From [Eubacterium] siraeum (lineage in GTDB: Bacteria; Bacillota; Clostridia; Oscillospirales; Ruminococcaceae): 64,000 bases of DNA. The DNA lies in the NCBI GenBank assembly GCA_025150425.1, contig CP102281.1, positions 806,001 to 870,000 on the forward strand, in the 5' to 3' direction. The notes under the pieces were generated by a model, which was not told the origin of the DNA, ran no database searches, and worked only from the letters and a program-made list of their open reading frames with translations. The translations under genes were made by a program, and so were the position numbers. Below, in pieces: positions 1 to 64,000 of the stretch (position 1 is the first letter of the stretch; each line of letters opens with the position of its first letter).

Positions 1-373
1 CGCTTTCGAACTTCTTTCCTGTTGCTTCTTCAATCTGGCTCTTAAGCTCATCGGAAAGCTCTATCTGCTTTGTGTTTTTATTTGTTGTGCTTGATGCCTG
101 ATGAGAGATTATAGTTTCGACTACGCTTGCAAGGTGGTCTGCCTTTGACTGTGCGACAGTTCTGAACTGTGATCTGTCTGCGTTGTCGACCTCTTTTTTC
201 TGTGCCGATTTCTTTGTATATGCGGGAGTGAAGGTGTCCTCGCTCTTTACATATTTGTCGGCGTTATCGGCTGTGAGGGTGCTTTTTGCCTTCTCCGTTG
301 ATGTCTGTACGCTTGTCTTTGGCGCTGTCTGAGCTGTGACAGCCGCCTGTTCTGCTACCTTTGCTATTTCCAT
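1..373 (-). CDS. Hypothetical protein, C-terminus beyond the window
   Basis: An open frame runs from an ATG at 373 down to the window edge, giving the first 124 residues of a protein I do not recognise. A GGAAAGGA ribosome-binding site lies about 8 bases upstream. The sequence is rich in Ala, Thr, Lys, Ser and Gln, has no signal peptide, membrane segment or cysteine, and looks soluble and partly disordered (starts MEIAKVAEQAAVTAQTAPK). A Ser/Thr-rich stretch follows near residues 90-100. It is divergent from the ABC transporter operon on the other side of a 315-base gap. No function is proposed. Confidence 0.7.
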   Translation of the reverse strand, partial: MEIAKVAEQAAVTAQTAPKTSVQTSTEKAKSTLTADNADKYVKSEDTFTPAYTKKSAQKKEVDNADRSQFRTVAQSKADHLASVVETIISHQASSTTNKNTKQIELSDELKSQIEEATGKKFES

Positions 374-511
374 ATCAGTTAGTCCTTTCCTGATTATTAA
401 TCTGATTGTGAAACCGTATTGTAAGCTGTAACCGACATACAATATTCCTTATAATTAATATCGGCAGGAAAAAAGAAAAATTAAGTTTTTCAAAAAATTT
501 GCGAAACAGTA

Positions 512-540
512 TTGACAAATCGTGTTGAAGTGGTTATACT
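512..540 (+). promoter_or_regulatory. Sigma-A-type promoter of the ABC exporter operon
   Basis: TTGACA at 512-517 and TATACT at 535-540 are separated by exactly 17 bases. It faces the ABC transporter genes and predicts a leader of about 140 bases before the ATG at 689. Confidence 0.75.
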
Positions 541-688
541 GTTAATATAACACATAAACAGTTGGCAAATTCCGTGCAAAATTTACCGGATGTTGCTTAA
601 TCACGGCTTTTGTGTTATACTTGAATAAATGCGACAGACGGCAAGGATGGCGTTTTTCGCAGAATACAGGAAGGAAACGAATACTGAT

Positions 689-1612
689 ATGTCGCTCGAA
701 GTAAACGGAATATCCAAGCAATACGGTAATTTCACGGCACTTCATCCGCTCAGCTTTACACTTAGCGAGCCGGGTGTATATGCCTTGCTCGGAACAAACG
801 GCGCAGGCAAGACCACCGCTATAAGAATAATACTCGGTATGCTCAGCCGCAACAGCGGTGAGGTGCTGTGGAACGGTAAGGCATTATCGCCTGTCACGGA
901 AAAAGTCGGATACCTGGCGGAAGAACGCGGGCTTTATCCGAAATACAAGATAAGCGAACAGCTGACCTACTTTGCAAAGCTGAGAGGTATGCGCAGTGCA
1001 GATATTGAGAAGTCGCTTGCGTACTGGTTCAAGCGGCTTGAGCTAAGCGGCTATGAGGACAAGAGAGCGGAGCAGCTTTCAAAGGGTAATCAGCAGAAGG
1101 TACAGCTTGTAGCGGCGCTTGTCGCAGACCCGGAGCTTATCATACTCGATGAGCCGCTGAGCGGACTTGATCCTGTGAACGCCGATCTTTTCAAGAGCGT
1201 TATAAATGAGCAGATAGATAAGAAAAAGTATATAATCATGTCCTGCCACCAGATGCCCGTAATAGAAGAATTCTGCAAGGATATTACGATACTTCATCAC
1301 GGTACGGCGGTATTGCAGGGCGACCTTAACAAGATAAAGAAAAGCTACGGCAGAGTGAACCTGTCGGTAAAGTGTGACGGCGATGTACTGCCGCTTGCCG
1401 CACAGTGCGGTCTTGTACCCGAAACGATAACTCCCGATAAGCTCACGTTTAAAATACAGTCGGAGGAGCAGGCAAAATCGCTTCTTAAAATGATTGTTGA
1501 CAGCGGAATGCCGCTTGTGCGTTACGAGCTTCGAGAGCCGAGCCTGCATGAAATATTTGTTGAGAACATAGAAAGAGCCGACAAAGAGGCAGGAAGGAGT
1601 GACGAGGCGTGA
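689..1612 (+). CDS. ABC-2 type exporter, ATP-binding protein (NatA/YhaQ-like)
   Basis: The ATPase subunit of an ABC-2 exporter, working at the inner face of the membrane with the permease encoded next. Walker A is GTNGAGKTT at residues 35-43, the signature is LSKGNQQ, and Walker B with the following loop is LIILDEPLSGLDP. The C-terminal part ends in the EPSLHEIFVE motif seen in NatA/YhaQ-type proteins with a DUF4162-like tail. I chose ATG 689 (307 aa) over the in-frame ATG at 629 because AGGAAGGA at 668-675 precedes it and homology starts there. The stop codon overlaps the permease start by 4 bases, so the two are translationally coupled. Substrate is unknown; sodium or a peptide/antibiotic are the usual options for this family. 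Confidence 0.9.
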   Translation: MSLEVNGISKQYGNFTALHPLSFTLSEPGVYALLGTNGAGKTTAIRIILGMLSRNSGEVLWNGKALSPVTEKVGYLAEERGLYPKYKISEQLTYFAKLRGMRSADIEKSLAYWFKRLELSGYEDKRAEQLSKGNQQKVQLVAALVADPELIILDEPLSGLDPVNADLFKSVINEQIDKKKYIIMSCHQMPVIEEFCKDITILHHGTAVLQGDLNKIKKSYGRVNLSVKCDGDVLPLAAQCGLVPETITPDKLTFKIQSEEQAKSLLKMIVDSGMPLVRYELREPSLHEIFVENIERADKEAGRSDEA

Positions 1613-2964
1613 AAACAGGTACATACGGTTGGAAAAGCGTATTTGCTTTTACTTTCAGGCAGACGGCAAAGTCAAAGGCGTTCAAGGTAAGCTCGGTAAT
1701 CATCATTGCGCTTGTTTTTGCAATTGCACTTCTTGCGGGAGTTCTCCCTGCGCTTATCGGAAGCCGTTCAACCTCTGATGACGGGGATATAACGGGTGAC
1801 GGGGAAGGGCTTGTCGGCACGGTATATTTTGCCGATACGACGGGAATCACGTCGGGCAAAGATTATGAGGGCTTTTTATCCGAACTCGGCGTAAAAATCA
1901 ATGATTGCGGCAAGGACGCAGATATTCAGTCGCTTACCGAAAAGGTGAAGGGCGAAAACAAGTCCCTGCTGATAGTTATCAGGGAAAACAAAATCGGGTA
2001 TGATATTTACGCATCACGTCCGGGTGACGAATCAGTGTCATCGGGTACGGCGAACGGCTTCGGTGAAACCTTTAAAAGCGTTTTTGACAGCGTAAGATTG
2101 TCAAGGGCGGGACTTACCGACGAGCAGATTGCGGCTGTCAACAAGACGGTTTCGGTCTACCAGTCGGTTGCGGGAGAGCCTACCGAAAATGACTTCGGCT
2201 TTGTGGTGAAAATGGTACTGCCTATGCTGTCTTCTCTTGTGCTGTTTATGCTTATCTTTATTTACGGTCAGATGGTCGCACAGTCGATAGCGCAGGAAAA
2301 GACATCGAAGGTAATGGAACTTCTGCTGACATCTGTAAGACCGCTTGCGATAATTATCGGCAAGATACTTGCTATGGGCTCGCTTGCGCTGATACAGTTT
2401 ATGATGATCATTGCATCGGGTGTACTCGGAATCGTTGTTTCAACGCCTTTGTCATCGTCAATCATAGGCTCGTCTGAAGAAACGGGAGCAGTTACAAGTC
2501 AGCTTATGAATGAAGTCGGAAATGCACTCGGCGGTTTTTCGCCTGTTGTGATTGTGCTTATTATAGTCGTGTTCATAGTGGGATTTATATTCTTTGCGCT
2601 TATCGCAGGGCTTATAGGCGCTACGGTCAGCAGAATGGAGGACCTCAATGCCGCAATGCAGCCTATGTCGATAATAGGGGTACTCGGCTTCTATCTTGCT
2701 TATTTCCCGTCCACAATGGGCGGAGAGGCGAACACAATGGCGCTTGTATCATACTATCTGCCGATTTCCTCGCCGTTCTCGATTCCCTCGGCACTGCTGA
2801 CAGGGGCGATAGATATACCTCAGGCGCTTCTTGCCGTACTGGTCCTGTGCGTGTTCGTGGTGCTTATGGCACTGCTGGTTGCCCGTGTGTATGAGCAGAT
2901 AATACTGCACACCGGCAACAGACTTAAGTTAGGCGATATTTTAGGACTGGTAAAGAGCAAGTGA
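1609..2964 (+). CDS. ABC-2 type exporter permease (NatB/YhaP-like)
   Basis: The membrane partner of the preceding ATPase, 451 aa. It has one N-terminal membrane segment (about residues 22-45), a large extracytoplasmic domain (about 50-200), then five or more hydrophobic segments, which is the YhaP/NatB layout. A QEKTSKVMELLLTSV motif in the first cytoplasmic loop after the external domain is characteristic of ABC-2 permeases of this type. The start is GTG at 1609, inside the GTGA overlap with the ATPase stop, with AGGAAGGAG at 1591-1599 as ribosome-binding site. Substrate cannot be read from the sequence. Confidence 0.88.
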   Translation: MKTGTYGWKSVFAFTFRQTAKSKAFKVSSVIIIALVFAIALLAGVLPALIGSRSTSDDGDITGDGEGLVGTVYFADTTGITSGKDYEGFLSELGVKINDCGKDADIQSLTEKVKGENKSLLIVIRENKIGYDIYASRPGDESVSSGTANGFGETFKSVFDSVRLSRAGLTDEQIAAVNKTVSVYQSVAGEPTENDFGFVVKMVLPMLSSLVLFMLIFIYGQMVAQSIAQEKTSKVMELLLTSVRPLAIIIGKILAMGSLALIQFMMIIASGVLGIVVSTPLSSSIIGSSEETGAVTSQLMNEVGNALGGFSPVVIVLIIVVFIVGFIFFALIAGLIGATVSRMEDLNAAMQPMSIIGVLGFYLAYFPSTMGGEANTMALVSYYLPISSPFSIPSALLTGAIDIPQALLAVLVLCVFVVLMALLVARVYEQIILHTGNRLKLGDILGLVKSK

Positions 2965-2986
2965 TTTCCCGAAAGAAAAGTAAAAT

Positions 2987-4915
2987 ATGTATAGCGTGAA
3001 AAATCTGATAAAAGCAATGTCATATTTTGCCACCGCCGTGATTTTTATTACGGCGGTATCGCTGTTTGCTATGCAGGGCGATGACGGCAGGGCTTATGCG
3101 GCGGATGCGGTAGCGTCAATAAGCGTGACACCGATACGATCTGTGCTTGATGTTTCGGACAGGCGCACTGTCTACCGTTATGACGACAGCACGGGTAAAT
3201 ACAGTAAGATAAGCTATTATGACGTTTACGATTATGATAAAATAAAGCTGACGGTAGACTACGGCGGTTACAGCCGAAGCTACACGGGAAGCGAGATAAC
3301 CGCACTGACGGCTACGCTCGGAGCTCCGCTTGTTATTTCGGACGGGCAGAGTGAAAGCGTGTGGGGGAACGGTCGGCACACCGTAACATATACGCTCGGC
3401 ACGAAAAGCGCAAAAGCGGTTTTCACGGTAGCGGCAACAAGGATAAAGTCACTGTCGGTCACTCCGATGTATACTATCAATGCAATCTGTAACGTGAAGG
3501 GCGATTACAGGGTGGCCGCTGACGAGAACGGCAACATATCGCAACGCTTTGAATATGACTTAGCAGGATATGACTACAATGTAAAAATAATCTACACGGA
3601 CGGTACGACGGTCAGCTGTAACGCCGCCGATTTAAAGCAGATAACTGGGTATGAGCCTAAGTTTTCACAAGGGGATAAGGCGCTCTCTGTGGGCGTTAAC
3701 ACGGGTTATTGCACTGTAGGGGGGATTACGGCGGAGTTTTCGTTCAACGTTATCGAAAATCCTGTAAAGAGCGTATCACTGTATATGACCGGCGGTGCGG
3801 ATACATTAACTGCGAAAAATGACGGGTACTATGCAAAGAAAAGCGACGGCAGTACATATTTCAGATTTATTTACAACGAAACGAAAATCAGGGCGAAGGT
3901 CGTTTATACAAACGGAAGTACGGCGGATTATCCGATAGGCGAGCTTTGCGCCAAGCTGCACGGTCGGCTCGAAATAAGCGATACGCAAAGCGTTCAGCCG
4001 TGGGCGGCGGGTACGGTCACACTGCCTGCAAAAATAAACGGTATAAGTACGTCGCTTACGCTGAAAATAACAGGAGCGATACCTCCCTGCAATGTGGGCG
4101 GTCTTGCCTGTGACAGTTCTTCGGACGATTCGCTGACGGTTTCGTGGGATACCGACCCTTCTGCAGACGGCTACACAGCCGAGATATACAAGGGCGGTCG
4201 ATGGGTATCGCTTTCGTTGTCGAGCAGCGGAAATAAGGCAAGAGCATCGGCACACGCTTTACAGGGCGGTTCAAAGTATAAGTTCAGAGTGAGGGCATAC
4301 AGAAGGTCGGGAAGCGACACGATGTACAGCGACTACGCTTACATATCCGCATATACATTGCCTTCGGCCGTTTCGGGACTTAAGGCAGGTAACAGCTCGG
4401 CTTCTTCTGTCAGCCTCAGCTGGAGCAAATCTTCTTATGCGGACGGCTATACTGCCGAAATATATAAGGGCGGACAGTGGACGAAGCTCACTGTATCATC
4501 CGGCGGAAATTCAGCGTCATGCACTGCATCCTCGCTACAGAGCGGAGCAAAGTATAAGTTCAGGGTAAGAGCATATAAAAATGCGGACGGTAAAATTCTG
4601 TACAGCGATTATGCTTATATTTCCGCCTATACTCTGATAAACGAAACCGTAAAATTCTATAAGGCAGAGGCTACAAAGAACACTGTAACGATAAGCTGGT
4701 ACAAAGGTTCTTATGACGCATATACAGCGGAGGTCTATAAGGACGGACGGTGGACGAAGCTGACGGTGACTGTCGGCAACGGTACGGCAAAATGCACAGC
4801 AACCGCACTTCAGAGCGGATCGGCGTACAAGTTAAGAATAAAGGGCTATAAGAAAAGCGGTGAAGATACGCTTTACAGCATATACAGCTATATTTCGGTC
4901 AACACGCTGAAATAA
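2987..4915 (+). CDS. Secreted protein with Ig-like and three fibronectin type III domains
   Basis: A 642-residue exported protein. Residues 1-40 are a signal peptide: basic MYSVKNLIK start, hydrophobic core, cleavage probably after AYAADA. The middle (about 45-360) contains three or four related beta-rich repeats of about 100 residues, with phrases such as VTYTLGTKSAKAVFTV, similar to bacterial Ig-like domains. The C-terminal third has three tandem FN3-like modules sharing DGYTAEIYKGGRW, SGxKYKFRVRAYK and YSDYAYISAYTL. There is no LPXTG or dockerin, so it is secreted or loosely held. It starts 22 bases after the permease and may be in the same transcript. Role unknown; substrate or surface binding is a guess. 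Confidence 0.8.
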   Translation: MYSVKNLIKAMSYFATAVIFITAVSLFAMQGDDGRAYAADAVASISVTPIRSVLDVSDRRTVYRYDDSTGKYSKISYYDVYDYDKIKLTVDYGGYSRSYTGSEITALTATLGAPLVISDGQSESVWGNGRHTVTYTLGTKSAKAVFTVAATRIKSLSVTPMYTINAICNVKGDYRVAADENGNISQRFEYDLAGYDYNVKIIYTDGTTVSCNAADLKQITGYEPKFSQGDKALSVGVNTGYCTVGGITAEFSFNVIENPVKSVSLYMTGGADTLTAKNDGYYAKKSDGSTYFRFIYNETKIRAKVVYTNGSTADYPIGELCAKLHGRLEISDTQSVQPWAAGTVTLPAKINGISTSLTLKITGAIPPCNVGGLACDSSSDDSLTVSWDTDPSADGYTAEIYKGGRWVSLSLSSSGNKARASAHALQGGSKYKFRVRAYRRSGSDTMYSDYAYISAYTLPSAVSGLKAGNSSASSVSLSWSKSSYADGYTAEIYKGGQWTKLTVSSGGNSASCTASSLQSGAKYKFRVRAYKNADGKILYSDYAYISAYTLINETVKFYKAEATKNTVTISWYKGSYDAYTAEVYKDGRWTKLTVTVGNGTAKCTATALQSGSAYKLRIKGYKKSGEDTLYSIYSYISVNTLK

Positions 4916-4937
4916 GATAAACGGAAAGGATTTTAAG

Positions 4938-5423
4938 ATGGAAATTATTGTAGCGGTAGATGAAAACTACGGGATAGGCAAGGACGGCGACCTGCTCGCA
5001 CATCTTTCGCCGGATCTGAAAAGGCTGAAGGCTATGACGGTCGGAAACATAATAGTTATGGGAAGCAAGACCTATATGAGCTTTCCTAAGCGACCTCTTC
5101 CCGACAGGGAGAACCTTATAATCACGCACCACCCGGAGAATTATCCCGGAATTAAGTGCTTTACCGGTGTGGATGAGTTTCTGGAATACTCGAAAACTGC
5201 GGATAAGCCGATATTCGTGCTTGGCGGAGGAAGCGTATATGAACAGCTTCTGCCTTATTGCGAAAAGGCACATATAACAAAAATTCTTCACAGCTTTGAG
5301 GCGGATACGTTCTTCCCGAATCTTGACAATAATCCGGACTGGGAGAAGGAAAACGAGGAGGATATTGTCACAGGTGAGAAATACCCGTTCAGGTATGTGA
5401 CGTATGTCCGCAGAAAAAAATAA
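4938..5423 (+). CDS. folA: Dihydrofolate reductase
   Basis: Reduces dihydrofolate to tetrahydrofolate with NADPH, 161 aa, the usual DHFR length. The N-terminal strand IIVAVDENYGIGKDGDLLAHL is followed by SPDLKRLK, which supplies the conserved acidic residue for folate binding. VMGSKTYMSFP matches the NADPH-binding GRxTxxS region, and VLGGGSVYEQLL is the classic GG-containing loop. The ribosome-binding site is GGAAAGGA 8-9 bases before ATG 4938. No thymidylate synthase gene is adjacent. It ends the first + strand group and is followed by a strong terminator. Confidence 0.95.
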   Translation: MEIIVAVDENYGIGKDGDLLAHLSPDLKRLKAMTVGNIIVMGSKTYMSFPKRPLPDRENLIITHHPENYPGIKCFTGVDEFLEYSKTADKPIFVLGGGSVYEQLLPYCEKAHITKILHSFEADTFFPNLDNNPDWEKENEEDIVTGEKYPFRYVTYVRRKK

Positions 5424-5535
5424 ATCTTTTTGCAGGAAGCTGTGATTTTGTGTCACAAGCACCACTTTCTCAACATCTTGTTGCTGTCGCTTCAAGAAAT
5501 ACAATATGTTGAAAAGTAACAATAAATATCATGTT

Positions 5536-5562
5536 CAGCCCTTGATTCAAGGGCTGTTTTTT
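5536..5562 (+). terminator. Rho-independent terminator after folA
   Basis: Perfect 9-bp stem CAGCCCTTG / CAAGGGCTG (5536-5544 and 5548-5556), a 3-base loop, then six T residues at 5557-5562. It separates folA from the dcw cluster promoter. Confidence 0.88.
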
Positions 5563-5630
5563 GTGCAAAATACACTAAATTCAAAAACTGCATTTAGATA
5601 CTTTTTTGGAGCAAATGATAAAATTCCCAC

Positions 5631-5659
5631 TTGAAATTTTTTTCTGTGGGCTGTATAAT
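5631..5659 (+). promoter_or_regulatory. Promoter of the dcw cluster (upstream of mraZ)
   Basis: TTGAAA at 5631-5636 and TATAAT at 5654-5659 with a 17-base spacer. The predicted start near 5666 leaves a leader of about 120 bases before the mraZ GTG. Confidence 0.8.
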
Positions 5660-5673
5660 ATAAATGTACACTT

Positions 5674-5699
5674 TTTGACACTTTGGTGGGGCTTTGGAC
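5674..5699 (+). promoter_or_regulatory. Candidate MraZ operator repeats
   Basis: Three T/G-rich direct repeats, TTTGACA (5674-5680), TTTGGTG (5682-5688) and TTTGGAC (5693-5699), lie just downstream of the -10 box. MraZ is known to autoregulate dcw clusters by binding short G-rich direct repeats with roughly helical spacing near the promoter. The spacing here (8 and 11) is irregular, so this is a tentative assignment. Confidence 0.4.
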
Positions 5700-5789
5700 A
5701 CTTATTTTTCATTGAAATTCAACTTTTCTGAAAAATGTGCGGGGTCGCACCTCTTCGGCGTATCTTTTTGTGAAAGGAGGGACAGGCTC

Positions 5790-6209
5790 GTGATAGGCGA
5801 ATTCAAATCTACACTTGATGCAAAGGGCAGAATGAACATACCGCTTAAACTCCGTGAAGAAATGGGAAACGATCTTGTCCTTGCGAAAACAATAGGTACA
5901 GCCTGCATAAAGGTGTATTCAAAAGAGGACTGGCAGAAGCTGGTTGCCAGAATAAATGAGCTTCCGCAGGTGAAAACTCAGAGTATAAAACGATTTTTAT
6001 TCGGCAGTGCTTATGAGATTTCGGCGGACAAGCAGGGAAGAGTTTCTGTTCCTCAGCCGCTCAGAGAGTACGCAACGCTGACCGCTGATGTTGTGGTAGT
6101 CGGACTTGAGGGTACTGCGGAAATATGGGATAAAGCTTCGTGGGTAAAGTTCAACGAGAACACAAACAACGAGGATCTGACAGAGCTTGCGCTTGAGCTT
6201 GGAATATAA
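5790..6209 (+). CDS. mraZ: Transcriptional regulator MraZ
   Basis: The first gene of the division and cell-wall cluster and its likely autorepressor. The protein is 139 aa with two SpoVT/AbrB-like swapped hairpins. The first begins IGEFKSTLDAKGRMNIPLKLRE and the second contains the DKQGRVSVPQPLREYA copy, so the DxxGR signature is present twice. The start is GTG 5790, with AAAGGAGG at 5773-5780 nine bases upstream; the frame stays open further up to an ATG at 5694 but without similarity to the family. rsmH follows after 12 bases. Confidence 0.93.
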   Translation: MIGEFKSTLDAKGRMNIPLKLREEMGNDLVLAKTIGTACIKVYSKEDWQKLVARINELPQVKTQSIKRFLFGSAYEISADKQGRVSVPQPLREYATLTADVVVVGLEGTAEIWDKASWVKFNENTNNEDLTELALELGI

Positions 6210-6221
6210 ACGGGAGGAAAT

Positions 6222-7148
6222 ATGAGCGAAAAACCTATTCATATACCCGTTTTGTTGAGTGAAACGATAGAATCGCTTGATATAAAGCCCGACGGTATTT
6301 ATGTTGACTGTACGACAGGCTTTGCGGGACATTCGTCCGAGATAGCAAAGCGTCTTACAACGGGCAGGCTTATCGGCTTTGACCGTGATCCCGACGCTGT
6401 AAAGGCGGCGGAGGAAAAGCTGAAGGACTATCCCCACACGCTTATCAACAGGAAATTTTCGACATTTGACGAAAGTCTTGACGAAATCGGAGTCGGCAAG
6501 GTTGACGGGGTGCTGATGGATCTCGGAGTTTCATCATATCAGCTTGATACGGCTGAGAGAGGATTTTCCTATCACGAGGACGCACCTCTTGATATGAGAA
6601 TGAGCAAGAGCGGGCTTAGCGCCTATGATGTTGTTAACGAATACAGCAAGGAACAGCTGGAAAAGATACTTTTCGAGTACGGCGAGGAGAAATTCGCACA
6701 CGGCATAGTAAGCGGTATACTTAAAGCGAGAGAAACCGCACCGATAAAGACAACGCTGGAGCTTGCCGAGATAGTAAAAAGGAACGTACCGCTAAAGGTT
6801 CGCAAGGAGAAGAACCCTTGCAAAAAGACCTTTCAGGCGATAAGAATAGAAGTAAACGGTGAACTTGACGAACTGAAAAAAGGAATGTCGGAGGCTTTTG
6901 AAAGGCTTTCGCAAGGAGGAAGGCTCGCAATCATCACCTTCCATTCAATAGAGGACAGGATAGTAAAAAATACATTCAGAGAATATTGCACAGGCTGTAC
7001 CTGTCCGCCGGATTTTCCTGTTTGCGTATGCGGAAAGAAGCCGAGAGGCAGAACGGTTTACAGAAAGCCGGTAACCGCAAGCGAAGAAGAACTTGCAGTG
7101 AACAACCGTTCAAGAAGTGCAAAGCTCAGAGTAATAGAGAAACTTTAA
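6222..7148 (+). CDS. rsmH: 16S rRNA (cytosine-1402 N4)-methyltransferase
   Basis: SAM-dependent methyltransferase (MraW) that modifies C1402 in the ribosomal P site, 308 aa. Visible are HIPVLLSETIESLDIKPDG at the start, the VDCTTGFAGHS SAM-binding loop (usual DxTxGxGGH), LMDLGVSSYQLD, and the FHSIEDRIVK motif. The C-terminus ends with NNRSRSAKLRVIEK, typical for RsmH. A strong GGGAGGAAAT ribosome-binding site precedes ATG 6222. It sits between mraZ and ftsL as in most Firmicutes. Confidence 0.96.
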   Translation: MSEKPIHIPVLLSETIESLDIKPDGIYVDCTTGFAGHSSEIAKRLTTGRLIGFDRDPDAVKAAEEKLKDYPHTLINRKFSTFDESLDEIGVGKVDGVLMDLGVSSYQLDTAERGFSYHEDAPLDMRMSKSGLSAYDVVNEYSKEQLEKILFEYGEEKFAHGIVSGILKARETAPIKTTLELAEIVKRNVPLKVRKEKNPCKKTFQAIRIEVNGELDELKKGMSEAFERLSQGGRLAIITFHSIEDRIVKNTFREYCTGCTCPPDFPVCVCGKKPRGRTVYRKPVTASEEELAVNNRSRSAKLRVIEKL

Positions 7149-7163
7149 TAAGGGGGAATAATA

Positions 7164-7658
7164 ATGACAACACCGCACAACAGAACAAGTACGGCTTATG
7201 ATATGTCCTTGTTCGACACGTCAAAAAGAAAAGAACAGCAGACTCCCGAAAAGAAACCGGAGCTTAAGGTCGCTACGTCTTCCGTTGCAAAATCAGGCAG
7301 ACCTGTGGCAGTGGCAGTAATAGGCGCAGTTTTCCTCGCAGTGTTTGTAATGTTCTTATACAGCAAGGCCGCACTCAGCGAGGTCAATCTGAAGATAAGC
7401 AACGAAACGCAGGCGTTATCGGACGCACAGAGCATAAATACCGCACTGAGCAATCAGCTGAGCGGTTCGGTTTCGCTTGAGAATGTAGAGCAATACGCAG
7501 TCAGCGAACTCGGTATGCAGAAGGTCAGCGCATCGCAGGAAAGATACGTTGAGATGAATACCGGAAACATGACCGAAACAGCGAAGAATGATAATGACAA
7601 TATCTTTGTCACTGTTCAGGACTGGTTTAACGGGATTTTAGAATATCTCGGATTTTAG
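7164..7658 (+). CDS. ftsL: FtsL-like divisome protein
   Basis: A 164-residue bitopic protein in the ftsL position. A cytoplasmic Lys-rich tail (1-45) is followed by one membrane helix (about 46-70, AVAVIGAVFLAVFVMFLY) and an external heptad-like coiled coil (about 72-115) with Asn-rich SINTALSNQL. It ends in the ELGMQKVSASQERYVEM element typical of FtsL/DivIC proteins, plus a 35-residue tail. FtsL bridges FtsQ/DivIB, DivIC and the septal synthase. Sequence similarity across the family is low, so the name rests on layout, motif and position. GGGGGAATAAT precedes the ATG. Confidence 0.8.
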   Translation: MTTPHNRTSTAYDMSLFDTSKRKEQQTPEKKPELKVATSSVAKSGRPVAVAVIGAVFLAVFVMFLYSKAALSEVNLKISNETQALSDAQSINTALSNQLSGSVSLENVEQYAVSELGMQKVSASQERYVEMNTGNMTETAKNDNDNIFVTVQDWFNGILEYLGF

Positions 7659-7809
7659 GGCATATAAATGAACAAGCAGGGCTCCTTTCCACGTTGATAC
7701 GGCTGTGTTTACGAGGAAAGGATAATGCTTTTTTATCGAAAGTAATTTTTATTGCTTGAATCATCGGCGGCTTTTGCCGTTATCTCATTTTACCGGCAAG
7801 GAGAAATCT

Positions 7810-10065
7810 ATGGACTTAAAGCTCACGCAAGGCATGAAAAAACGCATACTGGTTATTCTGGTGGCATTGTGTATAGGTGTCACCGGCATTGTCAGTGGTG
7901 TGCTGTTCAAGGTTTCGGTCATTGACAGCAAGGAACTGTCTGCAATGGCTACCGATCAGCAACAGAGCAGCTTTGACATAAAGGCAAAGCGTGGAACGAT
8001 ATACGACCGCAACAACAAGGTGCTGGCGCAAAGCGCTACCGTGTGGGATGTTATCATTTCGCCGGGCGACATTGAAAAAAACGAGCCTGAGAACCGTGAG
8101 TTTATATGCAAGGGAATAAGCGGGATACTCGGCACTAAATATGAAACGCTGACGGAAGCGTGCAAGGACACTTCTTCACGCTATTATGTGGTCAAGAAGA
8201 AGGTGGACCGCAGTACAGTTGAAAAAATCAACAACTTCGTACTGAAGAACAACCTTAACCGTTATTCCGTTTACACTGTTGAAAACAGTGAGAGGAGCTA
8301 TCCTAACGGAACTCTTGCGGCAAGCGTTCTGGGATTTGTAAACGAGAATGAAGAGGGCTACGGCATCGAGGCATACTACAATTCGTATCTTAAGGGTACG
8401 GACGGCAGAGTTATCACAACAACAGACGCTCACGGAAACGCAATGCCTTATGACTATTCCGCACGCTATTCGGCAAAGGACGGCAACAGCCTTGTGCTGA
8501 CTATTGACGAAACGCTTCAGTATTATCTTGAAAAGAATCTTGAAATCACGGTTTCACAGCATAAGCTGGCGAACCGCAGTACGGGAATTATTATGAATGC
8601 GAAAACGGGCGCTATTGTGGCAATGGCGACATCACCCGGATTCGATCCGAACGATCCGTCATATGTTTACTTTGAAAGCGACAGGCTGACGCTTGCCAAG
8701 ATGTCGGCGGACAAGAAGACCGAAGAGGAAATACTTGCTAAAAAGCAGGAGATATGGGGAAAGCAGTGGCAGAACAAGGCAGTAAGCGAACTGTATATCC
8801 CGGGTTCTGTATTCAAGATGTTCACCTGCGCTTCGGCACTTGAGGAGGAAGTCGTATCGCTTGACAGCACATTCGAATGCTCGGGCATTGCAGATGTTGC
8901 GGGAACGAAGATAAGATGCTGGAACATAGGCGGTCACGGTGTATCGAATCTTACAGAAGCGATGATCCGCTCGTGCAACCCTGCATTTATAAAGATAGGT
9001 CAGCTTCTCGGTGTGGAGAAGTTCAGCAAATATTTCGAGGCATTCGGCTTTACCGAAAAGACGGGAATAGATCTGCCGGGCGAAGCGGATTCGCTGTATG
9101 TGAAAGAATCGGACATGGGAATAGTTGAGCTTTCCAGCTCGTCCTTCGGTCAGACGACAAAGGTTACGCCCATACAGATGGTTACAGCGGCGGCTGCTGT
9201 CGTAAACGGCGGTAAGCTTGTCACACCCTATGTTGTGGATAAGATAATAGACAGTGACGGAAATGTCGTGAAGTCTGCACAGACGGTGGTAAGACGTCAG
9301 GTAATAAGCGAAGAAACAAGCGCAACGATGCGTAAGATACTTGAGGACGTTGTAACCGCAAACGGCGGCGGTAACGCATATATGAGCGGCTATCGCATAG
9401 GCGGCAAGAGCGGTACTTCGGAGAAGATAGACGACTACAACAGCGGAAAGACACCGGAACTCAGATATGTTGCGACATTCTGCGCCATAGTGCCGATAGA
9501 TGACCCCGAATATGTTATGCTTGTCGTATGCGACGAGCCTACATCGGGATATATCTACGGCAGTGCTATTGCGGCGCCCGTAGTATCGGCTGTGTTCAAG
9601 GAAGGCCTTGAATATATGGGAATATATCCTCAGTATACGGCTGACGAGCTTGCACAGCAGGATGTTACTGTTCCGTGGGTCGGAGGATATAACAGTATAA
9701 GAGCGGAGGCACAGCTTACAGCCGCAGGACTTAAAGCAGAGTACATAGGCAGTACGGACGGTACAGAGGTAACAGGTCAGGTGCCGTCGGCAGGTACGGT
9801 TATGCCGAGCGGAAGCACGGTAATGCTGTATATGGGAGACATTCCGTTATCGGATTACAGAATGTCTACTGTGCCGAATGTAATAGGAATGACGGTCGAA
9901 GAAGCAAACAAGGCACTGAGCGAGGCAGGACTCAACATAAGTATTACCGGTGCGGCAACGGGAAGCGAAGCAAAGGCGGTAAGCCAGAGCGTTAATTCCG
10001 GACTGGTGGTATACAGAGGATCTGTTATAGAGGTCAATTTCCTTGTAAACAACGAAACGGGCTGA
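7810..10065 (+). CDS. Class B penicillin-binding protein with two PASTA domains (FtsI/SpoVD type)
   Basis: Peptidoglycan transpeptidase for septal or spore-cortex synthesis, 751 aa. It has an N-terminal membrane helix (about 10-32), a dimerisation domain with RGTIYDRNNKVLA, and a transpeptidase domain. Catalytic Ser333 is in SVFK (SxxK); the second motif is SCN in IRSCNPAF and the third KSGT at about residue 532. Two C-terminal PASTA repeats start near VTVPWVGGYN and STVPNVIGMT. Start ATG 7810 is chosen for AAGGAG at 7798-7803; an upstream in-frame ATG at 7756 lacks this. SpoVD usually has one PASTA and FtsI/Pbp2b none to two, so division versus sporulation cannot be decided here. Confidence 0.92.
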   Translation: MDLKLTQGMKKRILVILVALCIGVTGIVSGVLFKVSVIDSKELSAMATDQQQSSFDIKAKRGTIYDRNNKVLAQSATVWDVIISPGDIEKNEPENREFICKGISGILGTKYETLTEACKDTSSRYYVVKKKVDRSTVEKINNFVLKNNLNRYSVYTVENSERSYPNGTLAASVLGFVNENEEGYGIEAYYNSYLKGTDGRVITTTDAHGNAMPYDYSARYSAKDGNSLVLTIDETLQYYLEKNLEITVSQHKLANRSTGIIMNAKTGAIVAMATSPGFDPNDPSYVYFESDRLTLAKMSADKKTEEEILAKKQEIWGKQWQNKAVSELYIPGSVFKMFTCASALEEEVVSLDSTFECSGIADVAGTKIRCWNIGGHGVSNLTEAMIRSCNPAFIKIGQLLGVEKFSKYFEAFGFTEKTGIDLPGEADSLYVKESDMGIVELSSSSFGQTTKVTPIQMVTAAAAVVNGGKLVTPYVVDKIIDSDGNVVKSAQTVVRRQVISEETSATMRKILEDVVTANGGGNAYMSGYRIGGKSGTSEKIDDYNSGKTPELRYVATFCAIVPIDDPEYVMLVVCDEPTSGYIYGSAIAAPVVSAVFKEGLEYMGIYPQYTADELAQQDVTVPWVGGYNSIRAEAQLTAAGLKAEYIGSTDGTEVTGQVPSAGTVMPSGSTVMLYMGDIPLSDYRMSTVPNVIGMTVEEANKALSEAGLNISITGAATGSEAKAVSQSVNSGLVVYRGSVIEVNFLVNNETG

Positions 10066-10096
10066 TGCTTTCGGCTATTCGATCTTTCTGACAGGA

Positions 10097-11551
10097 GTGG
10101 GTATTATCAGGCTGTATGAAATTTGTCCCGAAGCTGAAAAGGCAGGGACCCAAAATGCGGTTGTAACGGGTGTTACCGATAACACCGCAGAGGTTAAGCA
10201 GGGCAGTATATTTGTCTGTGTAAAGGGCGCAAGGTTTGACGGTCACAGCGCTGCGGCTGAAATGCTTTCAAAGGGTGCTGTTATGATAGTCACCGACCAC
10301 GATATAAAGTGCGGAAAACAGCTTGTTACGGATAACACGAGGCTGTGCCTTGCAAGGCTGCTGAACAGCTTTTACGGTAAGCCTTCGGAGAAGCTCGGAC
10401 TGCTTGCGGTCACGGGAACGAACGGCAAGACCACTACGGCGCATTTTGTAAAGCATATTCTTACCACGCTCGGTAAGAAGTGCGGATGTGTAGGCACGGC
10501 GGGAAACGATACCTGTTCGGGCGAGCTTAAGCCGTCACAGCACGGCACTCCTACCGTACCGAGAGCGACTGTTCTGTATTCGTGGCTCGGAGAAATGGTG
10601 AGCAACGGCGCAGATTACTGCGTTATGGAGGCAAGCTCGCAGGCTCTTGACCAGTACCGTATAGGCGATGAAAGGATAGCGGTCGCAGGATTTACGAATC
10701 TTACCCGTGATCACCTTGATTATCACGGTACGATGGAAAATTATTTTCAGGCAAAACGGCGAGTTTTCACAATGTGCAAAACCGCTGTAATAAATATTGA
10801 CGATGAGTACGGCAAAAGGCTTGCGCAGGAGTTTTCCGATATTGCGGTAACCTACAGCGCCGAAGGCAACGCCGATTATCATGCGGAATTTATCAGGATG
10901 AATGCAACGGGATGCTCGTATATGCTTGTAAATGAGCGTGAGAAAACCGCTTGCCGTGTTGATATGAATATGACGGGGCTGTATAACGTTCAGAACTCGC
11001 TGTGTGCCATAGCGATGGTTACGGCTCTCGGATTTGATATGACGGAATGTGCAAAGGCACTTTCGGATCTTGACGGTGTTGACGGCAGAATGAACGTTGT
11101 CTACAGAGGCGATTTTACCGTAATAACAGACTATGCTCATACCGATGATGCACTTATAAAGGTGCTGTCAACGCTTAAACCTTTGACGAAGGGCAGACTT
11201 ATCTGCGTGTTCGGTGCGGCAGGCGACAGGGACAAGGAAAAGCGTCCGATGATGGCAAAGGCGGCTGAGGATAACGCAGATATTCTTGTTATCACCTCCG
11301 ATAATCCGGCTCACGAGAACCCCGATGAAATAATCAGGGAGGTAATGACGGGCATAAGCGGTAAAAAGCCGTGCAGATGTATCACAGACAGACGTGAGGC
11401 TATAGCCTATGCGCTTGATACCGCCCGTAAGGACGATGTTATAGCCCTTTGCGGCAAGGGTCACGAAACCTATCAGATAATCGGTGACGAGTATCTGCCG
11501 TTTTCCGAGAAGGAAATAGTTAAAGATATAATGAAGAGGAAGGAAAACTGA
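10097..11551 (+). CDS. murE: UDP-N-acetylmuramoyl-tripeptide synthetase MurE
   Basis: Cytoplasmic ligase that adds the third amino acid to UDP-MurNAc-L-Ala-D-Glu, about 484 aa. The ATP loop is TGTNGKTTTAHF, the carbamylated-lysine region follows YCVMEASSQALDQYR, and FTNLTRDHLDYHG is conserved. The recognition loop reads DNPA (402-405) where diaminopimelate-adding enzymes have DNPR, but GKGHE near the C-terminus is retained. The start is uncertain: GTG 10097 overlaps the AGGAG at 10093-10097, so a later non-ATG codon may be used. murF is not downstream; mraY follows after 3 bases. Confidence 0.93.
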   Translation: MGIIRLYEICPEAEKAGTQNAVVTGVTDNTAEVKQGSIFVCVKGARFDGHSAAAEMLSKGAVMIVTDHDIKCGKQLVTDNTRLCLARLLNSFYGKPSEKLGLLAVTGTNGKTTTAHFVKHILTTLGKKCGCVGTAGNDTCSGELKPSQHGTPTVPRATVLYSWLGEMVSNGADYCVMEASSQALDQYRIGDERIAVAGFTNLTRDHLDYHGTMENYFQAKRRVFTMCKTAVINIDDEYGKRLAQEFSDIAVTYSAEGNADYHAEFIRMNATGCSYMLVNEREKTACRVDMNMTGLYNVQNSLCAIAMVTALGFDMTECAKALSDLDGVDGRMNVVYRGDFTVITDYAHTDDALIKVLSTLKPLTKGRLICVFGAAGDRDKEKRPMMAKAAEDNADILVITSDNPAHENPDEIIREVMTGISGKKPCRCITDRREAIAYALDTARKDDVIALCGKGHETYQIIGDEYLPFSEKEIVKDIMKRKEN

Positions 11552-11554
11552 TTT

Positions 11555-12571
11555 ATGAATATTCCCGCTACCGTTATAACCGCAGTGCTTTGCTTCGGAA
11601 TTACCGCACTGCTCGGATTTGTGGCAATACCTGCACTGAGAAAACTGAAATTCGGTCAGACGATACTTGATATAGGTCCTGCCTGGCATAAGTCGAAAAA
11701 CGGCACGCCTACAATGGGCGGCGTTATGTTCATTGCAGGTGTTGTTATCTCGTTTGCGGCAGGCATTGCGATAATGTGGGCAAGCGGTGCGATAATTATG
11801 GACGATGTAGGCTCGCAGAACCTTGCAAAGGCTATATCGGCTGTTGTTATGGCTCTTATGTTCGGCTTTGTCGGATTTGTGGACGATCTTATAAAGGTCA
11901 AGAAGAAGCAGAACGAGGGTCTGAAGCCCATGCAGAAGATAATAATGCAGGTGCTTATCATCGCCGCATTCTTTACCTCTCACGTTATCGCAGGAGATAC
12001 CTCTACTGTTATCAATTTCCCGTTTTTAGGACAGGTGGATTTCGGAATCTTCTACTATATAGTAATGGGACTCGGCATACTGTATCTTGTAAATGCGGTC
12101 AATCTTACAGACGGAATTGACGGGCTTTGCTCATCGGTAACACTTGTTTACTGCGGTGCGTATGTGCTTATCTGCTCGCTTGTAGGTATGGGTGAGATGG
12201 GACTTGTTGCGGCGGCGGCAGGTGCCGGCTGTCTTGGTTTTATGGTGTGGAATCTTCACCCTGCAAAGGTAATGATGGGCGACACAGGCTCAATGTTCTT
12301 AGGCGGTATAGTTACCGCTGTCGGAATAGGCACGGGAACGGAATTCGTAATGGTCATCTGCTGTGCGGTGTATATCTGGGAAGCGCTTTCGGTTATGATA
12401 CAGATGACTTATTATAAACTGACAAAGGGCAAGCGTCTTTTCAAGATGACACCTATACATCACAGCTTCGAGATGAGCGGCTGGAAAGAGGGCAAGATCG
12501 TAATGGTGTTCTCGGCTATCGAACTGTTTGCCTGCGTAGTCGGAGTGTTACTTCAGTATTTCGGCAACTGA
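11555..12571 (+). CDS. mraY: Phospho-N-acetylmuramoyl-pentapeptide transferase
   Basis: Integral membrane enzyme making lipid I from UDP-MurNAc-pentapeptide and undecaprenyl phosphate, 338 aa. It shows about ten hydrophobic segments. Conserved cytoplasmic loops are KNGTPTMGG, the Asp pair in FVDDLIKVKKKQNEGL, NAVNLTDGIDGL and the TPIHHSFEMSGWKE His cluster. GAGGAAGGA precedes the ATG, overlapping the end of murE, so expression is coupled. Confidence 0.96.
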   Translation: MNIPATVITAVLCFGITALLGFVAIPALRKLKFGQTILDIGPAWHKSKNGTPTMGGVMFIAGVVISFAAGIAIMWASGAIIMDDVGSQNLAKAISAVVMALMFGFVGFVDDLIKVKKKQNEGLKPMQKIIMQVLIIAAFFTSHVIAGDTSTVINFPFLGQVDFGIFYYIVMGLGILYLVNAVNLTDGIDGLCSSVTLVYCGAYVLICSLVGMGEMGLVAAAAGAGCLGFMVWNLHPAKVMMGDTGSMFLGGIVTAVGIGTGTEFVMVICCAVYIWEALSVMIQMTYYKLTKGKRLFKMTPIHHSFEMSGWKEGKIVMVFSAIELFACVVGVLLQYFGN

Positions 12572-12599
12572 TAAATAAATATCGAAAGGGGGATTGTCC

Positions 12600-14084
12600 G
12601 TGTCGGATAAAAAAGGTCTTAGCTATGAACAGCGAAAAGCAATGTATGAGCAGAATATCCGTGACACAGACGGAAAGCGACACATTGACAAGCTGCGTGA
12701 CGATACACATACCAACAACGCAAATAATAACGGAAGTAAAAAGAATGATCCCTCAAAAAGACGCAGAGCGGAAAGAATACAGCTTACTCCGCCCGTAAGG
12801 GAAACAATACCGGAGCAAAAGGCTGAGCCTGCCCCGGAAAAGAGAATAAAGAAAGAAAAGAAGCACAAAAGCGGAAGATTCAAAAAGTGGTGGAAAAATA
12901 TTCCTGCCGCACCGGTGATGGAATATGTTCCGAATGCAAAGCGTGGAAGATTCGATATGCCGCTGTTCACTGTAGTGATAATACTGCTTGTTATGGGTAT
13001 AATCATGATGTCCTCCGCAAGCTACGCTTACGCTTTACAGGAAGAAGGCAACAGCTTTGCCTACGCACAAAAACAGCTTGTTGCGGCGGTGGTCGGATTT
13101 GTCGTGATGATAATTCTGTCACGCATAGATTATCGTATGTGGGCAAGGCCGTTCAAAATGATCGGCAAAAAGAAGGATTTTGACAACGGCAACGGTCTTA
13201 ATCCTGCAATGGCGTTTTTCGGATTCAGCGTTATACTTATGATACTGGTTATCTTCAAGGGCGACGCTGTTGCGGACGCAAAGAGATGGATAACTATAGC
13301 GGGCGTGCAGATACAGCCGTCGGAACTTTTGAAAATAGCATCTATCCTGCTTGTAGCATATCTCCTTCAGAGAAATTACGAACGCAGGAAGGAAAGAATA
13401 CTCGGCTGTCTGCTGTATCTTTGCCTTATGGGTATTATATGTGTGCTTTGTTATGAGCAAAGACACGTTTCCGCTATGATAATCTTCTGTGTGCTGATAT
13501 ACGCAATGATGATAGTCGGTGAGTGCAACGCAAAGGGTCTGATCCTGCTTTTCGTGCTTGCTATAGTCGGAGTGCTTATAATGTACTATGTTGTACAGTG
13601 GGACTATATAACGGAAAGAGTGCAGGGCTGGCTTGATCCTTTCTCGGATATGGGAAAATCGACTTATCAGACCTCGCAGTCGCTTATAACTATAGGTTCG
13701 GGCAACCTGTTCGGACTGGGACTCGGTAACTCAAGGCAGAAATATTACTACCTGCCCGAAAGCCAGAACGACTTTGTTTTCTCGATAATATGCGAGGAGC
13801 TTGGATTCTTCGGCGGTATGACGGTAATTCTTCTGTTTGTGCTTTTTGAGGTGAGAGGATTCTTCATTGCGGCAAGGGCAAAGGATAAGTTCGGCTCGCT
13901 GGTGGCATTCGGAATTACTTTGCAGATAGGCCTGCAGGCTATCCTTAATATAGCGGTTGCCTGCAATGCGATACCGAATACCGGTATTTCGCTCCCGTTC
14001 TTCAGCTACGGCAGAAGCGCATTGCTGACACAGCTGGCTGAGGTAGGAATACTGCTCAGTATATCCAAAGACGCAAACACCTGA
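12600..14084 (+). CDS. ftsW: SEDS peptidoglycan glycosyltransferase FtsW (FtsW/RodA/SpoVE family)
   Basis: Polymerises lipid II at the septum as partner of the class B PBP. The 494-residue protein begins with a basic, disordered cytoplasmic extension of about 115 residues (KKEKKHKSGRFKKWW), longer than usual. About ten membrane helices follow, with AKRWITIAGVQIQPSELLKIA and NTGISLPFFSYG conserved. The usual SYGGS is SYGRS here (Arg472). The start is GTG 12600: AAAGGGGG at 12585-12592 is 7 bases away, whereas an in-frame TTG at 12594 sits too close. It lies between mraY and murG where murD is usually found. Confidence 0.92.
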   Translation: MSDKKGLSYEQRKAMYEQNIRDTDGKRHIDKLRDDTHTNNANNNGSKKNDPSKRRRAERIQLTPPVRETIPEQKAEPAPEKRIKKEKKHKSGRFKKWWKNIPAAPVMEYVPNAKRGRFDMPLFTVVIILLVMGIIMMSSASYAYALQEEGNSFAYAQKQLVAAVVGFVVMIILSRIDYRMWARPFKMIGKKKDFDNGNGLNPAMAFFGFSVILMILVIFKGDAVADAKRWITIAGVQIQPSELLKIASILLVAYLLQRNYERRKERILGCLLYLCLMGIICVLCYEQRHVSAMIIFCVLIYAMMIVGECNAKGLILLFVLAIVGVLIMYYVVQWDYITERVQGWLDPFSDMGKSTYQTSQSLITIGSGNLFGLGLGNSRQKYYYLPESQNDFVFSIICEELGFFGGMTVILLFVLFEVRGFFIAARAKDKFGSLVAFGITLQIGLQAILNIAVACNAIPNTGISLPFFSYGRSALLTQLAEVGILLSISKDANT

Positions 14085-14110
14085 TTTACTGCTTGTGAAA
14101 GGAAAAGAAT

Positions 14111-15232
14111 ATGAATGTTGCATTTGCCGCAGGCGGTACGGGCGGACATATAAACCCGGCGCTTGCCATAGCGGATAAGCTGAAGGAAGTATTTCCCGAT
14201 ACAAATATACTGTTTATCGGTTCTCCCGACGGGCTTGAAGCAAAGCTTGTGAAAAAGGCGGGATATGATTTTGCATCGGTAAAAATGGCAGGTATCCAGC
14301 GTAAGCTGACACCGCATAATATAAAGCTGAATATTCAAGCTGTGCATTATTATCTCAGTGCAGGAAAGCGTATTAAAAAGATATTTGACGATTTTTCGCC
14401 CGACCTTGTTATCGGAACGGGCGGATATGTGACAGGAACTGTGCTGAAAACGGCGATAAAATGCGGAATAAAAACCGCACTTCATGAAAGTAACTCTCTT
14501 CCGGGTGTATCGGTAAAGATGCTTGCGCCGAAGGCTGACCTTGTGATGCTCGGCACGGAAGATGCAAAAAAGCATCTCGGCGAATGCAAAAAATGCGTGG
14601 TAACGGGAAATCCGCTGAGAAACAATATTCCGATAGAGGAAAAGTCTGCGGCAAGGAAAAGGCTCGGTCTTCCCGATTGTCTGACTATACTTTCCGCAGG
14701 AGGAAGCCAGGGCGCTTCACGGCTCAATGAGGCGGTTGTACAGCTGCTTGCTTATGAGCAGAAAAAGGGTAATATAAATCACATACACGGCTACGGAAAG
14801 CACGGCAGGGATACGTTTATGCAAAGCCTTGCGGATAACGGGGTGGACGCAGGAAATCCTCACTTTATCATAAAGGAATATATTGACAATATGTATACCT
14901 GTATGTGTGCAAGCGACCTTATTATAACAAGAGCCGGAGCGATGACGCTGACGGAAATAACGGCGATAGGCAGGGCATCGGTGCTTATACCGTATCCGTA
15001 TGCGGCTGAAAATCACCAGTATTACAATGCGCTTACACTGCAGAATGCAAACGCAGGCAGGATAATTGACGACAAGGAGCTTTCAGGCAGTGTGCTTATC
15101 GACACTGTGAACAGGCTTGCGGACGACCCCGAGCTTCTCAGGCTGATGAGCGAAAATGCCGCAAAGCTGTCGAAGCGTGATGCGGCAGGCAAAATACTCC
15201 GTGAGATAACGGAACTTATGGGAATAAAGTAA
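14111..15232 (+). CDS. murG: UDP-GlcNAc:lipid I N-acetylglucosaminyltransferase
   Basis: Peripheral membrane GT28 enzyme that converts lipid I to lipid II, 373 aa. The first glycine-rich loop is AAGGTGGHINPALAIAD; the second is GTGGYVTGTVL; the third is ILSAGGSQGASRLNE. In the C-terminal UDP-GlcNAc domain ITRAGAMTLTEI and the IPYPYAAENHQYYNA motif supply the nucleotide and donor-binding residues. GGAAAAG precedes ATG 14111 by 6-7 bases. Confidence 0.96.
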   Translation: MNVAFAAGGTGGHINPALAIADKLKEVFPDTNILFIGSPDGLEAKLVKKAGYDFASVKMAGIQRKLTPHNIKLNIQAVHYYLSAGKRIKKIFDDFSPDLVIGTGGYVTGTVLKTAIKCGIKTALHESNSLPGVSVKMLAPKADLVMLGTEDAKKHLGECKKCVVTGNPLRNNIPIEEKSAARKRLGLPDCLTILSAGGSQGASRLNEAVVQLLAYEQKKGNINHIHGYGKHGRDTFMQSLADNGVDAGNPHFIIKEYIDNMYTCMCASDLIITRAGAMTLTEITAIGRASVLIPYPYAAENHQYYNALTLQNANAGRIIDDKELSGSVLIDTVNRLADDPELLRLMSENAAKLSKRDAAGKILREITELMGIK

Positions 15233-15293
15233 AGATTTCACCTTATTATCCTCAGTAGCATAATATGAAGAAAAGCTATGAGAGGGTGATAAT

Positions 15294-16559
15294 TTGGATA
15301 AACAGAAGCTGATAATAAACGGCGGCCGCAAAATCGAGGGCGAACTTTCGCTCCACGGTGCAAAGAATGCGGCACTGCCGATACTTGCGGCAACGGTGCT
15401 GATAAAAGACGGGGAAAGTGTAATACATAACTGTCCCAGACTTACCGATGTTGATGCGGCACTGCGTATACTTTCGCATATAGGTGTAAAATGCAGGCGC
15501 AGTGGCAGTACCGTTATATCGGACGCTTGTGCGATAGGCAACTGTGAGATACCGGTAAGGCTGATGCGTGAAATGCGTTCTTCGATAGTTTTTCTCGGTT
15601 CGGTGCTTGGCAGGACGGGGCATTGCAGAATGTCATATCCCGGAGGGTGCGAATTGGGACCGAGACCGATAGACCTACACCTGTCGGCACTTCGCAGTAT
15701 GGGTGCGGTGATTGAGGAAACGCACGGTTTTCTTGACTGCTCGGCACCTAAAGGGCTTAATGGCACGGAAATATCGCTTTCGTTCCCATCGGTTGGCGCT
15801 ACAGAGAATATTATGCTTGCGGCGGTGACCGCAAACGGTGTTACTGTGGTGGACGGTGCGGCGAAAGAGCCTGAGATAACCGACCTTGCGGGATTTCTGA
15901 CGGCTTGCGGAGCGCAAATAAGCGGTGCAGGCACTGACAGGATAGTTATCAGAGGCAAGGAAAAGCTCTGCGGAGCGGAGCATAGCGTGATGCCCGACAG
16001 GATAGCGGCGGTGACTTATATGTGCTGTGCGGCTGTCACAGGCGGTGAGCTTATCCTGAGCAGTGCGGATATTGGGCATATCGGGGCCGTCGTACCGGTT
16101 TTTAAGGAAATGGGATGCAGAGTATATTCATTCGGCAAGGACAGCATTTATATCAAAGCGCCGGAAAGGCTGAAGGCTCCGCATACTATAAGGACGATGC
16201 CGTATCCGTATTTTCCGACAGACGCACAGGCGCCGCTTATGGCTGTATGCACTGTGGCGGACGGAACTGCGGTGTTTGTGGAAAATATATTCGATAACCG
16301 CTATCGTCATGTGAGCGAGCTTCTTCGTATGGGGGCTAAAATCAAGACGGAGGGCAGAGTTGCTGTGGTGCAGGGAGTACGCCGTCTTTCTGCGGCGGAG
16401 TTGGTTTCTCCCGATCTCAGAGGAGGGGCGGCACTGGTTATTGCGGCTCTGTGTGCGGAAGGAACATCGACAATAGGCGGTATATCGCATATCGACAGAG
16501 GATATGAGGCAATAGAGAAATCGCTTTACAGCGTGGGAGCAGACATCAGAAGAATTTAA
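15294..16559 (+). CDS. murA: UDP-N-acetylglucosamine 1-carboxyvinyltransferase
   Basis: Transfers enolpyruvate from PEP to UDP-GlcNAc, the first committed step of peptidoglycan synthesis, 421 aa. GGRKIEGELSLHGAKNAALPIL is the conserved N-terminus (catalytic Lys in the KNAAL motif). The fosfomycin-reactive Cys is in YPGGCELGPRPIDLH, so the enzyme should be fosfomycin-sensitive by that residue. The start is TTG 15294, supported by GAGGGTGAT at 15282-15290; no ATG is available near the homology start. The enzyme lies inside the dcw cluster, between murG and ftsQ. Confidence 0.95.
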   Translation: MDKQKLIINGGRKIEGELSLHGAKNAALPILAATVLIKDGESVIHNCPRLTDVDAALRILSHIGVKCRRSGSTVISDACAIGNCEIPVRLMREMRSSIVFLGSVLGRTGHCRMSYPGGCELGPRPIDLHLSALRSMGAVIEETHGFLDCSAPKGLNGTEISLSFPSVGATENIMLAAVTANGVTVVDGAAKEPEITDLAGFLTACGAQISGAGTDRIVIRGKEKLCGAEHSVMPDRIAAVTYMCCAAVTGGELILSSADIGHIGAVVPVFKEMGCRVYSFGKDSIYIKAPERLKAPHTIRTMPYPYFPTDAQAPLMAVCTVADGTAVFVENIFDNRYRHVSELLRMGAKIKTEGRVAVVQGVRRLSAAELVSPDLRGGAALVIAALCAEGTSTIGGISHIDRGYEAIEKSLYSVGADIRRI

Positions 16560-16576
16560 AAGAAGGAGGTGCGAAA

Positions 16577-17950
16577 ATGGCTGACACAATAAAAAGAGAT
16601 AAAAGCGGTATGTGGACAGAAATGCCCCCTTCGGCAAAGAACCGCAAGCCTGACATAAGACAGCCGATACCCGCACCCGTACCGGAAAACAATAACAGCA
16701 ACAGCAAAGCAGAAAAAAAGAGCGATAAGAAAAGAACAGACAAAAAAGCGGTAAAGCAGGCGAAAAAGAAAAAGGATACAAGAAAACAGCCTGCGGCTTA
16801 TAACAGGCAGGAGCGGACGGATAACAAAACAGCCCGTCCTGATAGGCAAGACAGCCCGATGCCGAGCTTTTTAAGCGAGAATACACGCACCGATATTCCT
16901 GTAGTGAAGCCTGTGGATATACAAAACAGGGTACTGCGCAACAAGCCCCGTTCAAAGTCGGACAGGAAAGAAAAGAAACGCAGGAAGCGCCTTTCGGCGT
17001 ACATTGTATATTATGTGATATTCGGTATTCTGGCGGCAGTAATACTGGCGGTGCTTTCGACAACCGTACTGTTCAATCTGTCAAAGTACAGGATAACAGG
17101 CGACACGGTGTATACCGAACAGCAGATAATAGACGCCGCAGGGGTAAACACGGGAGATAATCTGATACTTATGGATGTGGGTGCGGTAAGACAGCGGCTT
17201 ATCGACAAGCTCCCTTATGTAGATAAGGTCGAGGTCAGACGCAATATATTCACCTGTGCGCTTGAAATAAATCTGAATCCTGCAACCGCAATAGCGAATG
17301 TGAAGAAAAACAATGTTTATTATCTTGTAAGTGAGAACGGCAGAATAATGAACGCTAATCTTAAAACACCCGATAAGAAATGCGTTGTGGTGACGGGCTT
17401 CGATCCTGAATATGCTTCATCGGGAGATTTCCTGTCGGTAACAGATGAGGGCAGCAGAAATATGCTGAGTAAGCTGTTAAGGGCGGTCAAGACGTATGAC
17501 GGAATCGACGATGAGGACGAATATGAGGCACAGCAGAAATACGAAAATGTATTTATGCTTATCGGGCTTTGCAAGGATGTAGGAATAAGCGAACACATCA
17601 CAACGATAGATATTACAAGTATATACAGCATCAAACTCACTTATGACAACAAGCTGACGCTTGAGCTTGGCGATGTCACAGATGCCGCACTTAAACTGAC
17701 GGTAGCGAAGAATCTTATCGAAAAGGGCGAGTTTGACGGTGAAAAGGGAACTCTTATTCTTTCGCAGCTGAGCGAAAACGCATATAATATGAAGGTCACA
17801 TTCAGACCCGATTATGAAGACACAAGCAGTAAGGACGATACGAGCAAAGATGATACGAGCGGAGGCAACACAAACAGCGGCGGCGAAACATCATCCGAAC
17901 CCGAACCTGTTCCGGGAGATACTACAGATCCCGAAGAACCTGCCGAATAA
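16577..17950 (+). CDS. ftsQ: FtsQ/DivIB-like divisome protein
   Basis: A 457-residue bitopic division protein. A long basic cytoplasmic region (1-145, Lys/Arg/Gln-rich) is followed by one membrane helix (about 148-172) and directly by a POTRA domain with YRITGDTVYTEQQIIDAAG and LPYVDKVEVRRNI, the hallmark of FtsQ/DivIB. The beta domain ends near residue 410, and a Ser/Asp/Pro-rich low-complexity tail of about 45 residues contains two SKDDTS repeats. AGAAGGAGGTG gives a strong ribosome-binding site. ftsA is absent between this gene and ftsZ. Confidence 0.88.
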   Translation: MADTIKRDKSGMWTEMPPSAKNRKPDIRQPIPAPVPENNNSNSKAEKKSDKKRTDKKAVKQAKKKKDTRKQPAAYNRQERTDNKTARPDRQDSPMPSFLSENTRTDIPVVKPVDIQNRVLRNKPRSKSDRKEKKRRKRLSAYIVYYVIFGILAAVILAVLSTTVLFNLSKYRITGDTVYTEQQIIDAAGVNTGDNLILMDVGAVRQRLIDKLPYVDKVEVRRNIFTCALEINLNPATAIANVKKNNVYYLVSENGRIMNANLKTPDKKCVVVTGFDPEYASSGDFLSVTDEGSRNMLSKLLRAVKTYDGIDDEDEYEAQQKYENVFMLIGLCKDVGISEHITTIDITSIYSIKLTYDNKLTLELGDVTDAALKLTVAKNLIEKGEFDGEKGTLILSQLSENAYNMKVTFRPDYEDTSSKDDTSKDDTSGGNTNSGGETSSEPEPVPGDTTDPEEPAE

Positions 17951-18024
17951 GAGTTAAAAACGCAAGATATTGTGGTAATTTTAAAGCGTTATTCAAATTA
18001 TGATGATATTTTTTAACAAAACGC

Positions 18025-18053
18025 TTGCAATTACAATACGAATCTGTTAAAAT
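18025..18053 (+). promoter_or_regulatory. ftsZ promoter
   Basis: TTGCAA at 18025-18030 and TAAAAT at 18048-18053, spacer 17. It lies in the 150-base gap after ftsQ and would give a leader of about 40 bases, so ftsZ can be made independently of the cluster. Confidence 0.7.
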
Positions 18054-18100
18054 ATTAAAGTAGACAGTTTTATCTGTAAATAAAACGGAGGAATGCAAAA

Positions 18101-19276
18101 ATGAGCTTTGAATTCGATGAAGAAGAGTTTGAGCGTGACGTCAAGATAAAAGTTGTAGGCGTTGGCGGCGGCGGCGGAAACGCAGTAGAGAACATGGTCA
18201 GAAACAACGTCGAAGGCGTTGACTTTATCATAGTAAACACGGATGTAGCGGCACTTAAGGCTAAGGACGGCAGTGCTATGGAGCGTGTGCAGATAGGCAG
18301 AAAGACCACCAAGGGTCGTGGTGCGGGCGGAAAGCCTCCCGTTGCGGCTGAATCTGCAAAGGAAAACAGCGATGATATTGAGGAAGCACTGAACGGTGCA
18401 TCTCTTGTATTTGTTGCCGCAGGTATGGGCGGCGGTACAGGCACAGGTGCGGCTCCCGTTATTGCGGAGATTGCAAAGAAGAAAGGTATACTTACTGTCG
18501 GCGTAGTTACAAAGCCCTTTGAATTTGAAAGAGAGTACAAGATGAATCTTGCTCTCCAGGGCATTGCGGAACTGAGAAAGTACGTTGACGCACTTATAAT
18601 CGTGCCTAACCAGAAGCTGCTTTCAATTAAGGAAAAGAACATTTCTATCAAGGCGGCTTATGCAATGGTGGATAATGTGCTTTATCAGGCTGTAAAGGGT
18701 ATTTCGGATCTTATCACACACGACGGCTTTATCAACATAGACTTTGAGGACGTAAGATCTACTCTTGAGGGTGCAGGCGACGCACATATGGCTATAGGTC
18801 ACGGCTCAGGTGATACGAGAGCCGAGGAGGCTGTAGCTGAGGTTGTTAACAGCCCGCTTCTTGAAACATCCATCAAGAATGCAGGAAAGCTGCTTGTTAA
18901 TCTTACTATGTCTGAGGATACACCTCTTGATGACGCTGAAAAGGTAATGCAGTTACTTACACAGTCGGCTTCAAAGGATGTTCAGGTTATACACGGTGTT
19001 GACTTTGACAGCGATCTTAAGGATGAGATGGTTATTACCGTTATCGCTACCTGCTTTAAGGACAGCGAGGGTCATTCTATGATTACATCTGATGAGGCTG
19101 TAGCAAAGACAGTTCTCGCTTCTACTCCCACAGAGGATACAGGCTCGGAAAAATCGGCGGATAACTCTTTCACGGAATCCCTTATTTTCCCCGAAACACC
19201 TGCAAATGCAGGGGAGTCCGGTGATGACGATCCTTTCACGGAGCTTTCGGCACTTCTGAACAACAGAGGCAACTGA
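18101..19276 (+). CDS. ftsZ: Cell division protein FtsZ
   Basis: Tubulin-like GTPase that forms the Z-ring, 391 aa. IKVVGVGGGGGNAVENM opens the GTPase domain, the tubulin signature is GGGTGTG (about residues 108-114), and the T7 catalytic loop shows as NIDFEDVRSTLEG. After the C-terminal subdomain there is an acidic linker of about 55 residues, and the protein ends DDPFTELSALLNNRGN rather than with a clear basic conserved tail peptide. GGAGG precedes the ATG. A terminator follows directly, so this is the last gene of the dcw run. Confidence 0.97.
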   Translation: MSFEFDEEEFERDVKIKVVGVGGGGGNAVENMVRNNVEGVDFIIVNTDVAALKAKDGSAMERVQIGRKTTKGRGAGGKPPVAAESAKENSDDIEEALNGASLVFVAAGMGGGTGTGAAPVIAEIAKKKGILTVGVVTKPFEFEREYKMNLALQGIAELRKYVDALIIVPNQKLLSIKEKNISIKAAYAMVDNVLYQAVKGISDLITHDGFINIDFEDVRSTLEGAGDAHMAIGHGSGDTRAEEAVAEVVNSPLLETSIKNAGKLLVNLTMSEDTPLDDAEKVMQLLTQSASKDVQVIHGVDFDSDLKDEMVITVIATCFKDSEGHSMITSDEAVAKTVLASTPTEDTGSEKSADNSFTESLIFPETPANAGESGDDDPFTELSALLNNRGN

Positions 19277-19292
19277 TAATTAAGTTAATATG

Positions 19293-19326
19293 ATTGCTCT
19301 CGTCTTTATGACGGGAGCAATTTTTG
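19293..19326 (+). terminator. Rho-independent terminator after ftsZ
   Basis: A 12-bp stem (19293-19304 with 19310-19321) containing one T-G pair, a 5-base loop TTTAT, and a T run at 19320-19325. Confidence 0.88.
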
Positions 19327-19350
19327 TGTATGATAATGAATTGATGATAC

Positions 19351-19395
19351 AAGCGGTTTACTGACGAAAAAATCCACTGCCAGAAAGCAGTGGAT
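19351..19395. repeat. Left copy of a duplicated 45-bp terminator-like segment
   Basis: Contains AATCCACTGC / GCAGTGGATT around a 6-base loop. The same 45 bases, with one change in the loop, recur at 19621-19665, flanking GC-rich repeat copy 1. This copy has lost the T run that follows the right copy. Confidence 0.75.
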
Positions 19396-19396
19396 T

Positions 19397-19636
19397 CAGT
19401 TTGTAGAAAAAGTCTGTATTTATAAAAATAGAGCAAATTCTCTATCCCTATAAGAACGCTTTGTGGGCTTTGCGTCCTTGCAAAGCCTTTGGGCGTTCTA
19501 TCTCGACATCTTTGCCGAAACCCCAAACCCCTTTCCCCGGAAAGGTGCTATATTACTGGGGCTACCGCCCCTAGACCCTGTCGGGGGCTTCGCCCCTGCG
19601 ACCCCATTTTTAATATTTATAAGCGGTTTACTGACG
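19397..19636. repeat. GC-rich intergenic repeat, copy 1 (interrupted)
   Basis: Shares with the copies at 22405 and 24590 the left end TGTAGAAAAAGT, the block CCCCAAACCCC-TTTCCC-GGAAAGG, and, with copy 2, GGGGCTACCGCCCC and GGGGGCTTCGCCCC followed by GACCCCATTTT. Compared with the others it carries about 65 extra bases, which include a nested stem-loop at 19453-19499. It lies between the convergent ftsZ and ABC transporter genes. No gene is visible in 19327-19695. Confidence 0.75.
19453..19499. repeat. Nested stem-loop inside repeat copy 1
   Basis: Outer arms AGAACGC (19453-19459) and GCGTTCT (19493-19499); inner arms GGCTTTGC (19466-19473) and GCAAAGCC (19480-19487). The segment is missing from copies 2 and 3, so it looks like a separate small insertion. 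Confidence 0.6.
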
Positions 19637-19637
19637 A

Positions 19638-19669
19638 AAAAATCCACTGCCCGAAAGCAGTGGATTTTT
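19638..19669. terminator. Bidirectional terminator between ftsZ and the ABC transporter
   Basis: Perfect 13-bp stem AAAAATCCACTGC / GCAGTGGATTTTT (19638-19650, 19657-19669), loop CCGAAA. It has A on one side and T on the other, so it can end transcripts from either direction, including the minus-strand ABC gene that stops at 19696. Confidence 0.85.
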
Positions 19670-19695
19670 GTTTTTACATATCGTTTTATGCCGTC

Positions 19696-22353
19696 TTATT
19701 CGCTTCTCAGTGCGAGGACGGGATCTTTCTTAGCTGCATAGTGCGAGGGGATAAGTCCTGCGATAAGTGTAAGGAGCATACTGATAATTACCAGTATTAC
19801 TGCGCCCTGCCACGGCAGTACGCACATACCTGAAATGCCTGTGAGGTTGTAAACTATAGCGTTTGCGGGGATAAGCAGAAGCAGAGTTACTCCGATACCG
19901 ATAGCGCCTGCGGCAAAGCCGACAATAAGCGTTTCTGCGTTGAACACACGGGAAATATCTCTCTTGCTTGCGCCCATAGCACGAAGTATGCCGATCTCCT
20001 TTGTACGCTCAAGCACGGAAATGTAGGTGATGATGCCTATCATTATAGATGATACGACAAGCGAGATTGCTACAAAGGCGATAAGGATAACGCTTATTGC
20101 GTCGATTATCGTTGATACCGAGGTCATCATCAGTCCGACAATATCCGTATACTCAATCTTGAGGTTTTCGTTGCCGTCGGCTTTGACTTTATCGTTATAA
20201 GTGCTGATTATTTCTTCGATTTTTTCCTTTGCGTCAAAGTCCTTCGGATAGATGCTTATCATACTCGGCTCGTCAAGAGAGGCGACGCCGAGAAGCGTCA
20301 TATTACCGTCATAAGTAGCTTCGGATTCGGTGCTCATCTGCTTAGCGAAAGCGTCGGCTATCTGCTGTTCGGTCATGCCCATCTGCTGTGCCTGCTGAAG
20401 CTGTGACATAATTTCTGCCTGCTTTTCCTCGGGCAGTGTTGCGATATATGCCTTTATATCATCCATTGTGACAGCCTTTTTATCCTCGTCCTTTGCAAAT
20501 TCCTTGCCGGTGAAAATATCAGTGTCGGGAGAATTTTTCTGCTCCTTTACAACCTCGCTGTCATTTACCTTGTTTACAAGATACTCTGTAAGAGCGTGGG
20601 TGTAGCCTATTGCGGATGAAGAGCTTGACGACATTATGCTGTTCTCTTCGGGCTTTATAATGCCGACAACCTTTATAGGCTCGGCATCCTCGACAACCTT
20701 TGTCATATAAATCTTGTCATCGCTCTTGTCTGTCCAGATACCGTTTTCCTTTTCGTAGAATTCTGGGTTCGTCACAAGTCTGAATTCAAGTCCGAGAAGT
20801 TCATCGTATGTGTAGGTCTGTAATTTGCTTGTGAAGTCGACCTTTTCGTTATTGTTGCTCATAGCGCTTTTTACTGCATTGACAAGCTCGTCGCTGTCCA
20901 TAAGTCCCATACAGTAAAGGCTGTAGTCGGAAATCTCGTTATCCTTGTTTACCATTACGACAACTTCATTGTAAGCACTCGGCATTCTTCCTGCAAGCAC
21001 CTTATACTGCTCGTTTAACAGCTTATCATTGTCAAGAAGCTCTGTCCAGGTGTCATAGCTTGTGCTTACAACGTTGCTCATAAGCTGTGAGTCGTACATT
21101 GCGTTAGTCATACCCATATCTTCAAACAGGGTAGCGGGGTTTACCTGAATTATGCCTTTATCCTTATCGTTCCTGAAAATATTGAGCGGAGTGGAATAGC
21201 CGTACTTTATATCGCTGACATAATCGTTTATTTCTTTTCCGTCATTTTCAAGATAGGTTTTAAAGCTCTTTAAATCATTGGATTTAAGCTGGGTGAGCAT
21301 GGAGTTTACCATACTGCCCATTATATTGTTCGAATGTATCTTGCCGTCATCGGTGCTGTCACTCTTGTTTTCCTTCATCATTGACGTCATCATAGAGGTC
21401 ATATCCATAGAATTGCGTGAAATGGATATGGGGTAGCTTGCGAGCGTTTCCTCCTCGACCGATTTAATATAAAGCTGTGCGCCGCTCGATATTGACAGGA
21501 TAAGCGCTATGCCGATAATACCTATGCTTCCTGCAAAAGAGGTCATAAACGTTCTGCCCTTTTTGGTCATAAGATTATTAAGGCTGAGCGACAGAGCGGT
21601 AAGGTAGGACATTGACGGCTTCTTCGCCTTCTTTCCCTTGCCCTTTTTATTCTCGATAGGCTCGACAATGTTACGGTCATAAGGGTTTGTGTCATCGACT
21701 ACCTTACCGTCAAGAAGTCTTATTATTCTGTTTGAATATTTTTCGGCAAGCTCGGGGTTATGCGTTACCATAATTATCAGCTTATCTTTGGATATTTCCT
21801 TTAAAAGCTCCATTATCTGAACGCTGGTTTCGCTGTCAAGTGCACCTGTCGGCTCATCGGCAAGAAGTATATCGGGGTCGTTTACAAGCGCTCTTGCGAT
21901 GGCAACTCTCTGCATCTGACCGCCCGACATCTGATTAGGCTTCTTTTTCAGCTGGTCGCCAAGTCCGACCTTAACAAGCGCTTCCTTTGCTCTTTGTCTT
22001 CTTTCGGACTTTGACACGCCCGACAGAGTCAGTGCAAGCTCTACATTTGAAAGCACCGTCTGGTGCGGTATCAGATTATAGCTCTGGAATACGAATCCGA
22101 TCGAGTGATTGCGGTATGTATCCCAATCTGCGCTTTTGAATTCCTTTGTGGATTTTCCGCCGATGATAAGGTCGCCATCGGTGTATCTGTCAAGACCGCC
22201 TATAATGTTTAAAAGCGTGGTCTTGCCGCATCCCGACTGACCGAGTACAGACACGAACTCGCTTTCACGGAAGTCAATGCTGACGCCTCTGAGTGCGTGG
22301 ACCTTTTCGTTTCCGATTTTATAATCCTTTGTTATGTTTTTCAGTTGTAGCAT
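19696..22353 (-). CDS. Fused ABC transporter (LolD-like ATPase plus FtsX/MacB-type permease)
   Basis: An 885-residue protein joining an ATPase and a permease. Residues 1-230 are a LolD/MacB-type ATPase: GQSGCGKTTLLNIIGG, QMSGGQMQRVAIARAL and ILLADEPTGALDS. A Lys-rich linker (KKGKGKKAKK) leads to a first membrane helix (about 270-295), a large external domain of about 430 residues, and three C-terminal helices of the FtsX type ending in PSHYAAKKDPVLALRSE. Such proteins act as mechanotransmission or antimicrobial-peptide detoxification systems. The two-component genes upstream on the same strand suggest regulated expression, but repeat copy 2 separates them. GGACAAAACG-type spacing before the ATG gives a weak ribosome-binding site. 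Confidence 0.9.
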   Translation of the reverse strand: MLQLKNITKDYKIGNEKVHALRGVSIDFRESEFVSVLGQSGCGKTTLLNIIGGLDRYTDGDLIIGGKSTKEFKSADWDTYRNHSIGFVFQSYNLIPHQTVLSNVELALTLSGVSKSERRQRAKEALVKVGLGDQLKKKPNQMSGGQMQRVAIARALVNDPDILLADEPTGALDSETSVQIMELLKEISKDKLIIMVTHNPELAEKYSNRIIRLLDGKVVDDTNPYDRNIVEPIENKKGKGKKAKKPSMSYLTALSLSLNNLMTKKGRTFMTSFAGSIGIIGIALILSISSGAQLYIKSVEEETLASYPISISRNSMDMTSMMTSMMKENKSDSTDDGKIHSNNIMGSMVNSMLTQLKSNDLKSFKTYLENDGKEINDYVSDIKYGYSTPLNIFRNDKDKGIIQVNPATLFEDMGMTNAMYDSQLMSNVVSTSYDTWTELLDNDKLLNEQYKVLAGRMPSAYNEVVVMVNKDNEISDYSLYCMGLMDSDELVNAVKSAMSNNNEKVDFTSKLQTYTYDELLGLEFRLVTNPEFYEKENGIWTDKSDDKIYMTKVVEDAEPIKVVGIIKPEENSIMSSSSSSAIGYTHALTEYLVNKVNDSEVVKEQKNSPDTDIFTGKEFAKDEDKKAVTMDDIKAYIATLPEEKQAEIMSQLQQAQQMGMTEQQIADAFAKQMSTESEATYDGNMTLLGVASLDEPSMISIYPKDFDAKEKIEEIISTYNDKVKADGNENLKIEYTDIVGLMMTSVSTIIDAISVILIAFVAISLVVSSIMIGIITYISVLERTKEIGILRAMGASKRDISRVFNAETLIVGFAAGAIGIGVTLLLLIPANAIVYNLTGISGMCVLPWQGAVILVIISMLLTLIAGLIPSHYAAKKDPVLALRSE

Positions 22354-22404
22354 CGTTTTGTCCTTTTCGTAAAGTTTTAAATAATGGGTATAAGATTATT
22401 TTAT

Positions 22405-22580
22405 CAGACTGTAGAAAAAGTCTGTTTTTCCAAAAAAGTGCTTGTTCTCAATCCCTAACCCCAAACCCCTTCCCCGTGGGAAGGGGCTATATTACTGGGG
22501 CTACCGCCCCTAGTCCCTGTCGGGGGCTATGCCCCTGCGACCCCATTTTCGATAAACAAGAGGTTTAACGACAGACTGTA
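22405..22580. repeat. GC-rich intergenic repeat, copy 2
   Basis: About 176 bp between the histidine kinase and ABC genes. It begins CAGACTGTAGAAAAAGTCTG, itself a small hairpin, and ends with a second CAGACTGTA (22572-22580), so the unit is flanked by a 9-bp direct repeat. The core has CCTTCCCC/GGGAAGG, GGGGCTACCGCCCC and GGGGGCTATGCCCC. Confidence 0.75.
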
Positions 22581-22611
22581 TTTTATATTCTGTATCAAAC
22601 AATATTTCGGC

Positions 22612-23742
22612 TTATTTTAAGCCTGCTGTGTTAACGGTATTTAAACTTTTCTTTTTCTTATCTTCTTTTTCGTTTTCTTTGTTTTCAACAGGGAGATAGA
22701 CGGTGAACTGTGTTCCCTTGTTAAGCTCGCTTTTAACACGAATCCTTCCTCCGCACAGCTCAACGATACGCTTTACCATAGCAAGACCCAGCCCGTTGCC
22801 GCCTGTTGCGTGTGAGCTGTCGCCCTGATAGAATTTCTCGAAAATACGTTCTGCGGTGGCTTTATCCATTCCTATGCCGTTATCGGTGACACGCACACGG
22901 ATTTCATTGCTGTTCTTCGGGTTTATGTCAAGGCGTATCTCAATAGTACCGCCGTCCTGAGTGTATTTTATAGCGTTGCCTATAACGTTCAGCCATACTT
23001 GCTTCAGCATTTCGCTGTTGCCGTAATAGTTAAGCTCGCAAAGCTCGGGGATTACCTCCTGATTCTTTGCGCCCCACTGGCTCTGTAACTGCAGAACGCA
23101 TCTGCGAAGCTCCTCGTCAAGAGAGAACTCCTTCTTATCGGTGATTATCTCCTGGTTTTCCAGCTTGTTCAGCATAAGGATATTGCTCGACATATTTATG
23201 AGCCGTTGCGATTCGTTTATGATTATGTCGATATATTCATCCTCCTGCTCCTTTGTAAGACCGCCTTTTTTAAGCTGTTTTGCAAAGCCGTATACGGAAA
23301 CCATAGGAGTTTTGAATTCGTGTGAGAAGTCGTTTATGAAGTCGTTTCTGAAAAGCTCGGTATTGCCAAGCTCCTTTACCATTATGTTGAAATTCTCCTG
23401 TATATGCGAAAGCTCGCTGTTTCCGTTTTCCTCAAGTCTTACCGAAAAATCGCCTTTTGAAACCCTGAGCAGACCCTCCTTGAGATCGTTTAGCGGACGG
23501 AGAAGTATGCCTGACAGCATCGCAGACAGTATACTGCCGATAATTACGCACGAGCAGAGCATTATCAGTGGCATAAGCATAGGTACTACCTCAATATGCT
23601 TCATCAGACCGAAAGCATTGAGGATATTATAGATCATCACGCAGATAATACCTGCGGATACCATTATGAAAAATACGAACAACACAACATAAGCGTTTAT
23701 CGAGCGTAAACGCTTTTCTTCATCGCTTATTCTCTTGTGCAT
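22612..23742 (-). CDS. Two-component sensor histidine kinase
   Basis: A 376-residue membrane kinase. Two hydrophobic segments (about 17-40 and 60-85) flank a very short external loop, so the signal is probably sensed in or at the membrane. A HAMP domain follows (about 85-140). The phosphoacceptor His is in NDFSHEFKTPM, the N box in NVIGNAIKYT, and the G boxes in DNGIGMD and GGNGLGLAMVK. It starts 19 bases after the response regulator. By arrangement it may report on the adjacent fused ABC transporter, as in antimicrobial-peptide sensing modules; that is an inference. Confidence 0.93.
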   Translation of the reverse strand: MHKRISDEEKRLRSINAYVVLFVFFIMVSAGIICVMIYNILNAFGLMKHIEVVPMLMPLIMLCSCVIIGSILSAMLSGILLRPLNDLKEGLLRVSKGDFSVRLEENGNSELSHIQENFNIMVKELGNTELFRNDFINDFSHEFKTPMVSVYGFAKQLKKGGLTKEQEDEYIDIIINESQRLINMSSNILMLNKLENQEIITDKKEFSLDEELRRCVLQLQSQWGAKNQEVIPELCELNYYGNSEMLKQVWLNVIGNAIKYTQDGGTIEIRLDINPKNSNEIRVRVTDNGIGMDKATAERIFEKFYQGDSSHATGGNGLGLAMVKRIVELCGGRIRVKSELNKGTQFTVYLPVENKENEKEDKKKKSLNTVNTAGLK

Positions 23743-23761
23743 TTTATTCCTCCGTTTTAAG

Positions 23762-24439
23762 TCAATGCTGTTTCAGCACAGCCTTGTAGCCAAGCCCTCT
23801 GACAGTTACTATCTCGAAATCCTCGTTGTCACGGAAACGCTCACGCAAGCGGTTGATATGTACGTCTATCGTTCTTTCATCGGTTTCGGTTTCCATATCC
23901 CACAGTTCGTCCATAAGCTGACGGCGTGTGAATATTTTGTTCTGATAGCTGAGCAATTTGAACAGCAGCATAAATTCCTTGTTGGGAAGCTCGTGGGTGA
24001 CACCGCCGCAGGTAACTGTAAGCGCATCATAGTCAAGCACGGTATTGCCTGCGTGGAGCTTATGCTCGTTGGCAATGTTACTGCGGCGCAGGAGTGCGGA
24101 TATGCGAAGGAGCATTTCCTCGTCATCAACGGGCTTTACCATATAATCGTCCGTTCCTGCACGGAATCCCGCAATTTTATCTGCCGAGGTTTCTCTTGCG
24201 GTCACCATAAGAACAGGGGTGTTGCAACCGCCCTCACGAAGCGTTTTAACAAATTCGTAGCCGTCCATACGGGGCATCATTACGTCAAGCAGGATAAGAT
24301 CAACGTGCTGTCTGTCGAGTATGTCAAGTGCGTCTATGCCGTCTACGGCAGGTACCGGCTCGTAGCCGTTCTGCTTAAGCACTGTGCACATCAGTTTTCT
24401 TGTGTTTGTATCATCTTCCGCAACCATTATATGAAACAT
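23762..24439 (-). CDS. OmpR/PhoB-family response regulator
   Basis: DNA-binding partner of the kinase, 225 aa. The receiver domain has AEDD near the N-terminus, the phosphoacceptor Asp in ILLDVMMPRMDGYEF, the Thr in MVTARE and the Lys in MVKPVDDEE. A winged-helix output domain follows (about 125-222), with RRQLMDELWDMETETDERTIDVHINRLR. GGAGG lies just before the ATG at 24439. A TATAAT-like box at 24480-24485 upstream lacks a good -35 box. Confidence 0.95.
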   Translation of the reverse strand: MFHIMVAEDDTNTRKLMCTVLKQNGYEPVPAVDGIDALDILDRQHVDLILLDVMMPRMDGYEFVKTLREGGCNTPVLMVTARETSADKIAGFRAGTDDYMVKPVDDEEMLLRISALLRRSNIANEHKLHAGNTVLDYDALTVTCGGVTHELPNKEFMLLFKLLSYQNKIFTRRQLMDELWDMETETDERTIDVHINRLRERFRDNEDFEIVTVRGLGYKAVLKQH

Positions 24440-24589
24440 ATTATTTCCTCCGTTTCTTTAACCGGTGTTAATTACTTATATTATAGTTTTCTTCATTTAA
24501 CCGAATATAAACCGCCTGCCGTTTGCCGATATAAACAAATACGCCCTTGCCGCAGATTGTTCCTGCGTTACGCAAAGGCATATTTATAT

Positions 24590-24757
24590 CAGCTTGTAGA
24601 AAAAGTACGCTTTTAATAAAATAGATTAAGTTTTCAATCCCTATCCCCAAACCCCTTTCCCTCGGAAAGGGGCTGAGTGTGGGGCTGCCGCCCTCACCCC
24701 GCTTGGGGCTTCGCCCCAAACCCCATTTTAAAATTGTATAGATTTATCTACAGGCTG
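24590..24757. repeat. GC-rich intergenic repeat, copy 3, with terminal inverted repeats
   Basis: Begins CAGCTTGTAGA (24590-24600) and ends TCTACAGGCTG (24747-24757), an inverted pair matching at 10 of 11 positions. The inside has CCCCAAACCCCTTTCCC / GGAAAGGGG and GGGGCTTCGCCCC. It fills most of the gap between the response regulator and the DHHW gene. A long imperfect stem lies immediately to its left (24530-24590). Confidence 0.75.
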
Positions 24758-24766
24758 ATTTATAAA

Positions 24767-26458
24767 TCAGATATTCAGCAGATATGACAGTGTATCGCCT
24801 ATTTCTCCTAGTGCGTTTTCAGGTGTCATACCGACAAGAACATCGGTGGCTCCGTGTTCAACGCAGAAGGAAGCAACGTTGAAGTTGCAATAGCGCACAT
24901 CTATGACATATATTTCACTGAACGATGACGTGAGGCAGGGTATCATTGCGCTGGGGTAATCGTCTTTAAGCACAACAAGAACTCTGTCATTCTTTACATC
25001 GGTGGTGATATGCTTTATATAGCTGTCGGCAACCATATAAAGACTGTAGAACGAGCTTGCGCTGTAGTCAGAGGCGGGCATCAGCGGATATTCGAACTGA
25101 TACTCATAATCTGCATTGTAATACTCGGTGGTATAGTCGTTCTTGGGTACATAATAAGTGAATGTTTCGCCCTCGTACATAAGGCCGTCATAATTTGTTG
25201 CGGCATATACGGAGCCTAAGCAATCCTTCTCGTATTTATCGTAACCGGACAGCTTTGCGAATTTTACATCTGCGGCTTTGGCAAAGCTCTGAGCGACATA
25301 ATATGCGCCGAGCTGCTGCCAGTGGCAGTCACGCAGGAAGAAAATATTCTCCTTCTGGTGAGGCAAAAGAGCATCCATAGCATCTATGACCTTGACATCC
25401 TTGCTCAGCATATTTGAAATATATACGGAGTCGCTAAGCTCGGTATACTGAGCCTTCTGAAGCTGAGAGGGGGTAATGAATGTATTCTGCGTCAAAGCAA
25501 GCAGGCTGTAGACATTTGCACCGGGAAGCGCTTTTGCAAGTGAATTTACCGTGTTGGCATAGTCCTCCGCATTTTCACGTTTGCCACTGTAAATCTGTGC
25601 ACCGTATATGGTGTCGCCGCTTTGATAAACAAGCTGTGAGCCTTCTTCGAAAAGCACCTGTGCATCCGGGTCGGAGGGCTCTGTATATGTGTTTTCGGGC
25701 TTAGGCGAATTACTGCTTTCATCGGACTTTGAACCGGTTTCGCTTTGCTGATTTCCTGAAGAAGAATCATTCTTACTTTCGGTTTCGGGGGCGCTTGAGG
25801 GAGCGTCACTTGAAGTGTCCGACGGTGCGGGGGTAACGATAACGATAGGCTTTGTTGACGCAGTTGTAACCTCGGTCTGAGATGAACCGCTGTTTACCTG
25901 TGTGACATTGCCTTTAATCTCAGCGCCGTTCAGCGAGAATCCGAAAAGCGAGCGGAAGCCTGCGCCGATAGACTTGAAGGTATCTCTGAACGGTACGGTA
26001 TCATTGAAGAAATAGCTTATATCCTCTGTGTATTTACCGCTCCAGTAAGCGTCCCATGTAAACTCAGGGAAGGTGGCAAGGTTACGCTTTTCGGCTTCGG
26101 ATATGGTAGGGCGTGGCAATACAAGCAGACCGACAGCCACTACAGCAAAGAATGCGGTGCATACGCCGATATTTATTCTTACGGCAAGCTTTTTTTTACG
26201 CTCGGAATCGGAACTGCTTTCGGGCTGTACCTTATCTTCCTTGTCCTGCTTTTCGGGCTTTACTCTGATCTGCTTTGTGCTTTCTGAGTTTTTTTTGCCT
26301 TTCGTGGCTTTTACGGAATGAGTATCTTCGCTTTTTGCGGCTCTGACAGGCTTTTCGTGTTTTGCTTTCTTAGGCTCGTGGCTTTTCTGGGATTCCATCT
26401 TCCGACGGTATATCTCGTTAAGCTCCTCAAGCTCCTTATCATCAATATGGTCTGACAA
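24767..26458 (-). CDS. DHHW-family (AlgJ/AlgX-like) exported acyltransferase partner
   Basis: A 563-residue type II membrane protein. Cytoplasmic residues 1-95 are Lys/Glu-rich, one membrane helix follows (about 100-120), then RPTISEAEKRNLATFPEFTW and a DTVPFRDTFKS region typical of DHHW/AlgJ-type proteins. A Ser/Asn/Thr/Pro-rich linker (about 190-265) precedes the catalytic part. The expected D-H-H-W motif reads DCHW (RDCHWQQLGAYY), and a later VADSY could hold the serine. It is 17 bases downstream of the MBOAT gene, and together they resemble AlgI/AlgJ-type O-acetylation systems. Target polymer unknown. Confidence 0.82.
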   Translation of the reverse strand: MSDHIDDKELEELNEIYRRKMESQKSHEPKKAKHEKPVRAAKSEDTHSVKATKGKKNSESTKQIRVKPEKQDKEDKVQPESSSDSERKKKLAVRINIGVCTAFFAVVAVGLLVLPRPTISEAEKRNLATFPEFTWDAYWSGKYTEDISYFFNDTVPFRDTFKSIGAGFRSLFGFSLNGAEIKGNVTQVNSGSSQTEVTTASTKPIVIVTPAPSDTSSDAPSSAPETESKNDSSSGNQQSETGSKSDESSNSPKPENTYTEPSDPDAQVLFEEGSQLVYQSGDTIYGAQIYSGKRENAEDYANTVNSLAKALPGANVYSLLALTQNTFITPSQLQKAQYTELSDSVYISNMLSKDVKVIDAMDALLPHQKENIFFLRDCHWQQLGAYYVAQSFAKAADVKFAKLSGYDKYEKDCLGSVYAATNYDGLMYEGETFTYYVPKNDYTTEYYNADYEYQFEYPLMPASDYSASSFYSLYMVADSYIKHITTDVKNDRVLVVLKDDYPSAMIPCLTSSFSEIYVIDVRYCNFNVASFCVEHGATDVLVGMTPENALGEIGDTLSYLLNI

Positions 26459-26475
26459 TGTTACTCACTCCTTTC

Positions 26476-27879
26476 TCAGAACTGCCAGTAGATAAACGGG
26501 TTGTTTGTGGCGTTTACAAGCAGGATGCTGCTCAGTGCAAATACCGCAACATTAAGCACCGTCTGACCTACAGAGGTTGCAAGGTAAAGATTTTTGCTTT
26601 CTAATTTTTTCTTGAGTGCGGGGATAACAGGCATACACAGCACTACGCTGACGATGAAAAGCCAAGCGTTAGCTGTCATATTCTGCATCGAAATCTTGTC
26701 TGTGAACGAGTTTCCGTTAAGTCCGACAAGGTTTCCGAGGAATGTGCCGAGCTTGCCTAAATCGGTAAAGTAGAATATGCCGAAGCCGACAACAACTACT
26801 ATCGTATTGTAAATATGTGCAACAGCCTTAGGCATCTTTCTTATATTCTTGTTGCCTATGGTACGTTCTATCAGAATGAACAGTCCGAAGTAAAGACCCC
26901 AGATTATATAGTTCCAGTTTGCGCCGTGCCAGAAGCCTGTGCAGAACCATACGAGAAAGAGGTTGAGGTATTTTCTTCTCTTACCGAAGATAGGAACATA
27001 CAGCAGGTAGTCACGGAAGAATGTACCGAGCGAGATGTGCCATCTCTGCCAGAACTCAGTGATATTCTTGCTGACAAACGGATAACGGAAGTTTTCGTCA
27101 AAGTGGAAGCCGAATATACGTCCAAGACCTATGGCTATATCGGAATATCCGGAGAAGTCGAAGTAAACCTGCATAGCGTAGACTATTACCGTGTACCACG
27201 TTCCGACAACGGACAAAGACGCAAGATCGCCGGTCTTGAAGAACGTATCGACGATAGTGCTGAGGTTGTTTGCAAGGATGACCTTTTTACCAAGACCCAT
27301 GCAGATTCGTGTAATACCCTCGCTTACATCGGCAGAGGTTATAACTCTGTTGTCTATCTCGTTTTCGATTACGGCATAGCGGACAATGGGACCTGCAACG
27401 AGCTGTGGGAACATCGAAATGTACATAAGCAGTTTGTACCAGCTTCTCTGCACCTTTATCTTGCCCCAGTAGCAGTCGAGGATATAAGAGATAATCTGGA
27501 ATGTGAAGAAGCTGATGCCTATCGGCATTTCAATATGCGGAACGGGCAAATCCACAGGGCTTATTGCATTGAAGTTTTCGACAAGGAAGCCTGTATACTT
27601 GAAGAATACAAGAAGTCCTATATCGAACACAAGCGTACAGGCGGTCACTGCTGTAGCTTTTTTAGTGTCACGGAACTTATCTATCAGAAGTCCGCCGACA
27701 TAGTTTACGGTAACGCTTCCTATAAGCAGGAATACCCACACCGGCTCGCCCCATGCGTAGAATATCATTGAGAATACGATAAGCACCCAGTTTCGATATA
27801 CTGTTTTACGGCAGATGAAATATGCTATAAAGCACAGAGCCATAAAGAAGTACAGAAAAAATAAATCGGCGAATATCAA
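26476..27879 (-). CDS. MBOAT family O-acyltransferase (AlgI/DltB-like)
   Basis: Multipass membrane acyltransferase, 467 aa with about eleven hydrophobic segments. Family motifs are QRWHISLGTFFRDYLLYVP and the catalytic His in WCTGFWHGANWNYIIWG. It hands acyl groups across the membrane to an external partner, here probably the DHHW protein encoded next. It is closer in look to AlgI-type alginate/peptidoglycan O-acetyltransferases than to DltB, because no other dlt genes are present. A promoter is at 27960-27988. Confidence 0.92.
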   Translation of the reverse strand: MIFADLFFLYFFMALCFIAYFICRKTVYRNWVLIVFSMIFYAWGEPVWVFLLIGSVTVNYVGGLLIDKFRDTKKATAVTACTLVFDIGLLVFFKYTGFLVENFNAISPVDLPVPHIEMPIGISFFTFQIISYILDCYWGKIKVQRSWYKLLMYISMFPQLVAGPIVRYAVIENEIDNRVITSADVSEGITRICMGLGKKVILANNLSTIVDTFFKTGDLASLSVVGTWYTVIVYAMQVYFDFSGYSDIAIGLGRIFGFHFDENFRYPFVSKNITEFWQRWHISLGTFFRDYLLYVPIFGKRRKYLNLFLVWFCTGFWHGANWNYIIWGLYFGLFILIERTIGNKNIRKMPKAVAHIYNTIVVVVGFGIFYFTDLGKLGTFLGNLVGLNGNSFTDKISMQNMTANAWLFIVSVVLCMPVIPALKKKLESKNLYLATSVGQTVLNVAVFALSSILLVNATNNPFIYWQF

Positions 27880-27924
27880 CTGTATCGTCCTTTCTTTTGC
27901 AGCTTTTAGTATCTGTGATTTTTT

Positions 27925-27988
27925 GTCTGCCTGATTTGAGGCAGACCCTAATCAGTATAATTATACTATATCCGAGCCTGTATGTCAA
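27925..27988 (-). promoter_or_regulatory. Promoter and 5' leader hairpin of the MBOAT operon
   Basis: On the minus strand TTGACA (27983-27988) and TATAAT (27960-27965) are 17 bases apart. Just past the start point an 8-bp hairpin GTCTGCCT / AGGCAGAC (27925-27946) lies in the leader; there is no T run after it on the minus strand, so it is not an obvious terminator. Confidence 0.78.
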
Positions 27989-28133
27989 TTTATAAACTGC
28001 ATAACTGTGATGTTTTTCGGTACTGCGAAATGTAAGGTTAACAGCCGGCGGTTTTGGAGTGGGGGAGGCGGAAAAGTGATGCCGCTTCTGTGCCAGCCAT
28101 ACAACAAACCCCCGAAACCGTGATGTAAAACGG

Positions 28134-28177
28134 ATATGTACCCTCCTTACTGGATGTCCAGTAAAGAGGGTACATAT
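28134..28177. repeat. 44-bp near-perfect palindrome
   Basis: Arms 28134-28154 and 28157-28177 match at 20 of 21 positions around a 2-base centre. It lies next to the leftmost guaA-tail-like site. There is no T run on either side. The surrounding 27989-28210 has no credible gene. Confidence 0.75.
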
Positions 28178-28210
28178 CAAACTGGGTGTGGGGTTCAGTG
28201 GGAGAATGGA

Positions 28211-28224
28211 TTATTTCCACTCGA
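28211..28224. other. Left guaA-tail-like att site
   Basis: TTATTTCCACTCGA here matches TTATTCCCACTCGA at 40747-40760 at 13 of 14 positions. Both resemble the guaA end. Confidence 0.5.
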
Positions 28225-28296
28225 CGAATGAAAAGAAAACTTAAACAGTTTTATTTATTAGATTTAGCTTGGATTATTTATATTACTTTCATTATT

Positions 28297-28316
28297 CAGA
28301 TAGTATAGGCTATCTG
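28297..28316 (+). repeat. Small hairpin left of the DUF262 3' fragment
   Basis: CAGATAG / CTATCTG (28297-28303, 28310-28316) followed on the + strand by ATTTTTT. It resembles the CTATCAGA-type hairpins at 40632 and 42314. Confidence 0.5.
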
Positions 28317-28345
28317 ATTTTTTGTCGTCATGACGTTACTGGTAA

Positions 28346-28909
28346 TCATAAGTTATTTATCAATTTAGAGTAAAGTTCTCGGCGCTCTGAATTTGTCTTG
28401 TTTGTGAAATCAATACCATTATACCATGATATTAAATATTGTTTTTGCATATCAGATAATTCAAAGCCATTAAAGGCAAAATAACCTATCATATAATTCA
28501 CATAATCAATTCTTTCTGGCTTTTTTAATGAGTTATCTTTAATAAAATCTAATACCTTATCTTCGTAACTTAATGTAGTTTCAATGCATTTTTTTAGTTC
28601 CTCAGGCGTTAAATTGCACAGTTGATTTTCTTTTGTGTCAGATGGAATCGGTGCGTAATTGATGCTGTGATTTTTTCCGGTAACTATTTCATATGATGGA
28701 TTCAATGCTGCAATAGGATAGGATACAGTTGTCTTCTCTGGCGTAAAGAAATCAAAGCCAACGTCTATCAATCGGCTGTTGAATACGCTTGTGTATTGTT
28801 TATAAATATCAATTCCATACATCTTTAACTTTGAAAAACGCATTTGAATTATACTTACTCTGCTTCCAGCATTGTTAAGCATCTCGAACCATTCAATCTG
28901 TTCGTCCTC
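28346..28909 (-). pseudogene. 3' fragment of a DUF262 gene, cut off by the tet(O) element
   Basis: The frame is open on the minus strand from the element junction at 28909 to the stop at 28346, about 187 codons beginning EDEQIEWFEMLNNAGSRVS. The phrase FEMLNNAGSRVS corresponds to the F-x-x-x-N-x-x-G-x-x-L/V-S turn found in the middle of DUF262 proteins. An ATG at 28882 could start a 178-residue product but has no ribosome-binding site of its own. Joined to the 5' fragment at 39865-40508 it rebuilds a protein of about 400 aa. Its low GC matches the 5' fragment and not the host genes. Confidence 0.72.
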
Positions 28910-30764
28910 AGTCGGTCATTTTTTGCGGACAGTTCATACATGCTATCCTTTTCTGTTCTCTGCTCCTGCGTTTGCTCTCGTTTGATTTCTCCCTCCGTAT
29001 CTTCTTGGCACAAGCAGGACAATACCTTGATGCACCAGAGCCCGGGACATATTCAACGCCGCACACCGTACAATTTTTAGCGGGCATTGCTGCCCACCGT
29101 TTTGTAGGTATGATATGTAATTCATCGACAAAGCCGATGAATTTATAGTAAATCTTGATTTCCTGCTTCACTGTTCCGTCTGCCATCTTCTCACGCTCCG
29201 AAACAAGTATCTTGTCTATGAGTGCGTTTATAACTGTTGCATCCAGTTCTTTTAAGCCTTGATAATTTCGGATAAGGGCGAGGAAGTCACGGATTCCCCG
29301 TGATTTCTCGTAGCTTTCATTAAGAGTTTCCGTCACCTCTTTCAGCCTTGCTTCAATTTCAAGCTGCTCTTTCTGGTATTTCCCCGACATCATCTCAAAA
29401 TTCCGCTCGGTAATACGCTCCATGACCTTATCCTCGTAGAGAGAGGAAAACAGCCTGTCCAGTTCCGCAAGGCGTTTGTTCAGCTTCTTACGTTCTTTCT
29501 CTAATGCTTTCGCCCTGCTCTGGTCTGTTTCCGTGAGCCGCTTTTCTATGGCCCTGACCGCCTTTTCATCATTCACTGCCATATCCGCAAAACAGTTGAT
29601 GTCGGCAAGAACGGCATTGAATAAATCCCTTGCTTCTATATTGTGGGCACTACACTCGCTTCTTCCGTTTCTTGCATAATTATTACATGAATACTGTACA
29701 CAGTCGATAATCTCTGGGCGTTTCCTCCTGTGTACGTTCATTGCCCGCAGAGCACATCCGCAGTCCACACACTTGATAACGCCTGCAAAAATATTTACAA
29801 ATCCTCCCTTGTTCTGTGGAAGCCTACGACTTGTAATAAGCTGTTGGACAATATCAAATTCCTCCTGCGTGACTATTCCCTCATGGGTATTGGGTATCAC
29901 TTCCCATTCTTCGGGCAGCTTAGAGGGGCGTTTCTTGCTTTTCATATTGGCGGCAATCCGTTTGTAGCCTACAAGATTTCCCGCATATATCGGGCTTCTT
30001 AAAATGCTCCTCACGCTGTTCCCACTCCAAATATAGCGTTTGTCCTCGTTCCCCTCAAAATGACGTTCAAAGCCTGTTTCGCCACGCTCCGCCGCATAAG
30101 CGGCAGGGCGTAGGATATGCTGTTTATTAAGATGTCTGCAAATTTTGGCAACTCCATTCCCTTTTAATGCAAGGTCGAATATCTCTTTTACAACATGTGC
30201 CACTTTATCATCTATCAGCAGATGGTTGTGGTCGGCAGGGTCTTTGATATAGCCATAAGGGGCGGTAGTTCCCATGAATTTCCCCTGTTGAAACCTCGCC
30301 CGATATGCCGATTTTATCTTAACAGATATGTCAGCGGCATACATTTCGTTTAAAATGTTGCGGAAAGGCGTGATGTCCATAGCAGATTTATTCAAGGTAT
30401 CTACGCCGTCATTGACCGCTATATACCTCACGTTATGCTCTGGGAAGAAAACTTCCAGATATAACCCACAATCAAGATAGTTTCTCCCCAGACGGGATAA
30501 ATCTTTCGTAATCACGCAGTTTATCAGACCGCTTTCAATGTCTTTTATCATATTCTGGAAACTTGGTCTTTGGAAATTTGTACCAGAATAACCATCGTCC
30601 ACATACGTTTTTGCTATGTGCCATCCCTGCTTTTTCACATAATCCGTGAGGATGGATTTCTGTGTCGCAATGCTCGCACTCTCGTTATCCGTACCATCGT
30701 CTTTAGATAAGCGGCAATAAATGCCGACTAAATAGATTTTCTTTTCTTCTTTGATTCCTGCCAT
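28908..30764 (-). CDS. Large serine recombinase (TnpX/TndX family)
   Basis: Excises and inserts the element, 618 aa. The N-terminal resolvase domain has YCRLSKDD with the nucleophilic Ser, and the conserved DDGYSGTNFQRP and TKDLSRLGRNYLD. A Recombinase domain follows (about 165-290). The zinc ribbon uses CVDCGCA and a later C-x-C-containing segment, then comes a coiled coil (about 395-470) and a DUF4368-like C-terminal region (KIYYKFIGFVDELHI). A terminal extra zinc finger, CTVCG...CPAC, lies near residues 575-600. The stop codon falls right at the element end. A ribosome-binding site GGAGG precedes the ATG. Confidence 0.95.
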   Translation of the reverse strand: MAGIKEEKKIYLVGIYCRLSKDDGTDNESASIATQKSILTDYVKKQGWHIAKTYVDDGYSGTNFQRPSFQNMIKDIESGLINCVITKDLSRLGRNYLDCGLYLEVFFPEHNVRYIAVNDGVDTLNKSAMDITPFRNILNEMYAADISVKIKSAYRARFQQGKFMGTTAPYGYIKDPADHNHLLIDDKVAHVVKEIFDLALKGNGVAKICRHLNKQHILRPAAYAAERGETGFERHFEGNEDKRYIWSGNSVRSILRSPIYAGNLVGYKRIAANMKSKKRPSKLPEEWEVIPNTHEGIVTQEEFDIVQQLITSRRLPQNKGGFVNIFAGVIKCVDCGCALRAMNVHRRKRPEIIDCVQYSCNNYARNGRSECSAHNIEARDLFNAVLADINCFADMAVNDEKAVRAIEKRLTETDQSRAKALEKERKKLNKRLAELDRLFSSLYEDKVMERITERNFEMMSGKYQKEQLEIEARLKEVTETLNESYEKSRGIRDFLALIRNYQGLKELDATVINALIDKILVSEREKMADGTVKQEIKIYYKFIGFVDELHIIPTKRWAAMPAKNCTVCGVEYVPGSGASRYCPACAKKIRREKSNESKRRSREQKRIACMNCPQKMTD

Positions 30765-30818
30765 ACTGTAAAACCTCCGTATCTGTCCTATCTGTTTTCA
30801 TGTCCCATTGCGTACATT

Positions 30819-31010
30819 CTAAGCGGACAGCCCCTCATTGTCGAAGGTGTCGCCCTCGGCAATCTTCTTCCGAATATCCTCGGAGATAATCGGGACAAAC
30901 GCTTCTGTAACGGTCTGTGTGCCGACATATTCACGGCTGATTATCATCTGCACTGGTGCTTTTGGCACGATACGCTTTCTCTTTTTATCTGCTTTCTTAT
31001 CCTCGCCCAT
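30819..31010 (-). CDS. Small conserved element protein of unknown function
   Basis: A 63-residue Lys-rich protein beginning MGEDKKADKKRKR and ending with an acidic tail. I chose ATG 31010 because AAAGGAAG precedes it. The frame also opens at 31082, overlapping the stop of the next upstream gene by one base (TAATG), but that extension runs over a GC hairpin (CAGGGC...GCCCTG) and looks less protein-like. Unknown function; its position between the recombinase and the PC4-like gene suggests a role in element maintenance or transfer. Confidence 0.6.
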   Translation of the reverse strand: MGEDKKADKKRKRIVPKAPVQMIISREYVGTQTVTEAFVPIISEDIRKKIAEGDTFDNEGLSA

Positions 31011-31081
31011 ACTTAAATCTTCCTTTCCAGACAGGGCAGGGAAGAGTTTGGAAATGTCCCCGCCCTGCCAATCAGATACCA

Positions 31082-31312
31082 TTAATCCTCGCTGTTTAAT
31101 TCTTTCTGTAATGCTTTAAGGAGTGCCGCCGCTTCATCAGCGTTCAGCGTGATTCCCTTGCCGCACTTTTCACGGTTCGGGGAAAAGCTGCGGATGTCAT
31201 ACTTCGGCTCTTTCCCATTCCATGAAATGAGATTGATTTCCTTTGTGTAGCCACTGTCGCCCGTAGACAATACTGCGATTTCCTTTACGATTTCATACTG
31301 GATTTCTCTCAT
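31082..31312 (-). CDS. YdbC/PC4-like single-stranded DNA-binding protein
   Basis: A 76-residue protein with the PC4-type layout: four beta strands (EIVKEIAVLS, YTKEINLISW, KYDIRSFSP, GKGITL) then a helix rich in Ala and Leu (NADEAAALLKALQKEL). Bacterial YdbC proteins of this family bind single-stranded DNA, which would suit plasmid-like transfer or replication of the element. It is common in Firmicutes conjugative and mobilizable elements. The assignment rests on overall pattern. Confidence 0.75.
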   Translation of the reverse strand: MREIQYEIVKEIAVLSTGDSGYTKEINLISWNGKEPKYDIRSFSPNREKCGKGITLNADEAAALLKALQKELNSED

Positions 31313-31357
31313 TCTCCATACCTCAACTCTCTGTATTTACTTCCCGAAAAAAGAAGA

Positions 31358-32212
31358 TTAGCGGCTGTCACGGTTGCGTTTCCTCTGCAACTCACGCTCC
31401 AAAAGTTTGATGATGGTTTCCTCCATCTGCTTCGGCGTTGTGTTCTTCGGAAAGTATTTTTTCAGCTTGCTTGTGTTGATTTTCAAGGTTTCTTTCTGGT
31501 TGCCCTTTTCCTCCGTCATAATCGCAAATATCGTATCCATGTCAAGCCGCCCGCTCTGGCTTAACTGTTTCATCCGCTGTGCCTGTGAGAGTGAGGGCGT
31601 TGCTTCTTCGCTCTCCATCGTGGCAAAGAGGTTTTCCTGCTCGTCTTTCTTCAAGAAGGACAGTTCCACCGCAGGCGTGAGGGCGATTTTCCCCTCGTCC
31701 ACCATCTGCAAAATCGGCGGTATCAGTTCCGTCAGGCGGATAAAACGCTGCACGGTCATCCTGCCCACGCCGAAGCCCTGTGCCACCTTGTCGTCCGTCC
31801 GCAACTTCGTCACAACTTGTGACGAGGTTAAGTCTGTGCGGAAACCCTGCCGCTTCATGGCTTCGGATTTCATCTTGTAAGCAAACGCCCGCTCCGATGG
31901 CAGGATATTCTCACGCTGCAAATTGCTGTCTACAAGGGTGATGATGGCTCGGTCACGGTCTAAGGGCAGGACAAACGCAGGCACGGTATTTATCCCTGCA
32001 AGTTCAGAAGCACGGACACGCCGCTGTCCTGCAATCACTTCATAACCGTCCCCGTCCTCTTTCGGGCGTGTGATTATCGGCGTGACAATGCCAAATTCCT
32101 TGATGCTTTCCGCTAACTCTGACAGTGTTTCATCTTCTGCCACATGAAACGGATTGTCGGGGAACGGGTACAAGTCTTTGGTCTTTAACACCTTAAAATC
32201 CTGTTTCTTCAT
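31358..32212 (-). CDS. ParB/Spo0J-family partition protein
   Basis: A 284-residue ParB-type protein. The N-terminal CTPase/nuclease-like domain contains YPFPDNPF, ELAESIKEFGIVTPIITRP and the GQRRVRASE box with ALAGI-like helix. A helix-turn-helix region follows (about 110-190: VGRMTVQRFIRL). The C-terminal 60 residues are Lys/Glu-rich. No ParA is next to it. In such elements it may act in stability or as a regulator. It overlaps neither neighbour; the relaxase gene upstream ends 8 bases before it. Confidence 0.9.
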   Translation of the reverse strand: MKKQDFKVLKTKDLYPFPDNPFHVAEDETLSELAESIKEFGIVTPIITRPKEDGDGYEVIAGQRRVRASELAGINTVPAFVLPLDRDRAIITLVDSNLQRENILPSERAFAYKMKSEAMKRQGFRTDLTSSQVVTKLRTDDKVAQGFGVGRMTVQRFIRLTELIPPILQMVDEGKIALTPAVELSFLKKDEQENLFATMESEEATPSLSQAQRMKQLSQSGRLDMDTIFAIMTEEKGNQKETLKINTSKLKKYFPKNTTPKQMEETIIKLLERELQRKRNRDSR

Positions 32213-32220
32213 TCACATAT

Positions 32221-33186
32221 CTACCTTTCTTTCGCTCTGCTTCTATGATTTTTCTGCAATTCTTCCAACACTTCGGGCGGTATTTTTGACAGCAGCCGCC
32301 CCATCTGCTCGTTGGTTCTCTGCAATTCAAATATCTTCTGATTCGCTTTCTGCACCTTTAGTTCCTGCTCGTACTTTTCATCACGCATACGCCCCGCATA
32401 GTCTGATTCCTGCCCAATTCTCTCTTTCAAACTGTCGATATACGCCTGCTGTTTCCCGATTTCCTTAGAGAATTTCTCCACGTCTGGCAGCCATGCAGAG
32501 AGTAAATCTAACGCTTTATCCCTTTTCTTCCCTGCGTTAAAGGCGTTGATGTCGGATAGGGCAGACACGATTTCTTCATACTGTTTATCAAGCCTGCCGC
32601 CTAATTTATAGAGCCATGTGGGGACGTGTTTCCGCTTGGTTTCCATTGAGGACTGCCCCCGTTCAAGCTGATTCCACCGTGAGGACATCCGCTCATGGTA
32701 GGCGGTCTGCCACTCGGATAATGATTTCTGGTTGCCTAAGATAGCTTTCGCTGACAGCTTATTGTCTGGCGTAATCGGCACAAAGCAGAGGTGCATATGG
32801 GGCGTTCTCTCGTCCATATGGACGACAGCGGAGAGGATATTCTGCTTTCCAACACGCTCCGAAATGAAGTCAAGAGCCGTCTGGAAATACGCTTTTTGTT
32901 CTTCGGGCGGTAACTGGTTCATAAATTCTGGTGAAGCTGTGATGAGCGTTTCCACCATCATCACGCTGTCTTTCCTTGTCCTGCACCCCGCTTCGGCTAC
33001 CATGCGGTTAATCTCTTTCTTGTAGGTGTACTTTGGTGGTGCTATGAGATGGTAATTGTTTTTAGAGCGTTCCATATCTATATCTGGGTTGCTTTTGTAG
33101 GCTTCTTTCTTCCGCTCGTTGTGGCGTTCACAAGCCGCAACGCCGCCCGCTTTTCGTTTCTGGAAACGCAGGATTGCATAAGGCAT
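32221..33186 (-). CDS. MobV-family relaxase (Mob/Pre)
   Basis: DNA-nicking transfer initiator, 321 aa. The N-terminus MPYAILRFQKRK and the KSNPDI...NYHL element are typical of Mob/Pre proteins. The metal-binding motif is HMDERTPHMHLCFVP, with the HxDExxPHxH signature. The C-terminal third is a coiled coil (about 230-310). Start ATG 33186 is chosen for AAAGGAGG upstream and homology; the frame is open further to 33357 but that part reads through iteron-like repeats. The oriT at 33464-33494 lies upstream, as in pMV158. Confidence 0.93.
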   Translation of the reverse strand: MPYAILRFQKRKAGGVAACERHNERKKEAYKSNPDIDMERSKNNYHLIAPPKYTYKKEINRMVAEAGCRTRKDSVMMVETLITASPEFMNQLPPEEQKAYFQTALDFISERVGKQNILSAVVHMDERTPHMHLCFVPITPDNKLSAKAILGNQKSLSEWQTAYHERMSSRWNQLERGQSSMETKRKHVPTWLYKLGGRLDKQYEEIVSALSDINAFNAGKKRDKALDLLSAWLPDVEKFSKEIGKQQAYIDSLKERIGQESDYAGRMRDEKYEQELKVQKANQKIFELQRTNEQMGRLLSKIPPEVLEELQKNHRSRAKER

Positions 33187-33227
33187 AGGCGGATTCCTCC
33201 TTTCTTTCGGCGGGTGACCGTCCTTTG

Positions 33228-33771
33228 GGGTGACAGCGGTGACGGTGGTGACAGCAGTTTTGGGATACCCCCTGCCGACTGCCGCAACTGTCACCCTCAC
33301 CCCCTGCATGACGGTCATGTCGATGATGACGGTGTTTTTGGGATACCCCCCTCGCAAGAGCCGTCACCGTCATGCCGCCATTCTTTTATCCGAAGCCGTA
33401 AGGCGTAGGATAGCAGGGCACAGCCCTGCCTTAAGGGAGTCCAGAGGGAACGTCTGGCACACGACTTTGCAGGGCAAAGTGTAGTGTGTTACACCCTGTA
33501 AACGCAGTCGGAAAAATCGGAATGATTTTTCTGACCGCAGGGGTGGTTTTACACGACCGAAAAGGGCGAGTAAATCTCACGCCTGCATTTTGCGTTTACG
33601 GGGTGTTCTCCCGTAGGGATGACAGCGGCAGGGTATCCTAAAATCACTGTCACCACCGTCACTGCTGTCACCCGCAGGGCAGAGCCGCCAGCTTTACATG
33701 GCTTTAAGCGTCAATGACAGTAACAGGGGGGTATCCTAATATCGCTGTCACCACCATCACCGCTGTCACCC
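33228..33771. repeat. Iteron-like repeats around the mob-repA gap
   Basis: Three copies of a unit of about 43 bp with the core CTGTCACCACCGTCACCGCTG followed by TCACCC and preceded by GGGTATCC: 33631-33673 and 33729-33771 in one orientation, 33228-33271 inverted. A partial inverted copy is near 33325-33349. The copy at 33729 lies inside the 3' end of the ATPase gene. They frame a region of about 400 bases without a gene that holds the oriT. Such repeats are typical of Rep or Par binding sites. Confidence 0.75.
33464..33494 (+). other. pMV158-type origin of transfer
   Basis: ACTTTGC / GCAAAGT (33464-33470, 33474-33480) forms a hairpin that is followed by GTAGTGTGTTACAC. TAGTGTGTTA is the nick region conserved in MobV-type origins, so cleavage is expected between G33488 and T33489. 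A second small inverted repeat GTGTA / TACAC (33479-33483, 33490-33494) brackets the nick. It sits 280 bases upstream of the relaxase gene. Confidence 0.8.
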
Positions 33772-34736
33772 GCCCTCCTTGCAAGGGCAATCCGCCTGCC
33801 GTCTTTCCTGCGGCTGTACTGGTAGCAGATACGGTTCTCGCTTAAAAATGTGGTGCGGTATTCATTCAGCCATTTCGTAATCACCGTGGGTATGGTTTCC
33901 GTTTCCCCCATAGCGGCTAACAGTTCCGTTGCCGTGCCTATCCATTCTTCCTTATCCCTCATAAAATCCACCAACCGAAAAAGGACATCTGGTATCGTTT
34001 CTTTCGCAAGCTGCTCCTGCGTTTTCCGCTCCACAAGCTCCCAACGGCAATCACGGAAACGCAGCGTGTATTCCTGATAAGGCGTGTCCCTGCCCGTCAC
34101 ATACAGCTTGGCGGTGTCAGACGCACGTTTCTCCTTTTCCAGAACAAAGGTAGCGTCCGCACTCCCCGTTAATCCTGTCGTCCCAGACACCTTGTTGAAC
34201 ACGTCGCTGTCATTCTGCTTTCGGATGTGGTGTACGACAATGACCGCCAGAGAGTGCCTGTCGGCAAAGTCTTTGATGAGGGAGATGTCCCCATAGTCGC
34301 TTGCATAGGCATTGTCTTTTGAAGCTGTACGGACTTTCTGCAAGGTATCAATGACAATGAGCCTGCTGTCTGGGTAATCTTTCAGATAATCTTCAAGCTG
34401 CACGATAAGACCGTCTGACAGCTTGCAGCTTGCCACGGCAAAGTGGAGCCGCCCGCTTGCTTCGTCCGTCAAACGAAATAACCTGTCCTGTATGCGGCAG
34501 AACGTGTCCTCAAGGCAGAGGTAAAGCACATCGCCCTCCATTGTCGGCATATCCCATAAAGGGATTCCCTGCGACACGCATAAGCATAGCTTCAGCATGA
34601 GCCAGCTTTTGCCTATCTTCTGTGAGCCGCAGAACAGCGATAAGCCTGTCGGGATAAGGCTGTCCACCACAAAGGATGGTTTCTCAAGCGGTTCATAAAG
34701 GAGCGTTTCGGCGTTGACTGTCTGTAACTTCTGCAT
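33711..34736 (-). CDS. RepA-like AAA ATPase (RSF1010 RepA / RecA fold)
   Basis: A 341-residue ATPase that probably unwinds or helps replicate the element. Walker A is CGSQKIGKSW, Walker B RLIVIDTLQ, and VIVVHHIRK supplies the conserved His/Arg region of RepA-type hexameric helicases. A winged-helix-like C-terminal part follows (about 245-320). The last 20 residues are encoded by an iteron copy. AAAGGAGG lies 6 bases before ATG 34736. No separate initiator or primase gene is visible. Confidence 0.82.
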   Translation of the reverse strand: MQKLQTVNAETLLYEPLEKPSFVVDSLIPTGLSLFCGSQKIGKSWLMLKLCLCVSQGIPLWDMPTMEGDVLYLCLEDTFCRIQDRLFRLTDEASGRLHFAVASCKLSDGLIVQLEDYLKDYPDSRLIVIDTLQKVRTASKDNAYASDYGDISLIKDFADRHSLAVIVVHHIRKQNDSDVFNKVSGTTGLTGSADATFVLEKEKRASDTAKLYVTGRDTPYQEYTLRFRDCRWELVERKTQEQLAKETIPDVLFRLVDFMRDKEEWIGTATELLAAMGETETIPTVITKWLNEYRTTFLSENRICYQYSRRKDGRRIALARRAGDSGDGGDSDIRIPPCYCH

Positions 34737-34779
34737 GGCTTTCCTCCTTTCGGGCGGTGTCTTTGTTTTCGTTGCACAT
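34693..34779 (-). CDS. Possible 28-residue leader peptide overlapping repA
   Basis: ATG 34779 is preceded at 9 bases by GGAGG and opens a 28-codon frame (MCNENKDTARKEESHAEVTD...) that overlaps the start of the ATPase gene by 44 bases in another frame. The good ribosome-binding site suggests translation, perhaps coupled to repA. Too short to judge by composition. Confidence 0.35.
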   Translation of the reverse strand: MCNENKDTARKEESHAEVTDSQRRNAPL

Positions 34780-34890
34780 AGGCGTTGACCTCCTTAAAAA
34801 TAGATTTACTCCCACGGAAAAAAGTGAGAGTATGTAATGCCGCCAATCCCACACAAATAAAAAACAGATTTCTTTTTCGGGCGGTGTCGG

Positions 34891-35365
34891 TCACGGTTGG
34901 AGATATTTCTTCAATTTCCGCCTTTACTTTCTCCTTTGCAATCGCAACAGATTTCTGTATTGCCGAAGCGGTGCAATGCTCCATAGCGGCGATTTGGTAA
35001 AAATTGAACTCATACTCGTAGTAGAGCAGGAAACGCCGCCTTTGTATCTCTGGAAGGCTCCCAACCGCCTTATAGAGCGTTTCATTCCGTTCTTCCTCAA
35101 CCATGCGTTCATCAAGGCTCTTAGGCACACGCAACGCCCGTCTGTAAAGGGTTTCGTCCCATACCTCGTTAAACTCCCTGTGCCGCTCGTCCCATTAGAA
35201 AAGATTCCTGTTCCTGCGCTCCATCTGCCGAAACTCCATAAAGAACTGTTCCGACACTTCCAACTCGTGGGATTTGCCCTGCCCGTCCTTAAAGCTGATA
35301 AAATACCTTGTGCCGCTTTCCGTGGATTCCTCCCGAAGCGTGTATGCCTTAACCCTGTATGCCAT
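34891..35365 (-). pseudogene. Sigma-70 region 4-like regulator, broken by a stop codon and a frameshift
   Basis: Translation starts well (ATG 35365, AGGAGG upstream) with MAYRVKAYTLREESTESGTR. It meets TAA at 35196-35194 after RRNRNLF, then continues in the same frame as WDERHREFNEVWDETLYRR through the helix-turn-helix part. Near the end a one-base insertion (ATTGAAG for ATGAAG, my reading) moves the frame; without it the protein would end KKYLQP at 34891. The interval is 3n+1 bases, in agreement. Two related intact genes lie upstream. Confidence 0.75.
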
Positions 35366-35448
35366 CCTGTTGTCCTCCTGCAAAAAATGAGTGAGGGGAT
35401 TTCCATCCCTCACCCAGTAGCCCGCAGGATGGCAGGCTGTTTTAGAAG

Positions 35449-35874
35449 CTATAAAATTTTCCGCAGCTTCTTCCGCAGATGGTCTAACCTCGCATAGATG
35501 GCACCAGTCGTCAAATGCACAAGCGGGGCAATCTCCTTTGTGGAATACCCCTGCATTTTCAGCAGGACGATTTTCAAGGTACGCCCGTCCACCGTGACTA
35601 ATACTTGATAGAGATTTTCGCTCTCAATCTCTTCCAGTAACTCCGCAACCGTACCCACTTCCGCCTGCCGCTCCCTGCCTGCCATGTCCTCAAGATATTC
35701 CGCAACGTCATTCGTCCATCGGTAAAACCGCCTGTTGGAATTGAAGTCTGCCCTGTCCGCCATGCGTATCTGCTCAATGGTCGCTTCATCAACGCCGCAC
35801 TCACGCAGCAGCTTTTCCTCCGCTTCTTTCCAGATACGCCATTTCCTGTCCTCCCGTCCGTGGTTGTATGCCAT
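35449..35874 (-). CDS. Sigma-like helix-turn-helix regulator of the element
   Basis: A 141-residue protein. The C-terminal third, IVLLKMQGYSTKEIAPLVHLTTGAIYARLDHLRKKLRKI, is a sigma-70 region 4-type helix-turn-helix. The N-terminal part is acidic/basic helical and lacks a clear region 2. ATG 35874 is preceded by GGAGGAAGT; the frame is open a little further to 35889. Such small regulators are usual in Firmicutes mobile elements and may control transfer genes. Confidence 0.78.
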   Translation of the reverse strand: MAYNHGREDRKWRIWKEAEEKLLRECGVDEATIEQIRMADRADFNSNRRFYRWTNDVAEYLEDMAGRERQAEVGTVAELLEEIESENLYQVLVTVDGRTLKIVLLKMQGYSTKEIAPLVHLTTGAIYARLDHLRKKLRKIL

Positions 35875-35968
35875 TCTTACTTCCTCCAATCAGAATTGAT
35901 TGAGAGGGCAGAGAAAAGCCCCCTCATCTTCCCAAAGGAAAAAACAAGGGGGCTGAACGCCTTAAATT

Positions 35969-36481
35969 TTAATTTTCTATTATCTTTCTTAGTTTTATTA
36001 GGATTCTGGCTTTGCGTTTGTTTACAACGCTCTGGGTTATGCCCAACCTCGCCCCGACTTCACGCTCGGAAAGTCCGTCAAAAAAGATTGCCTGTATCAG
36101 CTCCTGTTCACTATCCGACAGCAAAGGCAGGGCGGCTTTCAGCCTGTCCACCATGACCGCATTGACAACGGTTTCTGCAATGTCCACCGCTTCATCAGTG
36201 ATAAAGTCCAGAGGATTCCCCTCGCTGTCCGTAAATCCGTCGAGAGATAGCAGTCTATTCTTTGTATCTAATTTTTGCAGATAACGCCACCGTTCCTTGT
36301 CACGGTAGAAGTCTGTGTATTGCTCCCTCACGACTTCAAGCAGACAGCCTTGAATGGGGATAAACAGCTTGTCCATATAGGTCTGGTCGGATTCCCTGCA
36401 ACGGCAGAACTCCGTGTAGGATAATTCCACATAGCCGCCACTTTCTCTGATATATACCTTTCTTGGTGCATATTTCACCAT
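35969..36481 (-). CDS. Sigma-70-like regulator of the element
   Basis: A 170-residue protein beginning MVKYAPRKVYIRESGGYVEL. Its C-terminal region has LPLLSDSEQELIQAIFFDGLSEREVGARLG and then SQSVVNKRKARILIKLRK, a region 4-type helix-turn-helix. ATG 36481 follows GGGAGGTATT. It is the first gene of the minus-strand group that runs to the recombinase. No region 2 is visible, so it may be a regulator rather than a true sigma factor. Confidence 0.8.
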   Translation of the reverse strand: MVKYAPRKVYIRESGGYVELSYTEFCRCRESDQTYMDKLFIPIQGCLLEVVREQYTDFYRDKERWRYLQKLDTKNRLLSLDGFTDSEGNPLDFITDEAVDIAETVVNAVMVDRLKAALPLLSDSEQELIQAIFFDGLSEREVGARLGITQSVVNKRKARILIKLRKIIEN

Positions 36482-36489
36482 AAATACCT

Positions 36490-36920
36490 CCCATCTGAAT
36501 TTTTGAAATGTAAAAAATCCAGATGGAGAGGCGGAGAACGACACCGCATATCAGAAACAGCCCTACGGCACTTTCCAACAAAAATCGACAAAAGAAAAAC
36601 CGCAAAGGCTCTGTGACCTTTACGGTTATAGGAAATAGTAATTCTATTGTATGGAGATTGTACTTCTACTTTCAAGGTGAGAAGTACCGTTGCACTGGCA
36701 GAAATTTTTTTAACTGGTTTCCTGCCGTTCTCTGATATGCTATGTATTGATAAATTTTGCTTCGTATGAGCAGATAGATAACTGCCCGAAAAAAGGACAT
36801 AAAAAAATCCCTCCAAATTTAAAAACAAATTCAGAGGGTAATTTAGGGTATAACAAAATAACCCACCCGAATATCGTTTTTTTTATTTGGTGAGTTTGTT
36901 CTTTCAAATACGAAACAAAA
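36490..36920. other. Gap between sigma-like gene and KTR gene
   Basis: No credible gene. A hairpin CCCTC-AATTT / AAATT-GAGGG lies at about 36811-36838. The stretch is AT-rich and probably holds the promoter of the minus-strand sigma-like gene, but I cannot fix its boxes. Confidence 0.4.
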
Positions 36921-36963
36921 AGAGCCGATGATTCGTGAATTGTTCCACAATTTCATCGGCTCT
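36917..36963 (-). terminator. Terminator of the tet(O)-KTR transcript
   Basis: Arms AGAGCCGATGA (36921-36931) and TCATCGGCTCT (36953-36963), with a 21-base loop, are followed on the minus strand by TTTTGTTTCG. Confidence 0.75.
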
Positions 36964-36968
36964 GCGTC

Positions 36969-37139
36969 TTAAGCGTCTGGCTCTTTGATGACAGTTATCT
37001 TCAAGTTGTCAACTTTAATCAATCTTTCTTGTCTGCATTTTGGACAATAAAGGGGATAATTCTCCAAAACAGTGTCCTTCCTAATTTTATTACGGGTTTT
37101 GCTCCCACAAACAGGACACAATATCCATTCGCATTTCAT
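36969..37139 (-). CDS. Cysteine-rich KTR-domain protein
   Basis: A 56-residue zinc-ribbon protein with CPVC and CPKC pairs; the first is followed by GSKTRNKIR, the K-T-R motif that names the family. It begins MKCEWILCPVCG at ATG 37139. Genes of this family are commonly found next to tetracycline-resistance genes of the ribosomal protection type in Firmicutes and Bacteroidetes elements. It lies 54 bases downstream of tet(O) on the same strand, before the shared terminator. Function unknown. Confidence 0.88.
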   Translation of the reverse strand: MKCEWILCPVCGSKTRNKIRKDTVLENYPLYCPKCRQERLIKVDNLKITVIKEPDA

Positions 37140-37193
37140 CATAATTAGTCTCTAATCCTTTCAAATCTCATTTTATATGACTTTTGCAAGCTG

Positions 37194-39113
37194 TTAAGCT
37201 AACTTGTGGAACATATGCCGAACCTTATCTATACGGCTATTCGGGCGGCGGGGTTGGCAAATAAATTTACCAATAGCTGGCTGGTATCCTTTTAACTCTG
37301 TCAAGCAGACTCCCTGCCCATTTGTGAAATAAGTTAAATCGTTCCTGTATTCTTGAATACATCTAGCAGGGATTTCTCCTTTCAGAATGACCTCGTCATT
37401 CTTTATCTGAGTACTTACAATATCTGCACAATACCTTGGAGCATCATGATACGCCCGTGAGAGATATTCCTGCGGTGCATAAATTTCAAAGTGGAGATAT
37501 GGCTCTAATAGTTCTGTCCCTGCTTTTTTTAAAGCCTGCTCCAATACGATAGGGGAAAGCAGCCGAAAGTCTGCGGGGGTACTTACAGGACTATAATACA
37601 ATCCATATTCAAAACAGATTTTACAGTCTGTCACTTTCCATCCATACAGCCCCTGCTCGCAGCCATAAAGAACCCCCTCCATAACCGCATTTTGGAACGA
37701 TTGATTTAAATATCCAAGTGAAACTCTGCTTTCATACTGCACTCCGCTTCCAATAGGGAGCGGCTCTATGGACAACCCGACAGAAGCCCAGAAAGGATTT
37801 GGCGGGACTTCTATGTGGATGGTATATTCTGCTTTTCTAAGCGGTCTTTCCATATATATAACAGTAGGCTCTTTTATTTCTGCCTCCACATGATATTTTT
37901 CCTCAAGGATGGCACAAATGACTTCCATCTGCACATTCCCCAAAAAAGAAAGTATAATCTCATGCGTTGTAGTATCCACATAATATTTTAAAAGAGGGTC
38001 GCCATCTGAAATTTCTGTAAGTGCCCCAAGCAATATTTCCCGCTGTTCAGATTTCTTTACTGCAATCGTTGTTTGGAGCATAGGGAGAGGATTTTCAATA
38101 AATTTTCTCTGCGGCAACAGTATTTCGTTCCCCAAAATACTGTTTAGCTGCAAAACATCATTTGGTAAAATTACAATATCACCAGAGCAGGCTGTATCGG
38201 ATGAATATAATTCACCGTTTGTCGGAACATACATCTCTGTGATTTTTATTTTCTCTTTTTCAGATATTCTAATAACATCCCTCAAATGCAATGTTCCGCT
38301 ATATATACGCACATAAACAAAACGCCGCCTTTTCTCTGAATATTCAATCTTAAAAACCTGCCCGCATAGTTCAGATTGACCTTCAGGCGTTGATGAATAA
38401 AATTTACTGGCAATTACTTCTATAAGCTGCCGAATCCCCAGATTGTTTTTAGCGCTTCCGTGATAAACGGGAAATAACGTTCCGTTTTGGAATCTCCTGT
38501 TTTCTTCCTGTTCCAGTTCTGACATTTTAAACGGTTTCCCTGACATATATTTCTCTAATAGTTCATCGTTTCCCATAATTACCGCATCCCACTGTTCCAT
38601 ATCGTCATTGTCCGTTACATTTATATGGGGATGCTGCCCAACCTTTTGCTTCACTATAATTTCCGAAGAAAGCTTTGCTTTCATTTCCCGATATACCATT
38701 GGCAAATCAATCCCCTCTTGGTCAATTTTATTGATGAAAAAAATTGTCGGAATCTTCATTATCTGTAGTGCATGAAACAGTATACGGGTCTGTGCCTGTA
38801 TGCCATCCTTTGCAGAAACTAATAATACTGCTCCGTCTAATACGGATAAAGAACGGTATACTTCCGCCAAAAAATCCATATGGCCTGGCGTATCTATAAT
38901 GTTGACTTTTACATCCTCCCACTGAAAAGATGTCACTGCTGTCTGGATAGTGATTCCCCTTTGACGCTCCAAATTCATTGTATCTGTCCTTGTTGTGCCT
39001 TCATCTACGCTCCCTAGTTCTGCAATTGCACCACTGGTATACAATAAACTTTCCGTTAATGTTGTCTTTCCTGCGTCAACGTGAGCCAGAATGCCTAAGT
39101 TAATTATTTTCAT
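37194..39113 (-). CDS. tet(O): Tetracycline resistance ribosomal protection protein Tet(O)
   Basis: EF-G-like GTPase that releases tetracycline from the ribosome, 639 aa, the exact length of Tet(O) and Tet(W). [14 protein letters not shown] is the G1 box, DTPGHMDF G3 and NKIDQ G4. Residues 1-450 are of Tet(O) type as I remember it ([33 protein letters not shown]) and differ clearly from Tet(W). The C-terminal 150 residues are nearly the same in both, so a small mosaic segment there cannot be excluded. The leader carries the tet(M)/tet(O)-type attenuator. GGAGGAAAATCAC precedes the ATG. Confidence 0.95.
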
Positions 39114-39154
39114 GTGATTTTCCTCCTATCAACACCCAAAAAAGGGCATAAAAA

Positions 39155-39262
39155 TACCCAGTGATAAATACTCCTATCACTGGGTAAATAACTCCAATAG
39201 CCCCAAAACACTTATATGTTTTCGGGCATATAAAATTACATGATAAAAGTATTCTTAAACTG
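39155..39262 (-). promoter_or_regulatory. tet(O) transcription attenuator
   Basis: A 12-bp stem TACCCAGTGATA / TATCACTGGGTA (39155-39166, 39175-39186) followed on the minus strand by TTTTTATG forms a terminator 40 bases before tet(O). Upstream, TATTCTTAAACTG at 39250-39262 can pair with CAGTTTATTTAAGAATA at 39334-39350, giving the alternative fold. This is the arrangement known for tet(M) and tet(O) leaders. Confidence 0.85.
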
Positions 39263-39337
39263 GGTACAAAAAACTAAGCCCCATATTAAAAGTGAAACGG
39301 GACTGCTACTTTTTGTTCCCACTATCAAATTGACAGT

Positions 39338-39361
39338 TTATTTAAGAATACCTTGCCGCAT
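39338..39361 (-). CDS. tet(O) leader peptide
   Basis: Seven codons, MRQGILK, beginning at ATG 39361, with AAGGAG about 8 bases upstream. It overlaps the upstream arm of the attenuator, so ribosome stalling or speed under tetracycline can alter folding. The same peptide is present in tet(M)-type leaders. Confidence 0.7.
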   Translation of the reverse strand: MRQGILK

Positions 39362-39393
39362 ATTTATTAACTCCTTGTATAATACTGAATCTA

Positions 39394-39422
39394 ATTATAT
39401 TCCTTAACCCTTTATTTGTCAA
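39394..39422 (-). promoter_or_regulatory. tet(O) promoter
   Basis: On the minus strand TTGACA (39417-39422) and TATAAT (39394-39399) with a 17-base spacer, a full consensus match. Confidence 0.9.
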
Positions 39423-39479
39423 GCTGACAAACTAAAGCAGAAAAAGCGGCAGGATTTCCCCCTGCCACTAATCATCTGT

Positions 39480-39854
39480 TTATGCAAAAATAATTTCCTT
39501 TTCCACAATCTCCCTCGCACAAGCCCTTATGTTATTGAGGCATCCTGTCCATTCTAAGGCGTTTTCTGCCTTTAGCTGTTCCGTTATGCCCTGTGCCTGT
39601 TTCATACCCTCTATGAGCCTTTCAAAGCGTTCCTGTGCCTGTCTGTTGATGTCGGCAAGGTAGGCGTTTAGCCTGCCGCTTGTAAGAAGATTGGTGTATG
39701 TAACTTTACGGTACTGTTTTAGATAATCTAAATGCCGTTGCCCCCAGATGCCTATTGCCTGTTCTTCTTCGGCGGGTACAGTTAAGCACGGTATCAAATA
39801 ATCCCCTTGCCTTTCGTATTTGCCGCCCAGTTCCTCAAATAATGATTTTGCCAT
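39480..39854 (-). CDS. TnpV family transposon protein
   Basis: A 124-residue protein of the TnpV family found at the end of Tn4451-like elements. The core is GIWGQRHLDYLKQYRKVTY, LTSGRLNAYLADINRQAQERFERL and ITEQLKAENALEWTGCLNNI. A paralogue with the same three blocks is at 40959-41258. ATG 39854 follows GGAGGTAAC at 39860-39868; part of that sequence lies at the element junction. Its role in the elements is not established. Confidence 0.88.
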   Translation of the reverse strand: MAKSLFEELGGKYERQGDYLIPCLTVPAEEEQAIGIWGQRHLDYLKQYRKVTYTNLLTSGRLNAYLADINRQAQERFERLIEGMKQAQGITEQLKAENALEWTGCLNNIRACAREIVEKEIIFA

Positions 39855-39864
39855 TGTCTGTTAC

Positions 39865-40508
39865 CTCCACATTCTTTTTTATTTTGAATGTCCGCAAAAT
39901 CCGTCCTACATCGCTTAAATCATCAGCTGAGTTAATTGTATAATTATAGTTTTTGATCTTGCTTCTTACTTGAAGCAGAAGACTTATAATTTCTGGTTTG
40001 TTAAGAGCTTTGACGTTATTAATGTATGTAAATAATTCATCATCGGATTGGTTTAATAAAACACCTGCAGGGATTTGATTACTTTTGTACGCAATATCGG
40101 TTTGAACGAAAGACCCTTCTCTTAGATCTAAAACAATATTTCTGAAACCATCATCATTTGTATACGCTTTATAGTTAGTTGTTAAACGTTGCTGTCCATC
40201 AACCACGGATAACTGACCACGTTCAATATTATTTATAATTTCTCGATCAATGAATGAAACCTGTGGAACGTATTCTTGAGTATTATTGATAACGTTCATG
40301 GAAATAGGTGATACAGGTGCTTTGCCTAACAATTGATAATTCAGCAAAGCAATACACTTAGTAAGAGTCCAACTTAAATCACGCTGATATAAGGGAAGCG
40401 AAATAGCTTGTTTGGAAATCTTATCGCACATATCAAAAATAGACATTTGTGTACTTTTTTGGTAGGGTTCATATCTGCTGCTAAACGCAATTTGTCATTA
40501 GTTTTCAT
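39865..40508 (-). pseudogene. 5' fragment of a DUF262 gene, frameshifted and cut off by the tet(O) element
   Basis: AAGGAGG (40515-40521) and ATG 40508 open MKTNDKLRLAADMNPTKK, which then needs one extra base in the A6 run at 40455-40460 to continue into STQMSIFDMCDKI and the long frame that follows. That frame has LPLYQRDLSWTLTKC and VVDGQQRLTT, the DUF262/GmrS signatures (YQRxxxW and DGQQRLTT). It reaches KIKKNV at the junction; the further residues come from tnpV leader DNA. The remainder is at 28346-28909. DUF262 proteins include GmrSD-type modified-DNA restriction enzymes, so a defence role of the intact gene is possible. Confidence 0.78.
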
Positions 40509-40528
40509 AATTAACCTCCTTGATTGAG

Positions 40529-40548
40529 AGCTGCTATAATTAGCAGCT
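40529..40548. promoter_or_regulatory. 20-bp palindrome in the DUF262 leader
   Basis: AGCTGCTA-TAAT-TAGCAGCT is perfect and sits between the promoter and the ribosome-binding site on the minus strand. It could be an operator for an autoregulator or a leader hairpin. Confidence 0.5.
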
Positions 40549-40564
40549 TCTTGATTTTTGATTA

Positions 40565-40593
40565 ATTATATCACAATATGCTGTGTTTGTCAA
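40565..40593 (-). promoter_or_regulatory. Promoter of the DUF262 gene
   Basis: On the minus strand TTGACA (40588-40593) and TATAAT (40565-40570), spacer 17. A full-consensus promoter for a gene that is now broken. Confidence 0.85.
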
Positions 40594-40631
40594 GTGCTGC
40601 TTGATTTTTCTTCATTGCCATAAAATTTAAA

Positions 40632-40664
40632 AAGCTATCAGATTTTCAAAAAATCTGATAGCTT
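40632..40664. terminator. Bidirectional hairpin at island end, copy 1
   Basis: Perfect 15-bp stem AAGCTATCAGATTTT / AAAATCTGATAGCTT with a 3-base loop. The hairpin and the next 30 bases recur at 42314-42380 with few changes. No gene is visible between here and 40904. Confidence 0.8.
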
Positions 40665-40746
40665 TTACTTTTACGATAATCAAATAATATTGCCTTCAGC
40701 AACCGTAAACGGGAAAACTCACATATTTACGCTGTTCTAAAAAGGG

Positions 40747-40760
40747 TTATTCCCACTCGA
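40747..40760. other. Middle guaA-tail-like att site
   Basis: TTATTCCCACTCGA; contains the ten bases ATTCCCACTC found at the end of guaA (42454-42463), in the same orientation and at a similar distance (about 85-100 bases) from the hairpin to its left. Confidence 0.55.
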
Positions 40761-40904
40761 GTCAAATGATTGTTTTGGAGATGTTTTTCTGTGATAAACT
40801 ATACCGTATCGTCCGATTTGCGCCGATTTTTGAAAAAATAACGGGGAATAATTACCGTGTCCGAGAGATTTTGTCGCCATTTCGTCGTCAAGCAAAACGT
40901 ACAT

Positions 40905-40933
40905 TTGTGTTTTTCTTTGTTTTGATGTAAAAT
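40905..40933 (+). promoter_or_regulatory. Promoter of the TnpV-like gene
   Basis: TTGTGT (40905-40910) and TAAAAT (40928-40933), spacer 17, about 25 bases before the ATG. Confidence 0.55.
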
Positions 40934-40958
40934 CAGATTAGCAAAGGAGGTTTGCTAT

Positions 40959-41258
40959 ATGAAAGATGAATTTATATCAAGAGTAGGTCTGTGGGGACAA
41001 AGACATTATAACTTTCTGAAAAAGAATAACCCGGCAGTTATCAATGTAATGCGGTTAAACGGTACTCTTGAGCAGTATCTAACCGATCTCGAGCGAAACG
41101 CGCAGAAAATGTTTGAACTGATGACGAAACAGTATGCTGAACTTGGAGGTATTACCGAAGAACTCAAAGCAGAAAATCAAATGGAATGGGTTCGGCAGAT
41201 GAACAGCATTAAAGCAAGGGTAATCTATGTTGTAAATGCCGAACTGATTTATATCTGA
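40959..41258 (+). CDS. TnpV-like protein (second copy, opposite strand)
   Basis: A 99-residue relative of the TnpV at 39480. It shares LWGQRHYNFLKK, LNGTLEQYLTDLERNAQKMFEL and ITEELKAENQMEWVRQMNSI but lacks the first 25 residues. AAAGGAGG precedes ATG 40959. Its codon and base use are nearer to the host than those of the neighbours in the element. It lies outside the tet(O) element and may be left from an earlier Tn4451-like insertion. Confidence 0.85.
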   Translation: MKDEFISRVGLWGQRHYNFLKKNNPAVINVMRLNGTLEQYLTDLERNAQKMFELMTKQYAELGGITEELKAENQMEWVRQMNSIKARVIYVVNAELIYI

Positions 41259-41286
41259 AAAAGCGGGGCTTCGGCTCCGCTTTTTG
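41258..41286 (+). terminator. Terminator after the TnpV-like gene
   Basis: AAAAAGCGGGGC-TTCG-GCTCCGCTTTTT: a 12-bp stem with one mismatch and a TTCG tetraloop, followed by T residues. Confidence 0.88.
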
Positions 41287-41406
41287 CGTATTCAAAGCGT
41301 TTGGTGGAAAATAGTGCTCACTATTTTCTGTAAATACTTGATTTTTCGTAGAAAATATTGTAAAATAAATTCAGATAACGCTGCTGATTATGGAAGGTAC
41401 ATTGGA

Positions 41407-41706
41407 ATGAAGCGACCGAATTATCTAAACCAAATACGAAATATAATAGCAAAGGCTGAAAACGGTGTTTCAATGTATGCAGACCCTCGCAAGGGAACGG
41501 ATGCCGCCGAGCTTTCGGAAATGCTTAATGCGTGGGCTGAACAATCGGAGAAATATCATAACGGCGACATTAACCGTGACGAATATGACAAGTGGCGCTA
41601 CAATTATCCAAAGTACGATGAAACTTCCGGTTTTGTAAAAGTGCCGTCACAGAATTTCAGCGATGCTATGGTTGAGTCTTTCAAAGACAGACTGAAAGAT
41701 ATGTGA
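41407..41706 (+). CDS. Unknown small island protein
   Basis: A 99-residue soluble, acidic protein beginning MKRPNYLNQIRNIIAKAEN, with no membrane segment or cysteine. ATG 41407 follows GGAAGG by 9 bases; the frame stays open upstream to 41284 over terminator DNA, which I do not count. It is helical in the first two thirds and ends in a Lys/Asp-rich tail. Its stop is only 9 bases from the next gene, whose ribosome-binding site overlaps its end, so the two are a coupled pair. I do not recognise the family. Confidence 0.65.
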   Translation: MKRPNYLNQIRNIIAKAENGVSMYADPRKGTDAAELSEMLNAWAEQSEKYHNGDINRDEYDKWRYNYPKYDETSGFVKVPSQNFSDAMVESFKDRLKDM

Positions 41707-41715
41707 GGTAAGATA

Positions 41716-42288
41716 ATGGATTGGAAAAGAAACTTTTTAGAATCTTCTTTATTGGGCCAGTCAACAAATAAGAACAACCCAAATGAGGTGCAAGCAAAAT
41801 GCGTTGATTTGGCATATAAGGACATGATGACAGCTGGACGCTACTATAGTGCCTTATTTTTGCATACGCGAGAGGAAATATGTTGTGCTATAAATGAAGC
41901 AATAAAACAATGTGATTATGTCTTTTCAAGAGACTTGATACAAAAGACCTCATTACTATTTTGCAAAGATATAATTGAAAGCGGAAACAAATATGTAACA
42001 GGGTATGGTCTTGCCCAGAAGTTAATAAATATGACATTTAAGTATTTATATGTTTTCAGTGATTTTATTGTTATTGAGCATTCTGTTCCAGATTTTTCGT
42101 TGTGTGATTGTCCTCTTGACAGTATTATTATTGAAAAAGTGCTTATTAAGGATTGCGTTTGGAGCAAGCTTACTGAGCAACAATATCTGGAATGTCAAGC
42201 AAAAATAACAGAACTACTAAATGCAAATTCTTTAGATTTAGAGTTATCAAAGCTTGGCAATCTAGCTTATGACTTTATTAATTGGTAA
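41716..42288 (+). CDS. Unknown island protein
   Basis: A 190-residue AT-rich gene in a two-gene operon with the preceding one (GAGGT overlaps the end of that gene). The protein is soluble and helical, with several cysteines (TREEICCAINEAIKQCDY, SLCDCPLDSIII). FKYLYVFSDF and CVWSKLTEQQYLECQ resemble phrases in uncharacterised proteins of phage and island origin, but I cannot name the family. Together with the small upstream partner it could be a toxin-antitoxin or defence pair; that is only suggested by size and setting. Confidence 0.65.
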   Translation: MDWKRNFLESSLLGQSTNKNNPNEVQAKCVDLAYKDMMTAGRYYSALFLHTREEICCAINEAIKQCDYVFSRDLIQKTSLLFCKDIIESGNKYVTGYGLAQKLINMTFKYLYVFSDFIVIEHSVPDFSLCDCPLDSIIIEKVLIKDCVWSKLTEQQYLECQAKITELLNANSLDLELSKLGNLAYDFINW

Positions 42289-42313
42289 TCGGCAATAATA
42301 CACGATAAAACAA

Positions 42314-42352
42314 AAAGAGCTATCAGACTTTCAAAAAATCTGATAGCTCTTT
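42314..42352. terminator. Bidirectional hairpin at island end, copy 2
   Basis: 14-bp stem AAAGAGCTATCAGA / TCTGATAGCTCTTT. It is the near-duplicate of the hairpin at 40632 and continues with the same TTTACTTTTAC and TTGCC bases. Two TTGCCA-type short repeats follow at about 42378-42393, as often seen near integrase arm sites. Confidence 0.75.
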
Positions 42353-42451
42353 ACTTTTACAATAATTCAAATTATGTTGCCATTTTGTTGCCAAAAAGCA
42401 TATACAATCGGCAAAAGCCCAGTAAAATAAGGCTTTTTCACGGGTGCAAAA

Positions 42452-44011
42452 TCATTCCCACTCAATAGTAGCCGGCGGCTTGCTCGTAATATCGTAACAG
42501 ATTCTGTTGATATTCTTGACCTCGTTTACAATTCTTACGCTTGCCTTCTCAAGCACGTCATAAGGGATCCTTGCAAAGTCGGCGGTCATAAAGTCGCTGG
42601 TCGTAACGCCTCTTAATGCGAGGGTGTAGTCATAAGTTCTGTCGTCGCCCATAACGCCTACCGAGCGCATATTTGTGAGTACCGCAAAGTACTGGTTGAT
42701 GCTGCGGTCAAGTCCTGCGTTTGCGATTTCCTCACGGAAGATGTAGTCTGCGTCCTGAAGGGTTGCCAGCTTTTCACGGGTAATTTCACCGATGATTCTG
42801 ATAGCAAGACCGGGGCCGGGGAACGGCTGACGCCATACGAGGACATCCGATAAGCCAAGCTCGGTGCCGAGCTTTCTTACCTCGTCCTTGAATAGAAGGC
42901 GGAGCGGCTCGATTATCTCCTTGAAGTCAACATAGTCGGGCAGACCGCCTACATTGTGATGTGACTTTATAACTGCGGCATCGCCTGTACCGCTTTCAAT
43001 AACATCGGGGTAAATCGTACCCTGTACAAGAAAATCGACCTTGCCTATCTTCTTCGCTTCTTCCTCAAATACACGGATGAATTCTTCGCCGATGGTCTTT
43101 CTCTTTGTTTCGGGGTCGGATACACCTTCAAGCTTGCCGATAAAACGGTCAGCGGCATTTACTCTGATGAAGTTTACGTCCCAGTCCTTAAACGCCTGCT
43201 CGACCTCGTCGCCCTCGTTCTTTCTCATAAAGCCGTGATCAACGAACACGCAGGTGAGCTGGTTGCCGACTGCCTTTGAAAGCAGTGCGCAGGCTACCGA
43301 GCTGTCAACGCCGCCTGAAAGAGCAAGCAGTACCTTGCCGTCACCGACTTTTTCACGGATCTGCTTTATAGCTTCTTCCGCATAGTTTCTCATTGTCCAG
43401 TCGCCCTTGCAGTGACATACTTTGTAAAGGAAGTTTCCGAGCATATCAAAGCCCTGCTCGGTGTGGTTTACTTCGGGGTGGAACTGTGTAGCGTAAAATC
43501 CCTTTTCAACGTTCTCGATTGCGGCATAGGGGCATTTGTCGCTGTGACCTACAGCCTTGAAGCCGTCGGGGAGAACCTCGATATAATCGTTGTGGCTCAT
43601 CCATACGACAGAGTTTTTCTTAAGACCGTCAAATACGGCACATTCCGTATCAAATTCGCACTCTGTTCTGCCGAATTCTGCGGCGGCGTTTTCGTTTGCC
43701 TTGCCGATAGTACCGCCAAGGCCGTAAACCATAAACTGCGCACCGTAGCAGATACCGAATATCGGTATGCCGAGTTCAAATATTTCTTTTGTCATTCTGG
43801 GGGAGTCGTCAAGATATACGCTTCTCGGACCGCCCGTGAAGATGATGCCCTTAGGATTCTTTGCCTTTATCTGCTCGATAGGTGTCTTGTATGAGATGAC
43901 CTCGCAGTATATGTTATGTTCTCTGACTCTGCGTGCGATAAGCTGATTATACTGACCGCCGAAGTCAATGACGAGTACGAGCTCGTGCTCGCTTGTTGAA
44001 AATTCCGCCAT
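42452..44011 (-). CDS. guaA: GMP synthase (glutamine-hydrolysing)
   Basis: Converts XMP to GMP, 519 aa. The N-terminal class I glutamine amidotransferase has GICYGAQ with the nucleophilic Cys and HPEVNHT with the catalytic His. The ATP pyrophosphatase domain has [16 protein letters not shown], and the dimerisation domain ends KPPATIEWE, the invariant C-terminus. The last codons supply the att sequence of the island, and the gene is intact because the insertion restores them. A promoter lies at 44091-44119. Confidence 0.97.
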
Positions 44012-44090
44012 TTTCCAGTTTCCTTTCCTTCTTGTCTTTGGGAATCAAGTGCGAAAAACCGCACCGATGGTGATATTACATATTTCTTAA

Positions 44091-44119
44091 AGTATAACAT
44101 ATCCGGACGGCTTTTGCAA
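44091..44119 (-). promoter_or_regulatory. guaA promoter
   Basis: On the minus strand TTGCAA (44114-44119) and TATACT (44091-44096), spacer 17. No purine riboswitch fold is evident in the leader of about 75 bases. Confidence 0.75.
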
Positions 44120-44162
44120 CGGCTTTTTGAAAAAATAAAATCAGTAACGTTTACGAATTATC

Positions 44163-44191
44163 TTGACATTTCCCTTTAAATATGATAAAAT
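44163..44191 (+). promoter_or_regulatory. trxA promoter
   Basis: TTGACA (44163-44168) and TAAAAT (44186-44191), spacer 17, divergent from guaA. Confidence 0.8.
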
Positions 44192-44274
44192 CATATACAG
44201 AATAAGTGCGATAAATTTACGCACTATATTCTTTGGAAAGCAATAAACCGAGAAAATGAAAGGAAGTATCAATT

Positions 44275-44583
44275 ATGAGCCATATAGATGTAACATCGGA
44301 AAACTTCAAGCAGGAGGTTTTACAGTCCGATAAGCCGGTTTTAGTGGATTTCTGGGCATCGTGGTGCGGTCCGTGCAGAATGCTCGGCCCTGTGCTTGAG
44401 GAGCTTGGAGAAGAGCATCCCGAAATCAAGATATGCAAGGTCAATACGGACGATGAACGTGAGCTTGCAATAAGCTTCGGTATAGATTCTATACCCTGCG
44501 TAATATCTTTTAAAGACGGTAAACAAATAGACAAATCGGTAGGTTTTGTCAGCAAGGACAAGTTGCTCGCTTTACTCGACTAA
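44275..44583 (+). CDS. trxA: Thioredoxin
   Basis: Cytoplasmic disulfide reductase, 102 aa, the normal length. The active site is WASWCGPCRM, preceded by DKPVLVDFWA, and the cis-proline loop is DSIPCVISFKDG. That loop carries an extra Cys directly before VISF, in place of the usual Thr after the Pro, which is uncommon in the main thioredoxins. GAAAGGAAG precedes ATG 44275. No thioredoxin reductase gene is adjacent. Confidence 0.93.
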   Translation: MSHIDVTSENFKQEVLQSDKPVLVDFWASWCGPCRMLGPVLEELGEEHPEIKICKVNTDDERELAISFGIDSIPCVISFKDGKQIDKSVGFVSKDKLLALLD

Positions 44584-44774
44584 AACTGCAAAGCAAGACG
44601 GGGAGCGGTTTTACAGTTGCTTAACGCTAACTTGAAAATGGCGTAAATTTTCAGAAAAAAGTGTGATATTTCAATATAAATTTATCAAAAGGTCTTGATT
44701 TTTTTTGAAATTGTGTTACAATATAAGCAAGTCATATAACTCTATGACAAAAAATCACAAGGAGGATCATTCCG

Positions 44775-44945
44775 ATGGCTTATAAAATTTCTGATGATTG
44801 CATCTCTTGCGGCGCTTGCGCTGCTCAGTGCCCCGTTGAGGCAATTTCTGAAGGTGACGGCAAGTACGTTATCGACGCTGACACATGTGTTAGCTGCGGT
44901 GCTTGCGCAGGTGTATGTCCTGTTGGCGCTCCCGCTGAGGAATAA
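44775..44945 (+). CDS. 2[4Fe-4S] ferredoxin
   Basis: A 56-residue clostridial-type ferredoxin. Two clusters of the form CISCGACAAQCP and CVSCGACAGVCP ligate the iron-sulfur centres, each with the trailing Cys-Pro. It begins MAYKISDDC at ATG 44775, with AAGGAGGAT upstream. It serves as low-potential electron carrier for anaerobic oxidoreductases. Its codon use (TGC, GCT rich) fits a highly expressed gene, and it has its own short transcript with a terminator at 44959. Confidence 0.96.
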   Translation: MAYKISDDCISCGACAAQCPVEAISEGDGKYVIDADTCVSCGACAGVCPVGAPAEE

Positions 44946-44958
44946 TTTTAAATCAAGG

Positions 44959-44990
44959 ACAGCCATGAGTTTTCAGCTTATGGCTGTTTT
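44959..44990 (+). terminator. Terminator after ferredoxin
   Basis: ACAGCCAT / ATGGCTGT arms (44959-44966, 44980-44987), extendable with mismatches, followed by TTTTCTTT. Confidence 0.75.
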
Positions 44991-45053
44991 CTTTACTGTT
45001 TGTGAAAACGTTAACACGCAGAAGAATTCTGCAAGTTAAAAGGAGAATCTGAT

Positions 45054-45689
45054 ATGAAGATATATTCGGTAAACGATAAGGAATTTGCCGCATACGGCAA
45101 GGTACATACCGGTTATGACGTAAGCGACCTGCTTTCAGCACTTGACAAAAGCACGCCGTTACCCGACGCTGTAGGATATGTTCCGAGCGAGGCGGCACTT
45201 GAAAATACAAAGCTGTTCGGCCTTTTGCAGAACAACGCATACGGCGGTATGCCTGTTCAGCTCGGCTGGTGCAACGGCCACAACACAAAACTCAACTGCC
45301 TTGAGTATCACCGTGACAGCGAGTTCAACATAGGCTTATACGATTTTGTCCTGCTGGTTGCGAAAGAGGATGATATTGTTGACGGCAAGCTTGATACATC
45401 AAAGGTTATGGCTTTCAAGGCTAAGGCAGGAGATGTTGTCGAGGTTTATGCCACAACACTGCATTACGCTCCCTGCAATGCGACTAAGGACGGATGCTTC
45501 AAGGTGGTCATAGCACTTCCTAAGGGAACAAACGGAGCAAAGCCCAACATTACTCCCGTATATGATGAAGATAAGACGCTCTGGGCTTGCAACAAGTGGT
45601 TACTGGCTCACGCAGAAAGCGATGAGGCAAAGCAGGGCGCTTATGTCGGTCTTACAGGAGAGAACATCGACATTAAGGATATTATATAA
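45054..45689 (+). CDS. DUF4867 family protein (cupin-like)
   Basis: A 211-residue protein that I place in DUF4867 by overall look: MKIYSVNDKEFAAYGKV start, GWCNGHNTKLNCLEYHRDSEFNIG with metal-binding-like His and Glu, and VVEVYATTLHYAPCN. The beta-rich order suggests a cupin-type sugar or metal enzyme. AAAGGAGAAT precedes ATG 45054. It stands alone between the ferredoxin and the convergent ftsH. Reaction unknown; related genes are often linked to carbohydrate use. Confidence 0.75.
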   Translation: MKIYSVNDKEFAAYGKVHTGYDVSDLLSALDKSTPLPDAVGYVPSEAALENTKLFGLLQNNAYGGMPVQLGWCNGHNTKLNCLEYHRDSEFNIGLYDFVLLVAKEDDIVDGKLDTSKVMAFKAKAGDVVEVYATTLHYAPCNATKDGCFKVVIALPKGTNGAKPNITPVYDEDKTLWACNKWLLAHAESDEAKQGAYVGLTGENIDIKDII

Positions 45690-45705
45690 TCCGTTTTTCA
45701 TAAAA

Positions 45706-45740
45706 TCCGTACCGGTTAGCTGCCGGTACGGATTTTTTTG
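45706..45740 (+). terminator. Terminator of the DUF4867 gene
   Basis: Perfect 11-bp stem ATCCGTACCGG / CCGGTACGGAT (45706-45716, 45724-45734) followed by seven T. Confidence 0.9.
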
Positions 45741-45748
45741 TATCTGTA

Positions 45749-45779
45749 AAAAAATCGCTCCCTTGAAAAAGGGAGCGAC
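45749..45779 (-). terminator. Terminator of the ftsH transcript
   Basis: 10-bp stem TCGCTCCCTT / AAGGGAGCGA (45756-45765, 45770-45779), with a run of T on the minus strand (A at 45749-45755). Confidence 0.88.
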
Positions 45780-45792
45780 CGTAAAGATGCTG

Positions 45793-47742
45793 TTATTCGT
45801 TTGTTTCGTTGTTGTTATCGCCGGCAACCTCTGCGGTATCCTCGCAATCGGCAGGAGCGGTATCACTGTTTTCGATGACGGGAGCGGCTGTATTATCATC
45901 AAGCGATTCGCCGTTCATCAGCTTTATGAAATCATCGCCGTCAATCTTCTCATGTTCCATAAGGTAATGAGCGACCTTGTCGAGCTGATCTCTGTGGTTG
46001 AGCAGTATCTGCTTTGCGTTTTCGTAGCTTGTGTCTATAAGTTCACGGATCTCGCCGTCAATTTCTGCCGCAACGTTTTCGGAGTAGTTTCTGCCCTGAG
46101 AATAATCTCTGCCGAGGAATACTTCCGAGTTATCGTGTCCGTATACGATAGGACCGAGCTTTTCAGAGAAGCCGTATCTTGTTATCATACTTCTTGCAAG
46201 GTCTGTAGCACGTTCAATATCGTTGCTTGCGCCTGTCGAGATTTCGTCAAGCACAATCTTTTCGGCAACACGGCCGCCGAGAAGAACAATAATCTCTTCT
46301 TCCATCTGTGTCTTGCTTCTGAAGCTTCTGTCATGCTCAGGGAGCGACATAGTGTAGCCGCCTGCCATACCTCTCGGTATGATTGAAACCTGGTGTACGG
46401 GGTCCTGCGTCTTGCAGTGGAATGTGCAGACAGCGTGACCTGCCTCGTGGAATGCCGTAAGGCGCTTTTCGTCCTCGCTTACAACCTTCGACTTCTTTTC
46501 GGGGCCTGCAACTACCTTGATGGTAGCTTCCTCTATATCAGGCTGAGTGATAGCCTTTCTGTTGTTTCTTGCCGCAAGCAGAGCCGCCTCGTTTACGAGG
46601 TTTGCAAGGTCTGCGCCTGTAAATCCTGCCGTACCCTTTGCTATTGTAGCAAGGCTTATATCGGGAGCGAGCTTTTTATTCTTTGTATGAACACGCAGGA
46701 TAGCCTCTCTGCCCTTGATGTCGGGGTAGCCGACAGTAATCTGTCTGTCAAAACGTCCGGGACGGAGCAGTGCAGGGTCGAGAATATCACGTCTGTTGGT
46801 AGCCGCAATAACTATTACGCCCTGATTATCCGTGAAACCGTCCATCTCAACGAGTAACTGGTTCAGCGTCTGCTCACGCTCATCGTGACCGCCGCCAAGA
46901 CCTGTACCTCTCTGACGGCCTACGGCATCTATTTCATCTATGAAAATTATTGACGGGGTGTGCTTTTTCGCCTGATCGAACAGATCTCTTACACGGCTTG
47001 CACCGACACCGACAAACATTTCAACGAAGTCCGAACCGCTTATTGAGAAGAAGGGAACGTTTGCTTCGCCTGCAACAGCTTTTGCGAGTAATGTCTTACC
47101 TGTACCGGGAGGGCCTAAAAGCAGAACACCGCGCGGTATCTTTGCACCAAGCTCCTGATACTTTCTGGGATTCTTCATGAAATCAACGATTTCGCTCATT
47201 TCTTCCTTTTCTTCTTCGGCACCGGCAACATCGGCAAAGGTTATTTTAGGGCCGTTTGAAGGCTGTGTCCTTGCATTTGCCTTTGAGAACTGCGACATCT
47301 TTCCGCCGCCGCCTGCCTGACGCATTATGACGAATGTAAATCCTATCATCAGTGCAACCATCAGCAGATAAGGCAGGAAGCTCAGCAGGAACGAGTTGTC
47401 TGAAACGGGGTAGAAGTCCTCGACAAGCTGACTGTCGGGATTCTTTTCGTTGTATGCCTTTCTGTAGCCCTGCGTATCCTGTAAGAACAGGCTTACGTTC
47501 GGTACGGAATACTTATACTTCTTTGTGTTGTCGCTTTTCAGGGTGTATTGTAATTCACCCGAACCGAGATCAAGCGTGTAGCCCGATACGTTGTAGTTGT
47601 CAAATTCGCTTATCACCTTTGAGTATGTCGTATGCTCGCCGGGAGTTGCACTCATCTGAAGCATTGTTACCATACCGATAACAAGCAGAACGATAACTGC
47701 AAGGTAAATGAAAACGCCTTTGAATTTGTTGTTCTGATTCAT
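45793..47742 (-). CDS. ftsH: ATP-dependent zinc metalloprotease FtsH
   Basis: Membrane-anchored AAA+ protease for quality control, 649 aa. Two membrane helices (about 9-28 and 115-135) flank a short external domain. The AAA module has [33 protein letters not shown], and the second region of homology [20 protein letters not shown]. The zinc site is HEAGH. A disordered acidic tail ends the protein. ATG 47742 is chosen over an in-frame ATG at 47778 for GGGAAACTG spacing and homology. Confidence 0.97.
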
Positions 47743-47822
47743 CAGTTTCCCTTTCTGTCGGTCGTATCTGCATAGCATCCGACCGCCTCTACGGTTATAT
47801 TTTTACAGCCTCGACGTTGCTT

Positions 47823-48362
47823 TCAACGTGCCTCGACCTTAAGCTCACCTATGTAAGGAAGGTTCCTGTAAAGCTGGGCGTAGTCAAGTCCGTATCCTAC
47901 TACGAACACATTGTCAACGTCAAAGCCGATATAATCAGCCTTGATTACTTCTGATTTTCTGACTTTCTTGTTGAGCAGAGTGCATACCTTTATCGACGCA
48001 GGCTCTCTTTCAAGGAAAAGATCCTTTACGAATTTCAGCGTTTTTCCGCTGTCGAGAATGTCCTCGACAAGAATAACGTGTTTGCCCTTTATATCTGCCG
48101 AAATATCCTTAGTCAGTCTTAATTCTCCGGATGTGGTGCCGTTTCCGTAAGACTGAACCGTTACGAAATCCAGCTTTGTATAAAGATCGACATTCTTCAG
48201 CACATCCGAAAGGAACATAAACGAGCCTTTCAGTATGCCTATCACGGTTACTTCTTCGCCCTTATAGTCCTGTGTTATCTGTCTGCCTATTTCCTCAGCT
48301 CTTTTTACAAGCTCCTCGCTCGTAAAAAGTACTCTTTCAATGTCATCATGTATGTTTTTCAC
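47823..48362 (-). CDS. hpt: Hypoxanthine phosphoribosyltransferase
   Basis: Salvages hypoxanthine and guanine with PRPP, 179 aa. The PRPP loop is LVEDILDSGKTL and the flexible loop lies around SYGNGTTSGEL. DYIGFDVDNVFVVGYGLDYAQLYRNLPYIG is the conserved C-terminal block. tilS-hpt-ftsH is the order also seen in Bacillus. Confidence 0.96.
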   Translation of the reverse strand: MKNIHDDIERVLFTSEELVKRAEEIGRQITQDYKGEEVTVIGILKGSFMFLSDVLKNVDLYTKLDFVTVQSYGNGTTSGELRLTKDISADIKGKHVILVEDILDSGKTLKFVKDLFLEREPASIKVCTLLNKKVRKSEVIKADYIGFDVDNVFVVGYGLDYAQLYRNLPYIGELKVEAR

Positions 48363-48400
48363 TACTAATTCTCTCCGTAATCACGTTGTATTAAATAATA

Positions 48401-48432
48401 CATCGCTTATATTAAATAAATGTTAAGCGATG
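48401..48432 (-). other. Hairpin between tilS and hpt
   Basis: CATCGCTTA / TAAGCGATG (48401-48409, 48424-48432), loop of 14, in the 153-base gap. A short T-rich stretch follows on the minus strand; it may attenuate or process the transcript. Confidence 0.45.
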
Positions 48433-48515
48433 AAAACAAAACGGCAATACAGCCATTATAGCACGATTATGCCGAAAAAGCAACGGCGATAATCATTTTT
48501 AAGCTGTTTATCACA

Positions 48516-49490
48516 TTAATTTCGTCTGAATTTCTCACGGTCTGTAACAACAAACAGCTTTTTCTTTCTTATCTGAACAAATCTGAACTGGCACGGATTT
48601 ATCTTTCCCTGTCCGGCTCTTATAATTCCTACGCAGCTTTCAACCGCTTTCATATTCGGCGGTATATCGTTATCCTTGAAAATCATCGTAACGATACGGC
48701 GAAGTATGCACTCATCGGCGGTGCGCAGTATACCGACATCATATTTATTATCGGCGGTGCGAGCCTTTTCCATAAGCTCCGATGCTATTTTGTCAAGATA
48801 CCTGTCATCGTCCGACACAGACTGCGACAACCTGCTTATCGCACTGAAAAGCGAGGGGTTTATTTCCTTCAGCAAAGGCACGACCTTATGTCTTATCTTG
48901 TTTCTTGTATAATCATCGGACAGATTGGTGCTGTCCGTGACATAATCAAGACAGTTTTCACTGCAATAAAGCTCTATATCCTCACGGGTGTTGTATAACA
49001 GCGGACGGATTATATTGTCACGCTTTGCCGGAATTCCGCATATACCCGAGAGTGCAGTGCCTCTGACCATATTTATGAGAATGGTTTCGCAGTTATCCGA
49101 TGCTGTGTGTGCGGTCGCTATCAGCCTGCCCTTGCTTATGCTCTCGAAGAAATCGTACCTTAACCGCCTTGCACATTCCTCAAGGCTGTCGTGCTTTTGC
49201 CGCAAATCGTTTACCTTTATGCTTGCGGTGTACAGCGGAATGTCAAGAAATCTGCACATTCTGCGGACAAACCGCTCATCGCTGTCGCTTTCCTCACCAC
49301 GCAGATTATGATTTACATGGCAGGCGGCAAGCGAAAAGCCGAGTTCGTCTTTCAGCGAATATAAGACATACAGCAAGGCGACGCTGTCTGCGCCGCCGCT
49401 TACCGCCGCAATTACAGTATCGCCCTTATTTATCATCGAATACCGTTCTATAGTATTTTTAACGGAATTTTTTAAATTACTGCTCGGCAT
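48516..49490 (-). CDS. tilS: tRNA(Ile)-lysidine synthase
   Basis: Makes lysidine at position 34 of tRNA-Ile2, 324 aa. The PP loop is VSGGADSVALLYVL; ACHVNHNLRGEESDSDERF and TAHTASDNCETILINMVRGTALSG are conserved. The protein lacks most of the C-terminal domain of the Bacillus enzyme, as short types do. I prefer ATG 49490 with GGAG 7 bases upstream, which overlaps the dnaB stop by 14 bases; in-frame ATGs at 49496 and 49505 are possible. Confidence 0.92.
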   Translation of the reverse strand: MPSSNLKNSVKNTIERYSMINKGDTVIAAVSGGADSVALLYVLYSLKDELGFSLAACHVNHNLRGEESDSDERFVRRMCRFLDIPLYTASIKVNDLRQKHDSLEECARRLRYDFFESISKGRLIATAHTASDNCETILINMVRGTALSGICGIPAKRDNIIRPLLYNTREDIELYCSENCLDYVTDSTNLSDDYTRNKIRHKVVPLLKEINPSLFSAISRLSQSVSDDDRYLDKIASELMEKARTADNKYDVGILRTADECILRRIVTMIFKDNDIPPNMKAVESCVGIIRAGQGKINPCQFRFVQIRKKKLFVVTDREKFRRN

Positions 49491-50829
49491 GGACATACTC
49501 CACATCTGTAAATCTCGTGTACTGACCGTCCCATATCATGTTTACATCGTTGGTTTCACCGTGACGGTTCTTAGCAACGATACACTTACAGGCTCTCTGA
49601 TCCTCTGCCTCTTTGTTATAATAGCTGTCACGGTACAGGAACAGAACTATATCTGCGTCCTGCTCGATAGAACCGGAATCACGCAGGTCTGACAGCATAG
49701 GACGTTTGTCGTCCTTTTTTTCGGCGGAACGTGCAAGCTGTGACAGTACGATTATCGGAACATTAAGTTCCTTCGCCATTATCTTGAGGTTTCGTGTCAT
49801 TTCCGAAATTTCGTTTACACGGTTAAGATCCCTTCTGCCCGAAGAAATAAGCTGAAGATAGTCTATTACTATCAGCCCGAGATTATCGACACGGCGCAGC
49901 TTTGCCTTCATTTCATTGACAGTTATCGCTGAACTGTCGTCTATGTAGATATTCATATTTGACAGTACGAATGCGGCATCGGCAAGATTTCTCCACTGTG
50001 CAGGGTCAAATCTGCCCGTTGACATAAGCTCGCTCGAAATTCTTCCCTCAGAGGACAGCATACGCTTTACAAGCTGTTCTTTTGACATTTCGAGGTTGAA
50101 TACGCAGATAGATTTTTCGGGATGATATTTTGCGACATTTGTCGCCATATTCATAGCGAATGATGTTTTACCCATACCGGGACGTGCCGCAACTATCAGC
50201 AAATCAGATTTATTCAATCCGTGTATGTACTTGTCAAGCGAGGGAAAGCCCGATTTCAGACCTTGTATGCCTTGCTTGTCGGGGTTTGCGCAAAGCTCGG
50301 AAAGCTCGTTGAGAATGCCGACAATGACAGCGTTCAGCCTTGTAAGACCTTTTACCTGGTTCTCGTTTCTTATATCGTATATTCTTTTTTCGGCAAGCTC
50401 AAGCAGAGCGGCAGTGTCCGTCTGTCCTTCGTTTGCATTTTCAAGAATATCGCCTGCTATGCTTATAAGAAGCCGTCTTGTGTACTTATCCTCGACTATT
50501 TCTATATATCTGTCAACGCTTGAGATGCTGGGGACGGTTTCCATCAGCTTTACAAGATAGTTTCTGCCTTCCTCCTGCGACTCGAAAACATTGTTCTTCA
50601 TGCAGTTTTCAAGCACGGTAACAACATCAATATTGTCACTTGCCGCAAACATCTGCATCATAACAGTGTATATATCGGTGTGGACTTTTACATAGAAATG
50701 CTCCGGGTGCAGTTTTGCCGACGCTTTCGGCATATTTGCGTTTCCGTCAAGCAGTATAGCACCCAGTACGGACTGCTCTGCGTCAAGGCTGTACGGAAGA
50801 TTTACCCCCGCAAGCTCCATCTCAGCCAT
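49477..50829 (-). CDS. dnaB: Replicative DNA helicase
   Basis: Hexameric fork helicase, 450 aa. An N-terminal DnaG-binding domain (NLPYSLDAEQSVLGAILLD) precedes the RecA-like motor with AARPGMGKTSFAMNMA, ICVFNLEMSKEQLVKRML, VIDYLQLI and DLRDSGSIEQDADIVLFLYR. It starts inside the rplI stop (TAATG), so the genes are coupled. rplI-dnaB pairing is common in bacteria. Confidence 0.97.
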   Translation of the reverse strand: MAEMELAGVNLPYSLDAEQSVLGAILLDGNANMPKASAKLHPEHFYVKVHTDIYTVMMQMFAASDNIDVVTVLENCMKNNVFESQEEGRNYLVKLMETVPSISSVDRYIEIVEDKYTRRLLISIAGDILENANEGQTDTAALLELAEKRIYDIRNENQVKGLTRLNAVIVGILNELSELCANPDKQGIQGLKSGFPSLDKYIHGLNKSDLLIVAARPGMGKTSFAMNMATNVAKYHPEKSICVFNLEMSKEQLVKRMLSSEGRISSELMSTGRFDPAQWRNLADAAFVLSNMNIYIDDSSAITVNEMKAKLRRVDNLGLIVIDYLQLISSGRRDLNRVNEISEMTRNLKIMAKELNVPIIVLSQLARSAEKKDDKRPMLSDLRDSGSIEQDADIVLFLYRDSYYNKEAEDQRACKCIVAKNRHGETNDVNMIWDGQYTRFTDVEYVHAEQ

Positions 50830-51275
50830 TATTCTTCCTCAACCTTTACACTGAACTGTGCAACGATGCCTGTAAACAGCCTTGCCTCTGCAGTGAATGT
50901 ACCGAATGATTTTATATCGCTTTTTGTAACGATTTTTCTCTTATCAACATCAAAGCCGAAATCACGCTTTATAAGTGCGCTTATATCCTTGCTGGTAACA
51001 GAGCCGAACAGCTTTCCGCCCTGACCTGCTTTTGCCTTGAATGTAAGCACCTTGCCGTCGATAGTATCCTTTATCTTCTTTGCGTTGGCGGCTTCAACAT
51101 CGAGCTTGTGCTGTGCGGACGCCTTCTGTCCTTCAAGGTGGTTAAGATTCTCGTTTGTAGCCTCGACCGCAAGACCCTTCTTTATAAGGCAGTTTCTTGC
51201 ATAAGCGTCCTTTACTTCCTTTACCTCGCCCTTCTTGCCTGAGCCTGCAACGTCCTGTGTGAAAATTACCTTCAT
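50829..51275 (-). CDS. rplI: 50S ribosomal protein L9
   Basis: Structural protein of the large subunit, 148 aa as usual. [36 protein letters not shown] is split as the classic N-terminal domain; the long Ala/Lys helix and the RNA-binding C-terminal domain with [16 protein letters not shown] follow. GAAAGGACG precedes the ATG. Confidence 0.97.
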
Positions 51276-51292
51276 TTTATATCGTCCTTTCT

Positions 51293-53305
51293 TTAACTGC
51301 GCTGTGCAGTCTTGTTATCGTTTGAGTTTACCTTTATAAGACTTAAATAGTAGTCGTCAATCGACTTCTTGAGAGTATCAAGCGCTTCGTTTACCGTAAC
51401 GTCCTTTAGCTGAGCACCTGCCATAGTCTGATGACCGCCGCCGCCAAGAGCCTCCATTATAAGCTGGACGTTTAAGTTACCCATACTTCTTGCGCTTATT
51501 GATATTTCGTTGCTCATCGTTTTGAACAATACAAACGATGCGTCAACATTCTTGATAGTCAGCAGTTCATCTGCCGCCTGCGGAGCGACTATCCTCAGAT
51601 CGTCCGCATAGAAGTCACACGGTGCTATCGCACACTTGCGGTAAATTTCCGCCTCTGCGACTATCTGTGTTTTTCTCTTGTAGCTGTCTATAGAGCTTGA
51701 GAACATCTTCTTTACGGTTATCGTATCCGCACCCATTTTACGCAGTACAGCCGCCGCCTCAAATGTTCTTACGCCCGTTTTCATAACGAAATTCTTTGTA
51801 TCAAGCATAATGCCTGCAAGCAGACACTCCGCCTGCACCGCTCTCAGCTTTCCTGCCTCACCGAAATACTGTATAAGCTCCGTCACCATTTCTGATGCGG
51901 ATGAAGCATACGGCTCGTGGTGGAATATTACCGCATTGTCTATGTAGTTTACCATCTTCCTGTGGTGGTCGATGACAACTACCTTCTTTGCTTTTTCGTA
52001 AAGCTCCTTGCTTTCTATTATCAGCGGATTATGCGTATCGCAGATAATCAGCAGTGAATTGTCCGTCAGCTCCTCCATAGCATCCGCAGGCTCTGTGAAC
52101 AGCGGTTCTTCACCGTCAACGTGGGGGAATCTGTCTATCAGGACTTTTGCAAGCGAGGTGCTGTAGTCGCATACCGCCCAGGCACTCTTGCCGAGATTCC
52201 TTATGGCGCAGGTAAGGCCTACAGATGAGCCTACGCTGTCAAGGTCGCTGTACTTGTGACCCATTATGAATATCTTGTCTGCATTGTCAACAAGCTCAAG
52301 CAGTGAGTTTGCGATGATTCGTGTCTTGACCTTCGTGTGACGCTCAACGCCCTTTGAAACACCGCCGTAAAATTCAAAGCCGTTGTCCGTCTTTACAGCC
52401 GCCTGATCACCGCCTCGTCCGAGTGCCATTTCAAGTGCCTGACGTGCGAACTGTTCGCTTTCTTTGAGCGTTTTACCTGTTCTGCCTATACCTATCGACA
52501 TTGTTACGTTAAGGCGGTCATTTACGAAAATTTCTCTTGCTTTATCGAGGATTTCGACCTTGTTACGCAGGATTTCCTGCAGGTGTCTTTCTTCTATTAC
52601 GGCTATAAATCTGTCGGACGCATTCTTTCTGAGTACGCCTGTTGTCTGTCCCGCAAAATCTTCAAGCAGCTTGTCTATCTGTACCGAAACGTGCGCCTTT
52701 TCACTTTCAAGGCAACCGCTTATAAGCTCCTCGTAGCCGTCTACCATAAACAGTATGACAACGGGCTGTGACAGCTTTTTCTCTGTTTCAAGAGCGGTTA
52801 TGTCGGTTATGTTCTTGAAGAATAACAGCGTCAGTTCTTTTGCTTCGTTCTCATCGGGTATTCTTGCAAAAACCTTATATACCTTGTCCTTGTATCTGAC
52901 GGTTATTCCGTCATCGGTGAAGAAATCGGCAGGCGGAATATCGGTTATATTTGACAGTTCCATACCGTATTCGCAACAGTCGGGGAATTCCTCGGTAAAC
53001 TTTCCGTTTGTCCAGACTATTCTTCCGGCACTGTCGATTATAACGGCGGACATAGGAAAGCTATGCACGGACATATGCATTTTCGATTCAAGCTCATCGT
53101 CTATTCGTGCATAATACTGGAATGTTTTTCTTGTGACCTGTATCAGTTTTCCTATCGCAAAACCGCCGATAAGCACAACAAAAGGCGCAGACAGCCAGAA
53201 TACATTGATGTCCTTCGTGTAAATATATCCCTGAATTATCACCAGTGCGATAACCAGTGCGGAAACCGATATTACAAGTCCGCCGTCACGATAAAAATTC
53301 TTCAC
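51293..53305 (-). CDS. gdpP: Cyclic-di-AMP phosphodiesterase GdpP
   Basis: Hydrolyses c-di-AMP to pApA at the membrane, 670 aa. Two membrane helices (about 8-30 and 35-55) are followed by a PAS-like domain (about 75-165), a degenerate GGDEF domain (about 175-310) and a DHH/DHHA1 phosphoesterase. The DHH part has [29 protein letters not shown] and, near the end, [13 protein letters not shown]. gdpP-rplI-dnaB is a conserved Firmicutes order. It tunes osmotic balance and beta-lactam tolerance in other species. Confidence 0.95.
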
Positions 53306-53334
53306 CTTTTGCGCCTCCTTTGTATTCCGTTATT

Positions 53335-55470
53335 TTACACTTCCATTATGATAGGCAGTATCATAGGACTTCTCTTGGTTCTCTGGAATATGAAGTTGCC
53401 AAGTTCATCCCTTACGTTAGACTTTATATTGCCCCATTCTCTGATGTTCCTGTCTGCACAGGTCTGGAGCGTTTTCTTGACAAGCTGTTTTGCCTCATCC
53501 ATAAGCTCCTCGGATTCCCTTACATATACAAATCCTCTTGATACTATATCGGGGCCTGCCGCTACCATACCTGTTTCACGGTTGATAGTGGTTACAACAA
53601 CAATAAGACCATCCTCGGACAGATGCTTTCTGTCACGCAGTACGACCGAGCCGACATCTCCCACTCCGAGACCGTCGACAAGCACCTTTCCTGCAGGCAC
53701 CTGACCTACTACCTTCATTTCAACACTGTCGGTTTCAACCACCTGACCGATATTCAGAAGGAATATGTTTTTCTCGGGTATGCCCATCTTTATTGCAAGA
53801 CCCTCGTGCTTTTTCATATGCTTGTATTCGCCGTGTATCGGTATAAAGAATTTCGGCTTTGTCAGCGCAAGCATCATTTTAAGCTCGTCCTGGCAGGCGT
53901 GACCCGAAACGTGTACCTCGTACATAGCCTCGTATACTACCTCTGCACCCTGCTTCATAAGCTCGTTTACGAGCTTTCCGACAAACTTCTCGTTGCCGGG
54001 GATCGGAGTAGCCGAAATAATGATAAGATCGCTCGGTGTTATAGATACCTGTCTGTGATCTCCCGATGACATTCTCGAAAGTGCGGAAAGCGGTTCGCCC
54101 TGACTTCCCGTTGTGATAATTACCATTTTTTCGGGAGGATATTTGTTGACATCTTCTATATCTACAAGCATACCCTGAGGTACTTTTATATAATTGAGTT
54201 CAATTGCGGTAGTAAGCACATTGAGCATACTTCTGCCCGAAACGGCGACCTTTCTGCCCCAGCTTTCCGCATTGTTTATAATCTGCTGTATTCTGTGAAT
54301 GTTTGAGGAGAATGTAGCGACAATTATTCTCTTGCCCTCTGCTCCTGCAAAAAGGCTCTTGAAGCTCTCTCCGACCTTTCTCTCGGTCGCCGTATAGCCC
54401 GGACGCTCTGCGTTTGTACTTTCCGAAAGCAGTGCGAGAACACCCTTGTTTCCAAGCTCACCGAATCTTGCAAGGTCAATTATACCGCCCTCGATAGGCG
54501 TATAGTCAACCTTGAAGTCGCCTGTATGCACTATCACGCCTGCAGGCGTATGCACTGCCATTGCGCAGGCATCGGGGATAGAGTGGTTTACTCTTATAAA
54601 TTCAACGCTCATACAGCCCATTCTGACATTCTGACGGGGTACGACCACGTTCAGCGAACACTGCGACAGTATGCCATGCTCACGGAGCTTTCCCTCGACA
54701 AGTCCGAGCGTCAGCCTTGTGCCATATACGGGTACGTTTATCTTCTTAAGGAAGTAGGGGAGTGCGCCTATGTGGTCCTCGTGGCCGTGCGTCAGCACAA
54801 TGCCCCTTATCTTCTCCCTGTTCTTTTCAAGATAGGTGAAGTCGGGGATAACAAGATCGACACCGAGCATATCGTCATCGGGGAAGGCAAGTCCGCAATC
54901 TATGATGAATATATCGTTACAGCACTCGTAGACGTAGATGTTCTTGCCTATCTCGTTTACGCCGCCGAGCGACATAATCCTTACGGGTGTCTTTCTGCCG
55001 CTCTTCTTTTCGTCCTCCGCAAAGAAAGAGGGATACTCCTGCTTTCTCGGTTCCTGCTTATTCTTGTTATAATGCGGCTTGTTGTCTGTAAGAACAGGCT
55101 TTTTATCATTTCTGCCGTCTGCGGACATGCTTTTCTTTTCACTGCTTTTATTGTCGGTCAGCACGGGCTTTTTGTTCTGACTTCTGTTGTCGGTAAGCAC
55201 CGGCTTCTTGCTTTCAGATGCTCTTCTGTCAGTCAGCACAGGCTTTTTGCCCTGCTGTCTGTTGTCGGTCAGAACTGTTTTATTTGCAGGCTTTGCATTT
55301 AAAATCCCTGTAAGCGATTCGCTTGCGGGAGCGTCCTTAGGGGCGTTCCTGTCGGTCAGCTTGAACTGCTTAGCAAAAGGATTCTTTCTTCTTTTTGAGT
55401 AAGGCTTTGTAGCCTTCGGCTTTATGTTTTCAGTCGCCGTCAGTAAGTTTTTCGAGTCAATAATTCCCAT
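53335..55470 (-). CDS. rnj: Ribonuclease J with a repeat-rich N-terminal extension
   Basis: Exo/endoribonuclease of the metallo-beta-lactamase/beta-CASP class, 711 aa. The zinc site HGHEDHIGALPYFL, the HSIPDACA loop, HTGDFK and FIPIHGEYKHM are all present. Before the enzyme proper (from about GGVNEIGKN, residue 170) there is an extension of about 165 residues with at least five copies of a KKPVLTDNR-like unit, basic and disordered. Usual RNase J proteins are 550-560 aa, so the extension is extra. It may bind RNA or other degradosome parts. First gene of the long minus-strand operon. Confidence 0.94.
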   Translation of the reverse strand: MGIIDSKNLLTATENIKPKATKPYSKRRKNPFAKQFKLTDRNAPKDAPASESLTGILNAKPANKTVLTDNRQQGKKPVLTDRRASESKKPVLTDNRSQNKKPVLTDNKSSEKKSMSADGRNDKKPVLTDNKPHYNKNKQEPRKQEYPSFFAEDEKKSGRKTPVRIMSLGGVNEIGKNIYVYECCNDIFIIDCGLAFPDDDMLGVDLVIPDFTYLEKNREKIRGIVLTHGHEDHIGALPYFLKKINVPVYGTRLTLGLVEGKLREHGILSQCSLNVVVPRQNVRMGCMSVEFIRVNHSIPDACAMAVHTPAGVIVHTGDFKVDYTPIEGGIIDLARFGELGNKGVLALLSESTNAERPGYTATERKVGESFKSLFAGAEGKRIIVATFSSNIHRIQQIINNAESWGRKVAVSGRSMLNVLTTAIELNYIKVPQGMLVDIEDVNKYPPEKMVIITTGSQGEPLSALSRMSSGDHRQVSITPSDLIIISATPIPGNEKFVGKLVNELMKQGAEVVYEAMYEVHVSGHACQDELKMMLALTKPKFFIPIHGEYKHMKKHEGLAIKMGIPEKNIFLLNIGQVVETDSVEMKVVGQVPAGKVLVDGLGVGDVGSVVLRDRKHLSEDGLIVVVTTINRETGMVAAGPDIVSRGFVYVRESEELMDEAKQLVKKTLQTCADRNIREWGNIKSNVRDELGNFIFQRTKRSPMILPIIMEV

Positions 55471-56184
55471 TCAGTATACCATCCTTCCGAATAGCCGACA
55501 GGTGTTGTCCTTTTATCTTTATGTATGACATACAGCCCTCATCGGCGGTTCTGTACGGAAAAGCGGCGGTATATAATTTCGTCCACAGCTTTTACGGCAA
55601 AAAGCCAAAACCGCTTGTACGCTCCTGCAAAAAGACACACCTCTCCCTGCAAAAGCCAAAGCGAAGCTAAGCCTGTATCACTGATACAGCCATTCCTGCC
55701 GTAAGCGGCATTGTCAATATGTCGTCCTGAGTACAATAAACGTGTTGCTATTACTGTAACTGAACGTTTACCTTGTAAGTACCGTATTCGTGCTATCGAA
55801 ATTTTATGCTGAAGTAAAAGGAAAATATATAATTTCTTAAAGCCGCTTTTCCGTTATTCTTTTGTTTTTATAATTTACTTAAAATAAATCCGTTATTCAT
55901 TCCGCTTAAATCATTTGCCGAGCCTGCATGGAAAATCTGTCACGCTGTCACCGTGAAAAAAAGCGGAAAGCGGTTACTGCCGCATTCAACATATATTTTA
56001 CAACATAAAAACGATATTGTCAAGAATAATAAGTATGGTGAAACGGTCGTATTTTGCTTTATAAAGCCGAAAAAGAGAAAAATAATTTTGCTTTTCCGCT
56101 TTTTTGCCGCTTTGCTTATCATCACTCTTTCGCTTCCTGAGGCATATATTGAAGCAGTGAATATACGGAAACGAGGGACTGATT
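55471..56184. other. Gap between rnj and the DUF3343 gene
   Basis: 714 bases without a convincing gene. On the minus strand it would be the long leader of rnj behind the promoter at 55995-56023. Two small inverted repeats are visible, CTGTATCA / TGATACAG near 55673-55689 and GCCGTAAGCGGC near 55698-55709. The + strand side must hold the promoter of the DUF3343 gene, which I cannot fix. Confidence 0.5.
55995..56023 (-). promoter_or_regulatory. Promoter for the rnj operon with a long leader
   Basis: On the minus strand TTGACA (56018-56023) and TAAAAT (55995-56000), spacer 17. The next gene on this strand is rnj, whose ATG is 520 bases away, so the leader would be unusually long. Confidence 0.65.
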
Positions 56185-56400
56185 ATGTATTTTATTGTTT
56201 TACGCTCGGCTACAGCCGCCGAAAAAGCAAGAAAAATCCTCAGTGGCTATAAAATATCATCTACTACGGGAAAAATCACCACTTCAAAGGGCTGCAGGTT
56301 CGGAATTTACACGGAACACGATCCCGACAAGACCTGCCGTCTGCTGTCGCTCGGCGGTCTTAACTGTATGGAGATAAGAAACGGCGGTGATGCCGGATGA
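56185..56400 (+). CDS. DUF3343 protein (putative Se/S carrier-like)
   Basis: A 71-residue protein of the DUF3343 type: MYFIVLRSATAAEKARKIL start, a GYKISSTTGKI segment, and a late CRFGIY with Cys at residue 42, plus CRLL and NCMEI. GAGGG precedes the ATG. Members are often found beside class V aminotransferases and selenium genes and have been suggested to carry selenium or sulfur. It overlaps the next gene by 4 bases (ATGA), which supports a shared function. Confidence 0.8.
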   Translation: MYFIVLRSATAAEKARKILSGYKISSTTGKITTSKGCRFGIYTEHDPDKTCRLLSLGGLNCMEIRNGGDAG

Positions 56401-57530
56401 TATATCTTGACAATGCCGCCACCACCTATCCAAAGCCCGTTTCGGTGCTTCATTCGGCGGAAAAGGCACTGTACGACTACGGGGCAAATCCCGGAAGGTC
56501 GGGTCACAGGCTTTCGCTCGAAACCTCACGGCAGGTGTTTTACGCAAGGGAGAAATGTGCGGAATTTTTCGGCGGTGAAACCGAAAATACGGTTTTCACG
56601 CTCAACTGTACCCATGCAATAAATTTTGCGCTCAAGGGCGTTTGCAATGCAAAAGGGCATTGCCATGTGATAACGTCCGACCTTGAACATAATTCGGTAA
56701 TAAGGCCGCTTCACGCACTGTATAAACAAAAACAGATAAATTACAGCATAGCCGACAGCGGCGGCAGCGATGATGAACTGCTGTCGGCTGTGGAAAAGCA
56801 GATCCGCCGTGACACTGCCGTGGTCATTATGACCGCAGGGTGTAACGTAAACGGCAGAGTGACACCGCTTGCCAGAATTGCGGAGCTTTGCAGGAAGCGC
56901 AATATATGTCTTATAGCCGATTGTGCTCAGGCGGCAGGCGTTATACCGCTTAATCTGGCGGACGGCATCAATATTATATGCGCACCCGGTCATAAGGGAC
57001 TTTACGGACCTATGGGTACGGGAGTGCTTGTGACTGACGGAAAATATCCGCTCAGCACGCTTATAGAGGGCGGAACGGGCAGTGCGAGCGGAGAAATCGA
57101 CCAGCCCGACTTTCTGCCCGACAGCTTTGAAAGCGGAACGATAAATACTCCCGGTGCTATCGCACTCGGCAGGGGAGTGGAATTTGTAAATTCAAAAGGA
57201 ATCGACAGGATTTACGCTCACGAAATGTCGCTGTGTGATTTATTTATAAAGCGTGTTGAAAATATCGGGAAAATCAGGGTCTACCGTCCGGAAAAGGTAA
57301 AATCTCTCCCTGTGGTATCTTTTACGGCGGGAGATGAAAACAGCTCGGTCACAGCCGATATGTTGTCGAAAAACGGATTTTATCTGCGTGGTGGGCTTCA
57401 CTGCAACTTCCTTGCCCACAAAAAGCAGGGTACGCTTGAAACGGGGACGGTACGGCTTGCGCCGTCGGTGTTCAATACACGTTCGGATATTATAAAGCTG
57501 ACTGAATTGCTTTATAAGAAGTATTCATAA
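56397..57530 (+). CDS. Class V aminotransferase, cysteine desulfurase-like
   Basis: PLP enzyme of the NifS/Csd type, 377 aa. It opens MIYLDNAATTYPKP; the aspartate pair lies in LIADCAQAAGVIPL, and the PLP lysine is in APGHKGLYGPMGTG. The GHK context and the HCNFLAHKKQGT segment, with Cys at the position expected for the persulfide, point to the group found with DUF3343 genes. It likely takes sulfur or selenium from cysteine or selenocysteine and passes it on. Translationally coupled to the preceding gene. Confidence 0.9.
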   Translation: MIYLDNAATTYPKPVSVLHSAEKALYDYGANPGRSGHRLSLETSRQVFYAREKCAEFFGGETENTVFTLNCTHAINFALKGVCNAKGHCHVITSDLEHNSVIRPLHALYKQKQINYSIADSGGSDDELLSAVEKQIRRDTAVVIMTAGCNVNGRVTPLARIAELCRKRNICLIADCAQAAGVIPLNLADGINIICAPGHKGLYGPMGTGVLVTDGKYPLSTLIEGGTGSASGEIDQPDFLPDSFESGTINTPGAIALGRGVEFVNSKGIDRIYAHEMSLCDLFIKRVENIGKIRVYRPEKVKSLPVVSFTAGDENSSVTADMLSKNGFYLRGGLHCNFLAHKKQGTLETGTVRLAPSVFNTRSDIIKLTELLYKKYS

Positions 57531-57583
57531 AAATTACAGCTCGCAGCGGTAAGACCGTTACGGGCTGTAGTCATATATAAATA

Positions 57584-59341
57584 TTATTTCAAAAGAGCAA
57601 TCGTGTCTTCTGCTATCTGTTCGGGAGTCAGATGCGCCGTATGCATAAGTTCGTTTACATCGTATCTGTCGTAGAACTTCTTTTCAAGGCCGAAGCACAG
57701 TGTTTTAACATCGCTGTTGCCGTAGAAACGTGCTATCTTTTCACCGAAACCGCCCTCAAGAATTCCGTCCTCAAGAGTTATCACAACATCGTGGTTTTTC
57801 TTGAGGTCTTCAAGCATATCCTTGTCAATTCCCGTGATATAGTGAGGATTTATAAGAGTGGGAGCGGTGCCGGTCTTTTCTTCGATTAACTTTGCCGCTT
57901 TCTCACCGAGCTGATAGAAGGTGCCGAGCGCTATCACTGCTATCCTTGAGCCGCTTTTTGTGATTTCGTACTTGTTTATATCCGACCAGTCGCTTTTAAC
58001 TTCCTTGCCGTCCGAAATCACCGCACCGCCCGGTACACGCACCGCAACGGGATACTTGCTTTGTTCGATTGCCCAGTCAAGCATAGAAAGATATTCTTCC
58101 TTTGTTGCGGGAGCAAGATAAACAAGATTCGGAATGTTTGAGAGCATAGGAATGTCATAGAGTCCGAGATGGGTAACATCGCTCATACCGTAGACAGAGC
58201 CTGCGAATACGCTTATCGCAACGGGGCTGTTGTTTATACATATATCCTGCGAAATCTGGTCATAGGTACGCTGTATAAATGTGCTGTATACTGTGTACAA
58301 AGGCTTACCGCCGCCTGCTGCGATTCCCGAGGCCATAGCCGCCGCATTTTCCTCCGCAATTCCAACATCTATAAACTGTCTGCCTGCCTCATCTCTTCTG
58401 CCTTTCCGGAAGCCGCCTACTGTGGGAGTACCGGAGGTCAGAACGCATACGCTTTCGTCCTTCTTCATTTTTTCAAGAAGCATCTTAGCTGTAAGGTCGC
58501 CGTAATCCTCGCCGTCAAAATTAAATTTAGGCTTTCCTGTTTCAACGTCAAACGGCATATGCCAGTGCCAGTCCTCCTTGTTTTCTTCCGCAAAAGACAG
58601 ACCCTTTCCCTTTTCGGTAACTATATGCACTGCGACAGGACGCTTGCTGTCCTTTACCTTACTGAAAGCGGCGATAAGACTTTCAATATCGTTGCCGTCC
58701 TTTACGAACACATAGTCAAGACCCATAGCTGTGAACAGGTTCGTATCGGCTTTTCCGTTGCCCTCACGCAGAGCCTTGAGATTTTTGTACATACCGCCGT
58801 GGTTTTCAGCGATAGACATATCGTTATCGTTTATAATAACGATAAGATTTCCGTCAAATTCGCCTGCGTAGTCGATAGCCTCAAGAGCTTCGCCGCCGCT
58901 GAGCGAACCGTCGCCTATTACCGCAATAACGTTTCCGCTTTCGTGCTTTAAATCCCTTGCCTTTGCAAGACCGAGTGCAAGGCTTACAGAAGTTGAGGTG
59001 TGACCGATGACGAAAAAGTCGTGTTCGCTTTCGGCGGGATTTGAGTAGCCCGAAATATTGTCAAAATGCTCTTCGTAAAGGAAACCGTCCTTTCTGCCTG
59101 TGAGCATCTTGTGACAGTATGTCTGGTGGGATACATCAAATACTATTTTGTCTGTCGGCGAATCGAATACATAGTGCAGAGCGACCGTTGCCTCCGCAAA
59201 ACCGAGATTGGGACCGCAGTGGCCTCCGTGACGGCTGAGCTTGAATATAAGTGCGTCACGCATTTCCTGCGTCAGCTTTTTCATTTCGTCAACACTCAGC
59301 TTCTTTATATCCGACGGTGAATTGATTTTTTCAAGATACAT
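57584..59341 (-). CDS. 1-deoxy-D-xylulose-5-phosphate synthase-like protein
   Basis: TPP-dependent transketolase-fold enzyme, 585 aa. GHCGPNLGFAEATVALHYVFD and the TPP motif GDGSLSGGEALEAIDYAGEFDGNLIVI-then-INDN are present, as are GIAEENAAAMASGIA and the C-terminal EDGILEGGFGEKIA. It is about 35 residues shorter than standard Dxs, and the usual DVGHQ reads DVSHQ. That fits a divergent Dxs group in Firmicutes. ATG 59341 has AAAGGAG upstream; the frame extends to 59518 over the promoter. A MerR-type promoter drives it. Whether it is the main MEP-pathway enzyme or a paralogue is not clear. Confidence 0.85.
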   Translation of the reverse strand: MYLEKINSPSDIKKLSVDEMKKLTQEMRDALIFKLSRHGGHCGPNLGFAEATVALHYVFDSPTDKIVFDVSHQTYCHKMLTGRKDGFLYEEHFDNISGYSNPAESEHDFFVIGHTSTSVSLALGLAKARDLKHESGNVIAVIGDGSLSGGEALEAIDYAGEFDGNLIVIINDNDMSIAENHGGMYKNLKALREGNGKADTNLFTAMGLDYVFVKDGNDIESLIAAFSKVKDSKRPVAVHIVTEKGKGLSFAEENKEDWHWHMPFDVETGKPKFNFDGEDYGDLTAKMLLEKMKKDESVCVLTSGTPTVGGFRKGRRDEAGRQFIDVGIAEENAAAMASGIAAGGGKPLYTVYSTFIQRTYDQISQDICINNSPVAISVFAGSVYGMSDVTHLGLYDIPMLSNIPNLVYLAPATKEEYLSMLDWAIEQSKYPVAVRVPGGAVISDGKEVKSDWSDINKYEITKSGSRIAVIALGTFYQLGEKAAKLIEEKTGTAPTLINPHYITGIDKDMLEDLKKNHDVVITLEDGILEGGFGEKIARFYGNSDVKTLCFGLEKKFYDRYDVNELMHTAHLTPEQIAEDTIALLK

Positions 59342-59412
59342 TGTTATTCTCCTTTTTAGTATGTGCCTGCCGCTATAAGACGGACAGCACGTTGCTTTCG
59401 TGTTACAACCGT

Positions 59413-59443
59413 ATTGTATCACATGGAGTTCACTCCAAGTCAA
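59413..59443 (-). promoter_or_regulatory. MerR-type promoter/operator of the DXS-like gene
   Basis: On the minus strand TTGACT (59438-59443) and TACAAT (59413-59418) are 19 bases apart, too long for ordinary use. The spacer is filled by a perfect inverted repeat TGGAGT-N2-ACTCCA (59424-59437). This is the classic MerR-family layout, where the regulator twists the DNA to activate. No MerR gene lies in the window. Confidence 0.85.
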
Positions 59444-59506
59444 GAGGTTTTGAAAAAATTTTTGCGGAAAAATACGCAATATTGTTTTTTCGATAATATA
59501 TGCAAA

Positions 59507-59542
59507 AATTGTAACCAAATTGTAACCAAATTGTAACCAATT
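59507..59542. repeat. Three 11-bp tandem repeats upstream of a promoter
   Basis: AATTGTAACCA three times in a row (59507, 59518, 59529), followed by ATT. They end six bases before the -35 box of the next promoter, so same-face activator binding at about one turn is plausible. Confidence 0.8.
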
Positions 59543-59547
59543 ATTAG

Positions 59548-59576
59548 TTGATTTTTCAAAATTTAAATGCTATACT
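59548..59576 (+). promoter_or_regulatory. Promoter of the NlpC/P60-like gene
   Basis: TTGATT (59548-59553) and TATACT (59571-59576), spacer 17, about 60 bases before ATG 59643. Confidence 0.7.
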
Positions 59577-59642
59577 CAAGTAAACAGTTATTTGTGTTAA
59601 AATCCGAAAAATAATAAAATCAAGAATAAAAAGGTAAAAGCC

Positions 59643-61250
59643 ATGACATCTTTATCTTCATCAGCATCAACATCAGCTAAAACGGTCAATAACAACGCTC
59701 AAAAAAATATTTCTGTTTCTGTCTGTGAAAAAAACGCCTTAACGGCTGTAAACGGGCATAAAAAGCGAAAACAAGGACGGCTGCGGGATTTCTGCATAGT
59801 TTTTCTTTCGGTCGTGATAGCCTTTTGTACGGGGATAATGCTTTTCTGCGGTTATGCTATGACACAAATGAATCAAAACAGACCTAACAGACCTTCTACC
59901 GAAGTACAGTCGTCTTTGACAGCAACAGAAATAAAGCCTGTACCGAGAATCATATCCGTATCGGTAGCGGAAGAACTGAATGCAGACTTCACACGCAATG
60001 TAGCAATTGAATGCAGAAACGAGGACGGTACAACGGACGGGTTGTATTATTCATATAACGGCGATAATGACAGGAAAAGGCTTGAAGGCGGAAAAGCGGA
60101 ATTAGCTCTGCCAAAAGGAAGCTACATTATAACCGTGACTAACGACAGCGGAAAAGCCGTGCAAAGTGATGAGTTTACGATAAACGTTGATGCGGTAACC
60201 AAAATCACAATAGACAAAACCGATACATATATGAATGTCGGAATGACAGGTACGCTTACAACCGCTTTTGAAACTATCGGTAATCCCACAGACAGCGAAA
60301 AGTCGGTAAAGTGGAACAGCTCCGCACCGAAAACGGTCAGTGTCAAGGACGGTGTAATCACCGCACTGAAAGCGGGTACGGCGACAATAACAGCAAGCGT
60401 ATCGGACAGCATTTCAGACAGTATAGAAATAACGGTCACGGATTTACTCAGAGCGCCGAAGATTACTGCAACAAAGCCGCTTCTTCAGCCTGGTCAATAC
60501 AGTGAGGCGGAGGGAAGTATGATTGACGCTGTGCTTGAGAGCCGTGTAAATACCGCAGGCTACGGAACAAGAGCAGGCGTAGTTGCGGCGGCAAGGTTTA
60601 TTCCGCTTGAATTCAATTACAAGATACCGTATTTCTATGAAAACGGCAGGCTTGATCCACAGCCCGAAAGACCGTATTGTGACGGCGAGGGCAGATTCTA
60701 TCACAAGGGACTTTATCTGACGCACAGCAAGTTTGACATTCTTGATAAGAAAGGCATATTATTCGGTCCTGCAACGTGGGGTGAACCGCTCACAAACTGG
60801 GAGGACGCATTCGGGCTTATTCCCGGTGCGAAATATGCAAACGGCATGACCTGTTCGGGATTTGTTTCGTGGTGCCTGTATAACGGCGGTGTTCCGCTGG
60901 GCGATGTCGGCGCAGGGGATACTCCCGGCTATGACGATGAATATTCCGATTTCGGCGAGCGTGTATGGCTTGACGAGGAGGTAATGCGAAGCGGAATATT
61001 GCAGGTGGGCGATCTTATCGGCTGTGACGGTCACATTGCGATAATCGCAGGCTTTGACGAGAACAACATCTATATTGCGGAGGCTCTCGGAAAAGGTATT
61101 GTTATGGAGGTGCGTGAACGCTACCGTGAGGTGTGGCAGTGCGGCGATTATACATACGCTATGCTTATGGGAGATATTTATGCGAAGCATAACGGCGAAG
61201 GAAACGTAACTGAAATGTGGAAGGATTATTCCGCCGAAAATAATCAATAA
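59643..61250 (+). CDS. Membrane-anchored protein with Big2 domain and NlpC/P60-like peptidase
   Basis: A 535-residue surface protein. Cytoplasmic residues 1-50 are followed by one membrane helix (about 52-75). The external part has a beta domain (about 100-195), a Big2-like Ig domain (about 197-275, with VKWNSSAPKTVSVKDGVITALKAGTATITA), and a C-terminal cysteine peptidase domain. There CSGFVSWCLYNGG supplies Cys403 and CDGHIAIIAGF the His near 462, as in NlpC/P60 enzymes that cut cell-wall peptides. AAAAAGGTAAAA is a modest ribosome-binding site. It stands alone with its own promoter. Confidence 0.8.
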   Translation: MTSLSSSASTSAKTVNNNAQKNISVSVCEKNALTAVNGHKKRKQGRLRDFCIVFLSVVIAFCTGIMLFCGYAMTQMNQNRPNRPSTEVQSSLTATEIKPVPRIISVSVAEELNADFTRNVAIECRNEDGTTDGLYYSYNGDNDRKRLEGGKAELALPKGSYIITVTNDSGKAVQSDEFTINVDAVTKITIDKTDTYMNVGMTGTLTTAFETIGNPTDSEKSVKWNSSAPKTVSVKDGVITALKAGTATITASVSDSISDSIEITVTDLLRAPKITATKPLLQPGQYSEAEGSMIDAVLESRVNTAGYGTRAGVVAAARFIPLEFNYKIPYFYENGRLDPQPERPYCDGEGRFYHKGLYLTHSKFDILDKKGILFGPATWGEPLTNWEDAFGLIPGAKYANGMTCSGFVSWCLYNGGVPLGDVGAGDTPGYDDEYSDFGERVWLDEEVMRSGILQVGDLIGCDGHIAIIAGFDENNIYIAEALGKGIVMEVRERYREVWQCGDYTYAMLMGDIYAKHNGEGNVTEMWKDYSAENNQ

Positions 61251-61254
61251 AAAA

Positions 61255-61290
61255 CATTGATGCCCGACCTTTTACAGCCGGGCATCAATG
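61255..61290. terminator. Inverted repeat after the NlpC/P60-like gene
   Basis: Perfect 12-bp stem CATTGATGCCCG / CGGGCATCAATG (61255-61266, 61279-61290), 12-base loop. The T run is better on the minus strand than on the + strand (CTTTGGGG), so it may be bidirectional or weak for the upstream gene. Confidence 0.65.
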
Positions 61291-61428
61291 CTTTGGGGAA
61301 ATATATGAAAACGAAGATAGCAACATTTATATGGCTTTTCCTCACCCTGTACCTGTATTATATTCGACGTTTGTTAACTGAATTTAAATTCTGCGGATTA
61401 TTTTTAATATTTTCCTCCCGTTCGTCTA

Positions 61429-61457
61429 TTGACAGCGTTGCTTCTTTATAGTATCAT
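61429..61457 (+). promoter_or_regulatory. Promoter of the GH2 gene
   Basis: TTGACA (61429-61434) and TATCAT (61452-61457), spacer 17. The gap 61291-61428 before it is AT-rich with no credible gene. Confidence 0.75.
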
Positions 61458-61467
61458 AGTCAAAGAA

Positions 61468-61481
61468 TGTAAACGTTCACA
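61468..61481 (+). promoter_or_regulatory. LacI/CcpA-type operator before the GH2 gene
   Basis: TGTAAACGTTCACA is a near-perfect palindrome with the central CG typical of LacI-family and cre sites. It lies about 10 bases past the -10 box, where bound repressor would block the start. Confidence 0.65.
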
Positions 61482-61497
61482 CGAAAGGAAAACAGCT

Positions 61498-64000
61498 ATG
61501 ATAAATACGATAGACATCAGCGGAAAGTGGGAGCTTTTCATAAGCGAAAATAACCGTACCTCGCTTCCGGATAATTACAACGACAGCATAATTCTTCCCG
61601 ATACTCTGTCAGATGCCGCAAAGGTGGCTGAGAACAAGAACAGGGACGAAGGATACCTTACCGATAAATACACATTCACGGGATATGCGTGGTTCAGACG
61701 TTCGTGTACCCTTGAAAGCGATATGACGGGTTTGGTGTCAATACTCACGCTTGAACGCACCAGAGTAAGCACGCTGTATATTGACGGTGCGGAGATTGGT
61801 ACCTGCGACAGCCTTTGCAGTACGCACCGCTACGATATTTCTTCATATATGACCGCAGGCACGCACGAAATTGTCATCCGTGTGGCAAATGTCGGTTATA
61901 AGACGGGCGGAGGTCACATGACAAGTCCGGATACCCAGACAAACTGGCTGGGCATTGTAGGAAAGATGAATATCGAAATATATCCCAAGAGCTATATTTC
62001 TGATGTAAGAGTTATCGCATCTGCTGACGGAAGTTTATCGGTAAGAGGCTTGGTCAACGGTGCGGACAATGCCGTTGTTACTGCGACTGTTACCGCTCCC
62101 GACGGAATCCGTGTGCTTAAAGCCCATATCATATCTGACGGAGATACATTTGAATCGGAATTCAGGCTCGAAAACGCTCAGCTGTGGGATGAATTTGAAC
62201 GCAATATCTACAGTCTTGAATTACGTTGCGGTGAAGATATATTCAATACCTCGTTTGGCTTTGTGACATTCTCGGGTAATGACAGGAAACTGCTCGTAAA
62301 CGGCAGTGAGGCATTTCTCAGAGGAAAGCATGACGGAATGATTTTTCCGCTTACCGCTTATGCTCCCTGTGATGTTAACGATTGGAAAGAGCGTCTTAAA
62401 ATTGCCAAAAGCTACGGTATAAACCATTACCGTTTCCACACCTGCTGTCCTCCCGATTCCGCATTTACCGCCGCAGATGAGCTTGGTATATATATGGAGC
62501 CTGAGCTTCCTTTCTGGGGAACGATTGCCGCAAAGGGCGAGGGAGGCTACAATGAGGAGGAGCAGAACTACCTCATAAACGAGGGTATCCGTATTATAAA
62601 AGATTTTTCCCACCACCCTTCATTTGTTATGATGTCGCTCGGAAACGAGCTTTGGGGCAACCGTGAAAGGCTTGGAGAGATAATCGACATTCTCCGCCGT
62701 GAAAATCATTCAATCTTCTTTACAAGCGGCTCAAACAACTTCCAGTTCTGGCCTGCCGAAATTCCGCAGGAGGATTTTTTCGCAGGGGTAAGACTTTCCC
62801 GTGACAGACTTTTCAGAGGCTCTTATGCTATGTGTGACGCACCTCTCGGTCATATCCAGACGGACAAGCCGAATACCGCTTACGATTATGATGCGATAAT
62901 CAGAGGCGAAAACGGCTCGGAGAACGAGGGCGGAGATACGATACAGATTCAGTACGGCACAGGGGTAAAGACGGTAAAGCTGAGCGCCGCAGACGGCAGT
63001 TATATTCCGCACAAGCCGGTAATATCACACGAGGTCGGACAGTATGATTATTTCCCCGACTTTGATGAGATGAAAATGTACACAGGTCCTCTCGTTCCTC
63101 GCTATCTCGATATTTTCAGAGAAAGGCTTGAAGAAAAGGGACTTTACACGCAGTGGAGAGATTTCTTCAAGGCGGTCGGCGCACATTGTACTCAGTGCTA
63201 TAAGGACGAGATAGAAACGGCTCTGCGTTCTTCCGAACTCAGCGGCTTTCAGCTTCTCGATCTGCAGGATTTCAACGGACAGGGAGTTTCGCTTGTCGGC
63301 GTGCTTAATGCCTTTATGCAATCGAAGGGCTTTATAACGCCTGAGGACTGGAGAGGCTTCTGCGACAGCAATGTACTGCTTGCAAAGACGGAAAAGTATG
63401 TTTTCGGTGCGGATGAAAAACCGTCTGTAGAGATTCTTCTTTCGTCATACGGTAAAGGTAAGATAAAGAGCGGAGCGGTGCAGTATTCACTCAGAAGCGA
63501 TGAACTTGACATAAACGGCAGTGTTGAGTTTACCTCATCGGATGCACGCATTACATCTGTCGGCACATTCGTTCCCGACTTCAGCGGTATCACAAAACCG
63601 CAGAAAGCCGTCCTTACACTTACTATGGGCGAACTGCACAACAGCTATGTATTCTGGCTTTATCCGCAGACAAATGTTGAAATTACCGAAAACGGCATAA
63701 AGACAGCCGATGACGAACTGATTTTTGCAGACAGCGTTGAAAAGGCAAAAGTGCTTATAGCGAGCGGCAAAAAGGCTATGGTTATAACCGATGGCAGTAA
63801 TGCTATAGAAAACGCATACTGTGCGGATTTCTGGAACTATCATATGTTCCGTGTCATTTCGGAGAGTATGAACAAGCCTGTAGCACCCGGTACGATGGGA
63901 CTTCTTATAGACAAGAACGATAAGCTGCTGAGCGCTTTCCCGTGTGAAAAGTTTACCACGCCGCAGTGGTATGAGGCGGTAACGCACAGCAAGGCTGATA
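61498..64000 (+). CDS. Glycoside hydrolase family 2 protein, C-terminus beyond the window
   Basis: The first 834 residues of a cytoplasmic (no signal peptide) GH2 enzyme. ISGKWELF opens the sugar-binding jelly roll, an Ig-like domain follows (about 180-265), and the TIM barrel begins near GKHDGMIFPL. The acid/base is Glu384 in MSLGNELWG, and the nucleophile is probably Glu512 in ISHEVGQY. The barrel is longer than in standard beta-galactosidases, with an insertion of about 60 residues between the two. AAAGGAAAA precedes ATG 61498. Exact sugar cannot be told; the group includes beta-galactosidases, glucuronidases and xylan-side-chain enzymes. Confidence 0.9.
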   Translation, partial: MINTIDISGKWELFISENNRTSLPDNYNDSIILPDTLSDAAKVAENKNRDEGYLTDKYTFTGYAWFRRSCTLESDMTGLVSILTLERTRVSTLYIDGAEIGTCDSLCSTHRYDISSYMTAGTHEIVIRVANVGYKTGGGHMTSPDTQTNWLGIVGKMNIEIYPKSYISDVRVIASADGSLSVRGLVNGADNAVVTATVTAPDGIRVLKAHIISDGDTFESEFRLENAQLWDEFERNIYSLELRCGEDIFNTSFGFVTFSGNDRKLLVNGSEAFLRGKHDGMIFPLTAYAPCDVNDWKERLKIAKSYGINHYRFHTCCPPDSAFTAADELGIYMEPELPFWGTIAAKGEGGYNEEEQNYLINEGIRIIKDFSHHPSFVMMSLGNELWGNRERLGEIIDILRRENHSIFFTSGSNNFQFWPAEIPQEDFFAGVRLSRDRLFRGSYAMCDAPLGHIQTDKPNTAYDYDAIIRGENGSENEGGDTIQIQYGTGVKTVKLSAADGSYIPHKPVISHEVGQYDYFPDFDEMKMYTGPLVPRYLDIFRERLEEKGLYTQWRDFFKAVGAHCTQCYKDEIETALRSSELSGFQLLDLQDFNGQGVSLVGVLNAFMQSKGFITPEDWRGFCDSNVLLAKTEKYVFGADEKPSVEILLSSYGKGKIKSGAVQYSLRSDELDINGSVEFTSSDARITSVGTFVPDFSGITKPQKAVLTLTMGELHNSYVFWLYPQTNVEITENGIKTADDELIFADSVEKAKVLIASGKKAMVITDGSNAIENAYCADFWNYHMFRVISESMNKPVAPGTMGLLIDKNDKLLSAFPCEKFTTPQWYEAVTHSKAD

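Follow-up and report, generated by a model that had tools for sequence, protein, structure and literature searches.

The intergenic repeats of the window, as the whole analysed stretch of 64,000 nucleotides of [Eubacterium] siraeum is called here, are most probably MITEs of an IS1182-family clade that targets the palindromes of terminators and duplicates the whole hairpin. The preliminary description of this DNA had proposed mobile repeats as one of its readings, which is strongly supported, as the ends are common, the copies many and the targets duplicated, a relative has empty sites, and autonomous transposons with the same ends exist elsewhere. This would explain a class of terminator-associated intergenic repeats in gut Clostridia, and twin terminators around a repeat can be an insertion scar.

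Copies in the Window and Their Ends

Copy 1 (19397..19636, + strand; the right boundary, ~19636, was set by eye by aligning with the other copies) has an intact left end, CAGTTTGTAGAAAAA, and a decayed right end, and contains an extra hairpin module at 19452-19519. It sits in a 49-nt direct repeat (19348-19396 / 19618-19666, 96% identity), within which a terminator-type stem-loop is duplicated, namely as the left hairpin of the copy at 19368..19396 and as its right hairpin at 19638..19666 (neither assigned to a strand), the latter followed by a T-rich tail and matched by the terminator-like scan at 19638-19669. This hairpin duplication (19368-19396 / 19638-19666) had been overlooked in the preliminary description. 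The left part of the 49-nt repeat, at 19348..19367 (+) beside the left hairpin, resembles a decayed right end, and we infer that it is the remnant of an earlier element's right end.

Copy 2 (22405..22578, +) is a complete element of 174 bp with 11/15 matching positions in its terminal inverted repeat (TIR), in a target without a hairpin. It is abutted by an 8-bp duplication, TATTTTAT, at 22397..22404 on the left and at 22579..22586 on the right (no strand assigned), the significance of which is that of the short-duplication class as a whole (6/24 elements vs. 0/552 mismatched pairs). The 9-bp direct repeat CAGACTGTA noticed earlier around this copy is rejected as a target duplication; it is the TIR tip CAGnCTG, and reads as a direct repeat because this tip is itself nearly palindromic. 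Copy 3 (24590..24757, +) is likewise complete, with 168 bp and a TIR matching at 13/15 positions. Its flanks have ATTTATA in common only at a 1-nt offset, which makes a target duplication uncertain. Exceptionally, copies 2 and 3 lie at AT-rich sites with no strong hairpin.

The two sequence blocks that had been ascribed to all three copies are indeed exact in each, TGTAGAAAAAGT at 19402, 22410 and 24595, and CCCCAAACCCC at 19521, 22459 and 24645, with a second one within copy 3 at 24714; the stems described for the repeats are also present. With at most one mismatch allowed, four matches of CCCCAAACCCC were reached in 0/100 shuffles, whereas TGTAGAAAAAGT alone at up to two mismatches is not rare (nine in the window vs. 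a shuffle mean of 7.3); the telling signal is the exact, co-occurring blocks, not TGTAGAAAAAGT by itself. Comparison with other copies in the same genome places the ends differently from the preliminary description, as the true 3' end lies 28-29 bp past the ACCCCATTTT block. Typical copies start with CAGnnTGT[A/C]GAAAAAGT and end with TTT[A/T]TCGACAGnCTG, which gives a 15-bp TIR with the consensus CAGnnTGT[A/C]GAAAAA. The 11-bp TIR (10/11) reported for copy 3 is there as a match, but it falls short of the real TIR of 15 bp. Similarly, the common orientation seen for the copies holds in the window but not genome-wide, where 26/53 motif copies are forward and 27/53 reverse.

Copy Number, Kinds and Spread

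In the 2.69-Mb genome of the window (G000), 50 stretches match the core of copy 2, and the genome-wide count that had been suggested as a check gave 53 exact copies of TGTAGAAAAAGT, against four for the reversed pattern. The right-end pattern TTTWTCKACARNCTG has 93 occurrences in G000 and 145 in the related genome G024, with reversed controls giving 0 in each. From 79 pieces of G000 (345,706 bases including overlaps, window included), 61 two-ended, non-coding elements of 151-667 bp were collected; they were drawn from stretches around matches and are not a census. Short, with terminal inverted repeats and in many copies, the repeats of the window have the features of MITEs. The exact right-end pattern is present in at least one copy in 43/71 same-genus genomes and in at least 11 copies in 16/71 (reversed control at most four per genome), while the copy-2 core was found in 2/41 genomes, G000 and G024, with ten G024 copies of equal score to the copy-2-core query. 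The bursts of ends are patchy between species. Under the common ends the interiors differ, with a GC-rich kind as in the window (~175 bp, more where extra hairpin modules are present) and another of ~500-670 bp. According to crude ORF calls for 60 elements (copy 3 left out), 34/60 lie between tandem, 15/60 between convergent and 11/60 between divergent genes, and 2/60 lie across an ORF call.

The extra hairpin modules, of ~70 nt, occur at a few fixed places in many copies (window 19452-19519, as well as L013, L015, L023, L053, L060, L064, and L070), with loops such as GCAAGGATGC, GCACGATGC and the reverse complements of these. At L060 and L070, one module seems to have entered the apical hairpin of a second one, as though the modules themselves targeted hairpins. 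In an alignment of 28 sequences (24 simple G000 copies, copy 3 and three G024 copies), the copies are mosaics with varied combinations of 5' leader, central stem and 3' tail, which suggests recombination between copies. G024 harbors a second family of ~240-310 bp (L095, L096, and L101) with the same ends, in which the left end is itself a near-perfect hairpin of 34 nt, and at which several G024 contigs break; at L031 and L032, the 174-bp element stands in place of this 34-nt hairpin.

Duplicated Hairpins as Target

Flanking duplications scoring at least 10 were found for 40/61 elements, compared with 6/3,660 mismatched flank pairs, of which at least three are neighboring elements with a common site. 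In 37/61 elements the duplication is long (15-33 bp, score 15 or more). The arms of these 37 duplications are complementary to a mean of 0.92, as opposed to 0.46 for shuffled letters, and reach at least 0.9 in 23/37 vs. 22/1,850 shuffled; a clear terminator-type hairpin is present in 33/37, and two others are short AT-rich palindromes. The 19 duplications that could be oriented have on average 4.6/8 bases T after the right copy and 4.6/8 A before the left copy, and are thus terminator-like on both sides, without orientation bias. In G024, where elements were taken from selected stretches only, 13/16 of those examined lie in a hairpin duplication.

Among the 24 elements without a long duplication, six are abutted on both sides by an exact repeat of 7-13 bp, as opposed to none of the 552 mismatched pairs, and four of these six fall outside the 40 elements scoring at least 10. 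No duplication, whether long or short and exact, was found at 18/61 elements, three of which lie between two unrelated hairpins. Two different hairpins abut the MITEs at L024, L057, and L090 and the insertion sequences (described below) at L135, L152, L171, L173, and L195, which could be due to recombination between copies or to terminator-to-terminator deletion; at a few elements, e.g., L003 and L064, the flanking hairpins are related but diverged, and the remaining elements give no clear picture. Arrays of the form hairpin-element-hairpin-element-hairpin were observed at L046 (G000 2226202-2226918) and L012 (1336733-1337497), and in the L046 array the loops of the first and third hairpins are reverse complements of each other, as would result from an inversion of the palindrome.

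Empty Sites in Relatives

The closest relative of G000 by FtsZ among 71 genomes is G047 (90% identical). Nine queries, each joining the host flanks around one hairpin copy, were picked for close flanking genes among the elements with duplications and searched in seven genomes. In G047, the search matched six of the nine across the junction at 81-89% identity; in five of these the match covers the full query, give or take 1-2 bases, and in the sixth (L025) most of it. Alignments through all six sites (80.7-89.4%), none of which corresponds to a window copy, contain one hairpin and no element, with the stem largely kept and a different loop; the expectation of empty sites in relatives is thereby borne out. 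At the L007 site, a single hairpin is found in G024 also (72.7%). As six sites had the hairpin but no element, the second hairpin copy is best read as an insertion product. Scarce copies, a lack of common ends and a lack of sites polymorphic among strains had been named in advance as speaking against mobility; this comparison was run in part, between species rather than strains, and did not give that outcome.

Other sites are more complex. The L060 site of G047 has a single hairpin with synteny on the right half only, the same terminator as at L004 is filled in G047 too, across a contig break, and at the L013 site a different hairpin carries an element of its own. The terminator at G000 1728985 is also filled in G047 (end of contig C12 / start of C30; L266 and L265) with different inner modules, so that it is either an old insertion or was hit twice. 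In a comparison of the region downstream of ftsZ in 15 genomes, G047 has no element after ftsZ; copy 1 is located past the ftsZ terminator, in a hairpin close to the converging gene, and therefore this comparison gives no clean empty site for a window copy.

The empty sites bear on two alternative explanations. As most copies are hairpin-flanked on both sides, the hairpins could travel with the element, each copy being a composite with its own flanking terminators. However, the letters of the hairpins vary from site to site, and in G047 the same single hairpin stands in the same place with no element at six of the nine sites; hairpins as part of the element are hence rejected, and we regard the composite structure as extremely improbable. 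The second alternative, that the repeats are structured RNA or terminator modules kept by selection and copied by recombination, goes back to the preliminary description and can draw on the conserved stems and on a better fold of the element's RNA than of shuffled sequences (z = -3.2, copy 2; -2.5, the copy at L017), although a run of GC palindromes would give the same. Covariance, proposed earlier as a check on the stems, amounted to a compensated double change in 1/32 predicted pairs among the 28 sequences, whose low divergence limits this test, and the window has no Rfam match at the gathering threshold, so that structured RNA is rejected as the driver. The patchy bursts between species, the target duplications and the empty sites likewise speak against such modules, and termination modules are unsupported as a cause because the terminators belong to the host target. 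This explanation is very improbable.

IS1182-Family Transposons With the Same Ends

The Pfam domain PF13751 was found in 12/60 same-genus genomes, and two of the matches (in G065 and G051) are transposase fragments that terminate with an exact inverted repeat and have a hairpin next to it. When one genome per species was scanned with both fragments, 63 loci were obtained, 34 of which have both ends and enough flank. Of these two-ended IS1182-family copies, 27/34 lie between duplicated hairpins of 20-35 bp (null 0/1,118). The complete genome of Chakrabartyella piscis contributes 11 of the 63 loci, ten of them among the 27, including two with identical flanks. In the remaining seven, five have different flanks on the two sides, hairpin-like by eye, while L163 has an imperfect hairpin repeat below the threshold and L146 no clear duplication. 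The ends are of the same type in many copies and differ by 1-2 letters in others, e.g., CAGACTGTCAAAAAA in C. piscis. With NF033551 (cut-off 270), all six full-length proteins tested reach 375-426 bits, compared with 115 for a 157-aa transposase fragment, and PF13751, PF05598, and PF01609 are present in 4/4 partner proteins; the full-length partners are thus predicted by NF033551 to be IS1182-family transposases.

Within the genus, the copies observed with these ends are fragments, and the two-ended copies are in other genera. G000 has no PF13751 match, and with NF033551 only fragments of 49 and 37 bits, which lack these ends. A resident G000 transposase was rejected as a candidate, since the matches are broken fragments at ~242979-243902 without these ends; no autonomous partner with the same ends as the window repeats was thus found in their own genome. 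NF033551 gave no match in G024, G041, G045, and G047, which are rich in ends. Five same-genus genomes have NF033551 matches over the cut-off, with no matching ends in the stretches read, and as far as these stretches go their IS1182 genes belong to other elements. Because G000 has no matching transposase, the elements look orphaned, or served by a transposase that has since been lost.

The same gap leaves some room for a different mover, either a transposase of another family that has the same ends by chance or an HUH enzyme that seeks hairpins in single strands, as for REP elements. A small ORF near the element at L063 (G000 ~1292.8-1293.3 kb region) looks, by eye only, like an IS200-type TnpA. 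However, the same ends occur together with the same unusual hairpin duplication in the IS1182-family elements, and HUH elements are not known to have such inverted repeats and duplications, which makes another mover improbable. IS1182-family transposases would instead have moved these elements in trans.

Proposed Mechanism

The geometry of the duplications is informative as to how the target may be recognized. A set of 75 distinct duplications (37 from G000, 13 from G024 and 25 from insertion sequences, the latter being the 27 less two with repeated flanks and thus preselected for duplication) contains a hairpin in 70. In these 70, the dyad is exactly central in 55 and at most 1 nt off in 69, and the outermost G-C pair is set in from the edge of the duplication by 1-3 nt on the left in 53/70 and on the right in 52/70. 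The length of the duplication correlates moderately with that of the hairpin (r = 0.54, n = 70). No letters are common among the target stems, and DNA shape, not sequence, is the suggested target.

Two ways of using such a target can be considered for the same elements and the same transposase family. The palindrome could be bound in its linear form, with a dimer reading the two-fold symmetry of the duplex and cutting symmetrically at a flexible distance, without a cruciform. Symmetric binding would center the duplications on the dyad as observed, and the length tracking the hairpin only at r = 0.54 also agrees with it, yet the stems have no letters in common, and a range from 7-13 bp elsewhere to 20-35 bp at hairpins is wide for a fixed protein frame; we thus see this as possible but unlikely. 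Since one fixed stagger cannot give both the 7-13 bp of plain sites and the 20-35 bp of hairpins, the simplest reading is an extruded palindrome with the ends of the element joined across its base. On balance, we favor a transposase whose site of integration is the cruciform junction of an extruded terminator, where the shape of the DNA and not the enzyme would set the length of the duplication (~7-13 bp on ordinary DNA, the whole palindrome of 20-35 bp on a hairpin) and where terminators, being doubled and not destroyed, would serve as renewable safe landing sites.

In the favored model, a DDE transposase of the IS1182-family clade would recognize the ends CAGnnTGT[A/C]GAAAAA and move the element in trans, with a preference for palindromes, chiefly the stem-loops of rho-independent terminators. 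The ends of the element would be joined to opposite strands, one at each foot of the palindrome, and repair would copy the whole stem-loop, so that the element comes to lie between two complete hairpins. Away from hairpins, an ordinary duplication of 7-13 bp would result, as may have happened at copy 2 (8 bp). As a complete terminator stays on each outer side, insertion should cost little and would be tolerated, and transcription may include the element in a 3' UTR. The natural series of hairpins makes the use of a cruciform by the transposase directly testable.

Comparison With Known Systems

Terminator hairpins are also neighbored by group IIC introns, which insert beside them; these are retroelements with a ribozyme, and lack terminal inverted repeats and target duplication. 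For the IS1182 family, long repeats are listed in ISfinder. A literature search, which covered sources other than subscription papers and ISfinder, found in the parts covered no description of these elements, of such IS1182 MITEs or of hairpin-duplicating IS1182 insertions.

The prokaryotic MITEs RUP, BOX, and SPRITE are short, non-coding, intergenic and present in many copies, with some nested (PMC10969869), and the elements described here are like them in all of these respects, including insertion into each other. The targeting of terminators with duplication of the whole hairpin is absent from the description in the parts of PMC10969869 covered, and SPRITE resembles a terminator itself, whereas the terminators here are those of the host and serve as the target.

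The autonomous partners score above the curated NF033551 cut-off and in this respect resemble the IS1182 family, for which the earlier data in the parts of the sources covered are short or no duplications, such as 4 bp in two copies of ISCaa15 (PMC3196728), in contrast to the whole hairpins duplicated here. Some members target palindromic sequences, which is given without detail as quoted from Siguier 2015 (PMC4923244; PMC5678879). In a large survey, IS1182 elements are over-represented between convergent genes, which fits with low-cost insertion at terminators (PMC9208149). A close parallel is that of IS1272 and TnSha1 from staphylococci, which share the IS1182-family transposase and the hairpin targets; the latter have little sequence in common, several are confirmed terminators, and a cruciform has been proposed as the target (PMC4923244; PMC5678879). 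Insertion of IS1272 and TnSha1, however, removes all or part of the stem-loop and gives no target duplication (PMC4923244; PMC5678879), whereas the elements here duplicate the whole stem-loop; a replacement of this kind was not seen, the hairpin being present on both sides when the site is filled and once when it is empty. The cruciform that is the likely target here would correspond to the hypothetical pathway b drawn for IS1272, for which the parts of that paper covered give no example of a duplication (PMC5678879). What is a hypothetical branch in the published IS1272 model is met by dozens of natural whole-hairpin duplications by IS1182-type elements, six of them with empty sites.
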